NCBI RefSeq assembly: GCF_000420725.1
Contig: NZ_ATVM01000004.1
Coordinates: 62,001 to 126,000, forward strand
Direction: 5' to 3'
DNA length: 64,000 nt
From: Marinococcus halotolerans DSM 16375
Lineage (GTDB): Bacteria; Bacillota; Bacilli; Bacillales; Marinococcaceae
Shown here: positions 1 through 64,000 of the stretch, piece after piece
Position numbering within the stretch: position 1 is the stretch's first letter
How the letters are laid out: the number at the start of each line of letters is the position of its first letter
Made by a program: the position numbers and the translations under genes
Notes under the pieces: model-generated
Databases searched by the model: none
Seen by the model: the letters and a program-made list of their open reading frames with translations, nothing else
Told to the model about the DNA's origin: nothing

Positions 1-258
1 AAAGAGATTCAGCTGTACACCGATCCCTTCAAGAAACATCGAAAGCAGAAAGATAACGGCAGTCAGTCCGCCCCCGGTTTTTCCTCCGTACGACCGGACC
101 AGAAAAAAAGCTCCAATTACTCCGGTTAAATAAAGAAAAACAGCGTTTGCCCATTCGAGCCATACCGGGAGCAAATCGAACGTCAGCAGCACGAGACCGC
201 ATATGTACCAAAAGATAAAAAAACGAAATAATCCTATGTCGAACGGTAATTTTCTCAT
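1..258 (-). CDS. Membrane protein, N-terminal part only (possible carotenoid biosynthesis/CruF-like family)
   Basis: An open frame starts at an ATG (258-256) behind a good GGAGGG ribosome binding site and runs off the left edge after 86 codons without a stop. The visible protein is hydrophobic, with about three membrane segments: a first around residues 10-30, a second around 38-55 and a third starting near 65. The last visible stretch (LEGIGVQLNLF) resembles the start of the conserved E-x-x-G-x-x-T-G-x-x-F-G region of DUF422/CruF-type carotenoid biosynthesis membrane proteins. That family guess rests on one short motif. The membrane protein call is firm; the function is not. Confidence 0.6.
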   Translation of the reverse strand, partial: MRKLPFDIGLFRFFIFWYICGLVLLTFDLLPVWLEWANAVFLYLTGVIGAFFLVRSYGGKTGGGLTAVIFLLSMFLEGIGVQLNLF

Positions 259-301
259 GGGCCCTCCTGAAGTTGCAGACTATTGATGGATGCCTCCTTC
301 T

Positions 302-315
302 ATTTCCCGGGTAAT
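302..315. promoter_or_regulatory. Noc-binding-site-like sequence (one mismatch)
   Basis: ATTTCCCGGGTAAT differs at one base from the palindromic Noc binding site ATTTCCCGGGAAAT known from B. subtilis. A Noc protein is encoded at 57.1 kb, so a functional site is plausible. Confidence 0.5.
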
Positions 316-336
316 ACTTGTTTTAATTATATTTTG

Positions 337-371
337 TAAAAAAAACAGAAAACCCCGGAGGATTTTCTGTT
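337..371 (-). terminator. Intrinsic terminator after the chemotaxis receptor gene
   Basis: Read on the minus strand, an ACAGAAAA-type stem with a short CG-rich loop is followed by a run of eight T. It lies just past the stop of the receptor gene. Confidence 0.75.
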
Positions 372-388
372 TACCATCAATATTTTCT

Positions 389-2359
389 CTAAATTTTAAA
401 GTAGCTGACTTCCTGCTGAAGGTCCTCTGCCATGGAAGCGAGCGTTTCGGCCGCAGAGGAGATTTCCTGCATCGAGGCCAGCTGCTCCTGCGTGGACGCC
501 GCCACCTCTTCAGACGAAGCTGCGTTTTCCTGCGCGATTGAAGAGATATCAGAAGCCGAATGTGAAATGCGTTCGACGCTTTTCGCCATGCTTCGGATTG
601 TTCCGGTCACTTCTTCGATTTTTGGAGCCATATGCTCCATGCTGTCAAGAATATGCTGAAACTGTTTAGAGGTGTCCTCGGATACGGTCAGCCCCTGCTC
701 CGCATTTTTAGACACGCCTTCCATTTGAATCACAGACTGCTCTGCATCATTTTGAATGCTTTTAATCAGCGTACCAATCTGCTCTGCCGAATTAGAGGAC
801 TGCTCTGCAAGCTTTCGGACCTCTTCTGCTACAACGGCAAAGCCCTTCCCCTGTTCGCCGGCTCTTGCTGCTTCAATAGCTGCATTTAAAGCAAGCAGGT
901 TAGTCTGACTCGCAATGCCGGTAATAACCTCAAGAATGCCGCCGATTTCTTTGGAGCGGTCCGACAAAGCCTGAATCACCTGATTGGAGGCAGTAACAGA
1001 TTGATGAATATCCTGCATCTGGGAGAGGTTGCTTTCTACATATCTGCTGCCTTCCCGGGCTCTCTCTGCTGTCTCAGCTGACAGCTGAAGCACATTGTCT
1101 GTGCGTTCTTCAATTTTTTTCACTCCGCCGGTCACTTCTTCAAGCGCGGCGCTGTTATGTTCAATTTTTTCCGTCTGTCTTTCTGCCCCACTTGCCACCT
1201 GTTCGGTAGCGACAGCTACTTCACTTGTCGCCTGCGAGGTCTGCTCCGAGCTTGCTTTCAGCTGCTCTGACGATGAACTCATATGCTCCACAGACGCAGA
1301 AACTTTGGTGAGAATACCCCGCAGAGATTCCACCATATGGTTAAAGCTTGCAGCAAGAGCTCCGATTTCATCGTTGCTGTTTATTTCCACCTGCCCGGTC
1401 AGGTCGCCGCCGCTGATTTTCTCAGCGGAAACCCGCAGACGCTGGATTGGTTTTAAAATATTTTTTACGATAAAGTAAACAAACAAAAGGCCTCCGAGGA
1501 GCGCGGCGGCAATGACGAACCCGGTTCTCCACAGAATCGGCGCCGCCGCCTCCTGAAACTCGCTCGTATACATCGTGCCGCCGACCGTCCATCCGGTCGC
1601 TTCATTCTGTATAAATTCCATTTCCTTTTCTTCCCCGTCCAGCGTGTACGAAAAATGGCCCTCGCCCTGGCCGTCTATTTGGCTGTAGACGTTTTCTTCC
1701 ATTGGTTCTCCCGCTTCTGCGTTTGGATTCACCATATAATTGCCCTGGGTATCCGCCATTACAACGTATCCTTCGTCTCCAATGGCCGCTCCCGCTGCCA
1801 GGGACTCAAGGGAGGATAAATCGTAGTCAATGGCCATTACCCCCGAGCCGTCATCCAGCTGCTGGGTAATCGTTACAATCTGGGCTTTTGTTGCTGCGTC
1901 TACATAAACGTCGGTAAGTACCGGCTCGCCTCCGGCATCGACTGCTTCCTGAAACCACGGGCGTTCGGTTGGATCATAATCCACCGGCAGCTCCCCCTGA
2001 TCCGAGGTAAACAGCGTTTTTCCTTCATTCGATCCCGTATAGATGGAAATAACCTTGCCATGCGTTTGAATATAGTCATTGAAGGTGTCGAGCATCCGTT
2101 CTTCGGCTTCAGTGTCCGTAAATGATTCTTCCGTAACAAGACTCGCGTAATGGCCGATATCAGCAATTCTTGCGTTCATTTCTTCTTCTACCTGTTGGTT
2201 AATCAGACCAACGCTTTCCCCGGCATTGCTGTTCATCTGGCTTCTGACTTCGTTTTTTGCAGACGTGTAGGAGCTGAAGCCGATAATAATACTTGGCACC
2301 AGCAGTACGAGCAGAAACGAGATGTATAATTTTTTTCGCAGCGTTAATGATTGCAGCAT
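389..2359 (-). CDS. Methyl-accepting chemotaxis protein with extracellular Cache sensor
   Basis: 656 residues. A short cytoplasmic N-terminus is followed by a membrane segment (about 11-30), an extracellular double-Cache-type ligand-binding region (about 37-272), a second membrane segment (about 275-298), a HAMP linker (about 299-350) and a long cytoplasmic coiled-coil signalling domain. The highly conserved hairpin tip ([19 protein letters not shown], about 480-500) identifies it as a receptor that controls CheA. The ligand cannot be told from sequence; double-Cache domains of this kind often bind amino acids or small carboxylates. It is transcribed alone: an ATG with an AAAAGGGGA site upstream, and its own terminator downstream. 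Confidence 0.93.
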
Positions 2360-2471
2360 AGGCGTCCCCTTTTCTAAATAAATTTTTCTATGTAGTATCC
2401 CCTCTACTATTTTATATCGGTTCGTTTTTGCGATTCTTTGTTGCTGAAATCGTTCTCATTCATATTTGCAT

Positions 2472-2505
2472 AAAAAATCCTCTCCTATAATGAAAGGAGA
2501 GGAAA
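2472..2505 (-). terminator. Intrinsic terminator after the ABC exporter gene
   Basis: CCTCTCCT and AGGAGAGG arms enclose a short loop; on the minus strand the stem is followed by ATTTTTTA. It sits just beyond the exporter stop codon. Confidence 0.85.
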
Positions 2506-2510
2506 ATATT

Positions 2511-4229
2511 TTATTGATATTCAAGCTGCACACTGTTCAGCGAAGCAAAAACACCGTTTTTATGAATCAACTCTTCGTACGTTCCCTGCTCAGCAATGCG
2601 GCCGCCGGTCACCACCACAATATTATCGGCGTGCCGGATGGTTGCAAGCCGGTGGGCGATGACAATCGTCGTCCGGTTTTCCGCCAGGTGGGTCAGCGAC
2701 TGCTGAATCAGTGCTTCGGTTTCCGTATCGAGCGCTGAGGTCGCTTCATCCAAAATTAAAATCGGCGGGTTTTTCAGAAAAGCCCGGGCAATTGCAATCC
2801 GCTGCTTCTGGCCGCCGGAAAGCTTTAACCCCCGCTGCCCTATTTCTGTTTCATATCCGTCCGGAAGCTCCTCCACGAAGCCGTCCAGATTCGCCAGACG
2901 GGCAGCTTCTTCAATCTCTTCTTCTTCAGCCGTTAAGCGTCCGTACGCAATGTTTTCCTTCAACGTGCCGTTAAACAAAAACACATCCTGCTGCACCATG
3001 CCGATCTGGGAACGAAGGGATTCCTTCGTCATCTTCCGGATATCTATACCGTTAATCGTCACGGCACCGGCGTCCACGTCGTAAAACCGCGGAATCAGCG
3101 AGCTGATGGTCGTCTTCCCGGCCCCCGAGGAGCCGACAAAGGCTACTGTTTTTCCGGCCTGTACTGTTACGTTCATGTCCCGGAGCACCGGCTGGCTTTT
3201 ATGGTATCCAAATGTGACATCTTCAAGCTTAATGTCACCGGTAAGCACCGGAGCTTCTACTGCATCAGGGTGGTCGACAATATCCTTTTCTGCATCGGTC
3301 ATCTGCACGAACCGTTTAAAGCCGGCCATGCCCTTCGGATACAGCTCTAAAATGGCGCTGATTTTTTCAATCGGCTTGAACAGTACGTTCACATACAAAA
3401 TAAAGCCGACAAACTCCCCGTTTGTAATAGCGCCTGTGTAAACGAGCCATGCGCCGTAAACGAGCACAGCCAGAATCATGAGACGGGTCGTCAAGAAAAT
3501 AGTTGCCGTAGTGTGGCCCATCGTCCGGTAGCCCGACAGCTTAGCCCGGCGGTAACGGTTGTTGTTTTTGGCAAACCGGTCAATTTCAAAGGCTTCATTT
3601 GTAAAGGACTGCACTACCCGCGCCCCGGAGACGCTGTCCTCCACCCGGGCATTCACGTCGCCGATTTCTGCGTACATTGTTGTCCACGCTTTGTTCATCT
3701 GAATGTTCGTATAGGTAATAAGCACGATCAAAAACGGCACAAAAACAAGAGCCACGAGCGCAAGCTGCGGGTTAATTGAAAACATAATCGTAAAAGCTCC
3801 CGCAAACGTCATAATAGCAATAAATAAATCCTCCGGCCCGTGGTGGGCAAGCTCGCCAATATCGAATAAGTCATTAGTGATACGACTGATAATGTGGCCG
3901 GTTTTTGTATTATCAAAAAAGCGGTACGACTGGCCCTGCACGCTCTTGAACAGCTCCCGCCGCATATCGGTTTCAATATTAATGCCAAGCTTGTGCCCGA
4001 GATAGTTGACGATATACTGCAGGTAGGCACTAAATAGATAGATAGCAAGCAGACCGGCAGACACCCACACGACCAGGTTCCAATCCTCCTGAGGCAGAAG
4101 GGAATCAATAAACCACTGGACCACAAGCGGGAAAACCAGATCCAGGGCCGCAACAGCGATTGCGCTGAAAAAATCAATGAAAAACAGCTGTTTATGAGGA
4201 AGGTAATAGGAATAAAAACGTTTAAGCAT
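2511..4229 (-). CDS. ABC exporter half-transporter (fused permease and ATPase)
   Basis: 572 residues with a six-helix type I exporter membrane domain (about 15-320) fused to a nucleotide-binding domain (about 335-572). Walker A (GSSGAGKTT), the signature LSGGQKQR, Walker B (ILILDEATSALD) and the H-loop (IAHRLATI) are all intact, so it should be a working ATPase. It would act as a homodimer, or with a partner encoded elsewhere, to export lipids, drugs or peptides. Related Bacillus proteins are annotated as multidrug exporters, but the substrate is not predictable here. The start is ATG 4229 with GGAG about 7 nt upstream. It is a single-gene unit with its own terminator. Confidence 0.9.
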   Translation of the reverse strand: MLKRFYSYYLPHKQLFFIDFFSAIAVAALDLVFPLVVQWFIDSLLPQEDWNLVVWVSAGLLAIYLFSAYLQYIVNYLGHKLGINIETDMRRELFKSVQGQSYRFFDNTKTGHIISRITNDLFDIGELAHHGPEDLFIAIMTFAGAFTIMFSINPQLALVALVFVPFLIVLITYTNIQMNKAWTTMYAEIGDVNARVEDSVSGARVVQSFTNEAFEIDRFAKNNNRYRRAKLSGYRTMGHTTATIFLTTRLMILAVLVYGAWLVYTGAITNGEFVGFILYVNVLFKPIEKISAILELYPKGMAGFKRFVQMTDAEKDIVDHPDAVEAPVLTGDIKLEDVTFGYHKSQPVLRDMNVTVQAGKTVAFVGSSGAGKTTISSLIPRFYDVDAGAVTINGIDIRKMTKESLRSQIGMVQQDVFLFNGTLKENIAYGRLTAEEEEIEEAARLANLDGFVEELPDGYETEIGQRGLKLSGGQKQRIAIARAFLKNPPILILDEATSALDTETEALIQQSLTHLAENRTTIVIAHRLATIRHADNIVVVTGGRIAEQGTYEELIHKNGVFASLNSVQLEYQ

Positions 4230-4435
4230 CAGGGTCTCCTCTTCTAATTAAATTCACGTGGAAATACTTCTTTTATTTTATAGAAATGCTGATGAAATTC
4301 AATCATTTTCTACCTTCTTATTTCCATATAATTCAAATAACCATGAAATAATATGAAAACAGGCGCTTATCGGCATGAAAAGCACATATTAGCTAAAAAA
4401 CAGCATTAATTATAGCTATTCTTTTTTATGTTTAA

Positions 4436-4463
4436 TGGACAAATAAAGTAAATATGTTAATAT
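4436..4463 (+). promoter_or_regulatory. Candidate sigma-A promoter with no gene downstream
   Basis: TGGACA, a 16-bp spacer and TATAAT-like TAATAT on the plus strand. No open reading frame follows; about 75 nt downstream lies a terminator-like hairpin. See the candidate small RNA entry. Confidence 0.4.
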
Positions 4464-4469
4464 AGATGC

Positions 4470-4545
4470 ACTGAACGCCGTTAGGTATGTTGACCTTCCC
4501 GAAAACTTCCTAAGCTTCAGTATACAGCTGTAGAAGCTGTTTTTC
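4470..4545 (+). ncRNA. Candidate small RNA ending in a terminator-like hairpin
   Basis: The 384-bp gap between the ABC exporter and the symporter genes holds no credible gene. On the plus strand a promoter-like pair (4436-4463) is followed by about 75 nt that end in a hairpin (AGCTTC and GAAGCT arms at 4513-4538 around the self-complementary TACAGCTGTA) and TGTTTTT. This is the layout of a short free-standing transcript or an attenuated leader. It matches no RNA family I recognise. It could equally be a fossil of a leader whose gene was lost. Read-through would stop at the bidirectional terminator at 4569-4609. Confidence 0.3.
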
Positions 4546-4568
4546 TCTGTATATGCGGCGCTGTACGC

Positions 4569-4609
4569 CAAAAAGCCTGAAAGCATTGCTGCTTCCAGGC
4601 TCTTTTTTT
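4569..4609. terminator. Bidirectional terminator after the choline symporter gene
   Basis: AGCCTG and CAGGCT arms with inner AAGCA/TGCTT pairing. There is a T run on the plus side (CTTTTTTT) and TTTTT on the minus side. It ends the minus-strand symporter transcript and would also stop plus-strand transcription from 4436. Confidence 0.8.
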
Positions 4610-4613
4610 GGTT

Positions 4614-6251
4614 TTATTTAGACGGCTGTTTTTCCAAAGCTTCGTTGTCATCCCGTTCATGTGGCATGAGAAGCGGCTTTGGAACAGCCTTTTTCTTTGT
4701 AGCTTCCGAAACAATAAATATGAGTATAAACGCGATAATAACGATGACCGTACGGAATGGGAAAAGCACAATCCCGTCTTCAATCATGGGGTACGGAAGA
4801 AAGACCGGCAGGCCGATTGCCGGCTCCCCGCCGCCAAGGCGCAAAAAGACAGATACAATAAATGCTGTAAGGGAACCGTACACGTTCGCATTTTTATAAA
4901 ACAGAGCCATGGTCAGCTGCGGGAATAAAATACAAAAAATCAAATCCGACGCCAGGTACCACAGGGTATATACACTTCCAACATTTAAAGCAATCAGGGT
5001 AGAAGCCGCCCCGATAATCACAATCGAGGTCTTGATCACTTTTTTCAGTTCATCGTTGGAGGCTTTCGGACGAACCAGCGGACGGTATATGTTCCATGAA
5101 GCCATCGAGGATGCGGACAGAATCGAGGAGTCCATGGAAGACATAACGGCTGCTGCAAGAGCCCCGAGGCCAATCGCCGCTACCCACCCCGGCGTCAGAT
5201 GCTGGAGAACCTCCGGCAGTACCATGGCCGCTGTTTCCGGTGCTGACGTCCCAAAGGACGCCCAGTCAACGTTATAGCCGATGATACCAATAAGCACAGC
5301 CGGGACAGCCGCAATAATGCATACGACACCGGCAATGATCGAAAACCACATCGCCGTTTGTTCATCTTTAGCGGAGAGCACGCGCTGGAAATAGACCTGC
5401 CAGGCAATGCCGCCGAAAATCAACAGAAAGGCATAATCCCACCAGTTCCAGAAATAGTTCCCCCATTCCGGATGATTCCACCCGTCAAGCGGCGGAAAAA
5501 GGTTCGCATAGGTGCCAAGATCCGCCTGATAATCGTTCCAGTTGACGCTCAGGCTGCCGGTACTGCCAAAGGCAAACGGCAGCACCAGAAACAAACCGCC
5601 TAACAGCAGAATCATCTGTAAAAGGTCTGTGTAGGCCACCGCCCACATGCCGCCAAATACGGTGTAGGCGATCGCAATAACGGCTGAAATAACAATCGAC
5701 GTCGTAAAATCGATCCCTAAAATCGTACCGAATGTCGTGCCTAGCGCTGTCAGAATAGCGCCGCTCCAGAACATTTCCCCCAGGAGCGCCGGAAGATACA
5801 GCAGACCGCCCATTTTCTTCCCAAACCGCTGTTCGAGCGGATCAATAATGGTTTTGAATTCATAGCGCCGCATTTTTCTCGCATAAAAAATACCACCAAT
5901 AATAAGACTGAGGGCATAACCCCAGGGCGCCTGGGCCCACACGAGGCCGTCAACGTAGGTTGATTCGGCGGTGCCGTTAATATAACCGCCGCCTACCCAG
6001 GTGGCAGCCATAGTAAAAATCATGATAACAAGCGGCAGACTCCGTTTGGCCACCATCATGTCGTCGAGGGAATCAGACTTTTTAGCGGCAAAATAGGCGC
6101 CGACATAGTACATCAAAGCATAGAAAACAAGCATGGCAATAAAGCCGCTCCACATCACGTCGTCACCAGTAGCAATTATGTAAATCAGTACCGCTGCTAC
6201 TAGAAGGACAAATCCCAGACTCTTTAATAAGTTTAAATTTTTCTCGATCAC
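4614..6251 (-). CDS. Sodium:solute symporter, probable choline uptake carrier
   Basis: About 545 residues with roughly 13 membrane segments and the fold signature of the sodium/solute symporter (SSS) family. Motifs such as TMAATWVGGGYINGTAES near residues 80-100 resemble the high-affinity choline transporter (CHT-like) branch. The neighbours gbsR, gbsA, betA and gbsB make choline the likely substrate, which would be imported with sodium as precursor for glycine betaine. I chose GTG 6251 because AGAGG lies 8 nt upstream; GTG 6260 would overlap that site. It lies downstream of gbsR on the same strand, with a cre-like palindrome in the 63-nt gap. B. subtilis uses ABC-type OpuB/OpuC for choline instead, so this is a different solution. 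Confidence 0.8.
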   Translation of the reverse strand: MIEKNLNLLKSLGFVLLVAAVLIYIIATGDDVMWSGFIAMLVFYALMYYVGAYFAAKKSDSLDDMMVAKRSLPLVIMIFTMAATWVGGGYINGTAESTYVDGLVWAQAPWGYALSLIIGGIFYARKMRRYEFKTIIDPLEQRFGKKMGGLLYLPALLGEMFWSGAILTALGTTFGTILGIDFTTSIVISAVIAIAYTVFGGMWAVAYTDLLQMILLLGGLFLVLPFAFGSTGSLSVNWNDYQADLGTYANLFPPLDGWNHPEWGNYFWNWWDYAFLLIFGGIAWQVYFQRVLSAKDEQTAMWFSIIAGVVCIIAAVPAVLIGIIGYNVDWASFGTSAPETAAMVLPEVLQHLTPGWVAAIGLGALAAAVMSSMDSSILSASSMASWNIYRPLVRPKASNDELKKVIKTSIVIIGAASTLIALNVGSVYTLWYLASDLIFCILFPQLTMALFYKNANVYGSLTAFIVSVFLRLGGGEPAIGLPVFLPYPMIEDGIVLFPFRTVIVIIAFILIFIVSEATKKKAVPKPLLMPHERDDNEALEKQPSK

Positions 6252-6289
6252 GAGCAACACCTCTATTTTTTATAAAATTCTAAATATTG

Positions 6290-6303
6290 CGAAAACGTTT
6301 TCC
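6290..6303. promoter_or_regulatory. cre-like palindrome between gbsR and the symporter gene
   Basis: CGAAAACGTTTTCC contains a perfect 12-bp palindrome and matches 12 of 14 positions of the CcpA cre consensus TGAAARCGYTTTCA. It lies about 40 bp upstream of the symporter start, a position suited to repression. It could also be the operator of another LacI/GalR-type regulator. Confidence 0.4.
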
Positions 6304-6323
6304 GGAGAGATAAAGTAAAGCTG

Positions 6324-6893
6324 TTATCTCTCTTTTTCATCGTCTTCTTCTATCGGAATATATTTAAATAATTCTCCTGTTTCCATAGACTCCACGAGAC
6401 GACTCAGCCATTTGTAGTACTTGATCGACTGGCTGAGGATCCGCTGGATCTCCCGTGCTTCTTCTTTTATGGACTCTTCTGCTTCTTCCGACTGAATCAG
6501 CATGTCCAATTGTTCCCAGGCGCTTTCAATGGCGCTCAAATTCGTCCGCACTTCTCTCTCCCACTGCTGAGTAAAGAAGTTGGTGAAAAAACGGAAAAAA
6601 TCCTTTTCGGCTACGTAGGTCTGCTTTCGCTTTCCGCGCCGGTGCGTTTTCTTTACAACATTGAACTCCTGAAGCTTTCGTACTCCGGTGCTCATACTCG
6701 GTTTACTCATTCCGAGTTTTTCTCTCATTTCATCCAGCGTCATATCGCCTTCCACATACATTGTCCCATACAAAGTGCCAACGCTTCTTGTGACACCGTA
6801 CAAATCCATGGTTTCAGCCAGGGAATCAATGATAATGTCTTTGGCGCCTTCGAGTGACTCCCTCCATTCATCCTGGTGATGAGAATCCGTCAT
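6324..6893 (-). CDS. gbsR: GbsR, choline-responsive repressor of glycine betaine synthesis
   Basis: 189 residues with a MarR/GbsR-type winged helix-turn-helix in the N-terminal half: GVTRSVGTLYGTMYVEG leads into LGMSKPSMSTGVRKL at about residues 60-75, then the basic wing RRGKRKQTY. The C-terminal half is helical and probably binds choline and dimerises. In B. subtilis GbsR blocks transcription of gbsAB and of the choline importer opuB until choline is present. Here it is divergent from gbsA and followed by a choline-type symporter, the same logic in one locus. Start ATG 6893 has GGAGGAG 4-5 nt upstream. Related half-sites stand before both gbsR and gbsA. Confidence 0.92.
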   Translation of the reverse strand: MTDSHHQDEWRESLEGAKDIIIDSLAETMDLYGVTRSVGTLYGTMYVEGDMTLDEMREKLGMSKPSMSTGVRKLQEFNVVKKTHRRGKRKQTYVAEKDFFRFFTNFFTQQWEREVRTNLSAIESAWEQLDMLIQSEEAEESIKEEAREIQRILSQSIKYYKWLSRLVESMETGELFKYIPIEEDDEKER

Positions 6894-6922
6894 GGGCTCC
6901 TCCTTTTCTATTAAAAAAATTC

Positions 6923-6939
6923 AATTTGTTAAATATTTT
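6923..6939. promoter_or_regulatory. Candidate GbsR half-site in front of gbsR
   Basis: AATTTGTTAAATATTTT, 30 bp upstream of the gbsR start, shares GTTAAATATTT with the sequence before gbsA (7194-7204) and, inverted, TTTAACAAATT with 7206-7216. This suggests that GbsR also controls itself. Confidence 0.4.
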
Positions 6940-7020
6940 CTTCACAGTTTCTAATCTTAACGTATAAAAATCTCTTGTCAAATGCTTGACTAAAAATATC
7001 AGCCGGCAGTTCTTATGTTT

Positions 7021-7034
7021 ATTCCCCGGGAAAT
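7021..7034. promoter_or_regulatory. Noc-binding-site-like sequence (one mismatch)
   Basis: ATTCCCCGGGAAAT differs at one position from the Noc site ATTTCCCGGGAAAT. It lies in the gbsR-gbsA intergenic region. Confidence 0.5.
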
Positions 7035-7149
7035 AAAAAGCCTTCGGATATATTCGCACGCGCGTGAAAAAGTCTTATAAATCTTTTTTAAAATTTATTT
7101 ATATCGGGCTGATAACCTCGAGCGCCACTAAAAATTTTCCGGCAGGTCT

Positions 7150-7178
7150 TTGACAAGATGTTCGAAAGCTGATAAATT
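7150..7178 (+). promoter_or_regulatory. gbsA promoter
   Basis: TTGACA (7150-7155), a 17-bp spacer and TAAATT (7173-7178). The -35 box is perfect and the -10 box matches 4 of 6. The operator-like repeat begins about 15 bp further on. Confidence 0.55.
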
Positions 7179-7193
7179 TAAGTTATTCAAAAC

Positions 7194-7216
7194 GTTAAAT
7201 ATTTTTTTAACAAATT
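7194..7216. promoter_or_regulatory. Candidate GbsR operator downstream of the gbsA promoter
   Basis: GTTAAAT, an A/T spacer and TTTAAC form an inverted repeat that ends in TTTAACAAATT. It lies between the -10 box and the gbsA ribosome binding site. GbsR of B. subtilis is known to act as a roadblock from a site downstream of the promoter; this layout fits. Confidence 0.45.
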
Positions 7217-7239
7217 TAACAATTAGGAGGCATACACAT

Positions 7240-8706
7240 ATGGATATTCGCATGTACATTGACGGCGAATGGGTCGACGCTGCTGCAGGCAAAACCCGGG
7301 ACATTATTAATCCGCTTGACCAAAGCGTTATCACGCAGGCAGCGGAAGGCTCCCGTGAGGACGCTGTAAAAGCCGTACAGGCTGCCCGCCGGGCATTTGA
7401 CAAAGGGCCATGGGCCTCTACAACCGCTTCGGAGCGCGGAGCTTACGTATTAAAGGTAGCCCAGCTCATTGAGCGGGATAAGGAAGAACTCGCAGAGCTC
7501 GAGACGCTCGATACAGGTAAAACAATGGGAGAAAGCCGTGCCGATATGGACGATATCGCCGGAGTGTTCCACTATTTTGCCGGACTTGCGGATAAAGACG
7601 GCGGCGAATACATCGCTTCCCCGCTTCCGGACTCAGACAGCAAAGTCGTCCGTGAGCCTGTGGGCGTATGCGGCCAGATCACCCCTTGGAACTACCCGCT
7701 GCTGCAGGCATCCTGGAAGATCGCACCGGCTATTGCAACGGGAAACACCATTATCGTCAAACCAAGTGAAATTACGCCGCTTACGACCGTCAAGGTATTT
7801 CAGCTGATGGAAGAAGCCGGTATTCCGGCAGGGGTTGCCAACCTTGTGCTCGGAAAAGGCACCGACGTAGGTGCGGAGCTTTCTGAAAGCGTGGACGTGG
7901 ACCTGATTTCCTTTACAGGCGGTATTGAAACCGGCCGTAAAATCATGCAGTCCGCCACTTCCAATATGAAGAAAATCGCACTTGAGCTCGGTGGCAAAAA
8001 CCCTAACATTGTTTTCGCCGATGCGGATTTCGATCTTGCCGTGGACCAGGCGCTAAACGCCGCTTTCTTCCATGCCGGCCAGGTTTGTTCCGCCGGAGCA
8101 CGGCTTTTGGTGGAGGAATCCATCCATGACGACTTCGTCAACGCCATCGTCGAACGGGTGAAAAACATTCGTCTCGGCAGCGGTCAGGATGAAGAAACAC
8201 AGATGGGACCGCTTATTTCTGCGGAGCACATGAGCAAGGTCGAAAACTATATCGAAATCGGTAAACAGGAAGGAGCAACCGTTGCGGTCGGCGGCAAACG
8301 CCCGGACGACGAAACGCTCCAAAAGGGATTCTTTCTTCTGCCGACGATCTTTACCGACTGCCGCTCCGACATGAGAATTGTGCAGGAAGAAATCTTCGGA
8401 CCGGTACTCACCGTCGAAAGCTTCACTTCGGAAGAAGAAGCCGTAGAAAAAGCGAACGACACGGTTTACGGCCTTGCCGGCGCTACATTTACCACAGACA
8501 TCAGCAAAGCAGAGCGGGTGGCTTCCAGTCTCCGTCTTGGCACCGTCTGGATCAATGACTTCCATCCTTATTTTGCCCAGGCGCCTTGGGGCGGCTACAA
8601 GCAGTCCGGCATCGGCCGTGAGCTTGGCAAGGTCGGCATGGAGGAGTACACCGAAACCAAACACATCTTCCGTAACACGAATCCGGAAGCTCTGAATTTT
8701 TTCTAG
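7240..8706 (+). CDS. gbsA: Betaine aldehyde dehydrogenase
   Basis: 488 residues, the normal length for the NAD-dependent aldehyde dehydrogenase superfamily. It performs the last step of glycine betaine synthesis, betaine aldehyde to glycine betaine. Visible landmarks are the cofactor and substrate motif TPWNYPLLQ (about 150), the general base glutamate in ELGGKNPN (about 250), the catalytic cysteine in GQVCSAGAR (about 285) and EEIFGPV (about 385). The start is ATG 7240 with AGGAGG 9 nt upstream; an in-frame extension to 7150 would cross the promoter and is not used. First gene of gbsA-betA-gbsB, probably controlled by GbsR. Confidence 0.95.
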   Translation: MDIRMYIDGEWVDAAAGKTRDIINPLDQSVITQAAEGSREDAVKAVQAARRAFDKGPWASTTASERGAYVLKVAQLIERDKEELAELETLDTGKTMGESRADMDDIAGVFHYFAGLADKDGGEYIASPLPDSDSKVVREPVGVCGQITPWNYPLLQASWKIAPAIATGNTIIVKPSEITPLTTVKVFQLMEEAGIPAGVANLVLGKGTDVGAELSESVDVDLISFTGGIETGRKIMQSATSNMKKIALELGGKNPNIVFADADFDLAVDQALNAAFFHAGQVCSAGARLLVEESIHDDFVNAIVERVKNIRLGSGQDEETQMGPLISAEHMSKVENYIEIGKQEGATVAVGGKRPDDETLQKGFFLLPTIFTDCRSDMRIVQEEIFGPVLTVESFTSEEEAVEKANDTVYGLAGATFTTDISKAERVASSLRLGTVWINDFHPYFAQAPWGGYKQSGIGRELGKVGMEEYTETKHIFRNTNPEALNFF

Positions 8707-8790
8707 ATCGACAGCAACAAATAAATAGACACAAACTCTCTAAATAATCTCTCGTTTCTTTATGTTGAGTAAGTATCATTTTATTAATAA

Positions 8791-8818
8791 TTGAAATAGT
8801 TGGAACAGAAGTTATTAT
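8791..8818 (+). promoter_or_regulatory. Probable separate promoter for betA
   Basis: TTGAAA, a 16-bp spacer and TATTAT in the 162-bp gap between gbsA and betA, about 50 bp before the betA start. It suggests that betA is not wholly dependent on the gbsA promoter. Confidence 0.45.
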
Positions 8819-8868
8819 ATAGCTTCACACACATCGTTACATGAAGAAAGTCTTTGGGGGTGCACAAT

Positions 8869-10554
8869 ATGAGTGAAACATTTGACTATGTAATTATTGG
8901 TGGAGGAAGTGCAGGATCTATACTTGCGAACCGGTTAAGCGCCGATAAAAATAATAGCGTGCTTGTACTAGAAGCAGGGCGAAGTGACTATGCGTGGGAC
9001 TTACTGATTCAGATGCCTGCGGCACTGCCGTTTCCAGCAGGAAAGAGCCTCTATGACTGGAAGTATCTGTCTGATCCGGAACCATACATGAACGGTCGCC
9101 GCATTAAGCATGCGCGAGGAAAAGTACTTGGCGGATCCAGCTCTATTAACGGAATGATTTATCAGCGCGGAAATCCTCTCGATTATGAACGATGGGGGGC
9201 AGACGAAGGTATGGAGGAGTGGAACTACGCGCACTGTCTTCCATACTTCAAGCGGTTGGAAAACACACTGGCGGCTGAAAAAGATGACGAGTTCCGCGGG
9301 CAAGAAGGTCCGCTAAAGCTGGAACGGGGGCCGGCAACGAGTCCGTTGTTCCAGGCGTTTTTTGAATCAGCCGTAGAAGCAGGCTATACGCGCACACCGG
9401 ACGTGAACGGTTATCGTCAGGAAGGATTCGGACCGTTTGATAAGCATATCCATAAAGGCAGACGAATGTCTGCTTCCCGTGCATTTTTACACCCGGTTAT
9501 GAATCGAAAAAATCTTACAGTAAGAACCCGTGCGTTTGTTGAAAGCATAGATTTTAACGGGACGAAGGCAGAAGGTGTAACATATCAACACAATGGCAAA
9601 ACGCTGAAGGTGAACGCCGGAGAGATCATTCTTTCCGGCGGCGCCATCAATTCTCCGCAGCTGCTTCAGCTTTCCGGAGTCGGGGACGCTGAACACCTGC
9701 GTTCGCTTGGAATTGAGCCGGTAGCTGATCTGCCGGGTGTCGGTGAAAATCTGCAAGACCATTTGGAAGCATATATTCAGTATTCCTGCCCACAGCCGGT
9801 TTCCATGCAGCCAAGCTTGAATAAGTTAAAAATGCCTTGGATTGGTCTGCAGTGGCTGCTTGGCCGTAAAGGTCCCGCAGCGTCGAATCATTTTGAAGGA
9901 GGCGGCTTTGTCCGTTCTAACGAGACTGTTCCTTATCCGAATTTAATGTTCCACTTTCTCCCGGTAGCAGTACGCTATGACGGCAAGAAAGCAGATACGA
10001 AGCACGGATTCCAAGTGCACGTTGGGCCAATGTATTCTGATGCAAGAGGAAGCCTGAAGATCCGCTCCAGGGATCCAAGGGAGCATCCAAGCATGGTGTA
10101 CAACTACCTTTCCACGGAGCAGGATAGACGCGAGTGGGTTGAAGCGATCCGCATTTCCCGTGAAATCATGGCACAACCAGCCATGAAACCATTCAATTCT
10201 GGTGAGATCGCTCCAGGGGACGCTGTACAAACAGACGAAGAAATTCTGGAATGGGTTGCGAATGATGCCGAAACGGCGTTGCACCCGAGCGGTACTGCGA
10301 AAATGGGACCTGCTTCAGACCCAATGGCCGTTGTTGATCCGAAGACGATGAAAGTGCATGGAGTCGAAAATCTTCGCGTAGTGGATGCATCCGTCATGCC
10401 CTATGTGACGAACGGAAACATTCATGCACCCGTACTCATGATCGCTGAAAAAGCAGCGGATCTGATCCTTGAGCATCAGCCGCTCGAACCGATGCATACA
10501 AAATTTTATCGTCACGGCGTTGATCCGTCGGATGCAGGGACAATTAAGTCCTAA
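8869..10554 (+). CDS. betA: Choline dehydrogenase, FAD-dependent GMC oxidoreductase
   Basis: 561 residues, close to E. coli BetA (about 556) and aligning along its length. The N-terminal FAD-binding motif is [20 protein letters not shown] signatures follow in [20 protein letters not shown] (about 80-100) and [17 protein letters not shown] (about 255). The catalytic histidine region reads [10 protein letters not shown] where E. coli has FHPCGTCKMG. It oxidises choline to betaine aldehyde using FAD and passes electrons to the respiratory chain at the membrane. Start ATG 8869 has GGGGGTG upstream. It sits between gbsA and gbsB, which are adjacent in B. subtilis, so this locus has two unrelated enzymes for the same first step. 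Confidence 0.93.
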
Positions 10555-10656
10555 AATAAAATATAAAAAGGATTCTTTTTATCCAGCGCAGCTTTTTGTA
10601 AAAGCCCTCGCTTTGGAAAAAAGGATCTTTTTTCATTCATTAAGGAGGATTTTCCC

Positions 10657-11865
10657 ATGAGCATGAATATGAAAGTCGAAAGCATGTTAAGCTATCACAC
10701 ATTTGAAGTACCAACAGCAATCAAGCACGGCATCGGTGCCATTAAACATATTGGTGAAGAAATCAAAGCCCTCGGCTCTGACAAAGTGCTGCTCGTCACA
10801 GACCCGGGCATCCATAATGCAGGCGTAACAAAGCCCGTTATCGACAATCTTGAAGCTTCCGGTGTAGAGGTTGTTCTCTTCAATAAAGTAGAGCCAAACC
10901 CTCCCGTGCGCCTGATTGAAGAGGGATCCAAATTTTACACAGCAGAAAACTGCAACGGCCTGATCGCTGTCGGCGGCGGAAGCTCAATGGACACTGCAAA
11001 GGCCATCGGCGTTGAAGCTACCCACGAAGGCTCGATTCTCGATTATGAAGCTGCTGAGGGCAAAAAGCCGCTTGAGCGCCGCATCCCTCCATTCATCACC
11101 GTACCAACAACAGCAGGCACCGGCTCTGAAGTAACGCAGTGGGCGGTAATCACAGACGAAGACCGCGAATTTAAATTTAACACCGGCGGCCCGCTCATCC
11201 CGGCATACGTAACCATTATCGATCCGGAGCTGCACGTTTCCATGCCTCCGCACGTAACTGCAATGACCGGTATTGATGCGATCGCTCACGCGGTTGAATG
11301 CTATACAATGAAATTCGCCCAGCCTGTCACAGACGCAGTAGCGCTGCTTGCGATTGAATATGCCGCAAAATACATCCGCCGTGCCTATGCCGACGGTGAA
11401 GACCTTGAAGCCCGCTACGGCATGGCACAGGCAGCAATGCTTGCAGGCCTTTCCTACGGCAGCGAATCTGCCGGGGCTGCGCACGCTATGAGCCAGACAC
11501 TCGGCGGTATCATTCCAGTAGCACACGGGCAGTGCGTGGCAGCTATGATGGGGCCGGTAATGGAATACAACTGGAAAGGGGCCCCGGAACGCTTTGCACG
11601 TGTCGCCCAGGCATTTGGCATCGACACCGCACGCATGAGCACTGAAGAAGCAGCAAAAGCTTCTGTGCAGTATATGTATGATCTCGCAGAAGAGCTCGAC
11701 ATCCCTTCTCTTGAGGAGCAGGGCGTAAATCCTGACATGACCGAGCGTCTTGCCAAAGAAGCAATGAATGACCCGCAGACAGAGGGCAACCCTCGCGACT
11801 TGAAAGTGGCCGACTACGAGTGGATCTACAAGCGCTGCTTCCATCAGGTACCAAAAACCGTTTAA
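10657..11865 (+). CDS. gbsB: Choline dehydrogenase, iron-dependent type III alcohol dehydrogenase
   Basis: 402 residues, the same length as B. subtilis GbsB. A type III (iron-containing) alcohol dehydrogenase: NAD-binding motif GGGSSMDTAKAIG (about 107-120), PTTAGTGSEVT (about 150), and metal-ligand region with D-x-x-x-H in GIDAIAHAVECYT (about 207) and HAMSQTLGG...VAHG (about 275-290). It converts choline to betaine aldehyde with NAD. Start ATG 10657 follows AAGGAGG. The 102-bp gap after betA contains two near-copies of AAAAAGGAT(T)CTTTTT (10566-10581 and 10617-10633). Last gene of the cluster, ending at a strong terminator. Confidence 0.93.
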   Translation: MSMNMKVESMLSYHTFEVPTAIKHGIGAIKHIGEEIKALGSDKVLLVTDPGIHNAGVTKPVIDNLEASGVEVVLFNKVEPNPPVRLIEEGSKFYTAENCNGLIAVGGGSSMDTAKAIGVEATHEGSILDYEAAEGKKPLERRIPPFITVPTTAGTGSEVTQWAVITDEDREFKFNTGGPLIPAYVTIIDPELHVSMPPHVTAMTGIDAIAHAVECYTMKFAQPVTDAVALLAIEYAAKYIRRAYADGEDLEARYGMAQAAMLAGLSYGSESAGAAHAMSQTLGGIIPVAHGQCVAAMMGPVMEYNWKGAPERFARVAQAFGIDTARMSTEEAAKASVQYMYDLAEELDIPSLEEQGVNPDMTERLAKEAMNDPQTEGNPRDLKVADYEWIYKRCFHQVPKTV

Positions 11866-11877
11866 TATTATCCTTAC

Positions 11878-11920
11878 GAAAAAGCCGGAAAGAGGCCTCT
11901 CCTCTTTCCGGCTTTTTTAT
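11878..11920. terminator. Bidirectional terminator between gbsB and the aldo/keto reductase gene
   Basis: A long perfect stem, AAAGCCGGAAAGAGG with its complement, is flanked by A and T runs on both sides. It serves both convergent genes. Confidence 0.92.
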
Positions 11921-11936
11921 ATCATCCAGCGAAAAT

Positions 11937-12779
11937 TTAAAACTCTTCATACACCGCCGGATCCTGATCGTTTATGCGACCGGCCGGATGGGTCAGTGAG
12001 GCAAGCATTTCCATCTCCCGTTCGTCGAGCGCAAAGGAAAAGATCGAAAGGTTTTCAATCTGCCTGCGGGGCGACATCGATTTTGGTATCGGTATCGTGC
12101 CCAGCTGATAATGCCAGCGAAGAATAATCTGGGATACCGTTTTATTGTGATTATTTGCTATTTTACGAAGCGTTTCGTCCTGCAGCACATCGCTCGCCTT
12201 TGCCAGCGGACTCCAGGATTCAGTCTGGATGTCATGCTTTTCGTGCCATTTTCTTGATTCTTCCTGGTTAAAATATGGATGCAGTTCAATTTGATTGATG
12301 CTCGGCTTCACGCCTGTCTCTTTTTCAAGATGCTCCAGGTGTTCCGGAAGAAAATTGCATACCCCGATGGAGCGGACCAGTCCCCATTTTTTCGCTTCGA
12401 TCAATGCCTGCCAAGCTTCGACATAATGGCCCTGCTTCGGGTTCGGCCAATGAATCAGATACAGGTCATAGTAATCCAGCCCTGCTCGGTACAGCGATTC
12501 CTGTATCGCCGGCACGGCCTTGTCATATTGCTGATAGCGCCCCGGCAGCTTGGACGTAATCCGGAGCTCCTGCCTCGGGACAGAGCTGCGCCGCACAGCT
12601 TCTCCTACTGTGCCCTCGTTTTCATAATTGTACGCCGTATCGATCAGACGGTAGCCTGCATGAATTGCCCGGTCCACAGCATTGGCCCCTTCGTTTCCAA
12701 TCACCGCCGCCGTCCCAAAACCGATGACCGGAAGCGTCAGACCGTCGTTCAGGCGGATTTCCGGAATGGAATTATTCAT
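11937..12779 (-). CDS. Aldo/keto reductase
   Basis: 280 residues with a TIM-barrel NADPH-dependent oxidoreductase signature. The catalytic set is visible: Asp and Tyr in RLIDTAYNYENE (about 45-57), Lys in LRITSKLPG (about 77) and His in YLIHWPNP (about 110), followed by the family motif GLVRSIGVCNF and the cofactor-binding IPIPKS near 230. It is closest in style to the AKR5 group (YvgN/YtbE, reductive detoxification of methylglyoxal and other carbonyls). The physiological substrate is unknown. Start ATG 12779 has AGGGTG 8 nt upstream. It is monocistronic. Confidence 0.9.
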   Translation of the reverse strand: MNNSIPEIRLNDGLTLPVIGFGTAAVIGNEGANAVDRAIHAGYRLIDTAYNYENEGTVGEAVRRSSVPRQELRITSKLPGRYQQYDKAVPAIQESLYRAGLDYYDLYLIHWPNPKQGHYVEAWQALIEAKKWGLVRSIGVCNFLPEHLEHLEKETGVKPSINQIELHPYFNQEESRKWHEKHDIQTESWSPLAKASDVLQDETLRKIANNHNKTVSQIILRWHYQLGTIPIPKSMSPRRQIENLSIFSFALDEREMEMLASLTHPAGRINDQDPAVYEEF

Positions 12780-12900
12780 CAATGACTCACCCTTTCCCTG
12801 GAAGCTTAAAATATGGTCATGCTTTTATTCGGTAATTGTCTTCCCTTTTCGGGGTGTTTATTAACCTGGGTAAAGACAGAAATTTAGTATTGTTTAAAGA

Positions 12901-12950
12901 TTTTAAAAAACAAACATTCCACCACAGCGTGTACATACTGTGGTGGAATA
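12901..12950 (-). terminator. Terminator of the glycoside utilisation operon
   Basis: ATTCCACCACAG and its exact complement form a 12-bp stem around a 10-nt loop. On the minus strand it is followed by GTTTGTTTTTTAAAA. It lies just past the ROK kinase stop. Confidence 0.85.
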
Positions 12951-12970
12951 TCTAAAGTCTTATACCTGTT

Positions 12971-13861
12971 TCAATGCTCTCCCTGCTCACGTATAGCATG
13001 ATATACTGCTCCAAGCAGATTGGAATGCTGGCGGAATTTAAAAGCTGCGATCGATGGCTTGATTTTCCCCAATGGCAGAGCTTCCATGATCCTGTCCAAT
13101 TGTTCATTCACCTTTGCAATAAGATCCTCACGCGCGCTCACTCCGCCGCCAATGGTGATTAGCTCCGGGTCATACATATATTGCAGGTTGTAAATGCCTG
13201 CCGCTACATAGTAATAAAATTGCTCTACAGCAGCGGCAGCTTCCTGATCGTGCTCATCGGCAAGCCGGAACACGTCTTCTCCCGTATAGTCTGCGGGGTC
13301 TCTATGCTTCGCATTGGCAAACCGGCGTACTAATGCCTGCGTCGATGCCAGCCCGCTCCACGTCTGGTTAAATCCTGGATGGTCTGTATTTAAAAGCATG
13401 TAGCCAAATTCACCGCCATGCAGATTATTTCCCCGGTGCAGCACTCCATCCTTAATAATCGCTCCCCCGATGCCTGTTCCAATAACGATCGACAGCATGT
13501 TCCGGACCTGGGTTCCTGCCCCTTTCCACACCTCCGCATATGCTGCACAATTCGCATCATTTTCTATATAAACCGGCAGCTGCGCTCGTTTCTGCAGCAG
13601 GTTTTTTATGTTCGGACCATGCAAATAGGGAAGAGCGCTCGAGCCTTTGATAATACCTTCTTCAGTTACTGCACCCGGTGAACTCACTGCGACTGCATGA
13701 ACGGGAGAAAGTTTTTCACAAAGCTGCCCTACTGTCTCCACTAAGTCATCGACGCTGGCAGGGCTTTTGATTTTTTCTTTTAATGGCATCGTTCCCTCTT
13801 CGGTGACCAACGCATACTTCATAAAGGATCCGCCCAAGTCTATCGCTAAATACGTCTTCAT
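12971..13861 (-). CDS. ROK-family sugar kinase (glucokinase or beta-glucoside kinase type)
   Basis: 296 residues. The ATP-binding motif DLGGSFMKYALV is at the N-terminus, the sugar-binding Asp is in YIENDANCAAYAE (about 97-109), and GTGIGGAII (about 126) is the second phosphate-binding loop. The cysteine-rich zinc motif common in ROK glucokinases and repressors is absent: HGGEFGYMLLNTD runs on without the CxCGxxGC run, as in beta-glucoside kinases. There is no DNA-binding domain, so it is an enzyme. Directly downstream of the GH1 glucosidase (16-nt gap), it probably phosphorylates the glucose released by that enzyme, or the intact disaccharide. Confidence 0.88.
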   Translation of the reverse strand: MKTYLAIDLGGSFMKYALVTEEGTMPLKEKIKSPASVDDLVETVGQLCEKLSPVHAVAVSSPGAVTEEGIIKGSSALPYLHGPNIKNLLQKRAQLPVYIENDANCAAYAEVWKGAGTQVRNMLSIVIGTGIGGAIIKDGVLHRGNNLHGGEFGYMLLNTDHPGFNQTWSGLASTQALVRRFANAKHRDPADYTGEDVFRLADEHDQEAAAAVEQFYYYVAAGIYNLQYMYDPELITIGGGVSAREDLIAKVNEQLDRIMEALPLGKIKPSIAAFKFRQHSNLLGAVYHAIREQGEH

Positions 13862-13877
13862 TTCATCCCCCGCTCTT

Positions 13878-15314
13878 TTATTTATAAGGCTCTTCTTCCA
13901 CCTTAAGTTTACGGGTTTTAATCACATCCTGGAACCAATAGGCAGACTTTTTCATGGTCCGGTCCCGATTGTTTTCCAGGTCGATGGAGACAAGCCCATA
14001 CCGGTTCTTAAACGCATTCATCGGAGATACGTTGTCCGAAAAGGCCCACAGCATATACCCCCGGCAGTTCACACCTTCACGGACGGCTTCAAGCAGCCAC
14101 GATAAATGCTCCGTAATAAACGCAATCCGGTAATCATCCTGAATGATTCCTTCCGCATTTTTAAACCGCTGTTCATTTTCCACTCCCATCCCATTTTCTG
14201 CAATGAACCATTCAATGTTTCCATACTCTTCCTTCATGCGGATCGCCATGTCATACATAATACGGGGGAAAATTTCCCATCCGCGGTAGGGATTCATTTT
14301 TTTCCCCGGAAGGTCGAAGGGGTCGTAATAGTATCTTGGGTGAAACGGAACCTGCTCGTTCCAGCCAGCCGTTCGTGCCTGTACACGATGCGGGAAATAC
14401 AGATTCAGCCCGACGTAATCCACCGTATAGCTGCGGATGGTATCCAGGTCTTCATCGGTCGCTGTAAAGGCAATATCGTGCTTGTCCATCAGCTCATACA
14501 GCTCTTTTGGATACTCCCCCTTAATCGTTGGGTCCAGAAACATCCGGTTGAAAAACAGGTCATGCTTGTTCGCCGCCTCCTGATCATGGGGCGCTGTCGA
14601 ACGGGCATATGTGACTTCCGGATTGAGGATGACACCGATCTTCGCTCCGGTCCGCTCCGCGAGCTGCTTTTCCCGGAACAGCTTCACGACACGGGCGGTC
14701 GCAAGCGTTTTATGAAAGTTCCACTGCATCCATTTTTGAGTGTTTTGTTCAAAAGGGTAGCGAATGGCATCCAAATATATGCGGGTCTGTGGCACGATAG
14801 GCTCGTTAAATGTCAGCCAATGCCTGACCCGGTCCCCGAGGCGGTCCATCACTTTTTCCGCGTATTTTTCAAACAAGTGAACAACATGCTTCGACTCCCA
14901 TCCGCCGTACCGTTCAAACAGCTCGGCAGGAATTTCGTAATGCTCGAGGCAGACCATCGGCTCCACGCCCTGGGCAATTAATTCATCCACCATGCTTTCC
15001 ACGTAGGAAGCATATTCTTCGTCGACAATCGCATTTTCATAGTCGGTTAAAAAACGGGACCAGTTCACGGAGGTGCGAAAATGCGTCAGGCCGATCGTTT
15101 TCATGTAGCTGATATCCTCTTTGTACCGATTTCTGAAATCGGTGGCTACGGCCGGCCCGTAGCCGTCATGCCAGACATGCCGATTGTTTTTATACCAAAG
15201 ATCCATATAGGAATCCTGGCTTTCCTTCTTTCCGGACCAGCCCTCCGACTGCCAGGCTGAAAGTGCGGCTCCGAGCATAAAATTTTCTGGGATAGTTAAT
15301 GTTTTAATAGACAT
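13878..15314 (-). CDS. Glycoside hydrolase family 1 beta-glucosidase or 6-phospho-beta-glucosidase
   Basis: 478 residues, full length for GH1. The acid/base glutamate is in WLTFNEP (about residue 170) and the nucleophile glutamate in FIAENGMG (about 375). The C-terminal region that selects for a 6-phosphate is mixed: in the LVSxxxxxK-R-Y type loop (VSPMNAFKNRYG) the serine is kept, but the lysine two before the tyrosine is asparagine. With ABC permeases rather than a PTS nearby, import of an unphosphorylated beta-glycoside and simple hydrolysis is more likely. Start ATG 15314 has AAGGAG upstream. It lies 26 nt after the second permease gene. Confidence 0.9.
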   Translation of the reverse strand: MSIKTLTIPENFMLGAALSAWQSEGWSGKKESQDSYMDLWYKNNRHVWHDGYGPAVATDFRNRYKEDISYMKTIGLTHFRTSVNWSRFLTDYENAIVDEEYASYVESMVDELIAQGVEPMVCLEHYEIPAELFERYGGWESKHVVHLFEKYAEKVMDRLGDRVRHWLTFNEPIVPQTRIYLDAIRYPFEQNTQKWMQWNFHKTLATARVVKLFREKQLAERTGAKIGVILNPEVTYARSTAPHDQEAANKHDLFFNRMFLDPTIKGEYPKELYELMDKHDIAFTATDEDLDTIRSYTVDYVGLNLYFPHRVQARTAGWNEQVPFHPRYYYDPFDLPGKKMNPYRGWEIFPRIMYDMAIRMKEEYGNIEWFIAENGMGVENEQRFKNAEGIIQDDYRIAFITEHLSWLLEAVREGVNCRGYMLWAFSDNVSPMNAFKNRYGLVSIDLENNRDRTMKKSAYWFQDVIKTRKLKVEEEPYK

Positions 15315-15340
15315 ATTTCGGCTCCTTCGTAGTAAAAATA

Positions 15341-16228
15341 TCAGCCTTTTACAGCTCCCTGGGTCATGCCTTCAACGATTTGCTTTTCCATCAGCAGATA
15401 AAAAATGATTGTAGGAACCAGCACAAGGGTTAACCCCGCCATCTGAGCCGGATAATTTGTTGTATAGGCTCCAGCAAAGTTTGCCAGGCCGAGCGGCAGT
15501 GTTTGAAGCGCTTCGTCGCTGATGAGCACCAGTGCGAACGCAAATTCGTTCCAGTTATTGATGAAGTTGATAATGACTGCCGTAGCAATAGCCGGCCTTG
15601 TCATTGGCAGAATAATGGACCAAAAGATACGGAAGACCCCGCACCCATCCATAATCGCTGATTCTTCCATTTCCTTTGGAAAAGAACTCATAAAGCTGGT
15701 AAGCAAAAATACTGTGATAGGTAAATTGAATGCTACATACGGGAAAATTAATGCCCAGTATGTATTTAAAATCCCTAAATTCTGCATAAGTATATACATC
15801 GGCACAAGTGTGGCATGAATAGGGATCAAAAGGCCGATCACGAGAAAGCCATAAATGAATTTTTTACCCCGAAATTCAAACCTGGATAAAAAGTAAGCTG
15901 CCAGCGCACCGGAAAAAATAGAAATCAGCACAGCCACGGCTCCCACTAATACGCTGTTAAAGAAGAATGTACCAATATTTGCCGTCACCCAGGCATCCTG
16001 AAAGTTTTCAAACACCCAATTAGCCGGAAGGCCGAACGGGTTTAATGAAAAATCCTGGCTCGTTTTAAATGCGTTCATGATCATCCAGAAGATAGGGTAT
16101 GCATTCACGATGGTGAATAAAATTAAAATAATGTATACAAGCGTCCGCCGGAGTTTTCTTTTTGTTTTCGCTACAGCATCCCGGTCTACGGTAGCCGCTT
16201 CTCTTGGTTCTGCTTTATTTCCCATCAT
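15341..16228 (-). CDS. ABC sugar permease, MalG/inner-membrane type
   Basis: 295 residues with six membrane segments (the first near 32-52). The C-terminal half carries the EAA loop that docks to the ATPase (EMEESAIMDGCGVFRIFWSI, about 190-210) and the family ending AQMAGLTLVLVPTIIFYLLMEKQIVEGMTQGAVKG. It belongs to the carbohydrate uptake CUT1 family. Start ATG 16228 (ATG 16225 also possible) follows AAGGGAG. With its partner permease and the binding lipoprotein at 20.7 kb it forms a sugar importer. No dedicated ATPase is encoded in the cluster, so a shared MsmX-type ATPase encoded elsewhere is implied. Confidence 0.92.
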   Translation of the reverse strand: MMGNKAEPREAATVDRDAVAKTKRKLRRTLVYIILILFTIVNAYPIFWMIMNAFKTSQDFSLNPFGLPANWVFENFQDAWVTANIGTFFFNSVLVGAVAVLISIFSGALAAYFLSRFEFRGKKFIYGFLVIGLLIPIHATLVPMYILMQNLGILNTYWALIFPYVAFNLPITVFLLTSFMSSFPKEMEESAIMDGCGVFRIFWSIILPMTRPAIATAVIINFINNWNEFAFALVLISDEALQTLPLGLANFAGAYTTNYPAQMAGLTLVLVPTIIFYLLMEKQIVEGMTQGAVKG

Positions 16229-16246
16229 ATTTCTTTTCTCCCTTCT

Positions 16247-17119
16247 CTATGTTCTTTTAACACCCATTACCTTCGTCGTGATCAAAATCAGGATCAAGCT
16301 GAATACGAGAATTAAAATCGAAAGCGCGCTTCCATACCCGTAGCTCAGGCCTTCAAATGTTTCACTGTACATATAGGTGGCCATTACCTCTGTGGAATGC
16401 GCGGGCCCTCCCTGCGTCATAACATAAATCAAATCAAACGTTTTTAAGCTGCCGCTTATACACAGGACAATCGCGACTAAAATAACGTTTCGGATGGAAG
16501 GGAGCGTAATGTGAACGATCTTATGCCACTCCCCTGCCCCGTCAAGTTCTGCTGCTTCGAGCAGCTCCTTGGGAATGGTCTGGAGAGCAGAAAGAAATAT
16601 AATGAAGTACAAACCAACAAACTGCCAGACTATCGTAATTAAAATAGCAAATATGGCGGAATCAGGGTCTCCGAGCCAGTTCTGCTGAAGAAAACCAAGT
16701 CCAGTAGTCTCCAGTAAATTATTAAGAAGACCCTGCTCTGAGTTGTATATCATTCTCCATGTAATAGAGATAACAACAGTCGAAATAACTACCGGAAGAA
16801 AGCCAATCGTACGGAAGAACTTCGCACCTTTAATTTTCCGGTTTAATAAAAGAGCCAGGCCCAGCCCAATTGGAATTTGTCCAAGTACAGAGGCAAGCAC
16901 TACTAAAATGTTATTACGCAGTGACAGCCAGAACGTGGAATCCTGAAAGGCAGTAATGTAATTTTCTATTCCGACAAAGCTCATGGCAGAGAACCCGTCC
17001 CAGGCCATAAAAGAATAGTAGAAAGAAATAAAAATCGGAATAATGCCAAATACCATATAAATGATCAATGGCAGCACCAAACCTAAACCAATTTTCCATG
17101 GACTTCTGAGCAAGTGCAT
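16247..17119 (-). CDS. ABC sugar permease, MalF type
   Basis: 290 residues, six membrane segments, CUT1 family. The EAA-type loop PKELLEAAELDGAGEWHKIVHITLPSI (about 183-208) is well conserved. First gene of the operon permease-permease-GH1-ROK. The start ATG 17119 has AAGGAGTG upstream. A TATAAT-type -10 box (17157-17162 on the minus strand) and a cre-like site lie in the 93-nt gap to the response regulator gene, so this operon can be initiated separately and repressed by CcpA. Confidence 0.92.
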   Translation of the reverse strand: MHLLRSPWKIGLGLVLPLIIYMVFGIIPIFISFYYSFMAWDGFSAMSFVGIENYITAFQDSTFWLSLRNNILVVLASVLGQIPIGLGLALLLNRKIKGAKFFRTIGFLPVVISTVVISITWRMIYNSEQGLLNNLLETTGLGFLQQNWLGDPDSAIFAILITIVWQFVGLYFIIFLSALQTIPKELLEAAELDGAGEWHKIVHITLPSIRNVILVAIVLCISGSLKTFDLIYVMTQGGPAHSTEVMATYMYSETFEGLSYGYGSALSILILVFSLILILITTKVMGVKRT

Positions 17120-17137
17120 TTTGTCCCACTCCTTTTT

Positions 17138-17151
17138 AGAAAACGCTTACA
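17138..17151. promoter_or_regulatory. CcpA cre-like site before the sugar permease operon
   Basis: AGAAAACGCTTACA matches the relaxed B. subtilis cre pattern TGNAANCGNWWNCA (minus strand) with one mismatch. It lies just downstream of a TATAAT (17157-17162, minus strand), suited to catabolite repression of the operon. Confidence 0.6.
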
Positions 17152-17212
17152 TTTTGATTATAAAAGGAGTGGCTGATATAAAAAATCGACTTTTTTAACA
17201 TAATATCCACAT

Positions 17213-18760
17213 TTATTGAGTGTTTGTTGTATTCATGGCACGATACTGTGTAGGAGTCGTTCCTTTATATTTCTTGAATACCTTCACAAAATATTTGTAT
17301 TCGCTGTAGCCGACATATTCGGCAATCTCAAATACCCGGTTAGGAGTAGTAACCAACAACTCTGAAGCTTTTTCGATACGGAGCGTATTTAAATAATCCG
17401 AAAAGCTCAATCCTGTTTCCTGCTTGAATAATATACTAAAATAATTTGGAGTAATAAAATGATCTTCAGCAATCGTTTTTGCCTGCAGATCATGCTGATA
17501 ATTATGCTTCATGTAATGCAGCACCTGATCAATGATCCAATTGGTTTCTTTTCTATTTGATAAAGCTCCGGCCATCCGAAGCATATCTTCCATGAAGAAG
17601 CTTTGAATATCTTTGACTGTATTATAAATACGAGTATCGATATCCTGCTGGAGCTTAAACTCGTTTATATCGAATGTCCGCTCCTGTATCTGGGAAAAAA
17701 CCTTATTTTTTATTATTACTTCAAGCTCCCTCATCATACGGAAGGCTGGTTCAACAGCTATATCTCTTTCAATTAATTCGTCAAATACTTCCTGTACCAG
17801 TTCTTTTGCCTCTCCAGTTCGACCTTCCATAATAAAAACAGCCAACTGATCTTTAAACGCTTTCGTAACAGGCAGGGGCGGCACCTGTATTTTTTCGCTC
17901 AACCCAGAGGTAACGCTTTTAGAGGTGCCTCTGATGCTGGTTAAAAATGTATCGGCTTGTTCATAGAGCATTCGTATATCTTGAAAAGGACCTGAAGCGG
18001 AGACTGCTGTCTGGACATTTACCCCTTTCTCTTCGATTTGCTTTTGCAGTTTCGTTATTCGTTCCTTCTTTATTGAAGGAGCTGAGTCGTCCCCACAGCA
18101 TATATATATCCATTCATTTTCGTGCCTCCATACGCGGATGAGTTGTTTAGTCCACACTGCCAGCTTGTCTTCAATCATCTGCATTAACTGCTCTTTCTGC
18201 TCTTCTTTTTCCATCTTTTCTTTCCCATGGGCGTAGCCTTTTATTTCTGCGACCACTACGTAATAGCTTTCGTACTGTTCTTCCCACCGATCCATTTCTT
18301 CATTTGCAATGTGATGGCGGAAAAGCTGTTTTTGCACCGCGAGCTTCAGCTTCTCCCCCGGATCATTATGGTCTTTACCAACATAATGTTTTTTGTGCTG
18401 AAGTCGTTTTACGATGGTTAACAGCTCTTCAATGTTAATCGGCTTTAGTAAAAAGTCATTCACTCCTAGTCGGAGAGCCTGTCTGGCGTATTCGAATTCG
18501 TCATATCCACTGAACATAATCACTTCTACTCCCGGATGAAGCGCGGTCAATTCTTCTGTTAAAGCAAGCCCATCCATATTAGGCATCGTAATATCCGTAA
18601 GAACAATGTCTATTGATTGCTCATTTAATATATCCAGCGCCTCGATACCGTCATAAGCTACACCTTCCACCTTCACACCGATGCTTTCCCAGTCAATCGT
18701 TTGAGAAAGTCCTTCACAGATCATAGGTTCATCGTCCACGATCAGTATTTTCGTTGTCAT
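17213..18760 (-). CDS. Response regulator of the YesN/AraC type
   Basis: 515 residues. N-terminal receiver domain (KILIVDDEP with the acidic pocket, phospho-acceptor Asp in DIVLTDITMPNMDG at about 54, Lys in FLLKPI at about 104), a long middle region, and a C-terminal AraC-type double helix-turn-helix (about 410-510: NYFSILFKQETGLSFSDYLNTLRIEKA and YSEYKYFVKVFKKYKGTTPTQYR). Start ATG 18760 follows GGGGAGG; the preceding kinase gene overlaps it by 32 nt, so the two are translationally coupled. It probably activates the neighbouring sugar transporter genes in response to an extracellular saccharide. Confidence 0.92.
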   Translation of the reverse strand: MTTKILIVDDEPMICEGLSQTIDWESIGVKVEGVAYDGIEALDILNEQSIDIVLTDITMPNMDGLALTEELTALHPGVEVIMFSGYDEFEYARQALRLGVNDFLLKPINIEELLTIVKRLQHKKHYVGKDHNDPGEKLKLAVQKQLFRHHIANEEMDRWEEQYESYYVVVAEIKGYAHGKEKMEKEEQKEQLMQMIEDKLAVWTKQLIRVWRHENEWIYICCGDDSAPSIKKERITKLQKQIEEKGVNVQTAVSASGPFQDIRMLYEQADTFLTSIRGTSKSVTSGLSEKIQVPPLPVTKAFKDQLAVFIMEGRTGEAKELVQEVFDELIERDIAVEPAFRMMRELEVIIKNKVFSQIQERTFDINEFKLQQDIDTRIYNTVKDIQSFFMEDMLRMAGALSNRKETNWIIDQVLHYMKHNYQHDLQAKTIAEDHFITPNYFSILFKQETGLSFSDYLNTLRIEKASELLVTTPNRVFEIAEYVGYSEYKYFVKVFKKYKGTTPTQYRAMNTTNTQ

Positions 18761-20552
18761 TTTCCTCCCCCTCCTCCTGGTTGAGATGCAATTCATTATT
18801 TTTTTCTTTTAAAACAGGAAAACGTATTTGAATATGTGTGCCTGTTTTTGCCGGCACTATGTTCAAACCAAATCCCTCTCCGTACGTGTTGGTAATACGC
18901 TTCTCAATATTTTGCAGCGCAAATCCCTGACGCGATTTAGGAGAGCTGCTTTTTAACTCTTTAATATTTAAGGCTCCAATGCCAAGACCGTTGTCTATAA
19001 CGTCTATAATAAGCTTCTCCCCCATCCGGTAAGCCCGGACATCGATATGGATGGTCTGCTTATTTGCCCCCATCCCATGCTCAATGCTGTTTTCAATTAA
19101 GGGCTGCACAATCATTTTCATTACCGGCACTTTCTCCAATCCCGTTTCTACAAATAAAGAATAGTGAAGTTTTGCTCCCATCCTTCTTTTTTGAAGCTCC
19201 AAATAACTCTTCGTACTCATTAATTCATCTTCAAGGTCCACCCAGGTGTTGCCTTTGCTTAACGTATGCCGGAAAATCCGGGAAAGATCTTCAATGCTTT
19301 TACCAGTGTCAGGGGCTTTTTCCAGCCTCGCTGACCATCGGATCATGTCCAGGGTGTTGTATAGAAAATGCGGGTTGATCTGACTCTGCATCGCCTTCAG
19401 CTCTGATTCCTTCGTCTTAAGCTCCAATTTATATTTTGTATTAATCAGCGATTGAATTTCCTGCACCATTCGGTTGAAGCGTCTGCTTAATGTACCGATT
19501 TCATCTTTGGAAGCCACTTCCACACGGGCAGTAAAATCACCCTTTTCCACCCTTTTAATTTCTCGTGTTAAGGCTCCGATAGGCTTCAAAACAAACATGA
19601 AAAAGCCTATAATAACAAGGATACTTAAAAGAATGGTGCCAATAATAATACCGGCAGTAATGTGGCGTACGTTAGAAAGCTCCGTTGCTATATACGATTC
19701 CTTCACCATGGAGACAAGATATAAATCTTCGAGCTGCTTGGAAGAAACGTAATAATCTTCACCATTGTAGCTGTATTTAAAGGGCTCCTCCTGTTCGTTT
19801 TTTATCCGCCGCATAAGGGTTTGGTCGGAAAAAGAGCTTCCGGCGGTTTCTTTGTCTGCATGAAGCATCAATGTACCATCTTCTCTCAGTACAAATAAGT
19901 CGCTAGAGGCATTTTCCAAATCACTCATTAAATAATCATACAATTGCTGCTCATTTAGGTGGATTCGCACCTCCCCTATTGAATTCGTAAAATCATACCG
20001 GCTGTTAATCTGGCGAAACAGGCTGATCACTTTTTTCTCTTCTGCCGGAAAACCTGTCTGCACTTCATATGGATCTGTCCATAGCACCCGTCCCTCCAGT
20101 TCTCTCGAAGCCTTGATCCAATTTTTATTTTCGTTTTCAACATAGTCCCCCATCATAATGGAACGCCCATTTTCCCCTTCAATAAAAACTGACTGAAAAT
20201 AACTTTTATTTGTTAAGTGAAAGGTGAAAAATGCGCGTAGATTTTCATTCATGTTGCTGAATTCTTCCACCGTGGCCTCCCCGTCTTCAAGGGTCAAATA
20301 CTGATGGAATTCGTTATTATATATAATGTATTCTGAAATATCCTCAATCTCTCTCATCGTGTTACTCAAGTCAGCTTCAATGGAAGAAAGGTTTTGATTA
20401 GAAGTTTCAAGCGCCTGTTGACGAAGAATATTATTGGATTGATAAAAAAAGATAACACTTATTGCTAAGATAGGAAGCGTAGCCAGGCAAAGAAATATGA
20501 TGGTTGATTTTGATTTGAGGCTCCAGTCCTTTACTTGAAGCTTTTTACGCAC
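18729..20552 (-). CDS. Sensor histidine kinase of the YesM (LytS-like) type
   Basis: 607 residues. Membrane segment at about 17-37, a large extracellular Cache-like sensor (about 40-285), a second membrane segment (about 290-315), HAMP (about 318-370), then a His kinase domain with phospho-acceptor histidine in QINPHFLYNTLDMIRW (about 395) and an ATPase domain with the N box in QPLIENSIEHGM (about 490) and DNGLGIG. The start is GTG 20552 with AAGGAGG 8 nt upstream. Partner of the overlapping YesN-type regulator. Together they probably sense a sugar outside the cell, perhaps through the solute-binding lipoprotein encoded just upstream. Confidence 0.92.
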   Translation of the reverse strand: MRKKLQVKDWSLKSKSTIIFLCLATLPILAISVIFFYQSNNILRQQALETSNQNLSSIEADLSNTMREIEDISEYIIYNNEFHQYLTLEDGEATVEEFSNMNENLRAFFTFHLTNKSYFQSVFIEGENGRSIMMGDYVENENKNWIKASRELEGRVLWTDPYEVQTGFPAEEKKVISLFRQINSRYDFTNSIGEVRIHLNEQQLYDYLMSDLENASSDLFVLREDGTLMLHADKETAGSSFSDQTLMRRIKNEQEEPFKYSYNGEDYYVSSKQLEDLYLVSMVKESYIATELSNVRHITAGIIIGTILLSILVIIGFFMFVLKPIGALTREIKRVEKGDFTARVEVASKDEIGTLSRRFNRMVQEIQSLINTKYKLELKTKESELKAMQSQINPHFLYNTLDMIRWSARLEKAPDTGKSIEDLSRIFRHTLSKGNTWVDLEDELMSTKSYLELQKRRMGAKLHYSLFVETGLEKVPVMKMIVQPLIENSIEHGMGANKQTIHIDVRAYRMGEKLIIDVIDNGLGIGALNIKELKSSSPKSRQGFALQNIEKRITNTYGEGFGLNIVPAKTGTHIQIRFPVLKEKNNELHLNQEEGEENDNENTDRGR

Positions 20553-20575
20553 TGCCCTGCCCTCCTTTCTGTAAA

Positions 20576-20616
20576 CAAAAAGGAGGATAAACCTGAAATT
20601 CGGTTATCCTCCTTTT
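20576..20616 (-). terminator. Terminator between the binding protein and the kinase genes
   Basis: AAAAGGAGGATAA-type arms flank a short loop, with T runs after the stem. On the minus strand it would cut most transcripts after the lipoprotein gene and let some run on to the two-component genes. This is a common way to make more binding protein than regulator. Confidence 0.8.
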
Positions 20617-20660
20617 ACTTAGTATATACGAAATCATCTTTGACAGGCAGATAAGCTGAA

Positions 20661-21944
20661 TTACTCTACTTCTTTTTGCAGAGCTTCACCGATTTCTTCT
20701 GGTGTCGCTTCTCCAAGTGTTAAAGCTTGGAGCTGGTTTTCCAATTCATCATTTAAACTCGGTGTAAGGGTTGCATCATACACTGGGGCATTTTCTGCCT
20801 CCTGTGTAAGCTCCATCATTTCTTTTATTAGTGGGTCCAGTTCATCATTTGGATTCTCTACGTTGGTCGGGACAATCCGCCCCACAGCCTGAAGTTCTTC
20901 AAATAATTCTTCATTATAAAGCCATTTCAAAAATTCTTTAGCTGCTTCCTTTTTCTCGTCCGATATATCGCTGTTAATTGCACTCGCGCTTCCCATAGTA
21001 TTTGAAATACTGTTACGCTCACCTAAAGGAATCGTAGCAAGACCAATCTCCTGATCCTCCTGTTTATTTTCGATAATTTCAGTGGCAGCCCAGTTCCCGT
21101 CCATTACCATAGCAGACTCCTCCTGCAGAAACTGATCTATCATCTGCATGCTGTCAATCGTATTCAAATCAGTATTAAACGCTTCCATGTTATTTAACTC
21201 TTCAATGACTTCAAGACCCTGGATAAACTCTGGATCAGTAAATTTCCTATCTCCATTTTCCACGTCCTCCAAAAAGTCAGGACCTGTAAATCGATCCGCT
21301 ATAGTTGAAATGTAGACTGACTGCAAAACCCATCCGCCTGAATTTCCAAGAGATATTGGAGTCACATCTTCATCCTTTAAATCTTCAATAAGCTGCAGGA
21401 ACCCTTCATAATCTTCCGGAAAACTATCATGCCCCGCCTCGCTCAGCATTTCTTTGTTATAGTATATAAAATGTGTTGGGTTACTGTTTACCGGCACCGC
21501 ATATGTGTTGTCTTCTATCGTAAATTCATCAAAAGACCCTTCTTCCAGTAAACCGCTATCAAGCCAGTGATCCTCTATGTCATCAATCGGCTCCACCGCA
21601 CCCGCTTCTACAAGCGGCCGCAGTTCAGCTCCCGGCCATACTTGAAATACGTCCGGCAGGTCCCCGCCAGCGGCCCGAGTGTTTAACCTTGTACGATAAT
21701 CATCGTTCGGTGTTGTATTTACATCCAGTTGAATATCCTCATGTTCATCATTAAATTTATTTACTATTTTCATGAATGCTTCAAAATCAGGACGTCCTGT
21801 ATCAGCCGATTTCCAGTAGCTGAGCGTTATCACATCGTCATCTCCTCCGCCGCTACCGCTTTCATTTCCGCACGCAGCGAGCCCCCCAAGCGCCAGTGCA
21901 CCAGCAAGTGAAGCCGCTACCGGCTTTTTCCATCTACTCCCCAT
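20661..21944 (-). CDS. Extracellular sugar-binding lipoprotein of an ABC importer
   Basis: 427 residues. N-terminal signal peptide ending in a lipobox (GGLAACGNES; lipid-bearing Cys at about 25), then a short Gly/Ser/Asp linker and a family 1 solute-binding fold with SYWKSADTGRPDFEAF near 45 and the conserved AMVMDGNWAATEI region near 285. Mature protein is very acidic, as in secreted proteins of salt- or alkali-adapted bacilli. It supplies substrate to the two CUT1 permeases at 15.3-17.1 kb. Start ATG 21944 has GAGGGGG upstream. First gene of the transcript with a perfect cre pattern 20 bp before it. Confidence 0.93.
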   Translation of the reverse strand: MGSRWKKPVAASLAGALALGGLAACGNESGSGGGDDDVITLSYWKSADTGRPDFEAFMKIVNKFNDEHEDIQLDVNTTPNDDYRTRLNTRAAGGDLPDVFQVWPGAELRPLVEAGAVEPIDDIEDHWLDSGLLEEGSFDEFTIEDNTYAVPVNSNPTHFIYYNKEMLSEAGHDSFPEDYEGFLQLIEDLKDEDVTPISLGNSGGWVLQSVYISTIADRFTGPDFLEDVENGDRKFTDPEFIQGLEVIEELNNMEAFNTDLNTIDSMQMIDQFLQEESAMVMDGNWAATEIIENKQEDQEIGLATIPLGERNSISNTMGSASAINSDISDEKKEAAKEFLKWLYNEELFEELQAVGRIVPTNVENPNDELDPLIKEMMELTQEAENAPVYDATLTPSLNDELENQLQALTLGEATPEEIGEALQKEVE

Positions 21945-21964
21945 TAATATATCCCCCTCATTAA

Positions 21965-21978
21965 TGTAATCGCTTTCA
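21965..21978. promoter_or_regulatory. CcpA cre site before the binding protein gene
   Basis: On the minus strand TGAAAGCGATTACA fits TGNAANCGNWWNCA without mismatch. It lies 21 bp upstream of the start codon, where it would overlap or follow the transcription start. The same 14-mer recurs at 33937-33950. Confidence 0.7.
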
Positions 21979-22068
21979 AAAACAATCGTATCATGAGGCT
22001 TTTAAGGAAGTAATACAACAAAATTTGAATAATATCTACTTTCTTAATCTGAGTGTTTACTATTATGT

Positions 22069-22118
22069 AAAAAGCCGCTTCAGGTTCCGGGCGCACCAGA
22101 AGCCTAAAACGGCTTTAT
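22069..22118 (-). terminator. Terminator of the dnaX-yaaK-recR-yaaL transcript
   Basis: AAAGCCG and CGGCTTT outer arms with an inner AGGCTTC/GAACCT pairing; on the minus strand followed by TTTTT. It lies directly after yaaL. Confidence 0.8.
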
Positions 22119-22122
22119 TGTA

Positions 22123-22353
22123 TTAATCCAAAGCAAACGGACTTGTTTTTACTTCATACCTCTGATGCCTTGCTTCTTTGAGTAAAAAAACATATTTGGC
22201 CTGATGAATTTTGAACTGGATGGTAAGCTCTTCCGAAGGCTCCACGCTTTTATTCAACAGCTGCTGGTACTGCTCCATTTTTTCCTTTGCCGCGTAGATA
22301 TGGTCCTTCAGCCGTTCGAGCTCCTGTTTTTTCAGCTTTTTTTTCAGTGGCAT
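22123..22353 (-). CDS. yaaL: YaaL family protein (DUF2508)
   Basis: 76 residues, mostly helical and charged, with a basic N-terminus (MPLKKKLKKQELERLK). Length and position directly after recR identify it as YaaL. Its function is not known. The start ATG 22353 has AAGGGGAT upstream and lies just inside the 3-prime intergenic region of recR. In B. subtilis the next gene is bofA; here a terminator follows and bofA is absent. Confidence 0.85.
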   Translation of the reverse strand: MPLKKKLKKQELERLKDHIYAAKEKMEQYQQLLNKSVEPSEELTIQFKIHQAKYVFLLKEARHQRYEVKTSPFALD

Positions 22354-22363
22354 ACAGATCCCC

Positions 22364-22960
22364 TTACAGTTCGCGACGTCCTTCAATGGCTTTTGACAAT
22401 GTTACTTCATCAGCGTATTCCAGATCCCCGCCGATCGGCAGACCATGAGCAATTCTTGTCACCTTCATACCGGTCGGCTTCAAAAGCTTCGAAATATACA
22501 TGGCTGTAGCTTCTCCCTCAATAGTCGGGTTCGTCGCAATGATCACTTCCTGGATCTGCTCATCCTGCAGCCGAGTTAACAGGTCCGGCACGTTAATGTC
22601 CTCAGGCCCAATGCCGTCCATGGGCGAAATCGCCCCGTGCAGCACGTGGTACAGCCCTGAGAACTCCCGCATTTTTTCCATCGCGATAACGTCTTTGACG
22701 TCCTGCACGACGCACACGATAGAGCGGTCGCGCTGCTTATCCTGACAGATATAGCATGGGTCCGTATCAGTAATGTGGTGGCAGACCGAACAATACGTAA
22801 GCTCCCGTTTTGCATTAACAAGCGCTTTGGCAAATTCGAGAACATCGTCTTCTTTCATATCTAATACATAAAAAGCCAGCCGACCGGCCGTTTTCGGGCC
22901 GATGCCGGGCAGCTTCATAAAGCTGTCGATTAATTGCGAAATAGGTGTCGGATACTGCAC
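22364..22960 (-). CDS. recR: Recombination mediator protein RecR
   Basis: 198 residues, normal length. N-terminal helix-hairpin-helix ([20 protein letters not shown], about 13-32), C4 zinc finger ([16 protein letters not shown], about 57-72), Toprim domain ([13 protein letters not shown]...[17 protein letters not shown], about 82-150) and the C-terminal Walker-like tail [16 protein letters not shown]. It works with RecF and RecO to load RecA at stalled forks. GTG start 22960 with AGGAGGAG upstream; lies 11 nt after yaaK in the dnaX transcript. Confidence 0.97.
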
Positions 22961-22971
22961 CTGATCTCCTC

Positions 22972-23283
22972 CTAGAACATTCCGGGAATGTTCATTCCTT
23001 TAGTAAATTTCCCCATGTCCTGCTCAACGAGCTCATCCACTTTTTTCAGTGCTTCATTCATTGCTGCAAGCATGAGATCCTGAAGCATCTCCACATCGTC
23101 CGGATCGACAACATCTTCGTCAATTTCAATGTCTAAAATCTGCTTGTCCCCGGAAGCTACTACTTTTACCGCTCCGCCGCCAGCTGTTGCTTCTACTGAT
23201 TTTTCCTTCAGCTCTTCCTGAGCCTTCTGCATATCCTTCTGCATTTTCTGCATCTGCTTCATCATATTTGCCTGGTTTTTCAT
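22972..23283 (-). CDS. yaaK: Nucleoid-associated protein YaaK (YbaB/EbfC family)
   Basis: 103 residues. N-terminal coiled coil rich in Met, Gln and Lys ([20 protein letters not shown]), then the small alpha/beta YbaB core with [20 protein letters not shown]. Forms tweezer-shaped dimers that bind DNA with little sequence preference. Start ATG 23283. Between dnaX and recR, the standard order. Confidence 0.96.
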
Positions 23284-23301
23284 TATAAATTCCTCCTCAT
23301 A

Positions 23302-25053
23302 TTAGTGATCCACGACTTCGACAAACTCAGAGCCGAAGCGCTTCACTGCTTCATCCACCAGCGGATCCGGCGGCTCTTCCTGCGAGTCTTCCGGAGCTTC
23401 GGATTCTTCGCTTTCTGCTTCTTCTGTACCGTTTTCCTGCTGATGCTGCTTATACTCTTCCTTAATCCTTTCCCATTCATTCGAAAGGATCGTGTATGGC
23501 TCCAGTTCTTTCCCCGTGATTTCCCGAAGGGCGTCGATAACCTCCTGCTGGAACTTTGTTTCAATCATGTTGCGGTGCATTTCATTTTTGAAGGCTAAAA
23601 GCACAGCTGTCTCATTCACAATCACTGGTTTGGAGTTGTTCAGCCAGGCATGACCGGGCACGCTTCTCGCCCGCATCGCGTTCATCACGCTGTTCCACTG
23701 GTTGGCCAGATCCTGCAGGTCCTGCTTCGTCGCTGTTTTTAGAATCTCTTTGACTTTACCCTGGGACGGAGAAGAAGAAGCTCCTTTTTTGGGAGCGCGC
23801 CTGGCCGGCTCCGGATTAGGCTCTTCGGCTGCCGGCGCTTCCTGAACCGGAGCTGTCTGCTGTGCCGGTTTTTCTTTCAACGCTTTTTCAAGTGATGCAA
23901 TACGGTTTTCCAGACGCGCCGTTCTGTCCTCCGAAACACTGCTTTCTGCCGCCGGGGCAGTACTATTGGCAGAGGTATGGCAGGACTGAATCAACGCCAC
24001 CTCCAGAAAGATTTTAGGATGGCTCGACCAGCGCATGTCCTGATGAATTTTATTTAACTGATCAATCATCTGGTAAATCCATTCTGCCGGCACATCAGAA
24101 GACAGGGCTTCAAACTCCTGATCGAGCGTGGCCCGGTCCAACAGCTCCTGCATGCCCGGAGCCGCCTGATGCAGCAGCATATCCCGGAGGTAGTAGATAA
24201 TGTCCTCCATAAAACGAACCGGGTCTTTGCCTTCCTTTACCAGGCGGTCGGCTGCCTGTACTGCTTCGGCTGTATTCTGTTCCTTCAGTGCACGCACAGT
24301 ATCTGTCAAAAACTGCTGCGACACGGCGCCGGTGATCGCCAGCACGTCTTCTGCCCGGACTGCTTCCTCAGCAAACGACATGGCCTGGTCAAGCAGGCTG
24401 AGCGCATCTCTCATTCCACCTTCAGCCGCCCGGGCAATCAGGTAGAGCGCCTGTTCCTCCGCCGACTCCTGCTGCTCACCTAGTATATATTTCATGCGTT
24501 CGACCAGCGTCTCCGGCTGGATACGTTTAAAATCAAAACGCTGACAGCGGGAAACAATAGTAAGCGGAATTTTGTGCGGCTCCGTGGTCGCCAAAACAAA
24601 AACAGCATGCTTCGGAGGCTCTTCCAATGTTTTCAGCAGCGCATTGAAGGCCCCGGTCGACAGCATGTGCACCTCATCGATAATATACACTTTATAACGG
24701 ATATCCCTCGGAGCGGCAATCACGTTTTCGCGGATATAACGAATCTCATCCACCCCGTTATTGGAGGCGGCGTCAATTTCTATCACGTCAACGACTGAAC
24801 CGTCCATGATCCCTCTGCAGGCATCACATTCGTTACATGGTTCAGCTGTCGGAGCCTGCACACAGTTAATCGCTTTGGCGAAGATCTTAGCGGCACTCGT
24901 TTTTCCTGTTCCTCTTGGACCGCTGAATAAGTAAGCATGGGAGAATTTTTCCTGCACGAGGGCATTTTGAAGCGTTTTTGTAATATGTTCCTGGCCCACT
25001 ACGTCTTCAAGCAGCTGTGGCCGCCACATCCGGTATAAAGCTTGATGGCCCAA
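23302..25053 (-). CDS. dnaX: DNA polymerase III tau/gamma subunit
   Basis: 583 residues. AAA+ clamp-loader ATPase: Walker A FSGPRGTGKTSAAKIFAKA (about 45-62), four-cysteine zinc module with CNECDAC (about 75-81), Walker B YIIDEVHMLS, sensor 1 LATTEPHKIP and the SRC motif VSRCQRFDF. After about 375 comes a proline/alanine/glutamate-rich linker and a C-terminal tau domain for the polymerase. The start is TTG 25053: AGGGGGG lies 8 nt upstream and the protein begins in register with B. subtilis DnaX; an ATG 4 nt upstream is out of frame. It loads the DnaN clamp encoded at 48 kb. Confidence 0.97.
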   Translation of the reverse strand: MGHQALYRMWRPQLLEDVVGQEHITKTLQNALVQEKFSHAYLFSGPRGTGKTSAAKIFAKAINCVQAPTAEPCNECDACRGIMDGSVVDVIEIDAASNNGVDEIRYIRENVIAAPRDIRYKVYIIDEVHMLSTGAFNALLKTLEEPPKHAVFVLATTEPHKIPLTIVSRCQRFDFKRIQPETLVERMKYILGEQQESAEEQALYLIARAAEGGMRDALSLLDQAMSFAEEAVRAEDVLAITGAVSQQFLTDTVRALKEQNTAEAVQAADRLVKEGKDPVRFMEDIIYYLRDMLLHQAAPGMQELLDRATLDQEFEALSSDVPAEWIYQMIDQLNKIHQDMRWSSHPKIFLEVALIQSCHTSANSTAPAAESSVSEDRTARLENRIASLEKALKEKPAQQTAPVQEAPAAEEPNPEPARRAPKKGASSSPSQGKVKEILKTATKQDLQDLANQWNSVMNAMRARSVPGHAWLNNSKPVIVNETAVLLAFKNEMHRNMIETKFQQEVIDALREITGKELEPYTILSNEWERIKEEYKQHQQENGTEEAESEESEAPEDSQEEPPDPLVDEAVKRFGSEFVEVVDH

Positions 25054-25153
25054 CCATGTTTCCCCCCTTCTTTTCCGTTTCTTCCTCTATTCATTATACC
25101 TATTTATAAAGGTATTTTCAAAACTCAAACAACCTGAGGAGGGATGCGAATAT

Positions 25154-25188
25154 AAAAATAAAACGACCCCTGAGACGGAATCGTTTAG
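25154..25188 (-). terminator. Terminator of the SRP RNA gene
   Basis: AAACGA and TCGTTT arms with an inner CC/GG pair; on the minus strand followed by TATTTTTA. It begins 12 nt after the SRP RNA 3-prime end. Confidence 0.75.
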
Positions 25189-25199
25189 CTGATATGTTT

Positions 25200-25478
25200 A
25201 TAGAGCCGTGCACCTTTCTTCGACAATATTTTCATAAGCGTTACCTGCGCAGTTTGCTCGGTCCAGGCAGCTCTGCGGCACACGGAAGAGTCCGCTTACT
25301 GCTGCTTCCTTCCGGACCTGACAGGGTTCGCGGGTTTCCGTTGCGCAGAACCTGGACGTCAACACCACTTACGCAGGGCAGACCCTACAAAAATAAAGCC
25401 TCGGAAAGGGATTCGGTCTTGCTATAGCGGATTGCAAGTACAGGGCACCGCTACCTCCCCACTTAGCACGGCAAATGG
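25200..25478 (-). ncRNA. scr: Signal recognition particle RNA (scRNA, about 275 nt)
   Basis: On the minus strand the sequence follows the B. subtilis scRNA closely: GCCGTGCTAAGTGGGGAGGT near the 5-prime end, the GGTGCCCTGTA block, the AAGTGGTGTTGACGT block, and the apical domain with GTCAGGTCCGGAAGGAAGCA that binds Ffh. The ends pair (GCCGTGC with GCACGGC), closing the long rod. It is the large form with Alu and S domains typical of Bacillus. Ends are placed from this pairing and may be off by a few nt. Located between the YycC-like gene and dnaX, the conserved place in this family. Confidence 0.95.
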
Positions 25479-25558
25479 GTTCACTATATTTGGGCACTTC
25501 TTATCGAAGCGCATTAATAAGTATATCTATTTTTTCAGCATTATGCAACCGATGAGGT

Positions 25559-25729
25559 TCAATCAGCAGATATAAATTTACAGCCACTTTTACCGACTTC
25601 TTTTTCTTCCCACTCGGCAATTTTTTCTTTAATCAGATGAGGCGGTGTATGCATGATTTGCTCCGCCGGGACATTAAGCTTTTCAGACAGCTTCTGCGCC
25701 GTTTCCACGGTAAATTGATTTGAACGCAC
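25559..25729 (-). CDS. YycC-like small protein
   Basis: A 56-codon frame on the minus strand starts at GTG 25729 with AGGGGG 7 nt upstream. The protein starts MRSNQFTVETAQKLSEKLNV and continues with PAEQIMHTPPHLIKEKIAE, closely matching the B. subtilis YycC family (PF14174): the core TAxKLSExLN-x-PxEQxMHxPxH is plain. The C-terminal tail with a single cysteine (KSGCKFISAD) is specific to this copy. Function unknown. It lies between tadA and the SRP RNA, in a gap of 340 bp that otherwise holds no gene. Confidence 0.75.
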   Translation of the reverse strand: MRSNQFTVETAQKLSEKLNVPAEQIMHTPPHLIKEKIAEWEEKEVGKSGCKFISAD

Positions 25730-25815
25730 TGGAAAACCCCCTGTTTATTCAATAATTTTGTTAAATATAGCACGGTCTGCTTCTATATTCCAAATAGAAT
25801 TAAACGGCTGTAGAG

Positions 25816-26301
25816 CTATTCCCCATTTTCTTTCCTACTATTCTTTTTCTTATCTCTCATTTGCCGGAAAAATGAAGTAAGAAGGTGTGCACAGGCGGCG
25901 CTTTCAACTTCGGGGACGACGTTACAGCGGTGATTAAAGCGTTCCTCCTGAAGCAGGTTCATCAGCGTCCCGGCGCAGCCTGCCTTGGGGTCATACGCTC
26001 CAAAAACGACAGAAGGCACCCGGGACTGCACAATAGCTCCCGCGCACATCGGACACGGCTCAAGCGTAACGTAAAGCGTACATTCCTCAAGCCGCCAGCT
26101 GTTTAAAAATGTACACGCCTCCTGAATGGCAATCATCTCAGCATGAGCACAGGCCTGCTGATCTTCCTCCCGCCTGTTCCGTCCCCATCCGATCACTTCA
26201 TTTTGATAAACGATGACCGCACCAATTGGCACTTCTCCTGCTGCTTCTGCCTGCTCTGCTTCGCGGATGGCTTCCTGCATCCAATATGTATGTAGATCCA
26301 T
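25816..26301 (-). CDS. tadA: tRNA-specific adenosine deaminase TadA
   Basis: 161 residues. Zinc-dependent deaminase with ligands in CAHAEMIAI (H-A-E, about 52-60) and LEPCPMCAGAI (PCxxC, about 82-92). It converts A34 of tRNA-Arg(ACG) to inosine. Start ATG 26301 is chosen because AGAGGG lies 9 nt upstream and the protein then begins like B. subtilis TadA; an in-frame GTG at 26322 lacks a site. Located between tRNA-Ser and the SRP RNA, as usual. Confidence 0.95.
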   Translation of the reverse strand: MDLHTYWMQEAIREAEQAEAAGEVPIGAVIVYQNEVIGWGRNRREEDQQACAHAEMIAIQEACTFLNSWRLEECTLYVTLEPCPMCAGAIVQSRVPSVVFGAYDPKAGCAGTLMNLLQEERFNHRCNVVPEVESAACAHLLTSFFRQMRDKKKNSRKENGE

Positions 26302-26342
26302 CACCGTCTGCCCTCTTTTCACTCGTAACGGATAGTGGCGTT

Positions 26343-26370
26343 AAAAAAAACTGCCGTCTGGGGCAGTTCT
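26343..26370 (-). terminator. Terminator after tRNA-Ser
   Basis: AACTGCC and GGCAGTT arms with a short loop, followed by eight T on the minus strand. Confidence 0.85.
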
Positions 26371-26384
26371 CACTGGTAAATTAA

Positions 26385-26477
26385 TGGCGGAGGAGGAGGG
26401 ATTCGAACCCCCGCGGGCCGCAAAGCCCCTGGCGGTTTTCAAGACCGCTCCCTTCAGCCAGACTTGGGTACTCCTCC
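26385..26477 (-). tRNA. tRNA-Ser (anticodon UGA)
   Basis: A 93-nt gene with encoded CCA. The acceptor stem GGAGGAG pairs with CTCCTCC; the anticodon stem-loop GCGGT-CTTGAAA-ACCGC gives anticodon TGA; a long variable arm (CAGGGGCTTTGCGGCCC) is typical of serine tRNAs; the T loop is GGTTCGAATCC. It reads UCA and related serine codons. B. subtilis also has a lone tRNA-Ser next to tadA. Confidence 0.97.
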
Positions 26478-26550
26478 GTGCTGAAAATATGTAGCTTGGT
26501 GACTGACAACGATAATCATAGCACAGGCCCAACCGTTGATCAACCCATAC

Positions 26551-26594
26551 AGAAAGAAAATTTCCCCGTCCCTCTACGGCTTACGGAACGGGGA
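26551..26594 (-). terminator. Terminator of the opp operon
   Basis: TCCCCGTTCC and GGACGGGGA arms around a 12-nt loop, followed on the minus strand by AATTTTCTTTCT. It lies 9 nt after oppF. Confidence 0.8.
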
Positions 26595-26602
26595 GATATA
26601 AT

Positions 26603-27535
26603 TCATACCGGTGCCTGCTGGTGCATTTCTTCAAATTCTTTACTTGTGCACAGCACGTAGTGATCCTTCGTTACTTCCCGGAATTCAGGCTCTTCGCTCT
26701 GATCATGATCCTCCGGCTTATAAGCAAGCCGGCGTCTTGTGCGCTCGTGGACCGGATCCGGCTGTGGAATCGCGGATAAAAGTGATTTCGTGTACGGGTG
26801 CAGTGGATTTCTGTACAGCTCTTCACTCGAAGCAAGCTCTACCAGCCGGCCGAAATACATAACACCGATACGGTCGCTGATGTATTTTACCATGGACAAG
26901 TCGTGGGCAATAAACAAGTACGTTAAATCCTCTTCACGCTGAAGCTTTTTCATTAAGTTGACAACCTGCGCCTGAATCGACACATCGAGTGCCGAAATAG
27001 GTTCGTCGGCAATAATAAATTCCGGCTTCACAGCCAGTGCACGCGCAATCCCGATCCGCTGACGCTGGCCTCCGCTGAATTCGTGCGGGTAGCGCTCCGC
27101 GTGCTCCCGGCTCAGCCCCACCGTTTCGAGCAGCTCGTATACGCGCTGGCGGCGTTCTTCTTTATCCTTTGCCAGACCGTGAATGTCGATGCCTTCTGCG
27201 ATAATGTCAATGACCTTCATCCGCGGGTTCAACGAGGAATACGGATCCTGGAAAATCATCTGCATCTGGCGGTTAAACTTTTTCAGCTCCGCCTTGGATT
27301 TTTTCCCCTGAACATTTTCTCCCTTGAACAAAACCTCGCCGCTTGTCGCTTCATACAGGCGGATGATTGAGCGCCCAGTCGTTGACTTTCCGCAGCCTGA
27401 CTCTCCTACAAGGCCGAACGTTTCCCCTTTGTATATGTCAAAATTTAAGCCATCTACTGCCCGAACGAGACTCTTTCTGCCTGTTTTAAAGTGCTGACTC
27501 AGATTTTTGATTTCCAATAATTTCTCATCGCTCAT
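26603..27535 (-). CDS. oppF: Oligopeptide ABC importer ATPase OppF
   Basis: 310 residues. Walker [18 protein letters not shown] (about 47), signature [15 protein letters not shown] (about 150), Walker [14 protein letters not shown]-loop [13 protein letters not shown], and the C-terminal oligopeptide extension with [19 protein letters not shown]. Start ATG 27535 lies 2 nt after the oppD stop, within reach of an AGGCAGGA site inside oppD, so the pair is translationally coupled. Last gene of oppABCDF. Confidence 0.94.
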
Positions 27536-27537
27536 AT

Positions 27538-28590
27538 CTACTGTCCTGCCTCCCATTTCCCGTCCATCTCCTCAATGCGCTGCTGTACTGAGGCGGGTGG
27601 TTGTACGTCCGGTGAGTTTTCATGCAGCAGCCATGTTGCTGCATAATGCGTTTCTGAGACCTGAAACATCGGCGGCTGCTCTTCGTAATCAATTTTTAAA
27701 GCGTACCGGTTCCGGGGAGCAAAAGCATCTCCTTTGGGCGGATGAAGCAGATCCGGAGGCGTTCCCGGAATGGCAAACAATTCTTCCTCACGCTGATCCA
27801 CCGTCGGCATGGAGCCAAGCAGCCCCCATGTATAAGGGTGCTTAGGATTATAAAAGAGTTCATCAACAGAGCCGATTTCTACAATTTTACCGGCATACAT
27901 GACTGCCACCCGGTCTGCCACATTTGCGACAACACCCAGGTCGTGCGTAATGAAAATGATCGAGGTTTCAAACTCTTCCTGGATATCTTTCATAATATCG
28001 AGAATCTGCGCCTGAATCGTTACATCGAGTGCTGTGGTCGGCTCGTCGGCAATTAATACCTTCGGGTCGCAGGCAAGTGCAATAGCAATTACCACCCGCT
28101 GGCGCATACCGCCGGAAAACTGGTGCGGATACTGATCCATTCTTGCCTTCGCATCCGGGATCCGGACCAGCTCCAGCAGCCGCACCGCTTCCTTCTTTGC
28201 TTCCTCTTTGTTCATGCCCCGGTGCATCCGCAGTCCTTCCATCACCTGCGTTCCTACCTTCATCGTCGGGTTCAGGGAGGTCATTGGATCCTGGAAAATC
28301 ATCGCAAAATCCTTGCCGCGGTATTTGGTCATCTGTTTATCGCTCAGCTTGGCAAAATCCTCATCCCCATACAGAATGTTGCCGTTCTTAATATACCCTT
28401 TTGGTGCCGGAAGCAGGCCCATCAGCGCCTTTGTCGTTACCGATTTGCCCGATCCGGACTCGCCCACGATCGCCAGAGTTTCCCCTTTTCCGACCGAAAA
28501 GCTGACATCTCTTACAGCCTGAACCTCGCCGTTCGGTGTTTTAAAGGAAACACTTAAATTTTTCACTTCTAAAATGGTTTCATTACTCAT
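27538..28590 (-). CDS. oppD: Oligopeptide ABC importer ATPase OppD
   Basis: 350 residues. Walker [18 protein letters not shown] (about 38), signature [15 protein letters not shown] (about 153), Walker [14 protein letters not shown]-loop [14 protein letters not shown]. The C-terminal part has the [14 protein letters not shown] element and the peptide-transporter extension. Start ATG 28590 has GGGAGGA upstream. It pairs with OppF to power uptake of short peptides, which serve as nutrient and as signals for sporulation and competence in bacilli. Confidence 0.94.
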
Positions 28591-28608
28591 GTTCGTTCCT
28601 CCCACATT

Positions 28609-29766
28609 CTAATCGCGCATCTTCGGATCAAAAGCATCACGCATACCGTCAGCCAGAATGTTAAAGGCAATCATTAACACCGACAGCACGACGGCCGGGA
28701 ATATTAATACGTGCGGCGTAGTCTGCAGAGCATCAAAGCCACTATCAATCAACACCCCGAGTGAAGCGTTCGGAGGCTGCAGCCCTAAGCCGATGAAACT
28801 TAGAAAAGCTTCAAAGAAAATCGCATTCGGAATCGTAAACATTGTGTTGATGATAATCAAGCCCATGGTATTAGGCACAAGGTGCTTGGTGATTACTTTG
28901 GAATTTGATAGCCCAAGTGTCTGGGAAGCGAGCACAAATTCTTCGTTTTTCAGCTTTAGGATTTCTCCCCGGACAATACGCGACATGCCGATCCAACCGG
29001 TAATCGCAATCGCAAGCGATATGGAGAGAATCCCCGGATCGAGAACGACAATCATAAGGATTAAAATGACAAGGTTCGGTATGCCGGAAAGTATCTCCAA
29101 AAGACGTTGTAAAATATTATCCGTCTTACCGCCAAAGAAACCAGAAATACCGCCATAAGCGACACCGATAAACAAATCAAGCAAAGTCGCAATAAGGGCA
29201 ATAAAAAGAGAAACCCTTGTTCCGTCCCATGTTCTTGTCCATTGGTCTCTTCCTAACCGGTCCGTTCCGAACCAAAAATTGTTTTCTTCTACTCCGGCTT
29301 CCGCATAGCTGTCCACATTAACCTGCACCTGAGCCGAGCCTACAGAGCCATCACCTTCGCTTAATGTTTCGTATTGAACATAATCTTCGTTGCCAAACCG
29401 GCTCTCGGCATTTGTTTGAGCCTGCTCTGCTGTAATATTTTCAAAAACGTATGTCTCCTGGCCGTCCATGCCCAGCCAGCCGATATTTTCAAGCACAGGA
29501 ACCTTCGGTGGTAAATTCGATCGTGACAAATCCTGTTCTCTTGGCGTATATTCATTCATCATTGGACCAAAGATAGCAAAAAATACGATGAGTAATAATG
29601 CTATTAAAGAAATCATCGCCGCTACGTTTTTACGCAGTGCCCGGAAAGCATCCTGCCAGAATGTCCGGCTCGGGCGGTTAATCTGCTCCATATCATCTTC
29701 CCGTACATCAGCTGGAGAGAATAGTTCTTTGTCATATTTTTTCTCTTTATCGTTTTCGTGCTGCAT
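28609..29766 (-). CDS. oppC: Oligopeptide ABC importer permease OppC
   Basis: 385 residues, longer than B. subtilis OppC (about 305). The extra length is an N-terminal cytoplasmic tail (about 1-45) and a large extracellular acidic loop between the first membrane segment (about 50-70) and the conserved FWFGTDRLGRDQWTR block (about 175). Such long loops also occur in Opp permeases of other Bacillus groups. The C-terminal permease domain has the EAA region (EFVLASQTLGLSNSKVITKHLVPN, about 285). Start ATG 29766; 18 nt before oppD. Confidence 0.92.
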   Translation of the reverse strand: MQHENDKEKKYDKELFSPADVREDDMEQINRPSRTFWQDAFRALRKNVAAMISLIALLLIVFFAIFGPMMNEYTPREQDLSRSNLPPKVPVLENIGWLGMDGQETYVFENITAEQAQTNAESRFGNEDYVQYETLSEGDGSVGSAQVQVNVDSYAEAGVEENNFWFGTDRLGRDQWTRTWDGTRVSLFIALIATLLDLFIGVAYGGISGFFGGKTDNILQRLLEILSGIPNLVILILMIVVLDPGILSISLAIAITGWIGMSRIVRGEILKLKNEEFVLASQTLGLSNSKVITKHLVPNTMGLIIINTMFTIPNAIFFEAFLSFIGLGLQPPNASLGVLIDSGFDALQTTPHVLIFPAVVLSVLMIAFNILADGMRDAFDPKMRD

Positions 29767-29771
29767 AACTT

Positions 29772-30698
29772 TTACTTCCCTCCATCCAGGCGGATTCTAG
29801 GATCTATGATGCCGTAAAGAATATCGATGATTAAAATAATAAGAACAAATAAGAAACTAAAAAATAGCGTTGTGCCCATAATCATTGGGTAATCGTTTGT
29901 CGTTACAGCCGTGACAAACTGTTCCCCAATACCCGGCACCGCAAAAATCTGCTCGATAACAAGCGTTCCTGTTAAAAGACTTACTGCAAGCGGCCCCAAA
30001 ATCGTAATTAAAGGGATCAGGGCGTTACGCAGTCCGTGCTTGAAAATAACTGCTGACCAGCCAATACCTTTAGCTCTTGCCGTAGTAATATAATCTTTGT
30101 TTAGAACCTCCAGCATTTCTGTACGCATAAACCTCGCGCAGATGGCCATAGGAAATATCAGTAACGCGATCGTCGGCATAATTGTATGAGCGAATGTGCC
30201 CCACGTAGCGACCGGGAATAACTGCCATTGAACACCTAAAAAGTATTGAAGCAGCCCTGCAAAAATAAAGGAGGGAATAGACGTTCCGATAACGGCAAGC
30301 AGGGTAGAACCAAAGTCTAAAATACCGTTATGAAAAATAGCTGCCACTAGTCCTAAAAGAGCTCCTAAAACCGAACCAATGAAAAGCGCCTGAATACCCA
30401 GCTGCAAAGAAGGCCCGATACGGTTTCCAAGGATTTCGGTTACTTCCCGGTTGTCGAACTGAAAAGAGATACCTAAGTTCCCCTGCACAAGCCCGAGCAT
30501 ATAATCTACATATTGAAGCGGCACCGGCTTATCCAGCCCATACTGTTCCAGCACAATCTGCTGCTGGGATTCTGAAAGCCGGTCGGCCGAGCTTAATGGC
30601 GTTCCAGGCATCAATTTCATTAAAAAGAATGTAACACTCGCGATAATAAACAAAGTAATCGCCATGTATACGATTCTTGTGGCAATATAACGTGCCAT
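29772..30698 (-). CDS. oppB: Oligopeptide ABC importer permease OppB
   Basis: 308 residues, typical length, six membrane segments. The N-terminus MARYIATRIVYMAIT, the motif YGLDKPVPLQYVDYM (about 55) and the EAA loop with YITTARAKGIGWSAVIFKHGLRNALIP (about 205-231) are characteristic. Start ATG 30698 with AGGAGG upstream. It lies 5 nt from oppC and 140 nt after oppA, separated from oppA by a hairpin. Confidence 0.94.
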   Translation of the reverse strand: MARYIATRIVYMAITLFIIASVTFFLMKLMPGTPLSSADRLSESQQQIVLEQYGLDKPVPLQYVDYMLGLVQGNLGISFQFDNREVTEILGNRIGPSLQLGIQALFIGSVLGALLGLVAAIFHNGILDFGSTLLAVIGTSIPSFIFAGLLQYFLGVQWQLFPVATWGTFAHTIMPTIALLIFPMAICARFMRTEMLEVLNKDYITTARAKGIGWSAVIFKHGLRNALIPLITILGPLAVSLLTGTLVIEQIFAVPGIGEQFVTAVTTNDYPMIMGTTLFFSFLFVLIILIIDILYGIIDPRIRLDGGK

Positions 30699-30771
30699 AC
30701 ATTTTTCCTCCTTGTAAATGTCGTGATGTTTATTCGTGGGGTAACCCTTTTAGATTTATACACAAGGGAAA

Positions 30772-30807
30772 AGAGAGTATAAGCCAATTATTATGGATAT
30801 ACTCTCT
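30772..30807 (-). terminator. Attenuating hairpin between oppA and oppB
   Basis: AGAGAGTATA and TATACTCTCT form a 10-bp stem with a 16-nt loop, followed on the minus strand by TTTCCC. It probably reduces read-through or protects the 3-prime end of oppA mRNA, giving excess binding protein. Confidence 0.6.
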
Positions 30808-30838
30808 TGCCCCCTGAAAATATTATTTTATTTAGTTT

Positions 30839-32539
30839 TTATTCTTCTGTAGCATCTTCGTTCATGTAAGCCCATTTATATTCAAAATCAGGACCGGCGG
30901 AGTTTACGATAACTCCCTGCAGTGCCGGATTCCAGAGATAAGCCTGAGCCTCCTGGTACATTGGAGCAATTACTGCATCTTCTTCAATTAGAAGCTTTTC
31001 TGCTTCAAGGAAATTGTCCCAACGCTCCTGCGGCTGATCAGCCAATTCATTGTTTGCTTCTTCGATCAAAGAATCATACTCTTCGCTAGAATACCCGGTA
31101 TGGTTGTTGCCGCTGTCTGTAACAAACAGGTTCATGAATGTGTTCGGATCCACATAGTCAGGACCCCAGCCGGACATTAACAGGTCATAATCCATGTTCG
31201 TGTCACGGTCAAGACGCTCTTGGAACGGTACCTGCTGCACATTTACAGTAAGTCCATCAAGTGTACCCTCTAATTGTTCTTTGACGTAAGCGCTAATATT
31301 CTGAGCTGATTCCGTATCACCTGTGAGGTAGCCCAATTCTGCGCTATCGGCGCCAATTTCTTCAAGACCCTGCGCCCAGAGCTCCTGCGCCTGCTCTTTA
31401 TCAGTCGCCGAGAGGTTGCCGTTTACTTCGCGGAAATCCTCTTCTCCTTCAGGGCTGAAGACGAAGTTACCCGGCATCAATCCGCCTAGCGGCATTGAGC
31501 CATTATTAAGAATAGTTTCTGTTAAGTCTTCTTTGTTCACGGCCATCTGGATGGCTTTACGCGTGTTCTCGTTCTCGAGAATTTCATTTTCCTGATTCAT
31601 CTTAATATACCATGATGTTGGCTGTTCCACTGCCCGGTAGTCCTGTTCAGTGCTGTATTCATCCACGAATTCTGATGTGAGCTCAGTACGATCGAGTTCA
31701 CCGGTTTCATACAGATTCGTTCCCGTAGATGGTTCTTTGACTACCTGTACATTGATTTCTTCCAACTGTACAGTGTCTGCATCCCAGTAATCTTCATTCT
31801 TTACATACTTCATACTATCGCCGGAATTCCATTCTTCCATTGTAAATGGACCGTTAGTAAGCATATTTTCAGGGTCAAGAGCATATTCATCGCCCTGCTC
31901 TTCAACAAACTCTTCATTCAAAGGATAAAAGGTCGGGAACGTAGTCAAAGATTCGAAATACGGTGTTTGTTTTTCAAGAGAAACTTCTAATGTATGTTCA
32001 TCTACTGCTTCTACTCCAAGCTCACTCGGATCCATTTCGCCTTCGCTAATCGCAGTCGCATTTTCGATGACGCCCCCCATCATATAAGGGCCGTATTCAG
32101 AAGCTGTCTCGGGATCCACGGCACGCTGCCAGGAATAAACGAAATCCTCGGCTGTTACAGGGTCTCCATTTGTCCATGTAGAGTCTTCCCGAAGATTAAA
32201 AGTCCAAGTCGTACCATCTTCACTAATTTCGGGGTCTCCTGTAGCAACACCGTCAGTAATTTCTGCATTCTCTCCAAGGCGGTACAATCCTTCATAAGTT
32301 TCCCCTGTCCATTGAATGCCAAATTGGTCTGTAGTTAGTGAAGGATCCATAGAAGGAATATCACCCGACTGTGAGATATTGATAACCTGCTCGCCGCTTG
32401 CCTGGCCTTCACCGCCTCCATCACCACCGCCGTTGCCGCCGTCTCCGCCGGACTCTCCGCCCCCGCCGCCGGAACACGCTGCGAGCACTGTGCTTGCTGT
32501 TAGTGCAGAAGCTAATACTGTCATTTTTGTCTTTTTCAT
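30839..32539 (-). CDS. oppA: Oligopeptide-binding lipoprotein OppA
   Basis: 566 residues. Signal peptide with lipobox STVLAACSGG (lipid Cys about 21), then a strikingly glycine-rich linker of about 25 residues (runs of GGGGG, GGDGG, GGGDGGG) that tethers the domain to the membrane. The family 5 solute-binding fold starts near 50 with SQSGDIPSMDPSLTTDQFG. The mature protein is rich in Asp and Glu. It captures peptides of about 3-5 residues or more for OppBCDF. Start ATG 32539 has GGGGGAGG upstream. First gene of the operon. Confidence 0.94.
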   Translation of the reverse strand: MKKTKMTVLASALTASTVLAACSGGGGGESGGDGGNGGGDGGGEGQASGEQVINISQSGDIPSMDPSLTTDQFGIQWTGETYEGLYRLGENAEITDGVATGDPEISEDGTTWTFNLREDSTWTNGDPVTAEDFVYSWQRAVDPETASEYGPYMMGGVIENATAISEGEMDPSELGVEAVDEHTLEVSLEKQTPYFESLTTFPTFYPLNEEFVEEQGDEYALDPENMLTNGPFTMEEWNSGDSMKYVKNEDYWDADTVQLEEINVQVVKEPSTGTNLYETGELDRTELTSEFVDEYSTEQDYRAVEQPTSWYIKMNQENEILENENTRKAIQMAVNKEDLTETILNNGSMPLGGLMPGNFVFSPEGEEDFREVNGNLSATDKEQAQELWAQGLEEIGADSAELGYLTGDTESAQNISAYVKEQLEGTLDGLTVNVQQVPFQERLDRDTNMDYDLLMSGWGPDYVDPNTFMNLFVTDSGNNHTGYSSEEYDSLIEEANNELADQPQERWDNFLEAEKLLIEEDAVIAPMYQEAQAYLWNPALQGVIVNSAGPDFEYKWAYMNEDATEE

Positions 32540-32766
32540 AAGATATGTTGACCTCCCCCAAAACTTTCGATATTTTATTGTGTAAAATTTCTGTTATCTC
32601 TGTATTTACAAAGTATACAAGATATTGCGAATATTTTCATTAATTTTTTAATTTTTTGCGAAAATGAAAATTTATTCGCTTTGTCTATACGAAAAGCATT
32701 AATGTTTTTGCCCACAGGGCAATTATTCGTAAATGAAGTATTTCGTTCAGCGACGGGCAGGAGTTG

Positions 32767-32775
32767 TGCTATAAT
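32767..32775 (+). promoter_or_regulatory. Extended -10 promoter of the DUF3899 gene
   Basis: TGCTATAAT is a perfect extended -10 element (TGnTATAAT), 36 bp before the start codon. No strong -35 box is visible, which is usual for this promoter type. Confidence 0.55.
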
Positions 32776-32811
32776 AATGGGCGTTATAAATTTCCCGAAG
32801 GAGCCCCGTCT

Positions 32812-33183
32812 ATGCATTGGAAGCTGAATTTCTCCGTATTTACCGCTAATTTAATAGCTGCCGGCCTGCTGTTGTTCATTTTTTCTCCGGCCTTTGGGCT
32901 GCTGAATATGATCAATTATGTGTTTTATGTAGGTCTGTTTTATCTAATCGTTTTCATTGCAGCGTTTGTAATGCGCGGAGGATTTTTTGATGCCATTACC
33001 CACAGCTTTCGAAAAGTGGCTCACCGCCTCGCCCCCTCCAGACCTTCAACTCAAGGCTGGGAACAACGGCTTGCACCGTCCGAGGTCGTTCAGACTTCTT
33101 TTTTCCGTGTGCTTTTCATTCAAACAACCTCACTGATTGGCCTGGATCTTCTGCTGCTTGCTGTATACTACGCAGTTAATTAA
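32812..33183 (+). CDS. DUF3899 membrane protein
   Basis: 123 residues with three membrane segments (about 7-27, 32-52 and 98-118) and a cytoplasmic loop rich in basic residues (KVAHRLAPSRPSTQGWEQRLAPS) between the second and third. The pattern fits the DUF3899 family of small Bacillus membrane proteins, function unknown. Start ATG 32812 with AAGGAG 8 nt upstream. It is divergent from oppA and convergent with the Lrp-type gene, and stands alone. Confidence 0.75.
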   Translation: MHWKLNFSVFTANLIAAGLLLFIFSPAFGLLNMINYVFYVGLFYLIVFIAAFVMRGGFFDAITHSFRKVAHRLAPSRPSTQGWEQRLAPSEVVQTSFFRVLFIQTTSLIGLDLLLLAVYYAVN

Positions 33184-33235
33184 ACTGTGCCAGATTTATC
33201 AGCGCCTGTGGTACCACCACCTTTAATGTTTATCT

Positions 33236-33694
33236 TCATTCAGGAGTTAAATAAGAGAATGAATCCTTATACTGCTTTAATTCCACATTCACATCAGCGT
33301 TCAAAATTCCGTCAATCTGTGCTAAATCTCTGTTAACAAAATTCACTAAATCCTCGTTATTTCTAAAATAAGCCTGTAAAATTAAATCGTGATTACCAGA
33401 GAAAGCACCGACAAACCTTACTTCGGAAAAACGCTGGAGCTTACTCGCAATTTCGTCCTGCATTCCGAGCTTTGTGCTGAGCCCGATAATCGTCTGCACA
33501 TCGAGCCCGATTTTGTTCGGATTGGTATGTATGATAAATTCAAAGACATTATGCCGGAGCATTTTGTTAATTCTTGAACGAACAGTCCCCTCACTCACTC
33601 CCAGGCAGCGCGCAATTTCACTGTATGATTCTTTGCCGTTAGCCTGCAGATACCCGAGTATCGACATATCTACCTGATCTAATGAAACGCTCAT
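33236..33694 (-). CDS. Lrp/AsnC family transcriptional regulator
   Basis: 152 residues, standard Lrp size. N-terminal helix-turn-helix (LDQVDMSILGYLQANGKESYSEIARCLGVSEGTVRSRINKM, about 5-46) and C-terminal RAM/AsnC ligand-binding domain (from about 65: IIGLSTKLGMQDEIASKLQRF). Start ATG 33694 has AAGGG 6-7 nt upstream; the in-frame extension to 33769 lacks a site. It resembles feast/famine regulators controlled by amino acids. No obvious target neighbours it except the opp operon. A promoter and a perfect cre pattern lie upstream. Confidence 0.88.
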   Translation of the reverse strand: MSVSLDQVDMSILGYLQANGKESYSEIARCLGVSEGTVRSRINKMLRHNVFEFIIHTNPNKIGLDVQTIIGLSTKLGMQDEIASKLQRFSEVRFVGAFSGNHDLILQAYFRNNEDLVNFVNRDLAQIDGILNADVNVELKQYKDSFSYLTPE

Positions 33695-33816
33695 TGGCAT
33701 CCCTTCTCTTTTTCCCATTCTCACCTTGATGACCTTGCATCCTTTATTACGAATCACCGAAACAACCACAGTTCACATTAGTAATTTCGTAACAATTCCC
33801 CGGGTGGATTAACGTA

Positions 33817-33845
33817 ATTATAAGTAATTGTTCTTATTATTGCAA
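33817..33845 (-). promoter_or_regulatory. Sigma-A promoter of the Lrp-type gene
   Basis: On the minus strand TTGCAA, a 17-bp spacer and TATAAT, about 120 bp before the start codon. Confidence 0.55.
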
Positions 33846-33936
33846 TATTCGTGAAAGAATTTTATGAATTTTTTTGTAAGATTATATAACGCTATATGAT
33901 TCGAAAAACAGCTCGGAGCCACTTACCATATTACAA

Positions 33937-33950
33937 TGTAATCGCTTTCA
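33937..33950. promoter_or_regulatory. CcpA cre-pattern site upstream of the Lrp-type gene
   Basis: TGTAATCGCTTTCA, identical to the site before the sugar-binding protein gene (21965-21978), matches the cre pattern fully on the minus strand. It lies about 92 bp upstream of the promoter -35 box. It is also inside TGTAATCGCTTTCATTACA, which has outer inverted TGTAAT/ATTACA arms. Confidence 0.55.
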
Positions 33951-33987
33951 TTACAATCGCTCCCTCGAAAGTATTTTGCATAACTAT

Positions 33988-34023
33988 AAAAAACTCTGGC
34001 CGCCTAAAGCGCCCAGAGTTTTA
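33988..34023 (-). terminator. Terminator of serS
   Basis: AAACTCTGG and CCAGAGTTT arms, followed by TTTTTA on the minus strand, directly after the serS stop. Confidence 0.85.
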
Positions 34024-34034
34024 TCAAAGCCTGC

Positions 34035-35315
34035 TTATTTTGCTGTAATATATTCTTTGTTGCCCATATAACCACGCAGCACTTCAGGAATCTTAATGCT
34101 GCCGTCCTCCTGCTGATGGTTTTCCATGATCGCTGCCACTGTTCGTCCCAGTGCAAGCCCTGAACCGTTTAGCGTGTGCACAAATTCCGTCTTCGCGTCG
34201 CGGTCCCGCTTGAAGCGGATATTCGCGCGCCTGGCCTGGAAATCCTCGAAATTACTGCAGGACGAAATTTCTTTATAATCTTCATAACTCGGAAGCCATA
34301 CTTCGATGTCGTATTTTTTCGCTGCTGTAAAGCCTAAATCTCCCGTGCACATATTCATGACACGATACGGAAGCTCAAGCAGCTGCAGTACTTTCTCCGC
34401 ATGGCCGGTTAATGTTTCAAGCTCTTCATAGGAATCCTCCGGCGCTGTAAAGCGTACAAGCTCCACTTTATTAAACTGGTGTTGGCGGATTAAGCCGCGA
34501 GTGTCACGTCCTGCAGATCCTGCTTCAGAGCGGAAACACGCACTGAAAGCCGTATAGGCTTTTGGCAGTTCTTTTCCTGCGAGAATCTCTTCGCGGTGCA
34601 TATTTGTGACAGGCACTTCTGCCGTTGGTACAAGAAAATAATCCTCTTCCCGGATTTGAAAAGCATCCTCCTCAAATTTTGGCAGCTGGCCGGTGCCGGT
34701 CATGCTGTCACGGTTTACCATATACGGAGGGATCAATTCTTCATAGCCGTGCTCATCGCTGTGCAGATCCATCATAAACTGGATCAGCGCCCGTTCAAGA
34801 CGGGCCCCGGCTCCTTTATAAAACATGAACCGGCTTCCGGTTACTTTTGCAGCCCGCTCAGCATCAAGCATATTCAATTCCACACCAAGGTCCCAGTGCG
34901 GCTTTAGGGCAAAATCAAACACTGGTGTTTCTCCCCAGGCTCTTACCTCTTCGTTATCCGATTCATCTTCACCGACCGGAACTGTTTCATGTGGAACATT
35001 TGGAATGGAAAGCAGAATCTGCTGCAGACGCTCATCTTTTTCACGGATTTGCTCATCCAGTTTTTTGACCCTGCCTGATACTTCCCGCATTTCCGTAATC
35101 AGTTCATCTGCATCTTCTTTATTTTTCTTTTTAGCTGCGATTTCATCGGACACGGTGTTGCGCCGCTGTTTTAACTCCTCTGTCTCCTGGATCAGCTCCC
35201 TGCGTTCGCGGTCGAGTTCTTCAAAGGAATCCAGTTCGCTGATATCTTCGTTTCGTTTTGAAAGCTGCTCTTTTACTGCATCAAAATCATTTCGCAATCG
35301 TTTAGGGTCCAGCAT
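34035..35315 (-). CDS. serS: Seryl-tRNA synthetase
   Basis: 426 residues, normal size. N-terminal long antiparallel coiled coil that binds the variable arm of tRNA-Ser (about 25-105), then a class II catalytic core: motif 2 with [21 protein letters not shown] (about 260-280) and motif 3 with [20 protein letters not shown] (about 380-400). The start is ATG 35315 with AAGGAGG 8 nt upstream. Expression is governed by a T-box leader directly upstream. Confidence 0.97.
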
Positions 35316-35356
35316 AGGTGATGCCTCCTTCATAATAGTAGCTGTTTATATATTAT

Positions 35357-35590
35357 AAAAAAGCCCCGCCCCTGTGAATCAGGGACGAGACTTTAATTTC
35401 CCGCGTTGCCACCCTTGTTGCAGTAAACGTTACTGCCGGCTTTTTCTCTCATCCATTAACGGGGACGAGCCGAAAACAGCTACTTAAGTTCACTGTTTTA
35501 CTCCGGACGGGATTCCTTTCGCCTTTTCATCGGTTCACACCAGCCACCGACTCTCTGAAGAAAAATACAAAAGTACTATTGTCCATCAAC
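35357..35590 (-). promoter_or_regulatory. T-box leader of serS
   Basis: On the minus strand the leader holds a stem I with the AGAGAGTCGGTGGCTGGTGTGAA region, a candidate specifier UCC (in GAATCCCGTCC, serine), the T-box AGGGTGGCAACGCGGG that pairs with the uncharged tRNA acceptor end, and a terminator stem (GTCTCGTCCCTG with CAGGGGCGGGGC) followed by TTTTTT at 35358-35392. Uncharged tRNA-Ser would favour the antiterminator and raise serS expression. The 3-prime end of the leader lies about 40 nt before the serS start. Confidence 0.92.
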
Positions 35591-35600
35591 GCGATTATCT

Positions 35601-36191
35601 TTACACATTTACTGCCGTCTGTGCTTCTCGTACCATCTGTACGAAATACTGATGAAATCTGCGGTCGTTCGTCAGCTCCGGATGAAAGGAGCAGGAAAGC
35701 AGATGATCCTGCCGTGCCACCACGATTTCATCTTTATATTCTGCAAGCACTTCGACATCCTGTCCAACTTCCGTAATCAACGGGGCCCGGATAAATACTG
35801 CTTCGACATCATCTGCGACTCCGCGAATGGAAAGCTCGGTTTCAAAGCTTTCACGCTGGCGTCCGAACGCATTACGCTGAACCGTCATGTCCATCAGTTC
35901 GAGATGGCCTTCCGGCTCGCCTACCACGTCGGTTGCCATTAAAATCAAACCGGCACATGTGCCAAATATGGGCTTTCCTGCTTTAGCAAATGCCTGCAGC
36001 GGTTCGAAAAATTGATATTTTTCCACCAGCCGCCGCATCGTCGTGCTTTCGCCGCCTGGAAAGACCAAACCATCGATTTCTTCAAGCTGTTCCGGCCGTT
36101 TTACGATAATAACTTCCGTATCAGGGGCCTCTAAACTTTTGGCATGTTCACGAACAGCGCCTTGAAGAGCTAAAACGCCGATTTTCATCAT
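35601..36191 (-). CDS. pdxT: Pyridoxal 5-phosphate synthase glutaminase subunit PdxT
   Basis: 196 residues. Class I glutamine amidotransferase: [15 protein letters not shown] (about 42-56), catalytic cysteine in [11 protein letters not shown] (about 78), and His/Glu pair in [11 protein letters not shown] (about 170). It releases ammonia from glutamine and channels it to PdxS. Start ATG 36191 (ATG 36188 also possible); 24 nt after pdxS. The gene ends just before the serS T-box leader, so serS has its own control. Confidence 0.96.
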
Positions 36192-36215
36192 GAGTAAAAA
36201 CCCCCTGTATTTATA

Positions 36216-37100
36216 TTACTGGCTGCGGTCCTGCATTCGGTCGAAGCCTTCAAGCTGGGAAATATCCATACCAGTCATTGCAGTCCCCAGTCCTTTGGAC
36301 AGCTTAGCGATCAGCTCATAATCTTCATAGTGAGTGGTAGCTTCTACGATGGCCCGGGCAAATTTATCCGGATATTCGGACTTAAATATGCCGGAGCCTA
36401 CGAATACGCCGTCGGCGCCAAGCTGCATCATTAAAGCAGCGTCAGCTGGTGTTGCTATGCCGCCTGCTGCAAAGTTAACGACTGGAAGGCGGCCTCTGTC
36501 GCGAATTTGAAGCAGCAGTTCGTACGGCGCACCAAGATTTTTCGCTTCTGTCATTAATTCGTCCTTCGACAGGCCGATCACCTTGCGGATTTGAGACTGG
36601 ATCAAACGCATATGGCGTACTGCTTCCACAATGTTGCCGGTGCCCGGCTCCCCTTTTGTACGCAGCATGGAAGCTCCTTCCCCAATCCGGCGGGTCGCTT
36701 CACCAAGATCGCGGGCTCCGCACACAAATGGCACTGTGTACTCTGATTTATCCATGTGATACACATCGTCCGCCGGTGTAAGCACTTCGCTTTCATCAAT
36801 ATAATCAGCGCCTAGCGATTCGAGCACCCGGGCTTCCACAATATGGCCGATACGGGCCTTTGCCATTACAGGAATCGATACAGCGTCCATCACTTCCTGA
36901 ACAATGGTAGGATCTGCCATGCGGGCTACGCCGCCGGCAGCACGGATATCTGACGGCACCCGTTCCAGTGCCATAACAGCTACTGCTCCTGCCTCTTCGG
37001 CGATTTTCGCCTGTTCTCCGTTAACGACGTCCATAATAACGCCGCCCTTTTGCATTTCCGCCATGCCTCTTTTAACGCGGTCTGTTCCTCTCTCTGCCAT
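36216..37100 (-). CDS. pdxS: Pyridoxal 5-phosphate synthase lyase subunit PdxS
   Basis: 294 residues, a (beta/alpha)8 barrel and among the most conserved proteins of bacteria and plants. Lys in [20 protein letters not shown] (about 81) forms the imine with ribose 5-phosphate; [14 protein letters not shown] (about 153) and [27 protein letters not shown] (about 213) form the phosphate site. It makes vitamin B6 from ribose 5-phosphate, glyceraldehyde 3-phosphate and glutamine-derived ammonia. ATG 37100 with GGAGG upstream. Forms an operon with pdxT. Confidence 0.97.
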
Positions 37101-37264
37101 ACTTCAGCCCTCCAGCTCCATTATTCTATCTTTTGCCACCGATTTTTGCGGTGTAATAATAACAATCAGTAGCCCTATTGTAACACTATACTATGCCCGG
37201 ATAAAGCATCTTGTTTGCAGATGAAAAAGCGTTTCTGCCGGATTTTATTTCCAGCCGCTGCGTG

Positions 37265-38518
37265 TCAGACCCTGCTGAAAAGGTTGCTGACGCTCTGCAC
37301 AATATTTCCAAACCACCCGCGCTCCTCCACTGCTTCACCAGCTATCAAAGGTACTTCTGTGCGACTAGCCCCGTTCTGCACATACGAGGCTTCGCTGTTG
37401 GTAACAACCACTGTCCCGACTTCTTCCCCTTTTTCAATCGGAGCTTCATTTTTGGAGACAGCCAATTCATATTCCGGTTCTATTTCTTCCGACGAAATCA
37501 GCTCCAGCTCTTCTCCAGCTGTCACATCTATGCTTTCTTCCTGTCCGCCTTCGATTTCAATGGAGGACTCTCCATCGACTTCTGCTCCTTTTTCCACGAG
37601 GGCCCGGCTTTCAAGCTCACGTTCAGCGTAATCGTATAATTTAGCCGTTTCTGTAAAACGCGACATCTTCGTTTCTGCGTTCATCACTACCGATATATAT
37701 CTGTTGCCGTTCTGTTCAATCGTCCCGGTAAAAGCATTTCCCGCCAGATCAGTGGTACCTGTCTTCAGGCCATCCACTCCTTCGTACTCCTGTTCGAACC
37801 CTGGAAGCATTTTATTCCAGTTAATCATATCGATTGGTTCTTCAGTGCCTTCCTTAAATGTTTTTTTCGGCATACCTGCCACATCCAGCACTTCAGGGTA
37901 CTTATCCAAAAGATGATAAGCCAAAAGGGCAGTATCGTTTGCCGACATCATGTTTTCTGCATTTTCTTCGCTGCCCTCCGGAGCGTAGCCCATCATCGTG
38001 GAATTATTCAGCCCGGTCGCGTTCACGAATTCATAATTCTCCATGCCAAGCTCTCCGGCCTGCTGATTCATCCGGTCGGCAAAAGCTGCCTCACTGCCTT
38101 CAATATGTTCTGCCAAAGCTATTGTTGCACCATTCGCAGAGTAAATGGCCATAGCCTCGTAGAGCTCTTCGACGGTATAGGTTTCGTCCTGACGAAGAGG
38201 CACGTTTGATAAATTTGTCTGAAGAGAAAGTTCGCGGACTTTATCGCTGATTGCTACTTCATCACTCCAGCTGATGTCCCCGTCTTCAATTGCTTTGTTT
38301 ACTATGTATTCTGTCATCATTTTGGACATGCTGGCTGCCGAAAGCAGTTCACCGGTATTGTCTTCATAAACTACCTGCCCTGTATCTGCATCTATCATAA
38401 TAGAAGCGCTTGCTTCTATGTCAGGCTCTGCCGCTTGAGCCGGCGTGCTGCCGAACGTCCAGATAGCTGCAGCCGCCACGCAGGAAATACCTGCTGTTTT
38501 CAACTTATTTCTCCTCAA
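37265..38518 (-). CDS. dacA: D-alanyl-D-alanine carboxypeptidase DacA (PBP5)
   Basis: 417 residues. Signal peptide cut after STPAQA, then a peptidase S11 domain with the three penicillin-binding motifs SMSK (about 65), SAN (about 130) and KTG (in DGLKTGTTD, about 230), a beta-rich PBP5 C-terminal domain, and a final amphipathic helix (WFGNIVQSVSNLFSRV) that anchors it to the membrane. It trims pentapeptides in peptidoglycan. I start at TTG 38518, 6 nt after GGAGG; GTG 38527 would overlap that site. Located between guaB and pdxS, as in B. subtilis. Confidence 0.94.
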   Translation of the reverse strand: MRRNKLKTAGISCVAAAAIWTFGSTPAQAAEPDIEASASIMIDADTGQVVYEDNTGELLSAASMSKMMTEYIVNKAIEDGDISWSDEVAISDKVRELSLQTNLSNVPLRQDETYTVEELYEAMAIYSANGATIALAEHIEGSEAAFADRMNQQAGELGMENYEFVNATGLNNSTMMGYAPEGSEENAENMMSANDTALLAYHLLDKYPEVLDVAGMPKKTFKEGTEEPIDMINWNKMLPGFEQEYEGVDGLKTGTTDLAGNAFTGTIEQNGNRYISVVMNAETKMSRFTETAKLYDYAERELESRALVEKGAEVDGESSIEIEGGQEESIDVTAGEELELISSEEIEPEYELAVSKNEAPIEKGEEVGTVVVTNSEASYVQNGASRTEVPLIAGEAVEERGWFGNIVQSVSNLFSRV

Positions 38519-38632
38519 TCTCTGCACCTCCGTGGTGTTTTGCTATCGCACATTTTACCACAGCCCCATTTTAAAACATACCTGCCATTGTTCCTTTTAT
38601 AAAACTGCCCGCACCCGGCAACGTCCAGGGAT

Positions 38633-38646
38633 ATTTCCCGGGAAAT
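38633..38646. promoter_or_regulatory. Perfect Noc binding site
   Basis: ATTTCCCGGGAAAT is exactly the B. subtilis Noc site, here extended to an 18-bp palindrome ATATTTCCCGGGAAATAT (38631-38648). It lies in the dacA-guaB gap. Confidence 0.8.
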
Positions 38647-38656
38647 ATCTGTTGGC

Positions 38657-38690
38657 ATAAAAAAGAAGGGAGCCGCCGGCCCCCGTCTTT

Positions 38691-38693
<3 letters not shown>
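38657..38693 (-). terminator. Terminator of guaB
   Basis: AAAAAGACGGG and CCCTTCTTTTTT arms with a G/C-rich loop on the minus strand. It begins at the guaB stop codon. Confidence 0.75.
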
Positions 38694-40229
<1,536 letters not shown>

Positions 40230-40273
40230 TTATCACGTTTGGGCCAGTCTCAGAAGTAAAAGGAATATGTTTT

Positions 40274-40288
40274 ATTTTTCCGAAAATT
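40274..40288. promoter_or_regulatory. CodY-box-like sequence upstream of guaB
   Basis: ATTTTTCCGAAAATT matches the CodY motif AATTTTCWGAAAATT at 13 of 15 positions. It lies in the 193-bp gap between guaB and the HD-GYP gene. Confidence 0.4.
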
Positions 40289-40329
40289 TATAAACAGACG
40301 CTAATAATTATGTAAAGGATTTCAAAAAT

Positions 40330-40359
40330 GTATCCACCATGCTAGATCACATGGTGGAT
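40330..40359 (-). terminator. Terminator of the HD-GYP gene, overlapping its stop codon
   Basis: ATCCACCATG and CATGGTGGAT form a perfect 10-bp stem with an 8-nt loop; on the minus strand followed by ACATTTTTG. The coding sequence ends inside the loop. Confidence 0.75.
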
Positions 40360-41370
40360 GGCTGACTTTTCATTTAGCTGGATGACCTGCCCGTCTTTAT
40401 CAAGCTGGACCAGCGGATATTCTATATCACGGCGGTCCAGGTGCACAATAGAAGCAGAGCTGCCGTCGGCAAGCTGCACCTTCTTTCCGGTCATTACAGT
40501 AATGAACTGCTCTGTTAATGTTTCAACTACGGCGGGAGGAAGCTTTCCAAACGATTGCATTGTGAGCTCACGCATTGCATGAAAAGCAGATTTTCCCTCA
40601 TTCTCCAATCGTTCGCCTGCCATGGAGTGATACATGTCCGCTGCTGCTACAATACTGCTCAGTACATATATTTTGCCGCCTTTCATCCCGAGTGGATAAC
40701 CGCTTCCGTCTTCACGTTCATGGTGCTGCAAAATAGCCAGCAATACCTCATCGCTGAGCACCCCGGTAGCCTTTGCCATCTGGTAGCTCTGAATCGGATG
40801 CTTTTTTGCCTTCTGCCGCTCTGCGGCAGAAACTCTGGCGAGAGAAGCGTCACACAAGAGACCGGCAAGCGCCGCTCCAAGCCATTCCTTCTGGCTGCAG
40901 CCGTGCTTTTTAGCCAGCAGCGCAGCAAGCAGCGCCACTGATACCGCATGATGACTCTCATACTTTTCCTGCTCTGCAAACTGATAGCTTGTAAATATGA
41001 GAGAAGCGTTTCCTTCGATATCCTCGAGCAGGGGAGCAATAACCGCCCGTGCTTTTTTCATTTCGATGGGAGCTCCGGCTGTCCAGGAATGCCACATGGC
41101 TTCGTGAGCTTCCACCGCTGTATCATACACGTCTTCAAATACCGGCTGCCGACGCTCGGTGGCTGTCTCAGCCTCTTCAGCGGGAGAAAAGGGATCCCCG
41201 TTGACGAGCACCGGCTTTACTTCAATATACTCCACAAGAAACTGTTTGATGATATCGACTAAATGCTCTGTCAGCGCCGTTTGTTTTTTGACCACCGGCG
41301 TTTCATTCACGGCATAGATATCGTTCACCAACACGCATCCAGGTACTGCCTGATTAATATGTATTCGCAT
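40342..41370 (-). CDS. HD-GYP domain protein with degenerate HD dyad
   Basis: 342 residues. N-terminal region (about 1-130) of unknown type, then an HD-GYP domain. Retained are HH (140-141), KKHPI (189-193), QHHEREDGSGYPLGMKGG (215-232) and the AAAD helix. The HD dyad itself has changed to CD (LLCDASLAR, 173-174), and the lysine that normally follows HDxGK is missing. HD-GYP proteins hydrolyse cyclic di-GMP; this one may be inactive and act as a binding or sensory protein. ATG 41370 with GGAGG upstream. B. subtilis has rrnO and yaaC in this interval. Confidence 0.85.
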   Translation of the reverse strand: MRIHINQAVPGCVLVNDIYAVNETPVVKKQTALTEHLVDIIKQFLVEYIEVKPVLVNGDPFSPAEEAETATERRQPVFEDVYDTAVEAHEAMWHSWTAGAPIEMKKARAVIAPLLEDIEGNASLIFTSYQFAEQEKYESHHAVSVALLAALLAKKHGCSQKEWLGAALAGLLCDASLARVSAAERQKAKKHPIQSYQMAKATGVLSDEVLLAILQHHEREDGSGYPLGMKGGKIYVLSSIVAAADMYHSMAGERLENEGKSAFHAMRELTMQSFGKLPPAVVETLTEQFITVMTGKKVQLADGSSASIVHLDRRDIEYPLVQLDKDGQVIQLNEKSAIHHVI

Positions 41371-41484
41371 GGAGACTCCTCCATTCTTCCTGAGATAATA
41401 ATTATATTTTACTATTTTCCTTAAAAAATACCACTACTTTCGCTGTTTTAATGGATAATTTTAGAATAAAATTCCATTTTCACA

Positions 41485-41519
41485 CAAAAAAAGCCCGGCC
41501 GTTTAAAATACGGCCGGGA
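41485..41519 (-). terminator. Terminator of gyrA
   Basis: CCCGGCCGT and ACGGCCGGG arms with an A/T loop, followed by CTTTTTTTG on the minus strand, right after the gyrA stop. Confidence 0.9.
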
Positions 41520-41525
41520 CTTAAG

Positions 41526-43994
41526 CTATTCTTCATCTAATTCTGCTGGCACATTTTCTTCTTCGGTGGCTTCGTGTTCAATGACAGGGGCTACTGTGGA
41601 CACGGCTTCGCCTTTATCAAGGCGGATAAGGCGCACGCCCTGAGCGTACCGGCCGAGTCTTGAAACGTCATCTACCTGCATGCGGATAACGACCCCGTGA
41701 ATAGTCATCACCATCAGATCAATGTCCAACGGTACCGAACGCATCGCTGCAAGCTCTCCTGTGCGGCTTGTGAGTTTAATCGCCTTTAACCCTTTGCCGC
41801 CGCGGTTCTGCCTGCTGAATTCCTCGATGGAGGTAAGCTTTCCGTACCCTTTGTTTGTTACCATTAAAATCATTTCATTTTCTACCGCAATGTCCATACC
41901 TACTACTTCGTCATCAGCACGAAGCGAGATCGCCTTGACTCCTGAAGCAGTACGTCCCATCGAGCGTACGTCCTCTTCGCCGAAGTGAATGGACATTCCC
42001 TGCTTTGTGCCGATAATTAAGGAATCATTTCCGGAGGTAAGCCGCACGCCGTGAAGCTCATCGTCCTCCCGGACGTTAATAGCGAACAGGCCGCCTTTAC
42101 GGATGTTCGAGAAGGCAGAGAGAACGGTTCTTTTCGAAATTCCTTTTTTCGTCAGGAAGAAAAGATAAGCGTTTTCCGAGAATTCCTCGATCGGAATGAC
42201 GGTGCTGATATACTCCCCTTTATCGATCTGGAGCAGGTTGATTAATGGAATCCCCTTAGCCGTACGGCTTAATTCAGGAATTTCATAAGCCTTCAAACGG
42301 TATACTTTCCCTTTGTTGGTGAAGAAAAGGATTGTCTGGTGGGAATTGGTTGTCAGCAGATGCTCTACAAAGTCATCTTCATTTGTACCCATTCCCTGGA
42401 CCCCGCGCCCACCGCGGCGCTGGCTCCGGTACGTATCAATCGGCATACGTTTAATGTAGCCCTGATGCGAGATAGTGACCACTACGTCCTGCCGCGGAAT
42501 AAGGTCTTCATCTTCGATGGAATTCTCCCCGGCTTCAAGACGGGTCCTCCGGTCGTCACCGAATTTTTCCTTCACTTCGGTAAGCTCTTCCCGGATAATC
42601 TCGAGCACCCGTTCCTCGTTAGCTAAAATTTCTTTCAGCTCCCGGATGCGCTCCATCAGCTCCCGGTATTCCTGTTCAATCTTATCTCTTTCGAGTCCGG
42701 TTAAACGCTGCAGCCGCATGTCGAGAATAGCCTGGGCCTGATCTTCACTCAAATCATAGTTGTCCATCAAACCGTTTCTTGCGATGTCTGTGGTTTCCGA
42801 TCCCCGGATCAGTTCAATCACCGCATCCAGATGATCAAGTGCCACCCGCAGACCTTCCACAATGTGGGCACGGGCCTCTGCTTTTCGAAGCTCGAAAGCA
42901 GTCCGGCGCTTAATAACTACTTTTTGATGCTCGAGATAGTGATACAGACATTCTTTAAGGTTCAACACTTTCGGCTGGCCGTTCACAAGAGCCAGCATGT
43001 TAATACCAAAGCTCGTCTGCAGTGCCGTCTGCTTGTATAGGTTATTTAAAATAACATTGGCGTTAGCATCTCTTCGTACTTCCACGACAACCCGCATGCC
43101 GTTACGGTCTGATTCGTCGCGCAGATCAGTAATACCATCGATTTTTTTATCGCGCACCAGTTCTGCAATTCGCTCCACCAGCCGGGCTTTGTTCACCTGA
43201 TACGGCAGCTCGTCTACGATGATTGTTTCCTTGCCTTTTTTATCTTCTTCAATGTAGGCGTGCGAACGAATGATAATTGAACCTTTGCCCGTCTGATACG
43301 CCTTCCGGATACCGGAACGTCCTAAAATGGAAGCAGCCGTTGGAAAATCCGGCCCGGGAATATAGTCCATCAGCTCTTCTACCGTAATATCAGGATCTTC
43401 ACTCAGGGCGAGCACCCCATCAATAACTTCTTCCAGACGGTGCGGTGGAATATTGGTAGCCATACCTACGGCAATGCCGGATGTGCCGTTGACCAGCAGG
43501 TTCGGGAAACGCGCCGGCAGAACCACGGGCTCGCGCTCGTTGCCGTCATAGTTTTCCTGATAATCAATGGTATCTTTGTTAATATCGCGGACCATTTCAA
43601 GCGATATTTTCGACATTTTTGCTTCGGTGTAACGCATTGCCGCTGCCCCGTCTCCGTCCACGGAACCAAAGTTCCCGTGTCCGTTAACGATTGGGTGGCG
43701 GTAGCTGAAATCCTGTGCCATCCGCACCATTGTTTCATAAACCGCGGAGTCGCCGTGCGGGTGGTACTTACCGATAACGTCACCAACGATACGCGCCGAC
43801 TTCCGAAACGGTTTTTCAGGCGTCATGCCGAGTTCACTCATTGCAAATAAAATACGCCGGTGCACCGGCTTCATTCCGTCACGAACGTCCGGGAGGGCCC
43901 GGCTGACGATAACACTCATCGCGTAATCTAAAAACGAGGTGCGCATCTCCTCGCCAATACCAATCTCCGTGACTCTGGATTCGTTTTCTGCCAT
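41526..43994 (-). CDS. gyrA: DNA gyrase subunit A
   Basis: 822 residues. N-terminal winged helix and tower domains with the quinolone-resistance region [19 protein letters not shown] (serine and glutamate at the two key positions, wild-type-like) and the active tyrosine in [12 protein letters not shown] (about 123). The C-terminal beta-pinwheel starts near 505 and contains the GyrA box QRRGGRG that wraps DNA and gives negative supercoiling. Start ATG 43994. With GyrB it introduces negative supercoils ahead of replication. Confidence 0.98.
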
Positions 43995-44056
43995 TGCAGT
44001 AACCTCCTACTTTCTATTCCAGCAGGCTTAAGTGCCTGTTTCTGCTATATTCGATA

Positions 44057-44089
44057 GAAACCCCCGCTTTAATCTTTCGCGGGGGTTTC
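44057..44089. terminator. Strong hairpin between gyrB and gyrA
   Basis: GAAACCCCCGC and GCGGGGGTTTC form an 11-bp stem. The T run is better on the plus side than on the minus side, so it is an imperfect terminator for gyrB and may allow partial read-through into gyrA. Confidence 0.6.
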
Positions 44090-44112
44090 TTTGTTTACCT
44101 TAGTGCCGGCTC

Positions 44113-46095
<1,983 letters not shown>

Positions 46096-46111
46096 TCATC
46101 TCTTTGTACGC

Positions 46112-46396
46112 TCAGTCCTCTTTGGCTGACTGTATTTCTTCATGATATTCATCATATTCTGAAATAATCTGCGATCTGCGCTTCAGCGTTAACGAAGAAA
46201 TAGGGGAGAAATAAACCTTCTCTTTTGTAACCACGACGGATTTTGCTTCGGAGTCTGCAATTTGTTCTTTATCGTCATTTTCCACTGCCTGCAGGAACTG
46301 TCTTGTGATGCTTGAAGAATCCTGGCTGTTGCTGTCTAAAATCGCTATGACGTCTTTTGAACGTATTACGGTGCCGTCGCCTAAATGTATAAACAA
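46112..46396 (-). CDS. remB: Extracellular matrix regulator RemB (YaaB)
   Basis: 94 residues, starting MFIHLGDGTVIRSKDVIAIL, the DUF370 signature. In B. subtilis RemB assists in activating biofilm matrix genes; its paralogue RemA is the main DNA-binding regulator. The core ends with SSLTLKRRSQII; the extra acidic tail (SEYDEYHEEIQSAKED) lies beyond the B. subtilis protein. Start TTG 46396 is set by AGGTGG 9 nt upstream and by the conserved N-terminus. It lies between recF and gyrB, as expected. Confidence 0.93.
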   Translation of the reverse strand: MFIHLGDGTVIRSKDVIAILDSNSQDSSSITRQFLQAVENDDKEQIADSEAKSVVVTKEKVYFSPISSLTLKRRSQIISEYDEYHEEIQSAKED

Positions 46397-46409
46397 TGTG
46401 ATTCACCAC

Positions 46410-47528
46410 CTACTGTTTTTCCAATTGTCCCTGGCGGGCAGTAAATACGGTTGCCCGCTCGATTGTCTCGTGCTTGATGCTTTCAATGCTTGTTGTTGTA
46501 ACAAAGGTCTGTACTTTTCCCTGGATCGCATCCAGTAAATGAGACTGGCGGTGCTGATCGAGTTCCGAGAGTACGTCATCAAGCAACAGGATGGGATATT
46601 CTCCTACGTAAGCACGGATCAACTCTATCTCTGCCATTTTTAACGATAAGGCAGCGGTCCGCTGCTGGCCCTGGGAGCCGTATGTCTGTACGTCCCTTTC
46701 GTTGACCAGAAGCTTCATCTCATCCCGGTGCGGTCCTGCAAGTGACAGTCCCCGGCGGATTTCATTTTCTCTGCGGCGCTCAAGTTCTGCCCGAAGCTGT
46801 TCAGCGAGTGCTGAGGCTTCCATTTCCGCATGAATGTTTGCAGATGGGTCATACTGCAGCTCAAGCTGCTCCCGGCCCTGTGTGATCCGTGTATGGATTT
46901 CTGAAGCCCAGCCTTCAAGCTGCTGCAAAAATCCGTAACGCCGCTGGATTACTTTCACGGCTGCTTCGATGTATTGTTCATCGATCACCTCAAGTGTTAA
47001 CTCCTGCTCCCGGCTCGGCACCGGAAACATGCCCTTTAGCAGCTGATTGCGCTGCTTTAGAATGCGCTGGTACTTGGAAAGATCGTGAAGATACACCGGG
47101 CTGATCTGCCCAATCTCCATATCAATAAAACGCCGCCTCATATTCGGCCCGCCTTTTACAAGATTTAAATCCTCCGGGGCAAACATGACGACGTTGCATG
47201 CGCCTATATATTCACTTAGCTTTTTTTGTTCGATGCCATTCTTTTTTACTTTTTTTCCTTTGGCCGAAAGAATAACTTCGAGATCAACGTGACGCTGCTC
47301 CCGCTCTACTGAAGCCTCAATGCGGGCAAATTCATGATTCCAGCCAATCAGCTCCTTGTCTTTGGAAGTCCGGTGGGATTTCGCAAAAGCAAGCATATGA
47401 ATAGCTTCCATCAGGTTTGTTTTTCCCTGGGCATTTTCCCCGACAATAACATTTACAGTGTTCTCTATTTGCAAGGCAATATCGCTGTAGTTGCGATACT
47501 GCTTGAGCCGAATGTTTTTTACATACAC
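46410..47528 (-). CDS. recF: DNA replication and repair protein RecF
   Basis: 372 residues. SMC-like ATPase: Walker A VGENAQGKTNLMEAI (about 30-44), signature RDVQTYGSQGQQRTAALSLKMAEI (about 290) and Walker B YPILLLDDVLSELD (about 316). It binds gapped DNA and, with RecO and RecR, helps load RecA. GTG start 47528 has AAGGATGAG upstream and matches the B. subtilis N-terminus; the site is inside the end of yaaA. Confidence 0.97.
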   Translation of the reverse strand: MYVKNIRLKQYRNYSDIALQIENTVNVIVGENAQGKTNLMEAIHMLAFAKSHRTSKDKELIGWNHEFARIEASVEREQRHVDLEVILSAKGKKVKKNGIEQKKLSEYIGACNVVMFAPEDLNLVKGGPNMRRRFIDMEIGQISPVYLHDLSKYQRILKQRNQLLKGMFPVPSREQELTLEVIDEQYIEAAVKVIQRRYGFLQQLEGWASEIHTRITQGREQLELQYDPSANIHAEMEASALAEQLRAELERRRENEIRRGLSLAGPHRDEMKLLVNERDVQTYGSQGQQRTAALSLKMAEIELIRAYVGEYPILLLDDVLSELDQHRQSHLLDAIQGKVQTFVTTTSIESIKHETIERATVFTARQGQLEKQ

Positions 47529-47538
47529 AGGCCTGTGC

Positions 47539-47763
47539 TCATCCTTCGCCGGTACCGATAGTGAAGCTTCCGTTCTCTTCGACTTCCACTACGTCCCCTG
47601 GATACAGCTTTCTTCCCCTGCGGGCTTCTTCTTCTCCATTCACTTCTACAGCGAATTCAGAGAGAAACCACTTCGCCATACCACCTGTATCGATGATTCC
47701 AGCTTCTTTGAGGAACTGGCCGAGTGTTATATATTCGGTTGTGATATTAATCGCCTCTCCCAT
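47539..47763 (-). CDS. yaaA: S4-domain RNA-binding protein YaaA
   Basis: 74 residues. An S4-like domain with EYITLGQFLKEAGIIDTGGMAKWFL and VNGEEEARRGRKLYPGDVVEV, as in B. subtilis YaaA (RlbA), implicated in ribosome assembly. ATG 47763 has GGGAGGA upstream; the in-frame extension to 47835 is not supported. It lies 10 nt before recF, in the order dnaN-yaaA-recF. Confidence 0.95.
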   Translation of the reverse strand: MGEAINITTEYITLGQFLKEAGIIDTGGMAKWFLSEFAVEVNGEEEARRGRKLYPGDVVEVEENGSFTIGTGEG

Positions 47764-47915
47764 ATCGATCCTCCCGACGCCGGATATTAAAGCATAATTA
47801 TTACTTCTGCCTGTTTCCGAACATATTTCATTCATACTCTATATTTTACTAAAAATAAGCGGAAAATGCCAGTATATCGCACTATTCGTTTCATATTCCC
47901 TGTCAGCACAACATA

Positions 47916-47951
47916 AGAAAAACGGCCCCCTGTTTTATACAAAAGGCCGTA
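47916..47951 (-). terminator. Terminator of dnaN
   Basis: ACGGCC and GGCCGT arms with a 17-nt loop, followed by TTTTTC on the minus strand. Confidence 0.7.
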
Positions 47952-47965
47952 TAATTGTTCAACTT

Positions 47966-49108
47966 TTAATACGTGCGTACCGGGGAGAATAAATGCAGCA
48001 TCTGATCATGGTCTGTCGGCCGCACCACAAATGGGCTCATCGCCCCGGTAAATTGAATATGAATTTTTTCACTATCGATTACTTTCAGGGCATCTGTGAT
48101 ATTTTTTCCGTTAAACGAAATGCGAAGCTCTTCTCCGTCTATTTTATCACAATCGATGTTTTCCGTCACTTTCCCGATTTCAGAAGAAACGGAGTTGATT
48201 TCTACCCTTCCGTCTCCGAGTGTTTTTAAGTTGATCACATTGTTTTTTGTTTCTCTTGAAAGCAGCAGCGCCCGGTCAAGGGACTGCAGTAATTCCTTTG
48301 TAGACAGCTCCACGCCGGTTTTGGTTTCAGAAGGGATCATATTTTTTGTCACCGGATATTTCCCATCAAGAAGCCGGGAGTAAAACAGAAGATGTGGAAA
48401 ACGAAACATTACCTGGGTTTCCGTAATAATAATTTCGACGGTGGAATCATCATCGCTCAGCAGTCGGCTTAATTCATTCAGGCTTTTGCCCGGAATGACG
48501 ATGTTGGATAGGTCGGGAGCATCTGAACCTGCTTCAAGGTTTGCTTTCCGAAGAGCAAGCCGGTGGCTGTCTGTAGCAGTACAGATCAGCTCCCCGTTTT
48601 CACTTTCAAGGTTTACACCTGTTAACACCGGTCGTGTTTCCTGCGCTGAGACGGCAAAAACCGTCTGGCGGATCATGTCCTTGAGTAAGCTTTGCGGCAG
48701 ATGGAACATATTTGTATCATCAAGCTTTGGAAGCCGCGGGTATTCTTCCGGATCCAGACCGTTCAGGTTAAATACAACGGAGCCGGAACGGATAGTAGTC
48801 GCGAACTGGTCCTGTACGACAACTTCGATTTCCTCTCCCGGAAGCTTTTTCACTATTTCGGCAAAAAAACGGGCCTGGAGCACAATGCTTCCCTGCTCCT
48901 GTACCTGCACATACTGGTTATCATTTTCCTCTGCTGGAATGAACGTTTCGATGGATATGTCAGAATCACTGCCTGTTAATGTTACGCCATCGGCGGCTGC
49001 AATGATTTTAATTCCGGTCAGTATTGGAATTGTCGTTCTGGAGGAGACAGCTTTATTTACGTTTTGTACATGTTGCACAAATTGCTCTCGATCGACGGTG
49101 AAATGCAT
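47966..49108 (-). CDS. dnaN: DNA polymerase III sliding clamp (beta subunit)
   Basis: 380 residues in three clamp repeats. N-terminus MHFTVDREQFVQHVQNVNKAVSSR and the C-terminal QMLHLFSPVRTY are close to those of B. subtilis DnaN; the hydrophobic pocket that takes clamp-binding motifs is in the C-terminal repeat. A ring-shaped dimer that gives the polymerase its processivity. Start ATG 49108. It lies downstream of dnaA, separated by the origin unwinding region. Confidence 0.98.
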   Translation of the reverse strand: MHFTVDREQFVQHVQNVNKAVSSRTTIPILTGIKIIAAADGVTLTGSDSDISIETFIPAEENDNQYVQVQEQGSIVLQARFFAEIVKKLPGEEIEVVVQDQFATTIRSGSVVFNLNGLDPEEYPRLPKLDDTNMFHLPQSLLKDMIRQTVFAVSAQETRPVLTGVNLESENGELICTATDSHRLALRKANLEAGSDAPDLSNIVIPGKSLNELSRLLSDDDSTVEIIITETQVMFRFPHLLFYSRLLDGKYPVTKNMIPSETKTGVELSTKELLQSLDRALLLSRETKNNVINLKTLGDGRVEINSVSSEIGKVTENIDCDKIDGEELRISFNGKNITDALKVIDSEKIHIQFTGAMSPFVVRPTDHDQMLHLFSPVRTY

Positions 49109-49124
49109 AGGTCATCTCCCTTTA

Positions 49125-49254
49125 TATATATTGTTTTTAAAGTAGTAATAGTAGTAGGGCTTGTTAGTACTGTGGATAAATAAGATTTGAACTGCTAATT
49201 CAGGCATTTAAACCTGTTAATAAGTTGTGCATAACTTCAGGTCGTTATCCACAT
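49125..49254. other. oriC, unwinding part (dnaA-dnaN gap) with DnaA-trios
   Basis: DnaA boxes TGTGGATAA (49171-49179) and TTATCCACA (49245-49253, next to the dnaA stop), plus a weaker TGTGCATAA near 49226. Thirteen bp beyond the first box is a run TAG-TAA-TAG-TAG-TAG (49143-49157), the DnaA-trio element that helps DnaA load onto single strands, followed by AT-rich TATATATATTGTTTTTAA (49124-49140). Order and spacing match the basal unwinding system of B. subtilis incC. Confidence 0.85.
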
Positions 49255-50595
49255 CTATGTGCGTAACTGATCGATGATTCCCTGGACCGTTTTTTGCAGT
49301 TCTGTATCTGTAGACATTAGATTTGATATTTTTTCGTGGGCATGAATGACGGTCGTATGGTCTCTGCCGCCAAAAGCCTCGCCAATTTTTGGCAGAGAGG
49401 CATCGGTCATTTCCCGGGACAGATACATGGCGATCTGACGCGGAAAAGCGATGCTCTTCGTACGTTTTTTTGCCTTTAATTCGGGCACAGGCATCTGAAA
49501 CTGAGTCGCTACCCTTTCCTGAATATGCTCAATAGTGACTGTCTTCGGCTGGGCAGTAGGAATGATGTCTTTTAAAGCTTCAGCCGCGAGGTCAGCGTTC
49601 ATGTCCTGATTGATCAACGAAGAATAAGCGACGACACGGATAAGTGCCCCCTCGAGTTCACGGATGTTTGTATCAATTTGGTTGGCAATATAGAGCATGA
49701 CCTCGTTTGGAATATCAAGCATTTCTGCTTTCGCTTTTTTACGCAGAATAGCGATTCTTGTTTCGAGATCCGGCGGCGTGATATCGGTGATTAACCCCCA
49801 TTCAAACCGGGAACGGAGCCGGTCTTCAAGCGTTGGTATTTCCTTTGGCGGCCGATCGCTTGAGATGACAATTTGTTTGCTTTCTTCATGAAGAGCGTTA
49901 AAGGTGTGGAAAAACTCTTCCTGTGTCTGCTCTTTTCCCGCTAAAAACTGAATATCGTCGATAAGCAGTACATCGACGTTTCGATATTTGTTCCGGAAAT
50001 GCACGGCTTTGTTGTCCCGGATAGCATTGATAAATTCATTGGTGAACTTTTCGGAGGACAGGTACATAACTTTGGCATTGGGGTTATGATCAATAACATA
50101 ATGGCCGATGGCATGCATCAGGTGGGTTTTTCCAAGGCCGACACCGCCGTAAATAAATAATGGATTGTATGCTTTGGCCGGCGCTTCAGCTACTGCAAGC
50201 GATGCGGCATGGGCAAAACGATTCCCGGAGCCGATCACAAAAGTATTAAATGAGTATTTATCATTCAGCATGCTCTTTGGAGGGTCCTGGCTGGAACCGG
50301 ACGGAGCCGTTTTTGGAGGCGCTGGTTCATTTTCAACCGGAGCTTCAGCCTGCGGTATCACAAATTTCACCTGCAGCGCGGATCCGGTAATATCTTCTAA
50401 AGCGTCAGTAATCAGGTTTGTATAACGGCTCTCAAGCCAGTCGCGGGCAAACTCGTTCGGTGCTTCAATAATGACGGTATCTCCTTGAAGATCCGAGGCC
50501 TCAGTCGCTTTCAACCACGTTTCATAGCTTGGTTTACTTACTTTTTCCTGCATTAGTTCCAATGTCTGGTTCCATAAATCAGTAATATTTTCCAA
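49255..50595 (-). CDS. dnaA: Chromosomal replication initiator DnaA
   Basis: 446 residues, exactly the B. subtilis length. Domain I (about 1-85, [17 protein letters not shown]), a short linker, AAA+ domain with Walker [17 protein letters not shown] (about 148), Walker [10 protein letters not shown] (about 212) and the arginine finger region, then domain IV helix-turn-helix with the signature [16 protein letters not shown] (about 410) that reads DnaA boxes. The start is TTG 50595, with AGAGGAGTG 8 nt upstream and in register with homologues; earlier in-frame codons are not supported. Confidence 0.98.
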
Positions 50596-50812
50596 TAAGG
50601 ACGCACTCCTCTCGTACAGGTTTAGCAGTATACAATGGTTTGGCTGGAGACTCAAATCGCTGGAAAGACAGAAAAGGCTTCTATCTTATCATGGTGAAAG
50701 AAAGAAACCCAATAAGTGAATATGCGGGAGATGCATATTGTATGCGGTATAAAATTATTGTGCAATAATAATAAAATTATGTAAAAAAAGAAATACACAT
50801 AATGCACAGGGC

Positions 50813-51073
50813 TGTGAATAACATTGTCCAATGGCTGTGGAAAATTATCCACAAAGTTATCAACAGCTGTGGATAAGGTTGCATTGTATGGAATGTTATT
50901 AACAGAAACTTAATCCATGATAGCAAATAAAAAGATGAATAACAACGGGAACATATTTGTTTATCCACAAACTCAAGAACTTGTGTATAGAAACTATCCA
51001 CAGCACAAGATTATGTGTACAAGTTGTTTATAACGCTGTGGGCATTTTTTATGTTCGCTTTTGACTATCCACA
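50813..51073. other. oriC, DnaA-box cluster between dnaA and rpmH
   Basis: The 624-bp dnaA-rpmH gap holds perfect boxes at 50845-50853 (TTATCCACA), 50868-50876 (TGTGGATAA) and 50961-50969 (TTATCCACA), and one-mismatch boxes at 50813-50821, 50857-50865 (TTATCAACA), 50994-51002 and 51065-51073 (CTATCCACA). Tract 50745-50795 is AT-rich. This corresponds to incA/incB of B. subtilis and, with the region by dnaN, makes a bipartite origin. It also overlaps the dnaA promoter region, so DnaA probably autoregulates. No gene lies here. Confidence 0.92.
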
Positions 51074-51138
51074 TAGTAAAGAAGAATCGCTGTGTACAAA
51101 CGCAGTAAAAACAGCTGCCGGTATCGCCCAGGGGGTGG

Positions 51139-51167
51139 TTGACAGTTTTTCTTATTCTCTATATAAT
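51139..51167 (+). promoter_or_regulatory. Consensus sigma-A promoter of rpmH
   Basis: TTGACA, a 17-bp spacer and TATAAT, a perfect match to the vegetative consensus, about 53 bp before the rpmH start. Confidence 0.9.
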
Positions 51168-51219
51168 TTACGGGAATGTTTTCGAACGTTTATTACTCCT
51201 TGAGGAGGTGCGATACACT

Positions 51220-51357
51220 ATGGGAAAACCAACATTTACCCCTAACAACCGGAAGCGTAAAAAAGTACACGGTTTCCGTGCGAGAATGGGAACAAAGAAC
51301 GGTCGTCAGGTTTTGAAAAATCGTCGTCGTAAAGGTAGAAAAGTATTATCTGCATAA
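51220..51357 (+). CDS. rpmH: Ribosomal protein L34
   Basis: 45 residues, very basic: [19 protein letters not shown] then [20 protein letters not shown]. Component of the large ribosomal subunit. ATG 51220 follows TGAGGAGGTG 9 nt upstream. First gene on the plus-strand side of the origin, ahead of rnpA. Confidence 0.98.
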
Positions 51358-51391
51358 GAAGGCCACGGATTCTATCCAGTGGTCTTTTTTT
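51358..51391 (+). terminator. Terminator after rpmH
   Basis: GGCCAC and GTGGTC arms followed by seven T. Part of the transcripts may read on into rnpA. Confidence 0.8.
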
Positions 51392-51456
51392 CTGTCTTCA
51401 GCCGGAAAGAAAAATAAAATTGCCGGCAGTTATTATAGGAAAAAGGGGGCCGGGTA

Positions 51457-51819
51457 ATGAAAAAGCACAATCGTTTAAAAAAGAATCACGAGTTCAGCTA
51501 TATTTTTGCGCACGGAACTTCCGTTGCCAACCGGCAGTTTGTGCTTTATACCTTAAAAAGAGAGGAGCAGGTTCATTACCGGGCAGGCCTCACTGTCAGT
51601 AAGCGAATGGGAAATGCCGTCATGCGCAACCGGATCAAGCGCTATCTGCGCGAAGCTGTATCGGAACTCGAGCCCCGGATCCCGGGAGGCTACGACCTGG
51701 TAGTCATAGCGAGGAAACCGGTAGCGGATATGGATTACCATGAAACGAAAAAAAGTCTGACCCATGTATTTAAAAAAGCCGGTTTGTTAAACTCAGGTAA
51801 AGCAAAGCCCAAAAGGTAA
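51457..51819 (+). CDS. rnpA: Ribonuclease P protein component
   Basis: 120 residues, basic. The RNR signature is in TVSKRMGNAVMRNRIKRYLREAV (about 47-68). It supports the RNase P RNA in 5-prime processing of tRNA. Start ATG 51457 has GGGGG upstream. In most bacilli spoIIIJ follows directly; here there is a 217-bp gap and then jag. Confidence 0.97.
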   Translation: MKKHNRLKKNHEFSYIFAHGTSVANRQFVLYTLKREEQVHYRAGLTVSKRMGNAVMRNRIKRYLREAVSELEPRIPGGYDLVVIARKPVADMDYHETKKSLTHVFKKAGLLNSGKAKPKR

Positions 51820-52036
51820 ACAAGAAGCTGTTTTCGCTTCTGAATCGGCAGCGGCCGGGAGCGAAGATACTTTTAAAATAGAGGGATTTCCGCCGGCACT
51901 GAAGAAATTATTTACAGGGCCCATGGGAAATTAACATCAGAATTATTTTGCCCCTGCACGTACGTGCAGCATATGCATATAGATGTCCGCAATGAACGAA
52001 AAGCAGGTACTAAGAAACAAGGAGGGCGGGGTAACG
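51820..52036. other. Gap between rnpA and jag where spoIIIJ is expected
   Basis: 217 bp without a gene, where bacilli normally carry the yidC/spoIIIJ insertase gene of about 780 bp. No remnant of that protein is recognisable in the three plus frames. The gap has a 16-bp perfect palindrome CTGCACGTACGTGCAG (51954-51969) followed by ATATGCATAT, and a small AGAAGC/GCTTCT hairpin directly after rnpA. Confidence 0.8.
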
Positions 52037-52672
52037 GTGGACCAATCAATGAAGGTTTCCGGGAAAACAGTAGAAGAAGCTTTAGACACAGCTGTGCGGG
52101 AGTGGGAAACAACAATAGGCCGTATTGAATATCATGTGCTTGAACAGCCAAGAAAAGGGTTTCTCGGTATTGGAGCGAAGCAGGCTTCCATAGAAGTATT
52201 CCTTCGAATCGATCCTGTGGAGGAAGCGGCTGCATACTTAAAAGATCTGGTACAGGCTATGAATATAGAAGCAGAGGTGGAAGTAAAGATCTCAAGAAAG
52301 CATACTATGATGGAGATCAAAGGCTCTTCTCTGGGCCTTCTGATTGGAAAACGAGGAAAGACCCTCGATGCGCTCCAGCATCTTACGAACACCGCCGCCA
52401 ATAAGTACGCTGACGCCAAGCAGCATATTATAATTGACGCTGAAAATTACCGAGGGAAACGAAAAGAATCGCTGCAGCGGTTTGCCGAGCGCATGGCGGG
52501 GAAAGCTATCCGGGAAAATGGGACAATTAAACTTGAGCCCATGGACGCAGCGGAACGAAAAATTATTCATCAGACCCTGCACCAGCATAAAAATGTTGAA
52601 ACAACGTCGTCTGGAAAAGAACCAAGACGCCACGTAGTAATCACACCTGCTGCAAAAGAAAAGCAAAAATAG
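52037..52672 (+). CDS. jag: RNA-binding protein Jag (KhpB)
   Basis: 211 residues. N-terminal Jag domain (SGKTVEEALDTAVREWE... PRKGFLGIG), a KH type II domain with GLLIGKRGKTLDALQHL (about 105-120), and a C-terminal R3H domain with IKLEPMDAAERKIIHQTL (about 170). KhpB with KhpA binds RNA and affects cell size and envelope. GTG 52037 follows AAGGAGGG at 11 nt; ATG 52049 is an alternative. Normally cotranscribed with spoIIIJ, which is missing here. Confidence 0.92.
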   Translation: MDQSMKVSGKTVEEALDTAVREWETTIGRIEYHVLEQPRKGFLGIGAKQASIEVFLRIDPVEEAAAYLKDLVQAMNIEAEVEVKISRKHTMMEIKGSSLGLLIGKRGKTLDALQHLTNTAANKYADAKQHIIIDAENYRGKRKESLQRFAERMAGKAIRENGTIKLEPMDAAERKIIHQTLHQHKNVETTSSGKEPRRHVVITPAAKEKQK

Positions 52673-52679
52673 AACGAGC

Positions 52680-52707
52680 TGCCGTCTGGAGTACCAGGCG
52701 GTTTTTT
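52680..52707 (+). terminator. Terminator after jag
   Basis: GCCGTCTGG and CCAGGCGG arms with a 4-nt loop, followed by six T. Confidence 0.85.
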
Positions 52708-52731
52708 AAACAGAAGGCATCTGTACACAGG

Positions 52732-52749
52732 TTATCCACATGTGGATAA
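52732..52749. promoter_or_regulatory. Two consensus DnaA boxes head to head
   Basis: TTATCCACATGTGGATAA is an 18-bp perfect palindrome made of two inverted consensus DnaA boxes with no spacer. It lies in the jag-mnmE gap, 140 bp before mnmE and 1.7 kb from the main box cluster. Confidence 0.75.
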
Positions 52750-52889
52750 AAACCTTTTGCGAACTTGCTTTCATATGATATTCTATTTAGTTAGAAGCAT
52801 ATAAGGAAACGACGAAAACGATGCCGAAAAAAGGTGTCGTCCTTTTCGTATGTCTAATAGATGAAGAAAAACCCAGGGAGGGTTGATGA

Positions 52890-54266
52890 ATGGAAACAGA
52901 TACAATTGCCGCGATTTCCACTCCGAGCGGGGAAGGGGCTATTGCGATTGTCCGCCTGAGCGGAGACGAAGCGCTTGCTATTGCGGATCATGTGTATAAG
53001 GGCAAAAAATCTCTTCATGATGTGGAAACGCATACGATCCATTATGGGCATATTATCGACCCGGCGGACGGCTCCGTAATTGAAGAATCCATGATTTCTG
53101 TGCTCAGGGCCCCAAAAACATTTACAAGAGAAGATATCGTGGAAATTAACTGCCACGGAGGGCTGGTCTCGGTTAATCGTGTTCTTGATAACGTATTAAG
53201 TCAGGGAGCGCGGCTGGCGGAGCCTGGAGAGTTTACGAAACGTGCATTTTTAAATGGGCGTATTGATCTGACGCAGGCAGAAGGCGTCATGGACCTGATC
53301 AGAGCCAAAACTGACCGGGCCATGCAGAGTGCTTTAAAGCAGGTGGAAGGAAGACTTTCCGAACGGATCCGTAAGCTTCGCCAAAAGCTTCTCGAAACAG
53401 TGGCCAATGTGGAAGTGAATATTGACTACCCTGAATTTGATGCTGATGTTGTGACGACGAATGTTTTAAAGGAAAATGTAGCGTTTGTCGGCGAAGAGAT
53501 CGACCAGCTGCTCGTAACGGCGAGACAGGGGAAAATTATGCGGGAAGGGCTCGGCACAGCGATTATCGGCCGGCCAAACGTAGGAAAATCCTCCCTGATG
53601 AATAATTTGGTACATGAAAATAAAGCAATTGTAACGGAAGTGCCCGGCACTACAAGAGACGTGCTCGAAGAGTATGTAAACGTCCGGGGTGTGCCTCTTC
53701 GTTTAATTGATACCGCCGGCATACGTGAAACTGAGGATATTGTGGAAAAGATCGGCGTAGAACGCTCCCGCCAGGTGCTTCAGGAAGCGGAGCTGATCCT
53801 TCTTGTCATCAACAGCGCAGAGCCGCTGTCCGATGAAGACCGAGCATTATTTCAGGCAGTTCAGGGCATGAATGTTATTGTTATAATGAATAAAACGGAT
53901 CTTCCCAAACAGGTGGATGAGGAAGAACTCCGGGAGTATACATCCGGCCGGCCGATTATTGCCGCTTCTTTTCTGAATGATGAAGGCATCGACAGTCTTG
54001 AAGAAGCAATCGCCCATCTCTTTTTTGATGAAGGAGTAGAGGCAGCAGACATGAATTATTTGTCCAATGCCCGTCATATTGGGTTGTTGAACCAGGCAAA
54101 ACGTTCGGTAAATGACGCTTTGGAAGCCGTGGAAATGGGAGTGCCGGTAGACATGGTACAAATTGATATTACCCGGGCCTGGGAACAGCTCGGAGAAATT
54201 GTCGGAGAAAACGTGCACGACGGATTAATTGATCAGCTGTTTGCCCAGTTTTGTCTCGGAAAATAG
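52890..54266 (+). CDS. mnmE: tRNA modification GTPase MnmE
   Basis: 458 residues. N-terminal formyl-THF-binding domain ([25 protein letters not shown]), a helical domain split by a G domain (about 215-380) with [12 protein letters not shown], switch [16 protein letters not shown], and the C-terminal FCLGK with the essential cysteine. With MnmG it forms the cmnm5-uridine at U34 of several tRNAs. ATG 52890 after GGGAGGG. The leader has an ACGAAAA/TTTTCGT hairpin (52812-52849). Probably cotranscribed with mnmG. Confidence 0.97.
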
Positions 54267-54312
54267 ATACGTCCGCTGCAGGCGGAGGGTAATACTAGAA
54301 GGAGGAACCGTA

Positions 54313-56193
54313 ATGAGTTACAACGGAGGAAATTATGACACGATTGTCATCGGCGCCGGACATGCGGGCGTAGAAGCAGGGCTTGCTTCTGCACGCATGG
54401 GAGCCAGCACATTGATGCTGACGCTGAACCTCGACGCCGTAGCGTTTATGCCGTGCAACCCGTCTGTAGGAGGGCCGGCAAAAGGGATTGTCGTTCGCGA
54501 AATTGATGCGCTCGGCGGAGAAATGGCTAAAAATATTGATAAAACGCATATCCAGATGCGGATGCTTAATACAGGAAAGGGACCGGCTGTTCAGGCACTC
54601 CGTGCCCAGGCCGATAAATTTCTTTATCAGCAGGAAATGAAGCGGACCCTTGAGAACACAGAAAATTTAACGATCCGCCAGGGTCTGGTGGAGGAGTTGA
54701 TCGTTGAAGATAACGTATGCAAGGGTGTAGTTACTAACACTGGCGCGAGCTACTACGCTTCATCGGTCGTAGTGACAACAGGAACTTATCTGCGCGGCAA
54801 GATTATTCTCGGAGAACTCGCGTATGAAAGCGGCCCGAATAACATGCAGCCTTCCATCAATTTGTCGGACAGCATTAAAGCGCTCGGCCTTGACATGGTC
54901 CGGTTCAAAACCGGAACGCCGCCGCGGGTAAACAGTAATTCCATCGATTACAGCAAAACAGAGATTCAGCCCGGTGATGAACAGCCGCGGGCCTTTTCCT
55001 ATGAAACGGTGGAATTCATTACCGATCAGCTGCCATGCTGGCTCACCTATACCGGCGCAGAAACGCATGAGCTGATCACGAACAATCTGCAGCGTTCCCC
55101 AATGTATTCCGGTATGATAGAAGGAACCGGTCCGAGATACTGTCCTTCAATTGAGGACAAAATTGTCCGTTTTAATGACAAGCCGAAGCACCAGATTTTC
55201 CTCGAGCCTGAAGGCCGAAATACAGATGAAGTATACGTGCAGGGGCTCTCAACCAGTCTTCCGGAGGACATTCAGTTTGGCATACTCAAAACAATTCCGG
55301 GGCTTGAAAACGTAAAAATGATGCGCCCGGGATATGCGATCGAATACGATGCCATCGTACCGACGCAGCTGTGGCCGACCCTTGAAACAAAAACCGTGGA
55401 AGGTCTCTTCACGGCCGGTCAGATTAACGGCACGTCCGGATATGAGGAAGCTGCCGGCCAGGGAATTATGGCCGGAATCAACGCAGCCCGCAAAGCACAG
55501 GGCAGGGAAGGCGTCATCCTCGACCGTTCGGATGCTTATATCGGGGTATTGATCGACGATCTGGTCACTAAAGGCACTAACGAACCATACCGTCTGTTAA
55601 CGTCGAGGGCGGAATATCGCCTGCTTCTCCGTCATGATAACGCCGACCTGCGTTTAACCGAAATCGGCCGGGAGATCGGATTGGTTCCGGAGGCCCGCTA
55701 CGAACGATTTGTGCATAAAAAAGAATCGATCGAGGCCGAGAAAAAACGATTGGAAAGCTTTACCCTGAAGCCGAATGAAGAAATCAATGACATGCTTATT
55801 TCCCGTGGCTCGACAGCGATGAAGGAAGCAGCTTCGGCGGCTCACCTGATGAAGCGGCCGGAAATCGGTTATGCTGATGTCGCTCCATTTGCAGACGCAC
55901 CGTCGTCTATTGCGCCGGATGTAACTGAGCAGGTGGAAATCCAGGTGAAATACGAAGGGTATATTTCCAAACAGCTTGAACAGGTCGAGCGGATGAAGAA
56001 AATGGAAGAGAAGAAGATTCCGGAGAGCATCGATTACCATTCCATTTCCGGTATTGCAATTGAAGCGAGACAAAAGCTTTCAGAAGTACGTCCGCTTTCT
56101 GTCGGTCAGGCGTCCCGTGTATCCGGGGTAAATCCGTCCGATATATCTATACTGCTTGTGTATATTGAACAGGGCCGTATGGCAACAACGTAA
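54313..56193 (+). CDS. mnmG: tRNA uridine-5-carboxymethylaminomethyl modification enzyme MnmG
   Basis: 626 residues. FAD-binding motif [21 protein letters not shown] near the N-terminus, the conserved [22 protein letters not shown] (about 47-68), GTPPRV (about 205) and the second signature [16 protein letters not shown] (about 370). Partner of MnmE. Start ATG 54313, with AGAAGGAGGA upstream; an in-frame extension back into mnmE is not used. Followed by a terminator. Confidence 0.97.
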
Positions 56194-56203
56194 CAGTGCG
56201 TGA

Positions 56204-56239
56204 TAAAGCCCCTGCTTAGCGAAAGCAGGGGCTTTTTTT
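56204..56239 (+). terminator. Terminator after mnmG
   Basis: AAGCCCCTGCTT and its complement form a 12-bp stem with a short loop and seven T, so rsmG has its own promoter or depends on read-through. Confidence 0.92.
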
Positions 56240-56322
56240 CAAGATACGCCGTCTTTCTGCGGTGCAGATACCAGGAGTATGGGCGTGATCGTATTATCCA
56301 GTGAAGGGCAGGAAAGACAAGA

Positions 56323-57036
56323 ATGAGTAAAGAAAATTTTCCCGAATGGCTTGAAGCCATACATATCTCTTTGAACACTAAACAGAAAAAGCAGTTCGAG
56401 CAGTATTATCAGCTGCTTGTCGAATGGAATGAGCGCATGAACCTGACAGGCATTACTGAAGAACGGGAGGTGTATGAAAAACATTTTTATGATTCCCTTA
56501 CCGGAGCTTCCCTGGCGGCCTTTAAGGAAGAGGGAAGCCTGATCGATGTCGGTTCAGGAGCCGGCTTCCCGAGTCTGCCTCTTAAGATTTGCTTTCCAGG
56601 GCTTCAGGTTACCATTGTCGACTCTTTAAAAAAACGCATCGGTTTTTTAGAGGAAATCGTGAGTGAACTCGGGCTTGAAGGAGTGACTCTCATCCATGAC
56701 CGGGCCGAGCAGCTCGCGCGTCAAAAGGCATACCGGGATCAGTTTGACGCAGCCAGTGCCCGGGCTGTGGCCAAGCTTCCAGTGCTGCTCGAGCTCTGTT
56801 TGCCGTTTGTAAAGCCGGGAGGTGTTTTCATTGCGTGGAAGGGTGCAAGTGGAGAAGAGGAACTGCATGAGGCGGAAAACGCCCTCGTAAAATTAGAAGC
56901 AGAAGCAGCAGCCCCGAAGAAAATGAAGCTCCCGGAAGAACAGAGCGAGCGGGTACTTTTAACATTCGAAAAAAAGAAAAAAACCCCAAAAACGTATCCG
57001 AGAAAACCAGGAACCCCGGCGAAAAATCCTTTATAA
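56323..57036 (+). CDS. rsmG: 16S rRNA (guanine-527-N7)-methyltransferase RsmG
   Basis: 237 residues. SAM-dependent methyltransferase: SLIDVGSGAGFPSLPLKI (motif I, about 70-88), TIVDSLKKRIGFLEEI, and ARAVAKLPVLLELCLPFVKPGG. It methylates G527 of 16S rRNA; its loss gives low-level streptomycin resistance in many bacteria. ATG 56323. The C-terminal tail (KKKKTPKTYPRKPGTPAKNP) is basic. Between mnmG and noc, the usual order. Confidence 0.96.
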   Translation: MSKENFPEWLEAIHISLNTKQKKQFEQYYQLLVEWNERMNLTGITEEREVYEKHFYDSLTGASLAAFKEEGSLIDVGSGAGFPSLPLKICFPGLQVTIVDSLKKRIGFLEEIVSELGLEGVTLIHDRAEQLARQKAYRDQFDAASARAVAKLPVLLELCLPFVKPGGVFIAWKGASGEEELHEAENALVKLEAEAAAPKKMKLPEEQSERVLLTFEKKKKTPKTYPRKPGTPAKNPL

Positions 57037-57153
57037 TCACTCACGGCTCATTCGACAACCCTTAGAAACGTGATAGAATGAAAATAGCAAATGTACGAAC
57101 TCAACGAGTGAAGCATCAAGGGCCGCAGTTTTTAAGTGAGGTGATATACGGGT

Positions 57154-57996
57154 ATGAAACAGTCTATTCAAAAATGGTTCGGCCTGGGGGACAACCAGGC
57201 CGAAAAAAGCGGCATTAATGAACACGAAGTCAAAATGATTCCTATTCATCAAATCATGGCCAATCCTTTTCAGCCGCGTACGATCTTTTCAGATGAAAAG
57301 CTTTCGGAACTAGCCCAGTCGCTGCAGACGCACGGCCTTCTACAGCCAATAACAGTCAGAAAGCAGTCCGGCGGCTATGAAATTATTGCTGGCGAAAGGC
57401 GCTGGCGCGCTTCGCAGAAGCTTGGATGGAAAGAGATACCGGCACTGGTGAAAGAATTTAATGACACCCAGACGGCTTCAATTGCGCTCATTGAAAACCT
57501 GCAGCGGGAAGCATTAACAGCGCTTGAAGAGGCAGCCGCATATGCCAGGCTGCTGGAAATGAACCAGCTTACACAGGCGAGTCTGGCGCAGCGGCTGGGG
57601 AAAAGTCAGTCCACCATTGCTAATAAGCTTCGTCTTTTGCATCTGTCTGAATACGTTCAGGAGAAGCTCTCCGAAAAAGAAATTACCGAACGGCATGCCA
57701 GAGCACTTCTGAAGCTGCCGGAGGCGGAGCGTCAGGATCGTATCGTTGATGAAGCCATTGAAAAGGACTGGAACGTAAAACAGACGGAAGATAAGATTGC
57801 GGCGTTGCTTGATCCAAAGCCGAAAAAGACAAAGCAGCCGAAAAAACACGTATCCAGGGATACCCGTATTGCCTTAAATACGATCCGGGAGTCGATAGAC
57901 ATGGTGACAAAAAGCGGCATGGCAATTGATACGGATGAAGAAGACTATGATGGTTATTATCAGGTGACCATTCGAATACCAAAATCGAAGCAGTAA
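57154..57996 (+). CDS. noc: Nucleoid occlusion protein Noc
   Basis: 280 residues, a ParB paralogue. N-terminal amphipathic membrane-binding helix ([12 protein letters not shown]), CTP-binding ParB domain with NPFQPRTIF (about 37) and AGERRWRA (about 80), helix-turn-helix with [24 protein letters not shown] (about 135-155) and a C-terminal dimerisation part. It binds NBS sites and keeps the division machinery off the nucleoid. ATG 57154 with GAGGTGA upstream. Two perfect and two near-perfect Noc sites are present in the window. Confidence 0.95.
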
Positions 57997-58036
57997 ACAA
58001 GAAGAACAGCAAGGAATTGGGAAAGTAGGTGTATCG

Positions 58037-58810
58037 ATGGCAAAAACTGTTGCTATCGCCAACCAGAAAGGCGGCGTTGGGAAAACAACAACAGCAGTGA
58101 ACATTAGTGCCTGTCTGGCACATGTGGGTCAGCGGGTGCTTCTCGTAGACATTGACCCGCAGGGCAACGCCACCAGCGGGGCCGGCATTGAAAAAGGGGA
58201 CGTTGAAAAATGCGTATATAACGTCCTCGTTGAAGATACAGATATTCGTGATATTGTCCGGGGCACAGCTTTGGAACAACTGGACGTAGTACCTGCCACT
58301 ATACAGCTGTCTGGGGCAGAAATTGAACTGGTCTCCACCATTTCCCGGGAAATAAGGCTGAAAAATGCGTTGGAGGATGTGGCTGCGCAGTACGACTACA
58401 TAATAATCGATTGCCCGCCCTCCCTTGGACTTTTAACGATCAACGCGCTTTCCGCTTCGGACTCGATTTTAATCCCTGTGCAGTGTGAGTACTACGCCCT
58501 GGAGGGATTGAGCCAGCTGCTCAATACGGTCCGGCTCGTCCAAAAGCACTTAAATCATGATCTGGAAATCGAAGGGGTCCTTCTTACAATGCTCGACGCA
58601 AGGACCAATCTTGGATTTCAGGTTATAGAAGAAGTGAAAAAATATTTTCAGGAAAAAGTATTCGAAACGATCATTCCCCGGAATATACGTCTTGGGGAAG
58701 CTCCAAGCCACGGTCTTCCAATTATTATGTATGACGCAAAGTCTAAGGGTGCCGAGGTCTATTTAGAATTAGCAAAGGAAGTGGTTGCTGGTGGCCAAAG
58801 GTCTAGGTAG
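58037..58810 (+). CDS. soj: Chromosome partitioning ATPase Soj (ParA)
   Basis: 257 residues. Deviant Walker [13 protein letters not shown] (about 12-22), Walker A-prime with [14 protein letters not shown], Walker [13 protein letters not shown]. It forms ATP-dependent dimers on DNA and, with Spo0J, segregates the origin and controls DnaA. ATG 58037. Overlaps spo0J by 20 nt. A perfect Noc binding site lies inside the gene. Confidence 0.97.
58340..58353. promoter_or_regulatory. Perfect Noc binding site inside soj
   Basis: ATTTCCCGGGAAAT, exact consensus, encoding part of the soj sequence ISREIR. Confidence 0.75.
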
Positions 58811-59639
58811 AGGATTGAACGCTTTTTTCCCGGAAGAAACAGGCGGCAACGAAGATCAAATCACTGCCGTACCAGTACAGGAATTACGGCCGAACCCTTA
58901 TCAGCCGAGAAAACAATTTGAACAGGAAGCAATTGAAGAGCTGAAGCACTCTGTGGCGGAGTTCGGGGTTTTGCAGCCAATTCTCGTCCGCAAAAGTATT
59001 AAAGGGTACGATATTGTTACTGGAGAACGGCGGTTCCGTGCTGCCTCAGCGGCAGGTTTAAAAGAAATTCCGGCGATCGTAAAGGATTTAAGCGATGAGC
59101 GGATGATGGAAGTCGCGTTAATTGAAAATCTGCAGCGCGAAGACCTGAATCCATTAGAAGAAGCCCATGCGTATCAGCGTCTGGTGGATTCCCTCAGTAT
59201 TACGCAGGATGAACTGTCCAAGCGGCTCGGAAAGAGCAGGCCGCACATTGCCAACTATATCCGGCTTCTGCAGCTTCCGACAGAAGTGCAAAAGCTTGTT
59301 GAGACCAAGGAGATTTCCATGGGGCACGCCAGAACGCTTCTTGGATTGAAAAAGAAAGAGCTGGCAGTGAAGGTGAGCGAACAAATTGTCAAACAGGCAC
59401 TCAATGTCAGGCAGACGGAAGCTCTTGTTCAGCAGATGAACGAGGGTGTTCCACGTGAAACAAAGCAAAAACAGCCGGCCTCTCCTTTCCTTGAACAAAA
59501 AGCGGAGGAGCTCCAATCGTATTTTGGTACCTCTGTTTCTATTCAGCAGGGAAAAAATAAAGGAAAGATTGAGATCGAATTCTTTTCGGACGAGGACCTG
59601 GATCGGATTCTTCAGCTTCTGAGTGAAGAAAAAGAATAG
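58791..59639 (+). CDS. spo0J: Chromosome partitioning protein Spo0J (ParB)
   Basis: 282 residues. N-terminal Soj-stimulating peptide ([13 protein letters not shown]), CTP-binding domain with NPYQPRKQF and TGERRFRAA (about 75), DNA-binding helix-turn-helix ([24 protein letters not shown], about 135-160) and a C-terminal dimerisation domain. It loads at parS, spreads as a CTP clamp and recruits SMC. GTG 58791 is chosen because the protein then begins as in B. subtilis. A parS site is inside the gene. Confidence 0.97.
59447..59462. promoter_or_regulatory. parS site inside spo0J
   Basis: TGTTCCACGTGAAACA fits the B. subtilis parS consensus TGTTNCACGTGAAACA fully. B. subtilis also has a parS inside spo0J. 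Confidence 0.9.
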
Positions 59640-59641
59640 AG

Positions 59642-59676
59642 CAAGGGCTTCCGGTTCATCAACCGGGAGCCTTTGT
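59642..59676. terminator. Terminator between spo0J and the GNAT gene
   Basis: AAGGGCTTCCGGTT and AACCGGGAGCCTTT arms with a 4-nt loop, on the boundary of two convergent genes. T-rich on both sides to a limited degree. Confidence 0.75.
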
Positions 59677-59714
59677 AATTTGTTTGGTCCCAAAGATAGA
59701 AGCCGGTGAAGATA

Positions 59715-60176
59715 TCAGGAATAGGAGGAATGGCGCTCAAGCACCACTATTGGGTGCCCGTCGGAAAGGCTGAATGTGCGGGTAATGGCAAACCCGAACG
59801 AATAGTAAAGGTCGATTGCCGGCTGGTTCTTTTCGCTGGTGCAGGCGTAGATTAAAGTATCGAGATGATGATTTAATAGATATTTCAGCAGATAAGAGGC
59901 AAAGCCCCGCCGGAAAAAATCCGGGTGGACGACGAGCCGTGTAATTTGCAGTTTTTTCTCTTGATATTCATAAGCAATAAAAGCGCGTAGCTCGCCTTCC
60001 ACAAAGTAGCCGATAAAGGTTTCCTTTGATGAACGGATAGCTTCCACGGTTTCATTCAGAGCAGGAATATCAAAATTGTCTATAAGCAAAGCTTCTGTAT
60101 AATAGGACTGCTGTTGCAAAGCAAGTATACTTTTAGCGGTATCGTATTTGTGATTAGGTAAGAGGATGATCATCAT
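59715..60176 (-). CDS. GNAT-family N-acetyltransferase
   Basis: 153 residues with the acetyl-CoA-binding motif A QITRLVVHPDFFRRGFASYLL (about 77-97, with the Q/R-x-x-G-x-A form) and a C-terminal NQPAIDLYYSFGF motif B. Substrate unknown; the family includes ribosomal-protein, antibiotic and small-molecule acetylases. Start ATG 60176 or 60173, AAGGAGAG 5-8 nt upstream. It is not part of the usual spo0J-yyaC interval of B. subtilis. Confidence 0.85.
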   Translation of the reverse strand: MMIILLPNHKYDTAKSILALQQQSYYTEALLIDNFDIPALNETVEAIRSSKETFIGYFVEGELRAFIAYEYQEKKLQITRLVVHPDFFRRGFASYLLKYLLNHHLDTLIYACTSEKNQPAIDLYYSFGFAITRTFSLSDGHPIVVLERHSSYS

Positions 60177-60322
60177 AATCTCTCCTTAAAATGAGAGAAG
60201 CGGAATGAACGATAAAAGACATCAGCTATGTAACCTTTGCCGTTTAGGGCAAGCCCGCTCCAGTTCATTTTGTAGTAAAATATTTAAAGCTCACTTGTTA
60301 CTGAAAAAGGGGAGCGCACATT

Positions 60323-60487
60323 TTGGCGTTTATGCCATTCTTTGAGCAAAAAGGAAAAAATTTTTATTTAATAAGAATAAAGCGGAAAAATACACAAATA
60401 ACACCCAAAAGAACAATGGAGGGAAAAAACGAGCGACGCTTTTGGCAGCTGGACAGCTTTTTATCAGCGTACCTTCAAAATCTTTAA
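60323..60487 (+). CDS. Possible small protein of 54 residues
   Basis: In the 363-bp gap between the GNAT and DUF554 genes an open frame starts at TTG 60323 with AAAAAGGGGAG 8 nt upstream. The predicted protein is basic (MAFMPFFEQKGKNFYLIR..., many Lys and Arg) and has no recognised domain or membrane segment. The upstream bases 60304-60326 closely resemble the ribosome-binding leader of the next gene (60522-60543), which supports translation or a leader duplication. Chance is still possible. Confidence 0.3.
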   Translation: MAFMPFFEQKGKNFYLIRIKRKNTQITPKRTMEGKNERRFWQLDSFLSAYLQNL

Positions 60488-60539
60488 AGAGTATACATAG
60501 GGAAATAAAGAAACAAACGGGAAAAGGGAGCGGACATTT

Positions 60540-61250
60540 ATGGTGCTGACTGGAACATTGGTCAACGGAGTGACTATTATTATTGGATCGTTAATGGGGT
60601 TATTGTTTCACCGCATACCAGAAAGAATGAAAACTACTATTATGCAGGCGCTCGCGCTTGCAGTTGTTCTTCTCGGGATCCAGATGGGGCTGCAGACAGA
60701 GCAATTTTTAATTGTCGTAGGCAGTCTGGTGACTGGAGCCTGGGCAGGAGAGCGTCTGCGAATCGAAGACGGGCTGGAATCAATTGGCCAGTGGGTGGAA
60801 AAACGAATGGGAAGCCGGGGTACAGAGAATACAGTAGCCAAAGGTTTTGTAACTGCCACGCTGGTATATGTGGTGGGAGCGATGGCAGTACTTGGAGCAA
60901 TGGACAGCGGTTTGCGCCAGGAGCACGATGTTTTATTTACAAAATCGATGCTCGACGGGTTTTCTGCGCTTATTTTTACAACGACGATGGGGATTGGTGT
61001 GCTATTTTCGTTTATTCCGGTTGTTATTTACCAGGGGTCCATTGCTCTTTTTGCTGTCCAGATTGACAGGCTGGTGCCGCAGGAGGCCATGGATACCTTT
61101 ATTACTGAAATGACGGCTACTGGCGGCGTGATGATTATCGCTATTGGATTAAAGCTGGCAGGCCTTTTAGAAATCCGGGTGGCAAATCTACTTCCGGCGA
61201 TACCGATGGTGGCTTTTTTTGTGTTTATTATCCGTCTGTTCGGCGGATGA
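60540..61250 (+). CDS. DUF554 membrane protein
   Basis: 236 residues, about six or seven membrane segments. N-terminus MVLTGTLVNGVTIIIGSLMGLLFH and the motif FVTATLVYVVGAMAVLGAMDSGL (about 102-124) are typical of DUF554, a conserved family of unknown function, sometimes called a possible transporter. ATG 60540 has AAAAGGGAG upstream. Its last 63 bp overlap the 3-prime end of yyaC on the other strand. Confidence 0.9.
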   Translation: MVLTGTLVNGVTIIIGSLMGLLFHRIPERMKTTIMQALALAVVLLGIQMGLQTEQFLIVVGSLVTGAWAGERLRIEDGLESIGQWVEKRMGSRGTENTVAKGFVTATLVYVVGAMAVLGAMDSGLRQEHDVLFTKSMLDGFSALIFTTTMGIGVLFSFIPVVIYQGSIALFAVQIDRLVPQEAMDTFITEMTATGGVMIIAIGLKLAGLLEIRVANLLPAIPMVAFFVFIIRLFGG

Positions 61251-61910
61251 AGCCTCCCGGAGAAAGCGCGCATGGTCGTCGTCATTGTGGAAAGTTACCG
61301 GAGGGGTGGTGGCTTCTTCCTCCTGAAAAACATGCTGCTTTGATATAGACTGATCGGCGAGAAGGAAGCTTTCTGCTATTAAAGAAGCCATCGTGTCGAT
61401 AGTATACAGGCGGGTATTTTGCAGGACAAAGTACTCCATCATTCCACTGACGTTTACTATCCCGTTAATATGCATATCTCCAACCACAGGGAGCTTCTTT
61501 TTCATGGCAGCTCCCGGAGTTACTCCCCCTTCATTCAAAGTAACTTTTCCTACATTCTGAAGATAGCCAAGACAGGCGTCCACAGCGATAATAAAAGCAT
61601 GCGGGTGCTCTGCTTCGATGATGGAGAGCGTCTCTTCCAGATTAACAGCGTGGACCGGGTACTGGAGAGTGCCGTATATATAAAAGTTTTCCAGTTTTTT
61701 GTCAAGAAGCTTGCTTCCGGTTAATGGTCCGAGAGAGTCTCCGGTGGAGCGGTCTGTGCCAATACAGACCAGGATGATATCTTCATCTGTGACACGCTCC
61801 CGGAGATGGCCGGAGAGGCATTCCGCCAGCTCTCCAGCACTGCCGGGCTCATCCATGCTGACGTGGCAGTGAGTGCGGTAAGCTTCACGTGAAACAGCTT
61901 TTTTCCCCAT
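61188..61910 (-). CDS. yyaC: Sporulation protein YyaC (DUF1256)
   Basis: 240 residues, longer than B. subtilis YyaC (about 205), mainly by a charged C-terminal tail (KHKKSHHRYRRK). The core fold resembles the spore protease GPR: CIGTDRSTGDSLGPLTGSKL (about 48-67), YPVHAVNLEETL, AVDACLG and GDMHINGIVNVSG. Made in sporulating cells of B. subtilis; exact role unsettled. Start ATG 61910. Its N-terminal coding part holds a parS-like site. The tail overlaps the DUF554 gene by 63 bp, tail to tail. Confidence 0.92.
   Translation of the reverse strand: MGKKAVSREAYRTHCHVSMDEPGSAGELAECLSGHLRERVTDEDIILVCIGTDRSTGDSLGPLTGSKLLDKKLENFYIYGTLQYPVHAVNLEETLSIIEAEHPHAFIIAVDACLGYLQNVGKVTLNEGGVTPGAAMKKKLPVVGDMHINGIVNVSGMMEYFVLQNTRLYTIDTMASLIAESFLLADQSISKQHVFQEEEATTPPVTFHNDDDHARFLREASSAEQTDNKHKKSHHRYRRK
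61881..61896. promoter_or_regulatory. parS-like site in yyaC
   Basis: AGCTTCACGTGAAACA matches 14 of 16 bases of parS. It lies 2.4 kb from the perfect parS in spo0J. Confidence 0.6.
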
Positions 61911-62118
61911 AACAGATAACTCCTTTCCAGAATTCTCCCCAAAAATAATTGTATTAGCCTACTATACCCGCGTTTGGATAAAAATAACTGGCATATTTAA
62001 GCAGCAGCCGTCCTGAACAGTAAGATAACAGTTTAATTGAGGTTTTTGACGGATTACGATAGGATAAAAAGTATCGAATCATTCAGGTGAGATGAAAAGA
62101 AAGGAGAAAACGGGACTC

Positions 62119-62307
62119 ATGGTGGAAAAGCAGCCTTTTGATATCAATAGTATTGTGGAAATGAAAAAACAGCACCCGTGTGGTGTGAATCGCTGGAGAA
62201 TTATCCGGATGGGCGCCGATATCCGGATTAAATGCGAAGGATGCGGGCACAGCGTTATGCTTCCAAGAAAAGAGTTCAGTAAAAAGGTAAAAAAGGTGCT
62301 CGAATAA
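62119..62307 (+). CDS. yyzM: DUF951 protein YyzM
   Basis: 62 residues with the DUF951 signature: VEMKKQHPCGVNRWRIIRMGADIRIK followed by CEGCGHSVMLPR. Three cysteines, of which CEGC may bind metal. Function unknown, but its place before ychF is kept across Firmicutes. ATG 62119 gives the N-terminus seen in homologues; AAGGAG is 12 nt upstream, somewhat far, and GTG 62122 is possible. Confidence 0.88.
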   Translation: MVEKQPFDINSIVEMKKQHPCGVNRWRIIRMGADIRIKCEGCGHSVMLPRKEFSKKVKKVLE

Positions 62308-62376
62308 TTCCCGTAAAGCCGCTCTTGTTGTCGCAAAAGTGAAATTATACTATACTCAAAGCAATATACTAACGAT

Positions 62377-62420
62377 AAAGAGTTGCTTTTCAGGACAGCT
62401 GCGGTTGTCCTCTTTGTTAT
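62377..62420 (+). terminator. Terminator or attenuator between yyzM and ychF
   Basis: AAAGAG and CTCTTT outer arms with inner AGGACA/TGTCCT pairing; followed by GTTATGTTT, so a weak T run. Confidence 0.5.
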
Positions 62421-62461
62421 GTTTAGAGAAATATTAATTGAAAGAAAGAAGGAAATAATAA

Positions 62462-63562
62462 ATGGCTTTAACTACAGGTATAGTCGGACTTCCAAACGTT
62501 GGGAAGTCAACATTGTTCAACGCGATCACCCAGGCAGGGGCGGAGTCTGCCAACTATCCGTTCTGCACTATCGACCCGAACGTAGGTATTGTGGAAGTTC
62601 CGGACAGCAGGCTCGAACAGTTAACAAATATGTTTCAGCCGAAAAAAACAATTCCTACCGCATTTGAGTTTACAGACATCGCCGGCATTGTAGAAGGAGC
62701 GAGCAAGGGAGAAGGGCTCGGCAATAAATTCCTTTCGCATATCCGGGAAGTGGATGCGATCTCCCACGTGGTACGCTGCTTTGACAGTGATGACGTCACC
62801 CACGTTTCGGGAAAAATAGATCCGATCCATGATATTGAAGTAATTAACCTTGAACTGATTCTTGCAGACCTTGAAACGGCGGAAAAACGGATTGATAAAG
62901 TAGCTAAGCTTGCTAAATCCAAGGATAAAGACGCCATGCAGGAGCATGCGGTACTCGAAAAGATTGTCGAAGCATTGAAAGAAGAGCAGCCCGTGCGCAG
63001 CCTGGAATGGACTGAGGAAGAGCTGAAAATCGTTAAAGGCTTCCAGCTTCTCACGATGAAGCCGGTGTTATACGTAGCCAACGTCAGCGAAGACGACTTA
63101 ATGGAAGAAGAAGACAATGAACACGTCTCCCGCGTTAAAGAATTCGCAGCAGCCGAAGGGGCAGGCGTTGTAGTTATTTCCGGGAAAATTGAAGAAGAGC
63201 TTGCAGAGCTTGAAGGAGAAGAAAAAAGCGAATTCCTTCAGGACCTCGGCATCGAAGAGCCGGGGCTGGACCAGCTGATCCGGGAAGCTTATTCCCTGCT
63301 TGGCCTGCAGACGTACTTTACTGCAGGTGAACCTGAAGTACGAGCATGGACGATCCGCAGGAATACAAAAGCCCCTCAGGCGGCCGGGGTAATTCACAGT
63401 GATTTCGAAAAAGGCTTTATCCGTGCTGAGGTTGTCGGATATGAGGACCTGATGCAGGCAGGTGCAATGAACAGCGCCAAGGAAGCAGGCAAAGTAAGGC
63501 TTGAAGGCAAGGAATATATCGTTAAGGACGGCGACGTCGTTCACTTCCGCTTCAACGTTTAA
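62462..63562 (+). CDS. ychF: Redox-regulated ATPase YchF (Obg family)
   Basis: 366 residues. G domain with P-loop GLPNVGKSTLFNAIT (about 9-23), switch II DIAGIVEGASKGEGLG (about 68-83), and the NxxE-type nucleotide-specificity motif (VANVSEDD) in place of NKxD, which favours ATP. A coiled-coil insertion and the C-terminal TGS-like domain follow (TWTIRRNTKAPQAAGVIHSDFEKGF). It binds ribosomes and influences stress responses. ATG 62462 after AAGGAA. Directly upstream of rpsF. Confidence 0.97.
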   Translation: MALTTGIVGLPNVGKSTLFNAITQAGAESANYPFCTIDPNVGIVEVPDSRLEQLTNMFQPKKTIPTAFEFTDIAGIVEGASKGEGLGNKFLSHIREVDAISHVVRCFDSDDVTHVSGKIDPIHDIEVINLELILADLETAEKRIDKVAKLAKSKDKDAMQEHAVLEKIVEALKEEQPVRSLEWTEEELKIVKGFQLLTMKPVLYVANVSEDDLMEEEDNEHVSRVKEFAAAEGAGVVVISGKIEEELAELEGEEKSEFLQDLGIEEPGLDQLIREAYSLLGLQTYFTAGEPEVRAWTIRRNTKAPQAAGVIHSDFEKGFIRAEVVGYEDLMQAGAMNSAKEAGKVRLEGKEYIVKDGDVVHFRFNV

Positions 63563-63644
63563 TTTTTCTGGCTGAAATATTGTAAAATGAAAGTCAAGCT
63601 GATATAATTTTAACTTGCGAGTTAAAAACGGATAAGCGTTTTTT

Positions 63645-63691
63645 GCTCCTTGTTCTTTTCCAGTGGAAAAGAGCCGAAGACCAAAAGGAGG
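63645..63691 (+). promoter_or_regulatory. Probable S6:S18 autoregulatory leader of rpsF
   Basis: CTCCTT (63646-63651) pairs with the AAGGAG of the rpsF ribosome binding site (63685-63690), with a second stem CTTTTCC/GGAAAAG inside and an asymmetric internal loop containing AGCCGAAGACC. This architecture, with a CCGAAG-type bulge beside a Shine-Dalgarno-covering stem, matches the S6:S18 leader described in many bacteria. Confidence 0.65.
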
Positions 63692-63700
63692 TGACGCAGC

Positions 63701-63988
63701 ATGCGGAATTATGAGGTACTTTACATTATCAGCCCGAATGTTGACGAAGACGGTGTGAAAAACACTATCGAACGGTACAACAAGATCTTAACGGATAACG
63801 GCGCTGAAATTGAAAAAGTAGACGAAGTAGGTAAAAAACGTCTCGCATACGAAATCAACGATTTTCGTGACGGGTATTACGTTGTAACCTACATTAAAGG
63901 CACCGCGGACGCTACCAACGAATTTGACCGTCTGGTTAAAATCGATGATAACGTAATCCGCCACTTAGTTGTTCGTAACGACGACTAA
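63701..63988 (+). CDS. rpsF: Ribosomal protein S6
   Basis: 95 residues, complete. N-terminus MRNYEVLYIISPNVDEDGVKN and the core VDEVGKKRLAYEINDFRDGYYV match S6. It binds 16S rRNA with S18. Start ATG 63701 has AAGGAGGTGA upstream. The usual following genes ssb and rpsR lie beyond the window edge. Confidence 0.98.
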   Translation: MRNYEVLYIISPNVDEDGVKNTIERYNKILTDNGAEIEKVDEVGKKRLAYEINDFRDGYYVVTYIKGTADATNEFDRLVKIDDNVIRHLVVRNDD

Positions 63989-64000
63989 TTTCATTAACAA

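Follow-up and report, generated by a model that had tools for sequence, protein, structure and literature searches.

Background

In Bacillus subtilis, growth is supported by either of two YidC insertases, and sporulation needs YidC1, that is SpoIIIJ (PMC6827917). The second insertase, YidC2, is placed under the control of the MifM leader, which has 95 codons, a transmembrane segment at codons 10-34, arrest codons at 89-92 and a hairpin over the yidC2 site, and which induces YidC2 upon a fall in YidC activity (PMC6037786). A comparable arrangement is that of CliM in Clostridia, an open reading frame (ORF) upstream of yidC that encodes an N-terminal transmembrane segment and is followed by a stem-loop over the yidC start; it differs in its unrelated arrest motif, K-Y-x-I-W, and C. 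kluyveri has three yidC genes (PMC13183943). MifM homologues have been reported in 592 Firmicutes genomes (PMC10987492), a wide occurrence that limits the novelty of any further leader of this type, and the leaders described below may be among those already known. In the literature that was searched, the main text of PMC10987492 included, we came across no report of a genome whose sole YidC is preceded by a MifM leader. The new point is therefore one of context, namely an arrest-peptide-type leader that stands before a sole insertase; MifM homologues themselves are already widely known.

The locus considered here lies in a 64-kb stretch of the genome of Marinococcus halotolerans (G000:C4:62001-126000), which we refer to as the window. 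The original prediction was that yidC (spoIIIJ) is missing from its usual site between rnpA and jag, and that the cell must rely on another insertase which would also have to serve sporulation. We consider it probable that the ancestor of this lineage had two insertases, that it lost first spore genes and then SpoIIIJ, and that YidC2, behind a MifM-type leader, was left as the sole insertase.

Loss of yidC between rnpA and jag

We compared 61 genomes, comprising that of the window, four others of the genus, 24 of the family and 32 of the order. Both rnpA and YidC are present in all 61, and in 55 of them YidC lies directly behind rnpA and before jag. The exceptions are the five Marinococcus genomes and that of Bacillus smithii (G039, see below). 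Within the window the interval between rnpA and jag is short and holds no yidC (Table 1), and a PF02096 search of the whole 64 kb found no YidC; both observations agree with the original prediction. Over the whole genome the same search returned a single YidC, on another contig. The count proved to be the same throughout the genus, with exactly one YidC match in each of the five Marinococcus genomes, never between rnpA and jag. A search with Jag matched records of Marinococcus luteus, an uncultured Marinococcus and M. halophilus at 80-91% identity, again with yidC absent between rnpA and jag; we take these to be genomes already in the sample (G002, G004 and G003, respectively) and do not count them as extra evidence.

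Table 1. Features of the rnpA-jag locus (window positions) and of the yidC2 locus (contig or locus positions) in M. halotolerans
Feature	Position	Strand	Remarks
rpmH (presumed name; ribosomal protein L34)	51220..51357	+	Upstream neighbour; in-frame ATG 51220, behind a ribosome-binding site, taken as start (the listed ORF begins at an upstream TTG, 51139)
rnpA (RNase P protein)	51457..51819	+	PF00825 match G000:C4:113457-113780, E 7.8e-34
Gap between rnpA and jag	51820..52036		217 bases; site of spoIIIJ/yidC in 55 of 61 genomes
jag (khpB)	52037..52672	+	GTG start; PF14804, E 1.5e-17
mnmE (presumed name)	52890..54266	+	Downstream neighbour, usual gene order
Sole YidC of the assembly	G000:C10:24676-25215		PF02096, 190.4 bits against a cut-off of 35; frame open
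MifM-like leader ORF	L032:9198-9467 (G000:C10)	same as yidC2	89 codons; TTG start, strong ribosome-binding site

The window's genome is a draft in 56 contigs, and a yidC segment might have been dropped from such an assembly. The same gap is found, however, in all five Marinococcus genomes, one of which (G001) is assembled in three contigs; moreover, the locus is situated near base 113,800 of a contig of 229,121 bases, far from the contig ends and with its flanks intact, in an assembly with a completeness of 99.96. The agreement of five genomes rules out an assembly gap, and an artefact of this kind is next to impossible. The absence of yidC is a genuine loss at the level of the genus, and the sister genome of Marinococcus, G005, retains the rnpA-linked copy.

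The interval itself can be aligned in four of the five Marinococcus genomes and has diverged in M. halophilus (G003). In the window AGGAGGGCGG, a good ribosome-binding site, precedes the GTG of jag at 52037, and this GTG and its ribosome-binding site are conserved in the five aligned Marinococcus sequences. We used 98 YidC proteins and the 3WO7 core as tblastn queries against the five gaps, each taken with at most 80 bases of jag, and among the best 12 rows there was no credible YidC remnant: all were weak matches over short stretches of the wrong strand, and they came from G001 and G004 only, the top row covering 36 residues at 33% with an E-value of 0.003 against a tiny target. A search of the 6-kb stretch around the gap (L118) with Rfam gave nothing at gathering thresholds, and scans of the gap and of the yidC2 loci for promoters and terminators gave counts near the shuffled expectation.

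Identity of the remaining insertase

In G000, G001 and G002 the remaining yidC is flanked on one side by what we take to be a yheB/yheA pair and a lytic-enzyme-like gene, and on the other by genes that presumably encode a two-component system and PrsA. The second YidC of G005, G007 and G009, each of which has an rnpA-linked copy as well, has most of these neighbours in common; within the stretches examined, yheA and yheB were not found near the G005 copy, nor was the lytic-enzyme-like gene near that of G007. Many other family members carry their second copy in a similar setting, as does G030, which belongs to another family. The second copies of G033 and G038 were labelled 'x', the marker neighbours not being seen in the stretches examined.

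We inferred a tree (FastTree) from 98 YidC proteins and the core of the B. halodurans YidC2 structure. All 55 rnpA-linked copies group in a single clade that contains none of the Marinococcus proteins (support 0.999), and the five Marinococcus proteins join the second copies of the family in a clade of 20 tips (support 0.992). A third group consists of 20 further copies (support 0.743) and was labelled YqjG-like, a label of our own given that no B. subtilis sequence is in the tree. All supports quoted are FastTree's own and are taken from unrooted trees. YidC frames shorter than 200 residues, which were two pieces of the second copy of G027, were left out, and the broken second copy of G022 was kept as a frame of 214 residues. 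The second copy of G033 falls with the YidC2 side of the tree and that of G038 at its base; the grouping of G005 with Marinococcus receives a support of 0.644 from the YidC tree taken by itself.

Judged by synteny and tree together, the remaining YidC of Marinococcus is the second paralogue of the family, YidC2, and not a relocated SpoIIIJ, so that the original prediction of a cell dependent on a paralogue encoded elsewhere holds. If the SpoIIIJ gene had moved to the prsA neighbourhood instead of being lost, exactly one YidC would likewise be left, and the Marinococcus protein does have a lipoprotein-like start and the groove arginine of TM1 (R74 of the ORF; the column has R in 98 of 99 rows and K in one). 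These features are also those of SpoIIIJ (YidC1) of B. subtilis, another PF02096 protein, on a comparison with the rnpA-linked copies of relatives; the Marinococcus protein differs from it in paralogue clade and in locus. Against a move, relatives that have both genes carry their second copy at this same place, and the tree sets the Marinococcus protein with the second copies and apart from all 55 rnpA-linked ones. On these two grounds a relocated SpoIIIJ was rejected as very unlikely. The NCBIfam equivalog model for SpoIIIJ scored 306.3 on the Marinococcus protein, for a cut-off of 377.

Among solved structures, the best match of the Marinococcus protein is YidC2 of B. halodurans (PDB 3WO6 and 3WO7; phmmer E 3.2e-70, residues 28-244). 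The match was not used for paralogue assignment because the rnpA-linked protein of G009 matches the same structure better (E 6.5e-78). In the tree, 3WO7 pairs with YidC2 of G030 (support 0.984), a gene with yheA, two-component system and prsA neighbours, and stands on the YidC2 side (24 tips, support 0.915); the branch that joins this pair to the YidC2 clade of the family has a support of only 0.184.

A leader reading frame before yidC2

In all five Marinococcus genomes 297 bases separate the lytic-enzyme-like gene from the longest yidC2 frame, and in all five a leader ORF ends 26 bases before that frame (Table 1). The arrangement is like that of mifM-yidC2 (yqjG) in B. subtilis, in that a small ORF with an N-terminal transmembrane segment lies just upstream of the second YidC and carries an acidic stretch a few codons before its stop; the position of the ORF and its N-terminal segment are also those of CliM. 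By hydropathy window only, the hydrophobic segment spans about residues 13-29 and is followed by 60 residues, and the protein ends in RHDDEDSSYFSS. The sequence DDEDS at residues 80-84 is a strongly negative five-residue window within residues 70-100, as sought in PMC10987492, and the acid centre lies at a distance of 53 from where the hydrophobic window ends, the published median of the MifM spacer between transmembrane segment and arrest site being 54 (PMC10987492).

Leaders were counted by a rule that asks for a hydrophobic window, an acidic window after residue 60 and a position before the gene, and that was formulated only once the leaders were known. By this rule, 20 of the 21 genes at the YidC2 locus are preceded by a leader, as are 14 of the 22 other copies without linkage to rnpA and none of the 55 rnpA-linked copies. 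The one gene at the YidC2 locus without a leader is that of G022, in which there is a stop inside the leader and yidC2 is broken. The YidC2-locus leaders have 87-103 codons, and all have in common K-[IV]-P and a run of acidic residues towards the end. Ten pairwise comparisons of the Marinococcus leader gave a dN of 0.010-0.044 and a dS of 0.037-0.452. When only the C-terminal part is considered, some pairs show less contrast (in the worst, dN 0.057 and dS 0.128).

These observations can be set against the possibility that the ORF simply encodes a small membrane protein, or serves as a passive leader that has a hairpin and no regulated arrest. NCBIfam and Pfam name no family for it, its C-terminal part is under no stronger constraint than the rest, and when compared by eye with the B. 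subtilis arrest consensus RIxxWIxxxxxMNxxxxDEED, the Marinococcus leader, with KIP...DDED, has the acidic end alone in common. With the upstream part of the consensus absent, the leader is a candidate member of MifM proper. A passive role is harder to reconcile with a leader before nearly every YidC2-locus gene, the single exception being broken in leader and yidC2 alike, and with the conserved K-[IV]-P, the acidic end and the narrow spacing between transmembrane segment and acid. Rfam gave nothing at gathering thresholds on the yidC2 locus (L001).

Two genomes show the opposite choice to that of Marinococcus: G022 (L069:7449-8093) and G027 (L077:7401-8215) have a broken second YidC and keep the rnpA-linked copy. 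The leader of G022 has the stop mentioned above, and that of G027 is intact.

Predicted hairpin over the yidC2 ribosome-binding site

The last codons of the leader are complementary to the yidC2 ribosome-binding site, and the centroid fold has an 18-pair stem with one bulge over AAGGAG. The likely start of yidC2 lies nine bases into the longest frame and is a GTG, with TTG in its place in G001 and G004. A hairpin over this site is a further likeness to mifM-yidC2 of B. subtilis, and in Marinococcus it is predicted to hide the ribosome-binding site. The median probability that the site is unpaired is 0.11 for the YidC2 group (21 genes), 0.21 for other copies without rnpA linkage (22) and 0.48 for rnpA-linked copies (55); at 0.33-0.35, the Marinococcus site is less hidden than that of most relatives. 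The hairpin region is also only mildly more stable than shuffled sequences (z = -1.45; 16 of 200 shuffles fold as well), which would suit a passive leader.

The pairing was further examined by exchanging arms between genomes. Among 14 leaders, with near-duplicate genomes left out, none of 5000 permutations of the 5' arms paired as strongly as the leaders' own arms; in a control of 14 sampled rnpA-linked genes 4950 of 5000 permutations did so, and there was no preference for the own arm. When the 5' arms of the five Marinococcus leaders were shuffled, 4, 4, 12, 12 and 22 of 2000 shuffles were as strong as the original. These figures refer to arms that had been widened to fit the Marinococcus hairpin seen in the fold. 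Under the first, narrower definition the Marinococcus pairing was unremarkable, with 111 and 153 of 1000 shuffles as strong, and the swap test, then of 15 rows, gave none of 2000 as strong. Pairing with the ribosome-binding site is thus kept although the arms differ between genomes, which speaks against a passive leader. Taking this together with the distribution and the conserved end of the leader, we regard a leader devoid of regulated arrest as unlikely.

A putative autoregulatory loop

Leader architecture, spacer and hairpin resemble those of B. subtilis MifM, and it is for this reason that we infer a MifM-type mechanism in which the sensor would autoregulate the sole insertase of Marinococcus; the leader likely works like MifM. 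The 89-codon leader would insert its one N-terminal transmembrane segment into the membrane via YidC. With YidC scarce, the ribosome would stall near the acidic DDED, the hairpin would be kept open and yidC2 would be translated; with YidC ample, insertion would pull the leader free and the hairpin would close. CliM has been shown to monitor YidC as an arrest peptide (PMC13183943).

The two circuits would differ in what they serve. In B. subtilis the mifM circuit switches on a backup, whereas in Marinococcus, which is without SpoIIIJ, the enzyme monitored and the target controlled would be one and the same gene. Since SpoIIIJ is gone, the sensor could report on YidC2 alone, and the circuit would serve autoregulation alone, by setting how much of the only insertase is made. 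If this is true, useful translation of an essential gene would take place mainly during ribosome stalling on its leader, and what was a backup alarm would have become a closed autoregulatory loop.

Sporulation genes and the order of losses

SpoIIIAE (PF09546) and SpoIVA (TIGR02836) were each found in 55 of the 61 genomes. The six in which they were not found are the same for both, namely the five Marinococcus genomes and G005, and a sentence in one review describes Marinococcus as non-spore-forming (PMC9781867). The original prediction had the remaining insertase take on the sporulation task of SpoIIIJ; this does not apply here, because key spore genes have been lost from Marinococcus and the insertase need not support sporulation, a task that seems to be gone. 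It is true that Spo0A is still encoded, and the principle of a takeover may hold in B. smithii, which forms spores and whose one YidC match is of YqjG type. For M. halotolerans itself a takeover is nevertheless highly improbable, given that neither SpoIIIAE nor SpoIVA was found in any of the five Marinococcus genomes and that the genus is so described in the review.

The Spo0A_C domain was found in 60 of the 61 genomes; it scores 114.7-126.7 bits in Marinococcus and G005, against 152.5-157.2 bits for the best copy of the others. This diverged Spo0A (G000:C8:49832-50146, and its counterparts in the other Marinococcus genomes and in G005) may indicate a role outside sporulation. In G040 there was no Spo0A_C match, yet SpoIIIAE and SpoIVA are present. 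SpoIIIAE and SpoIVA of G024 are in pieces (G024:C37:202173-203118 and 299760-301237), perhaps owing to sequencing errors.

G005 allows the loss of the insertase to be ordered relative to that of sporulation. It is the sister of Marinococcus with a support of 1.0 in a tree of 31 genomes based on up to 12 genes, and it keeps both the rnpA-linked YidC and YidC2. Because G005 lacks both spore genes and has both insertases, sporulation was probably lost before SpoIIIJ in this branch, as far as one genome can tell. The Marinococcus ancestor would have had a SpoIIIJ-type YidC between rnpA and jag, together with a YidC2 near yheA, the two-component system and prsA, behind a MifM-type leader. The simplest order would then place the loss of the spore genes in the common ancestor of Marinococcus and G005, and that of SpoIIIJ later, in Marinococcus, where the gene would have disappeared with no recognisable remnant and YidC2 would have become the only insertase.

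Bacillus smithii and the wider order

The remaining exception, G039, is the closed genome of B. smithii DSM 4216T; its second contig matches the B. smithii plasmid NZ_CP012025.1 exactly. Neither yidC nor jag was found between its rnpA and mnmE (L052:6661-7591), and its single YidC match belongs to the YqjG-like group of the tree. G039 keeps SpoIIIAE, SpoIVA and Spo0A, terminal or subterminal endospores are described for DSM 4216T (PMC4995803), and strain ET 138 has been shown to make spores (PMC4494709). Thus, the situation that had been foreseen for M. halotolerans, in which another insertase covers sporulation, may be real in B. smithii. The hairpin pairing test gave no support in this species, with 118 of 1000 and then 939 of 2000 shuffles as strong.

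We see the chances as evenly balanced that Marinococcus and, independently, the B. smithii lineage have both lost the SpoIIIJ-type insertase and been left with an arrest-controlled backup as their only YidC, with B. smithii sporulating without a SpoIIIJ-type insertase. The two lineages would offer a natural experiment in which a YidC2/YqjG-type insertase replaces SpoIIIJ, in Marinococcus apparently for growth and in B. smithii apparently for sporulation as well, and another in which the enzyme watched by a MifM-type sensor is the product of the gene it controls. Both questions are usually tested with B. subtilis mutants.

A larger sample of the order was used for scores only. Among the matches listed, and by the best E-value per genome, a lone YqjG-type YidC occurs in one of 199 genomes, that of G039; lone YidC2 copies are indistinguishable by score. 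In G156 both YidC matches (G156:C7:1864-2402 and G156:C14:771-1321) are broken frames with stops, possibly the result of poor assembly, since one or other of the two ought to be essential.

G061, a genome of the same family as G039 (94% complete, 6% contamination), has one YidC match, and it lies close to the G039 match. In the region from rnpA to the mnmE side there was no credible trace of YidC among the matches listed; the same region carries a decayed jag (L143:about 947-1333), of which roughly the C-terminal half matches Jag of G005 (E 4.7e-25). The ORF upstream of YidC encodes RKESSRDNED in G061 and RKESARDNED in G039.
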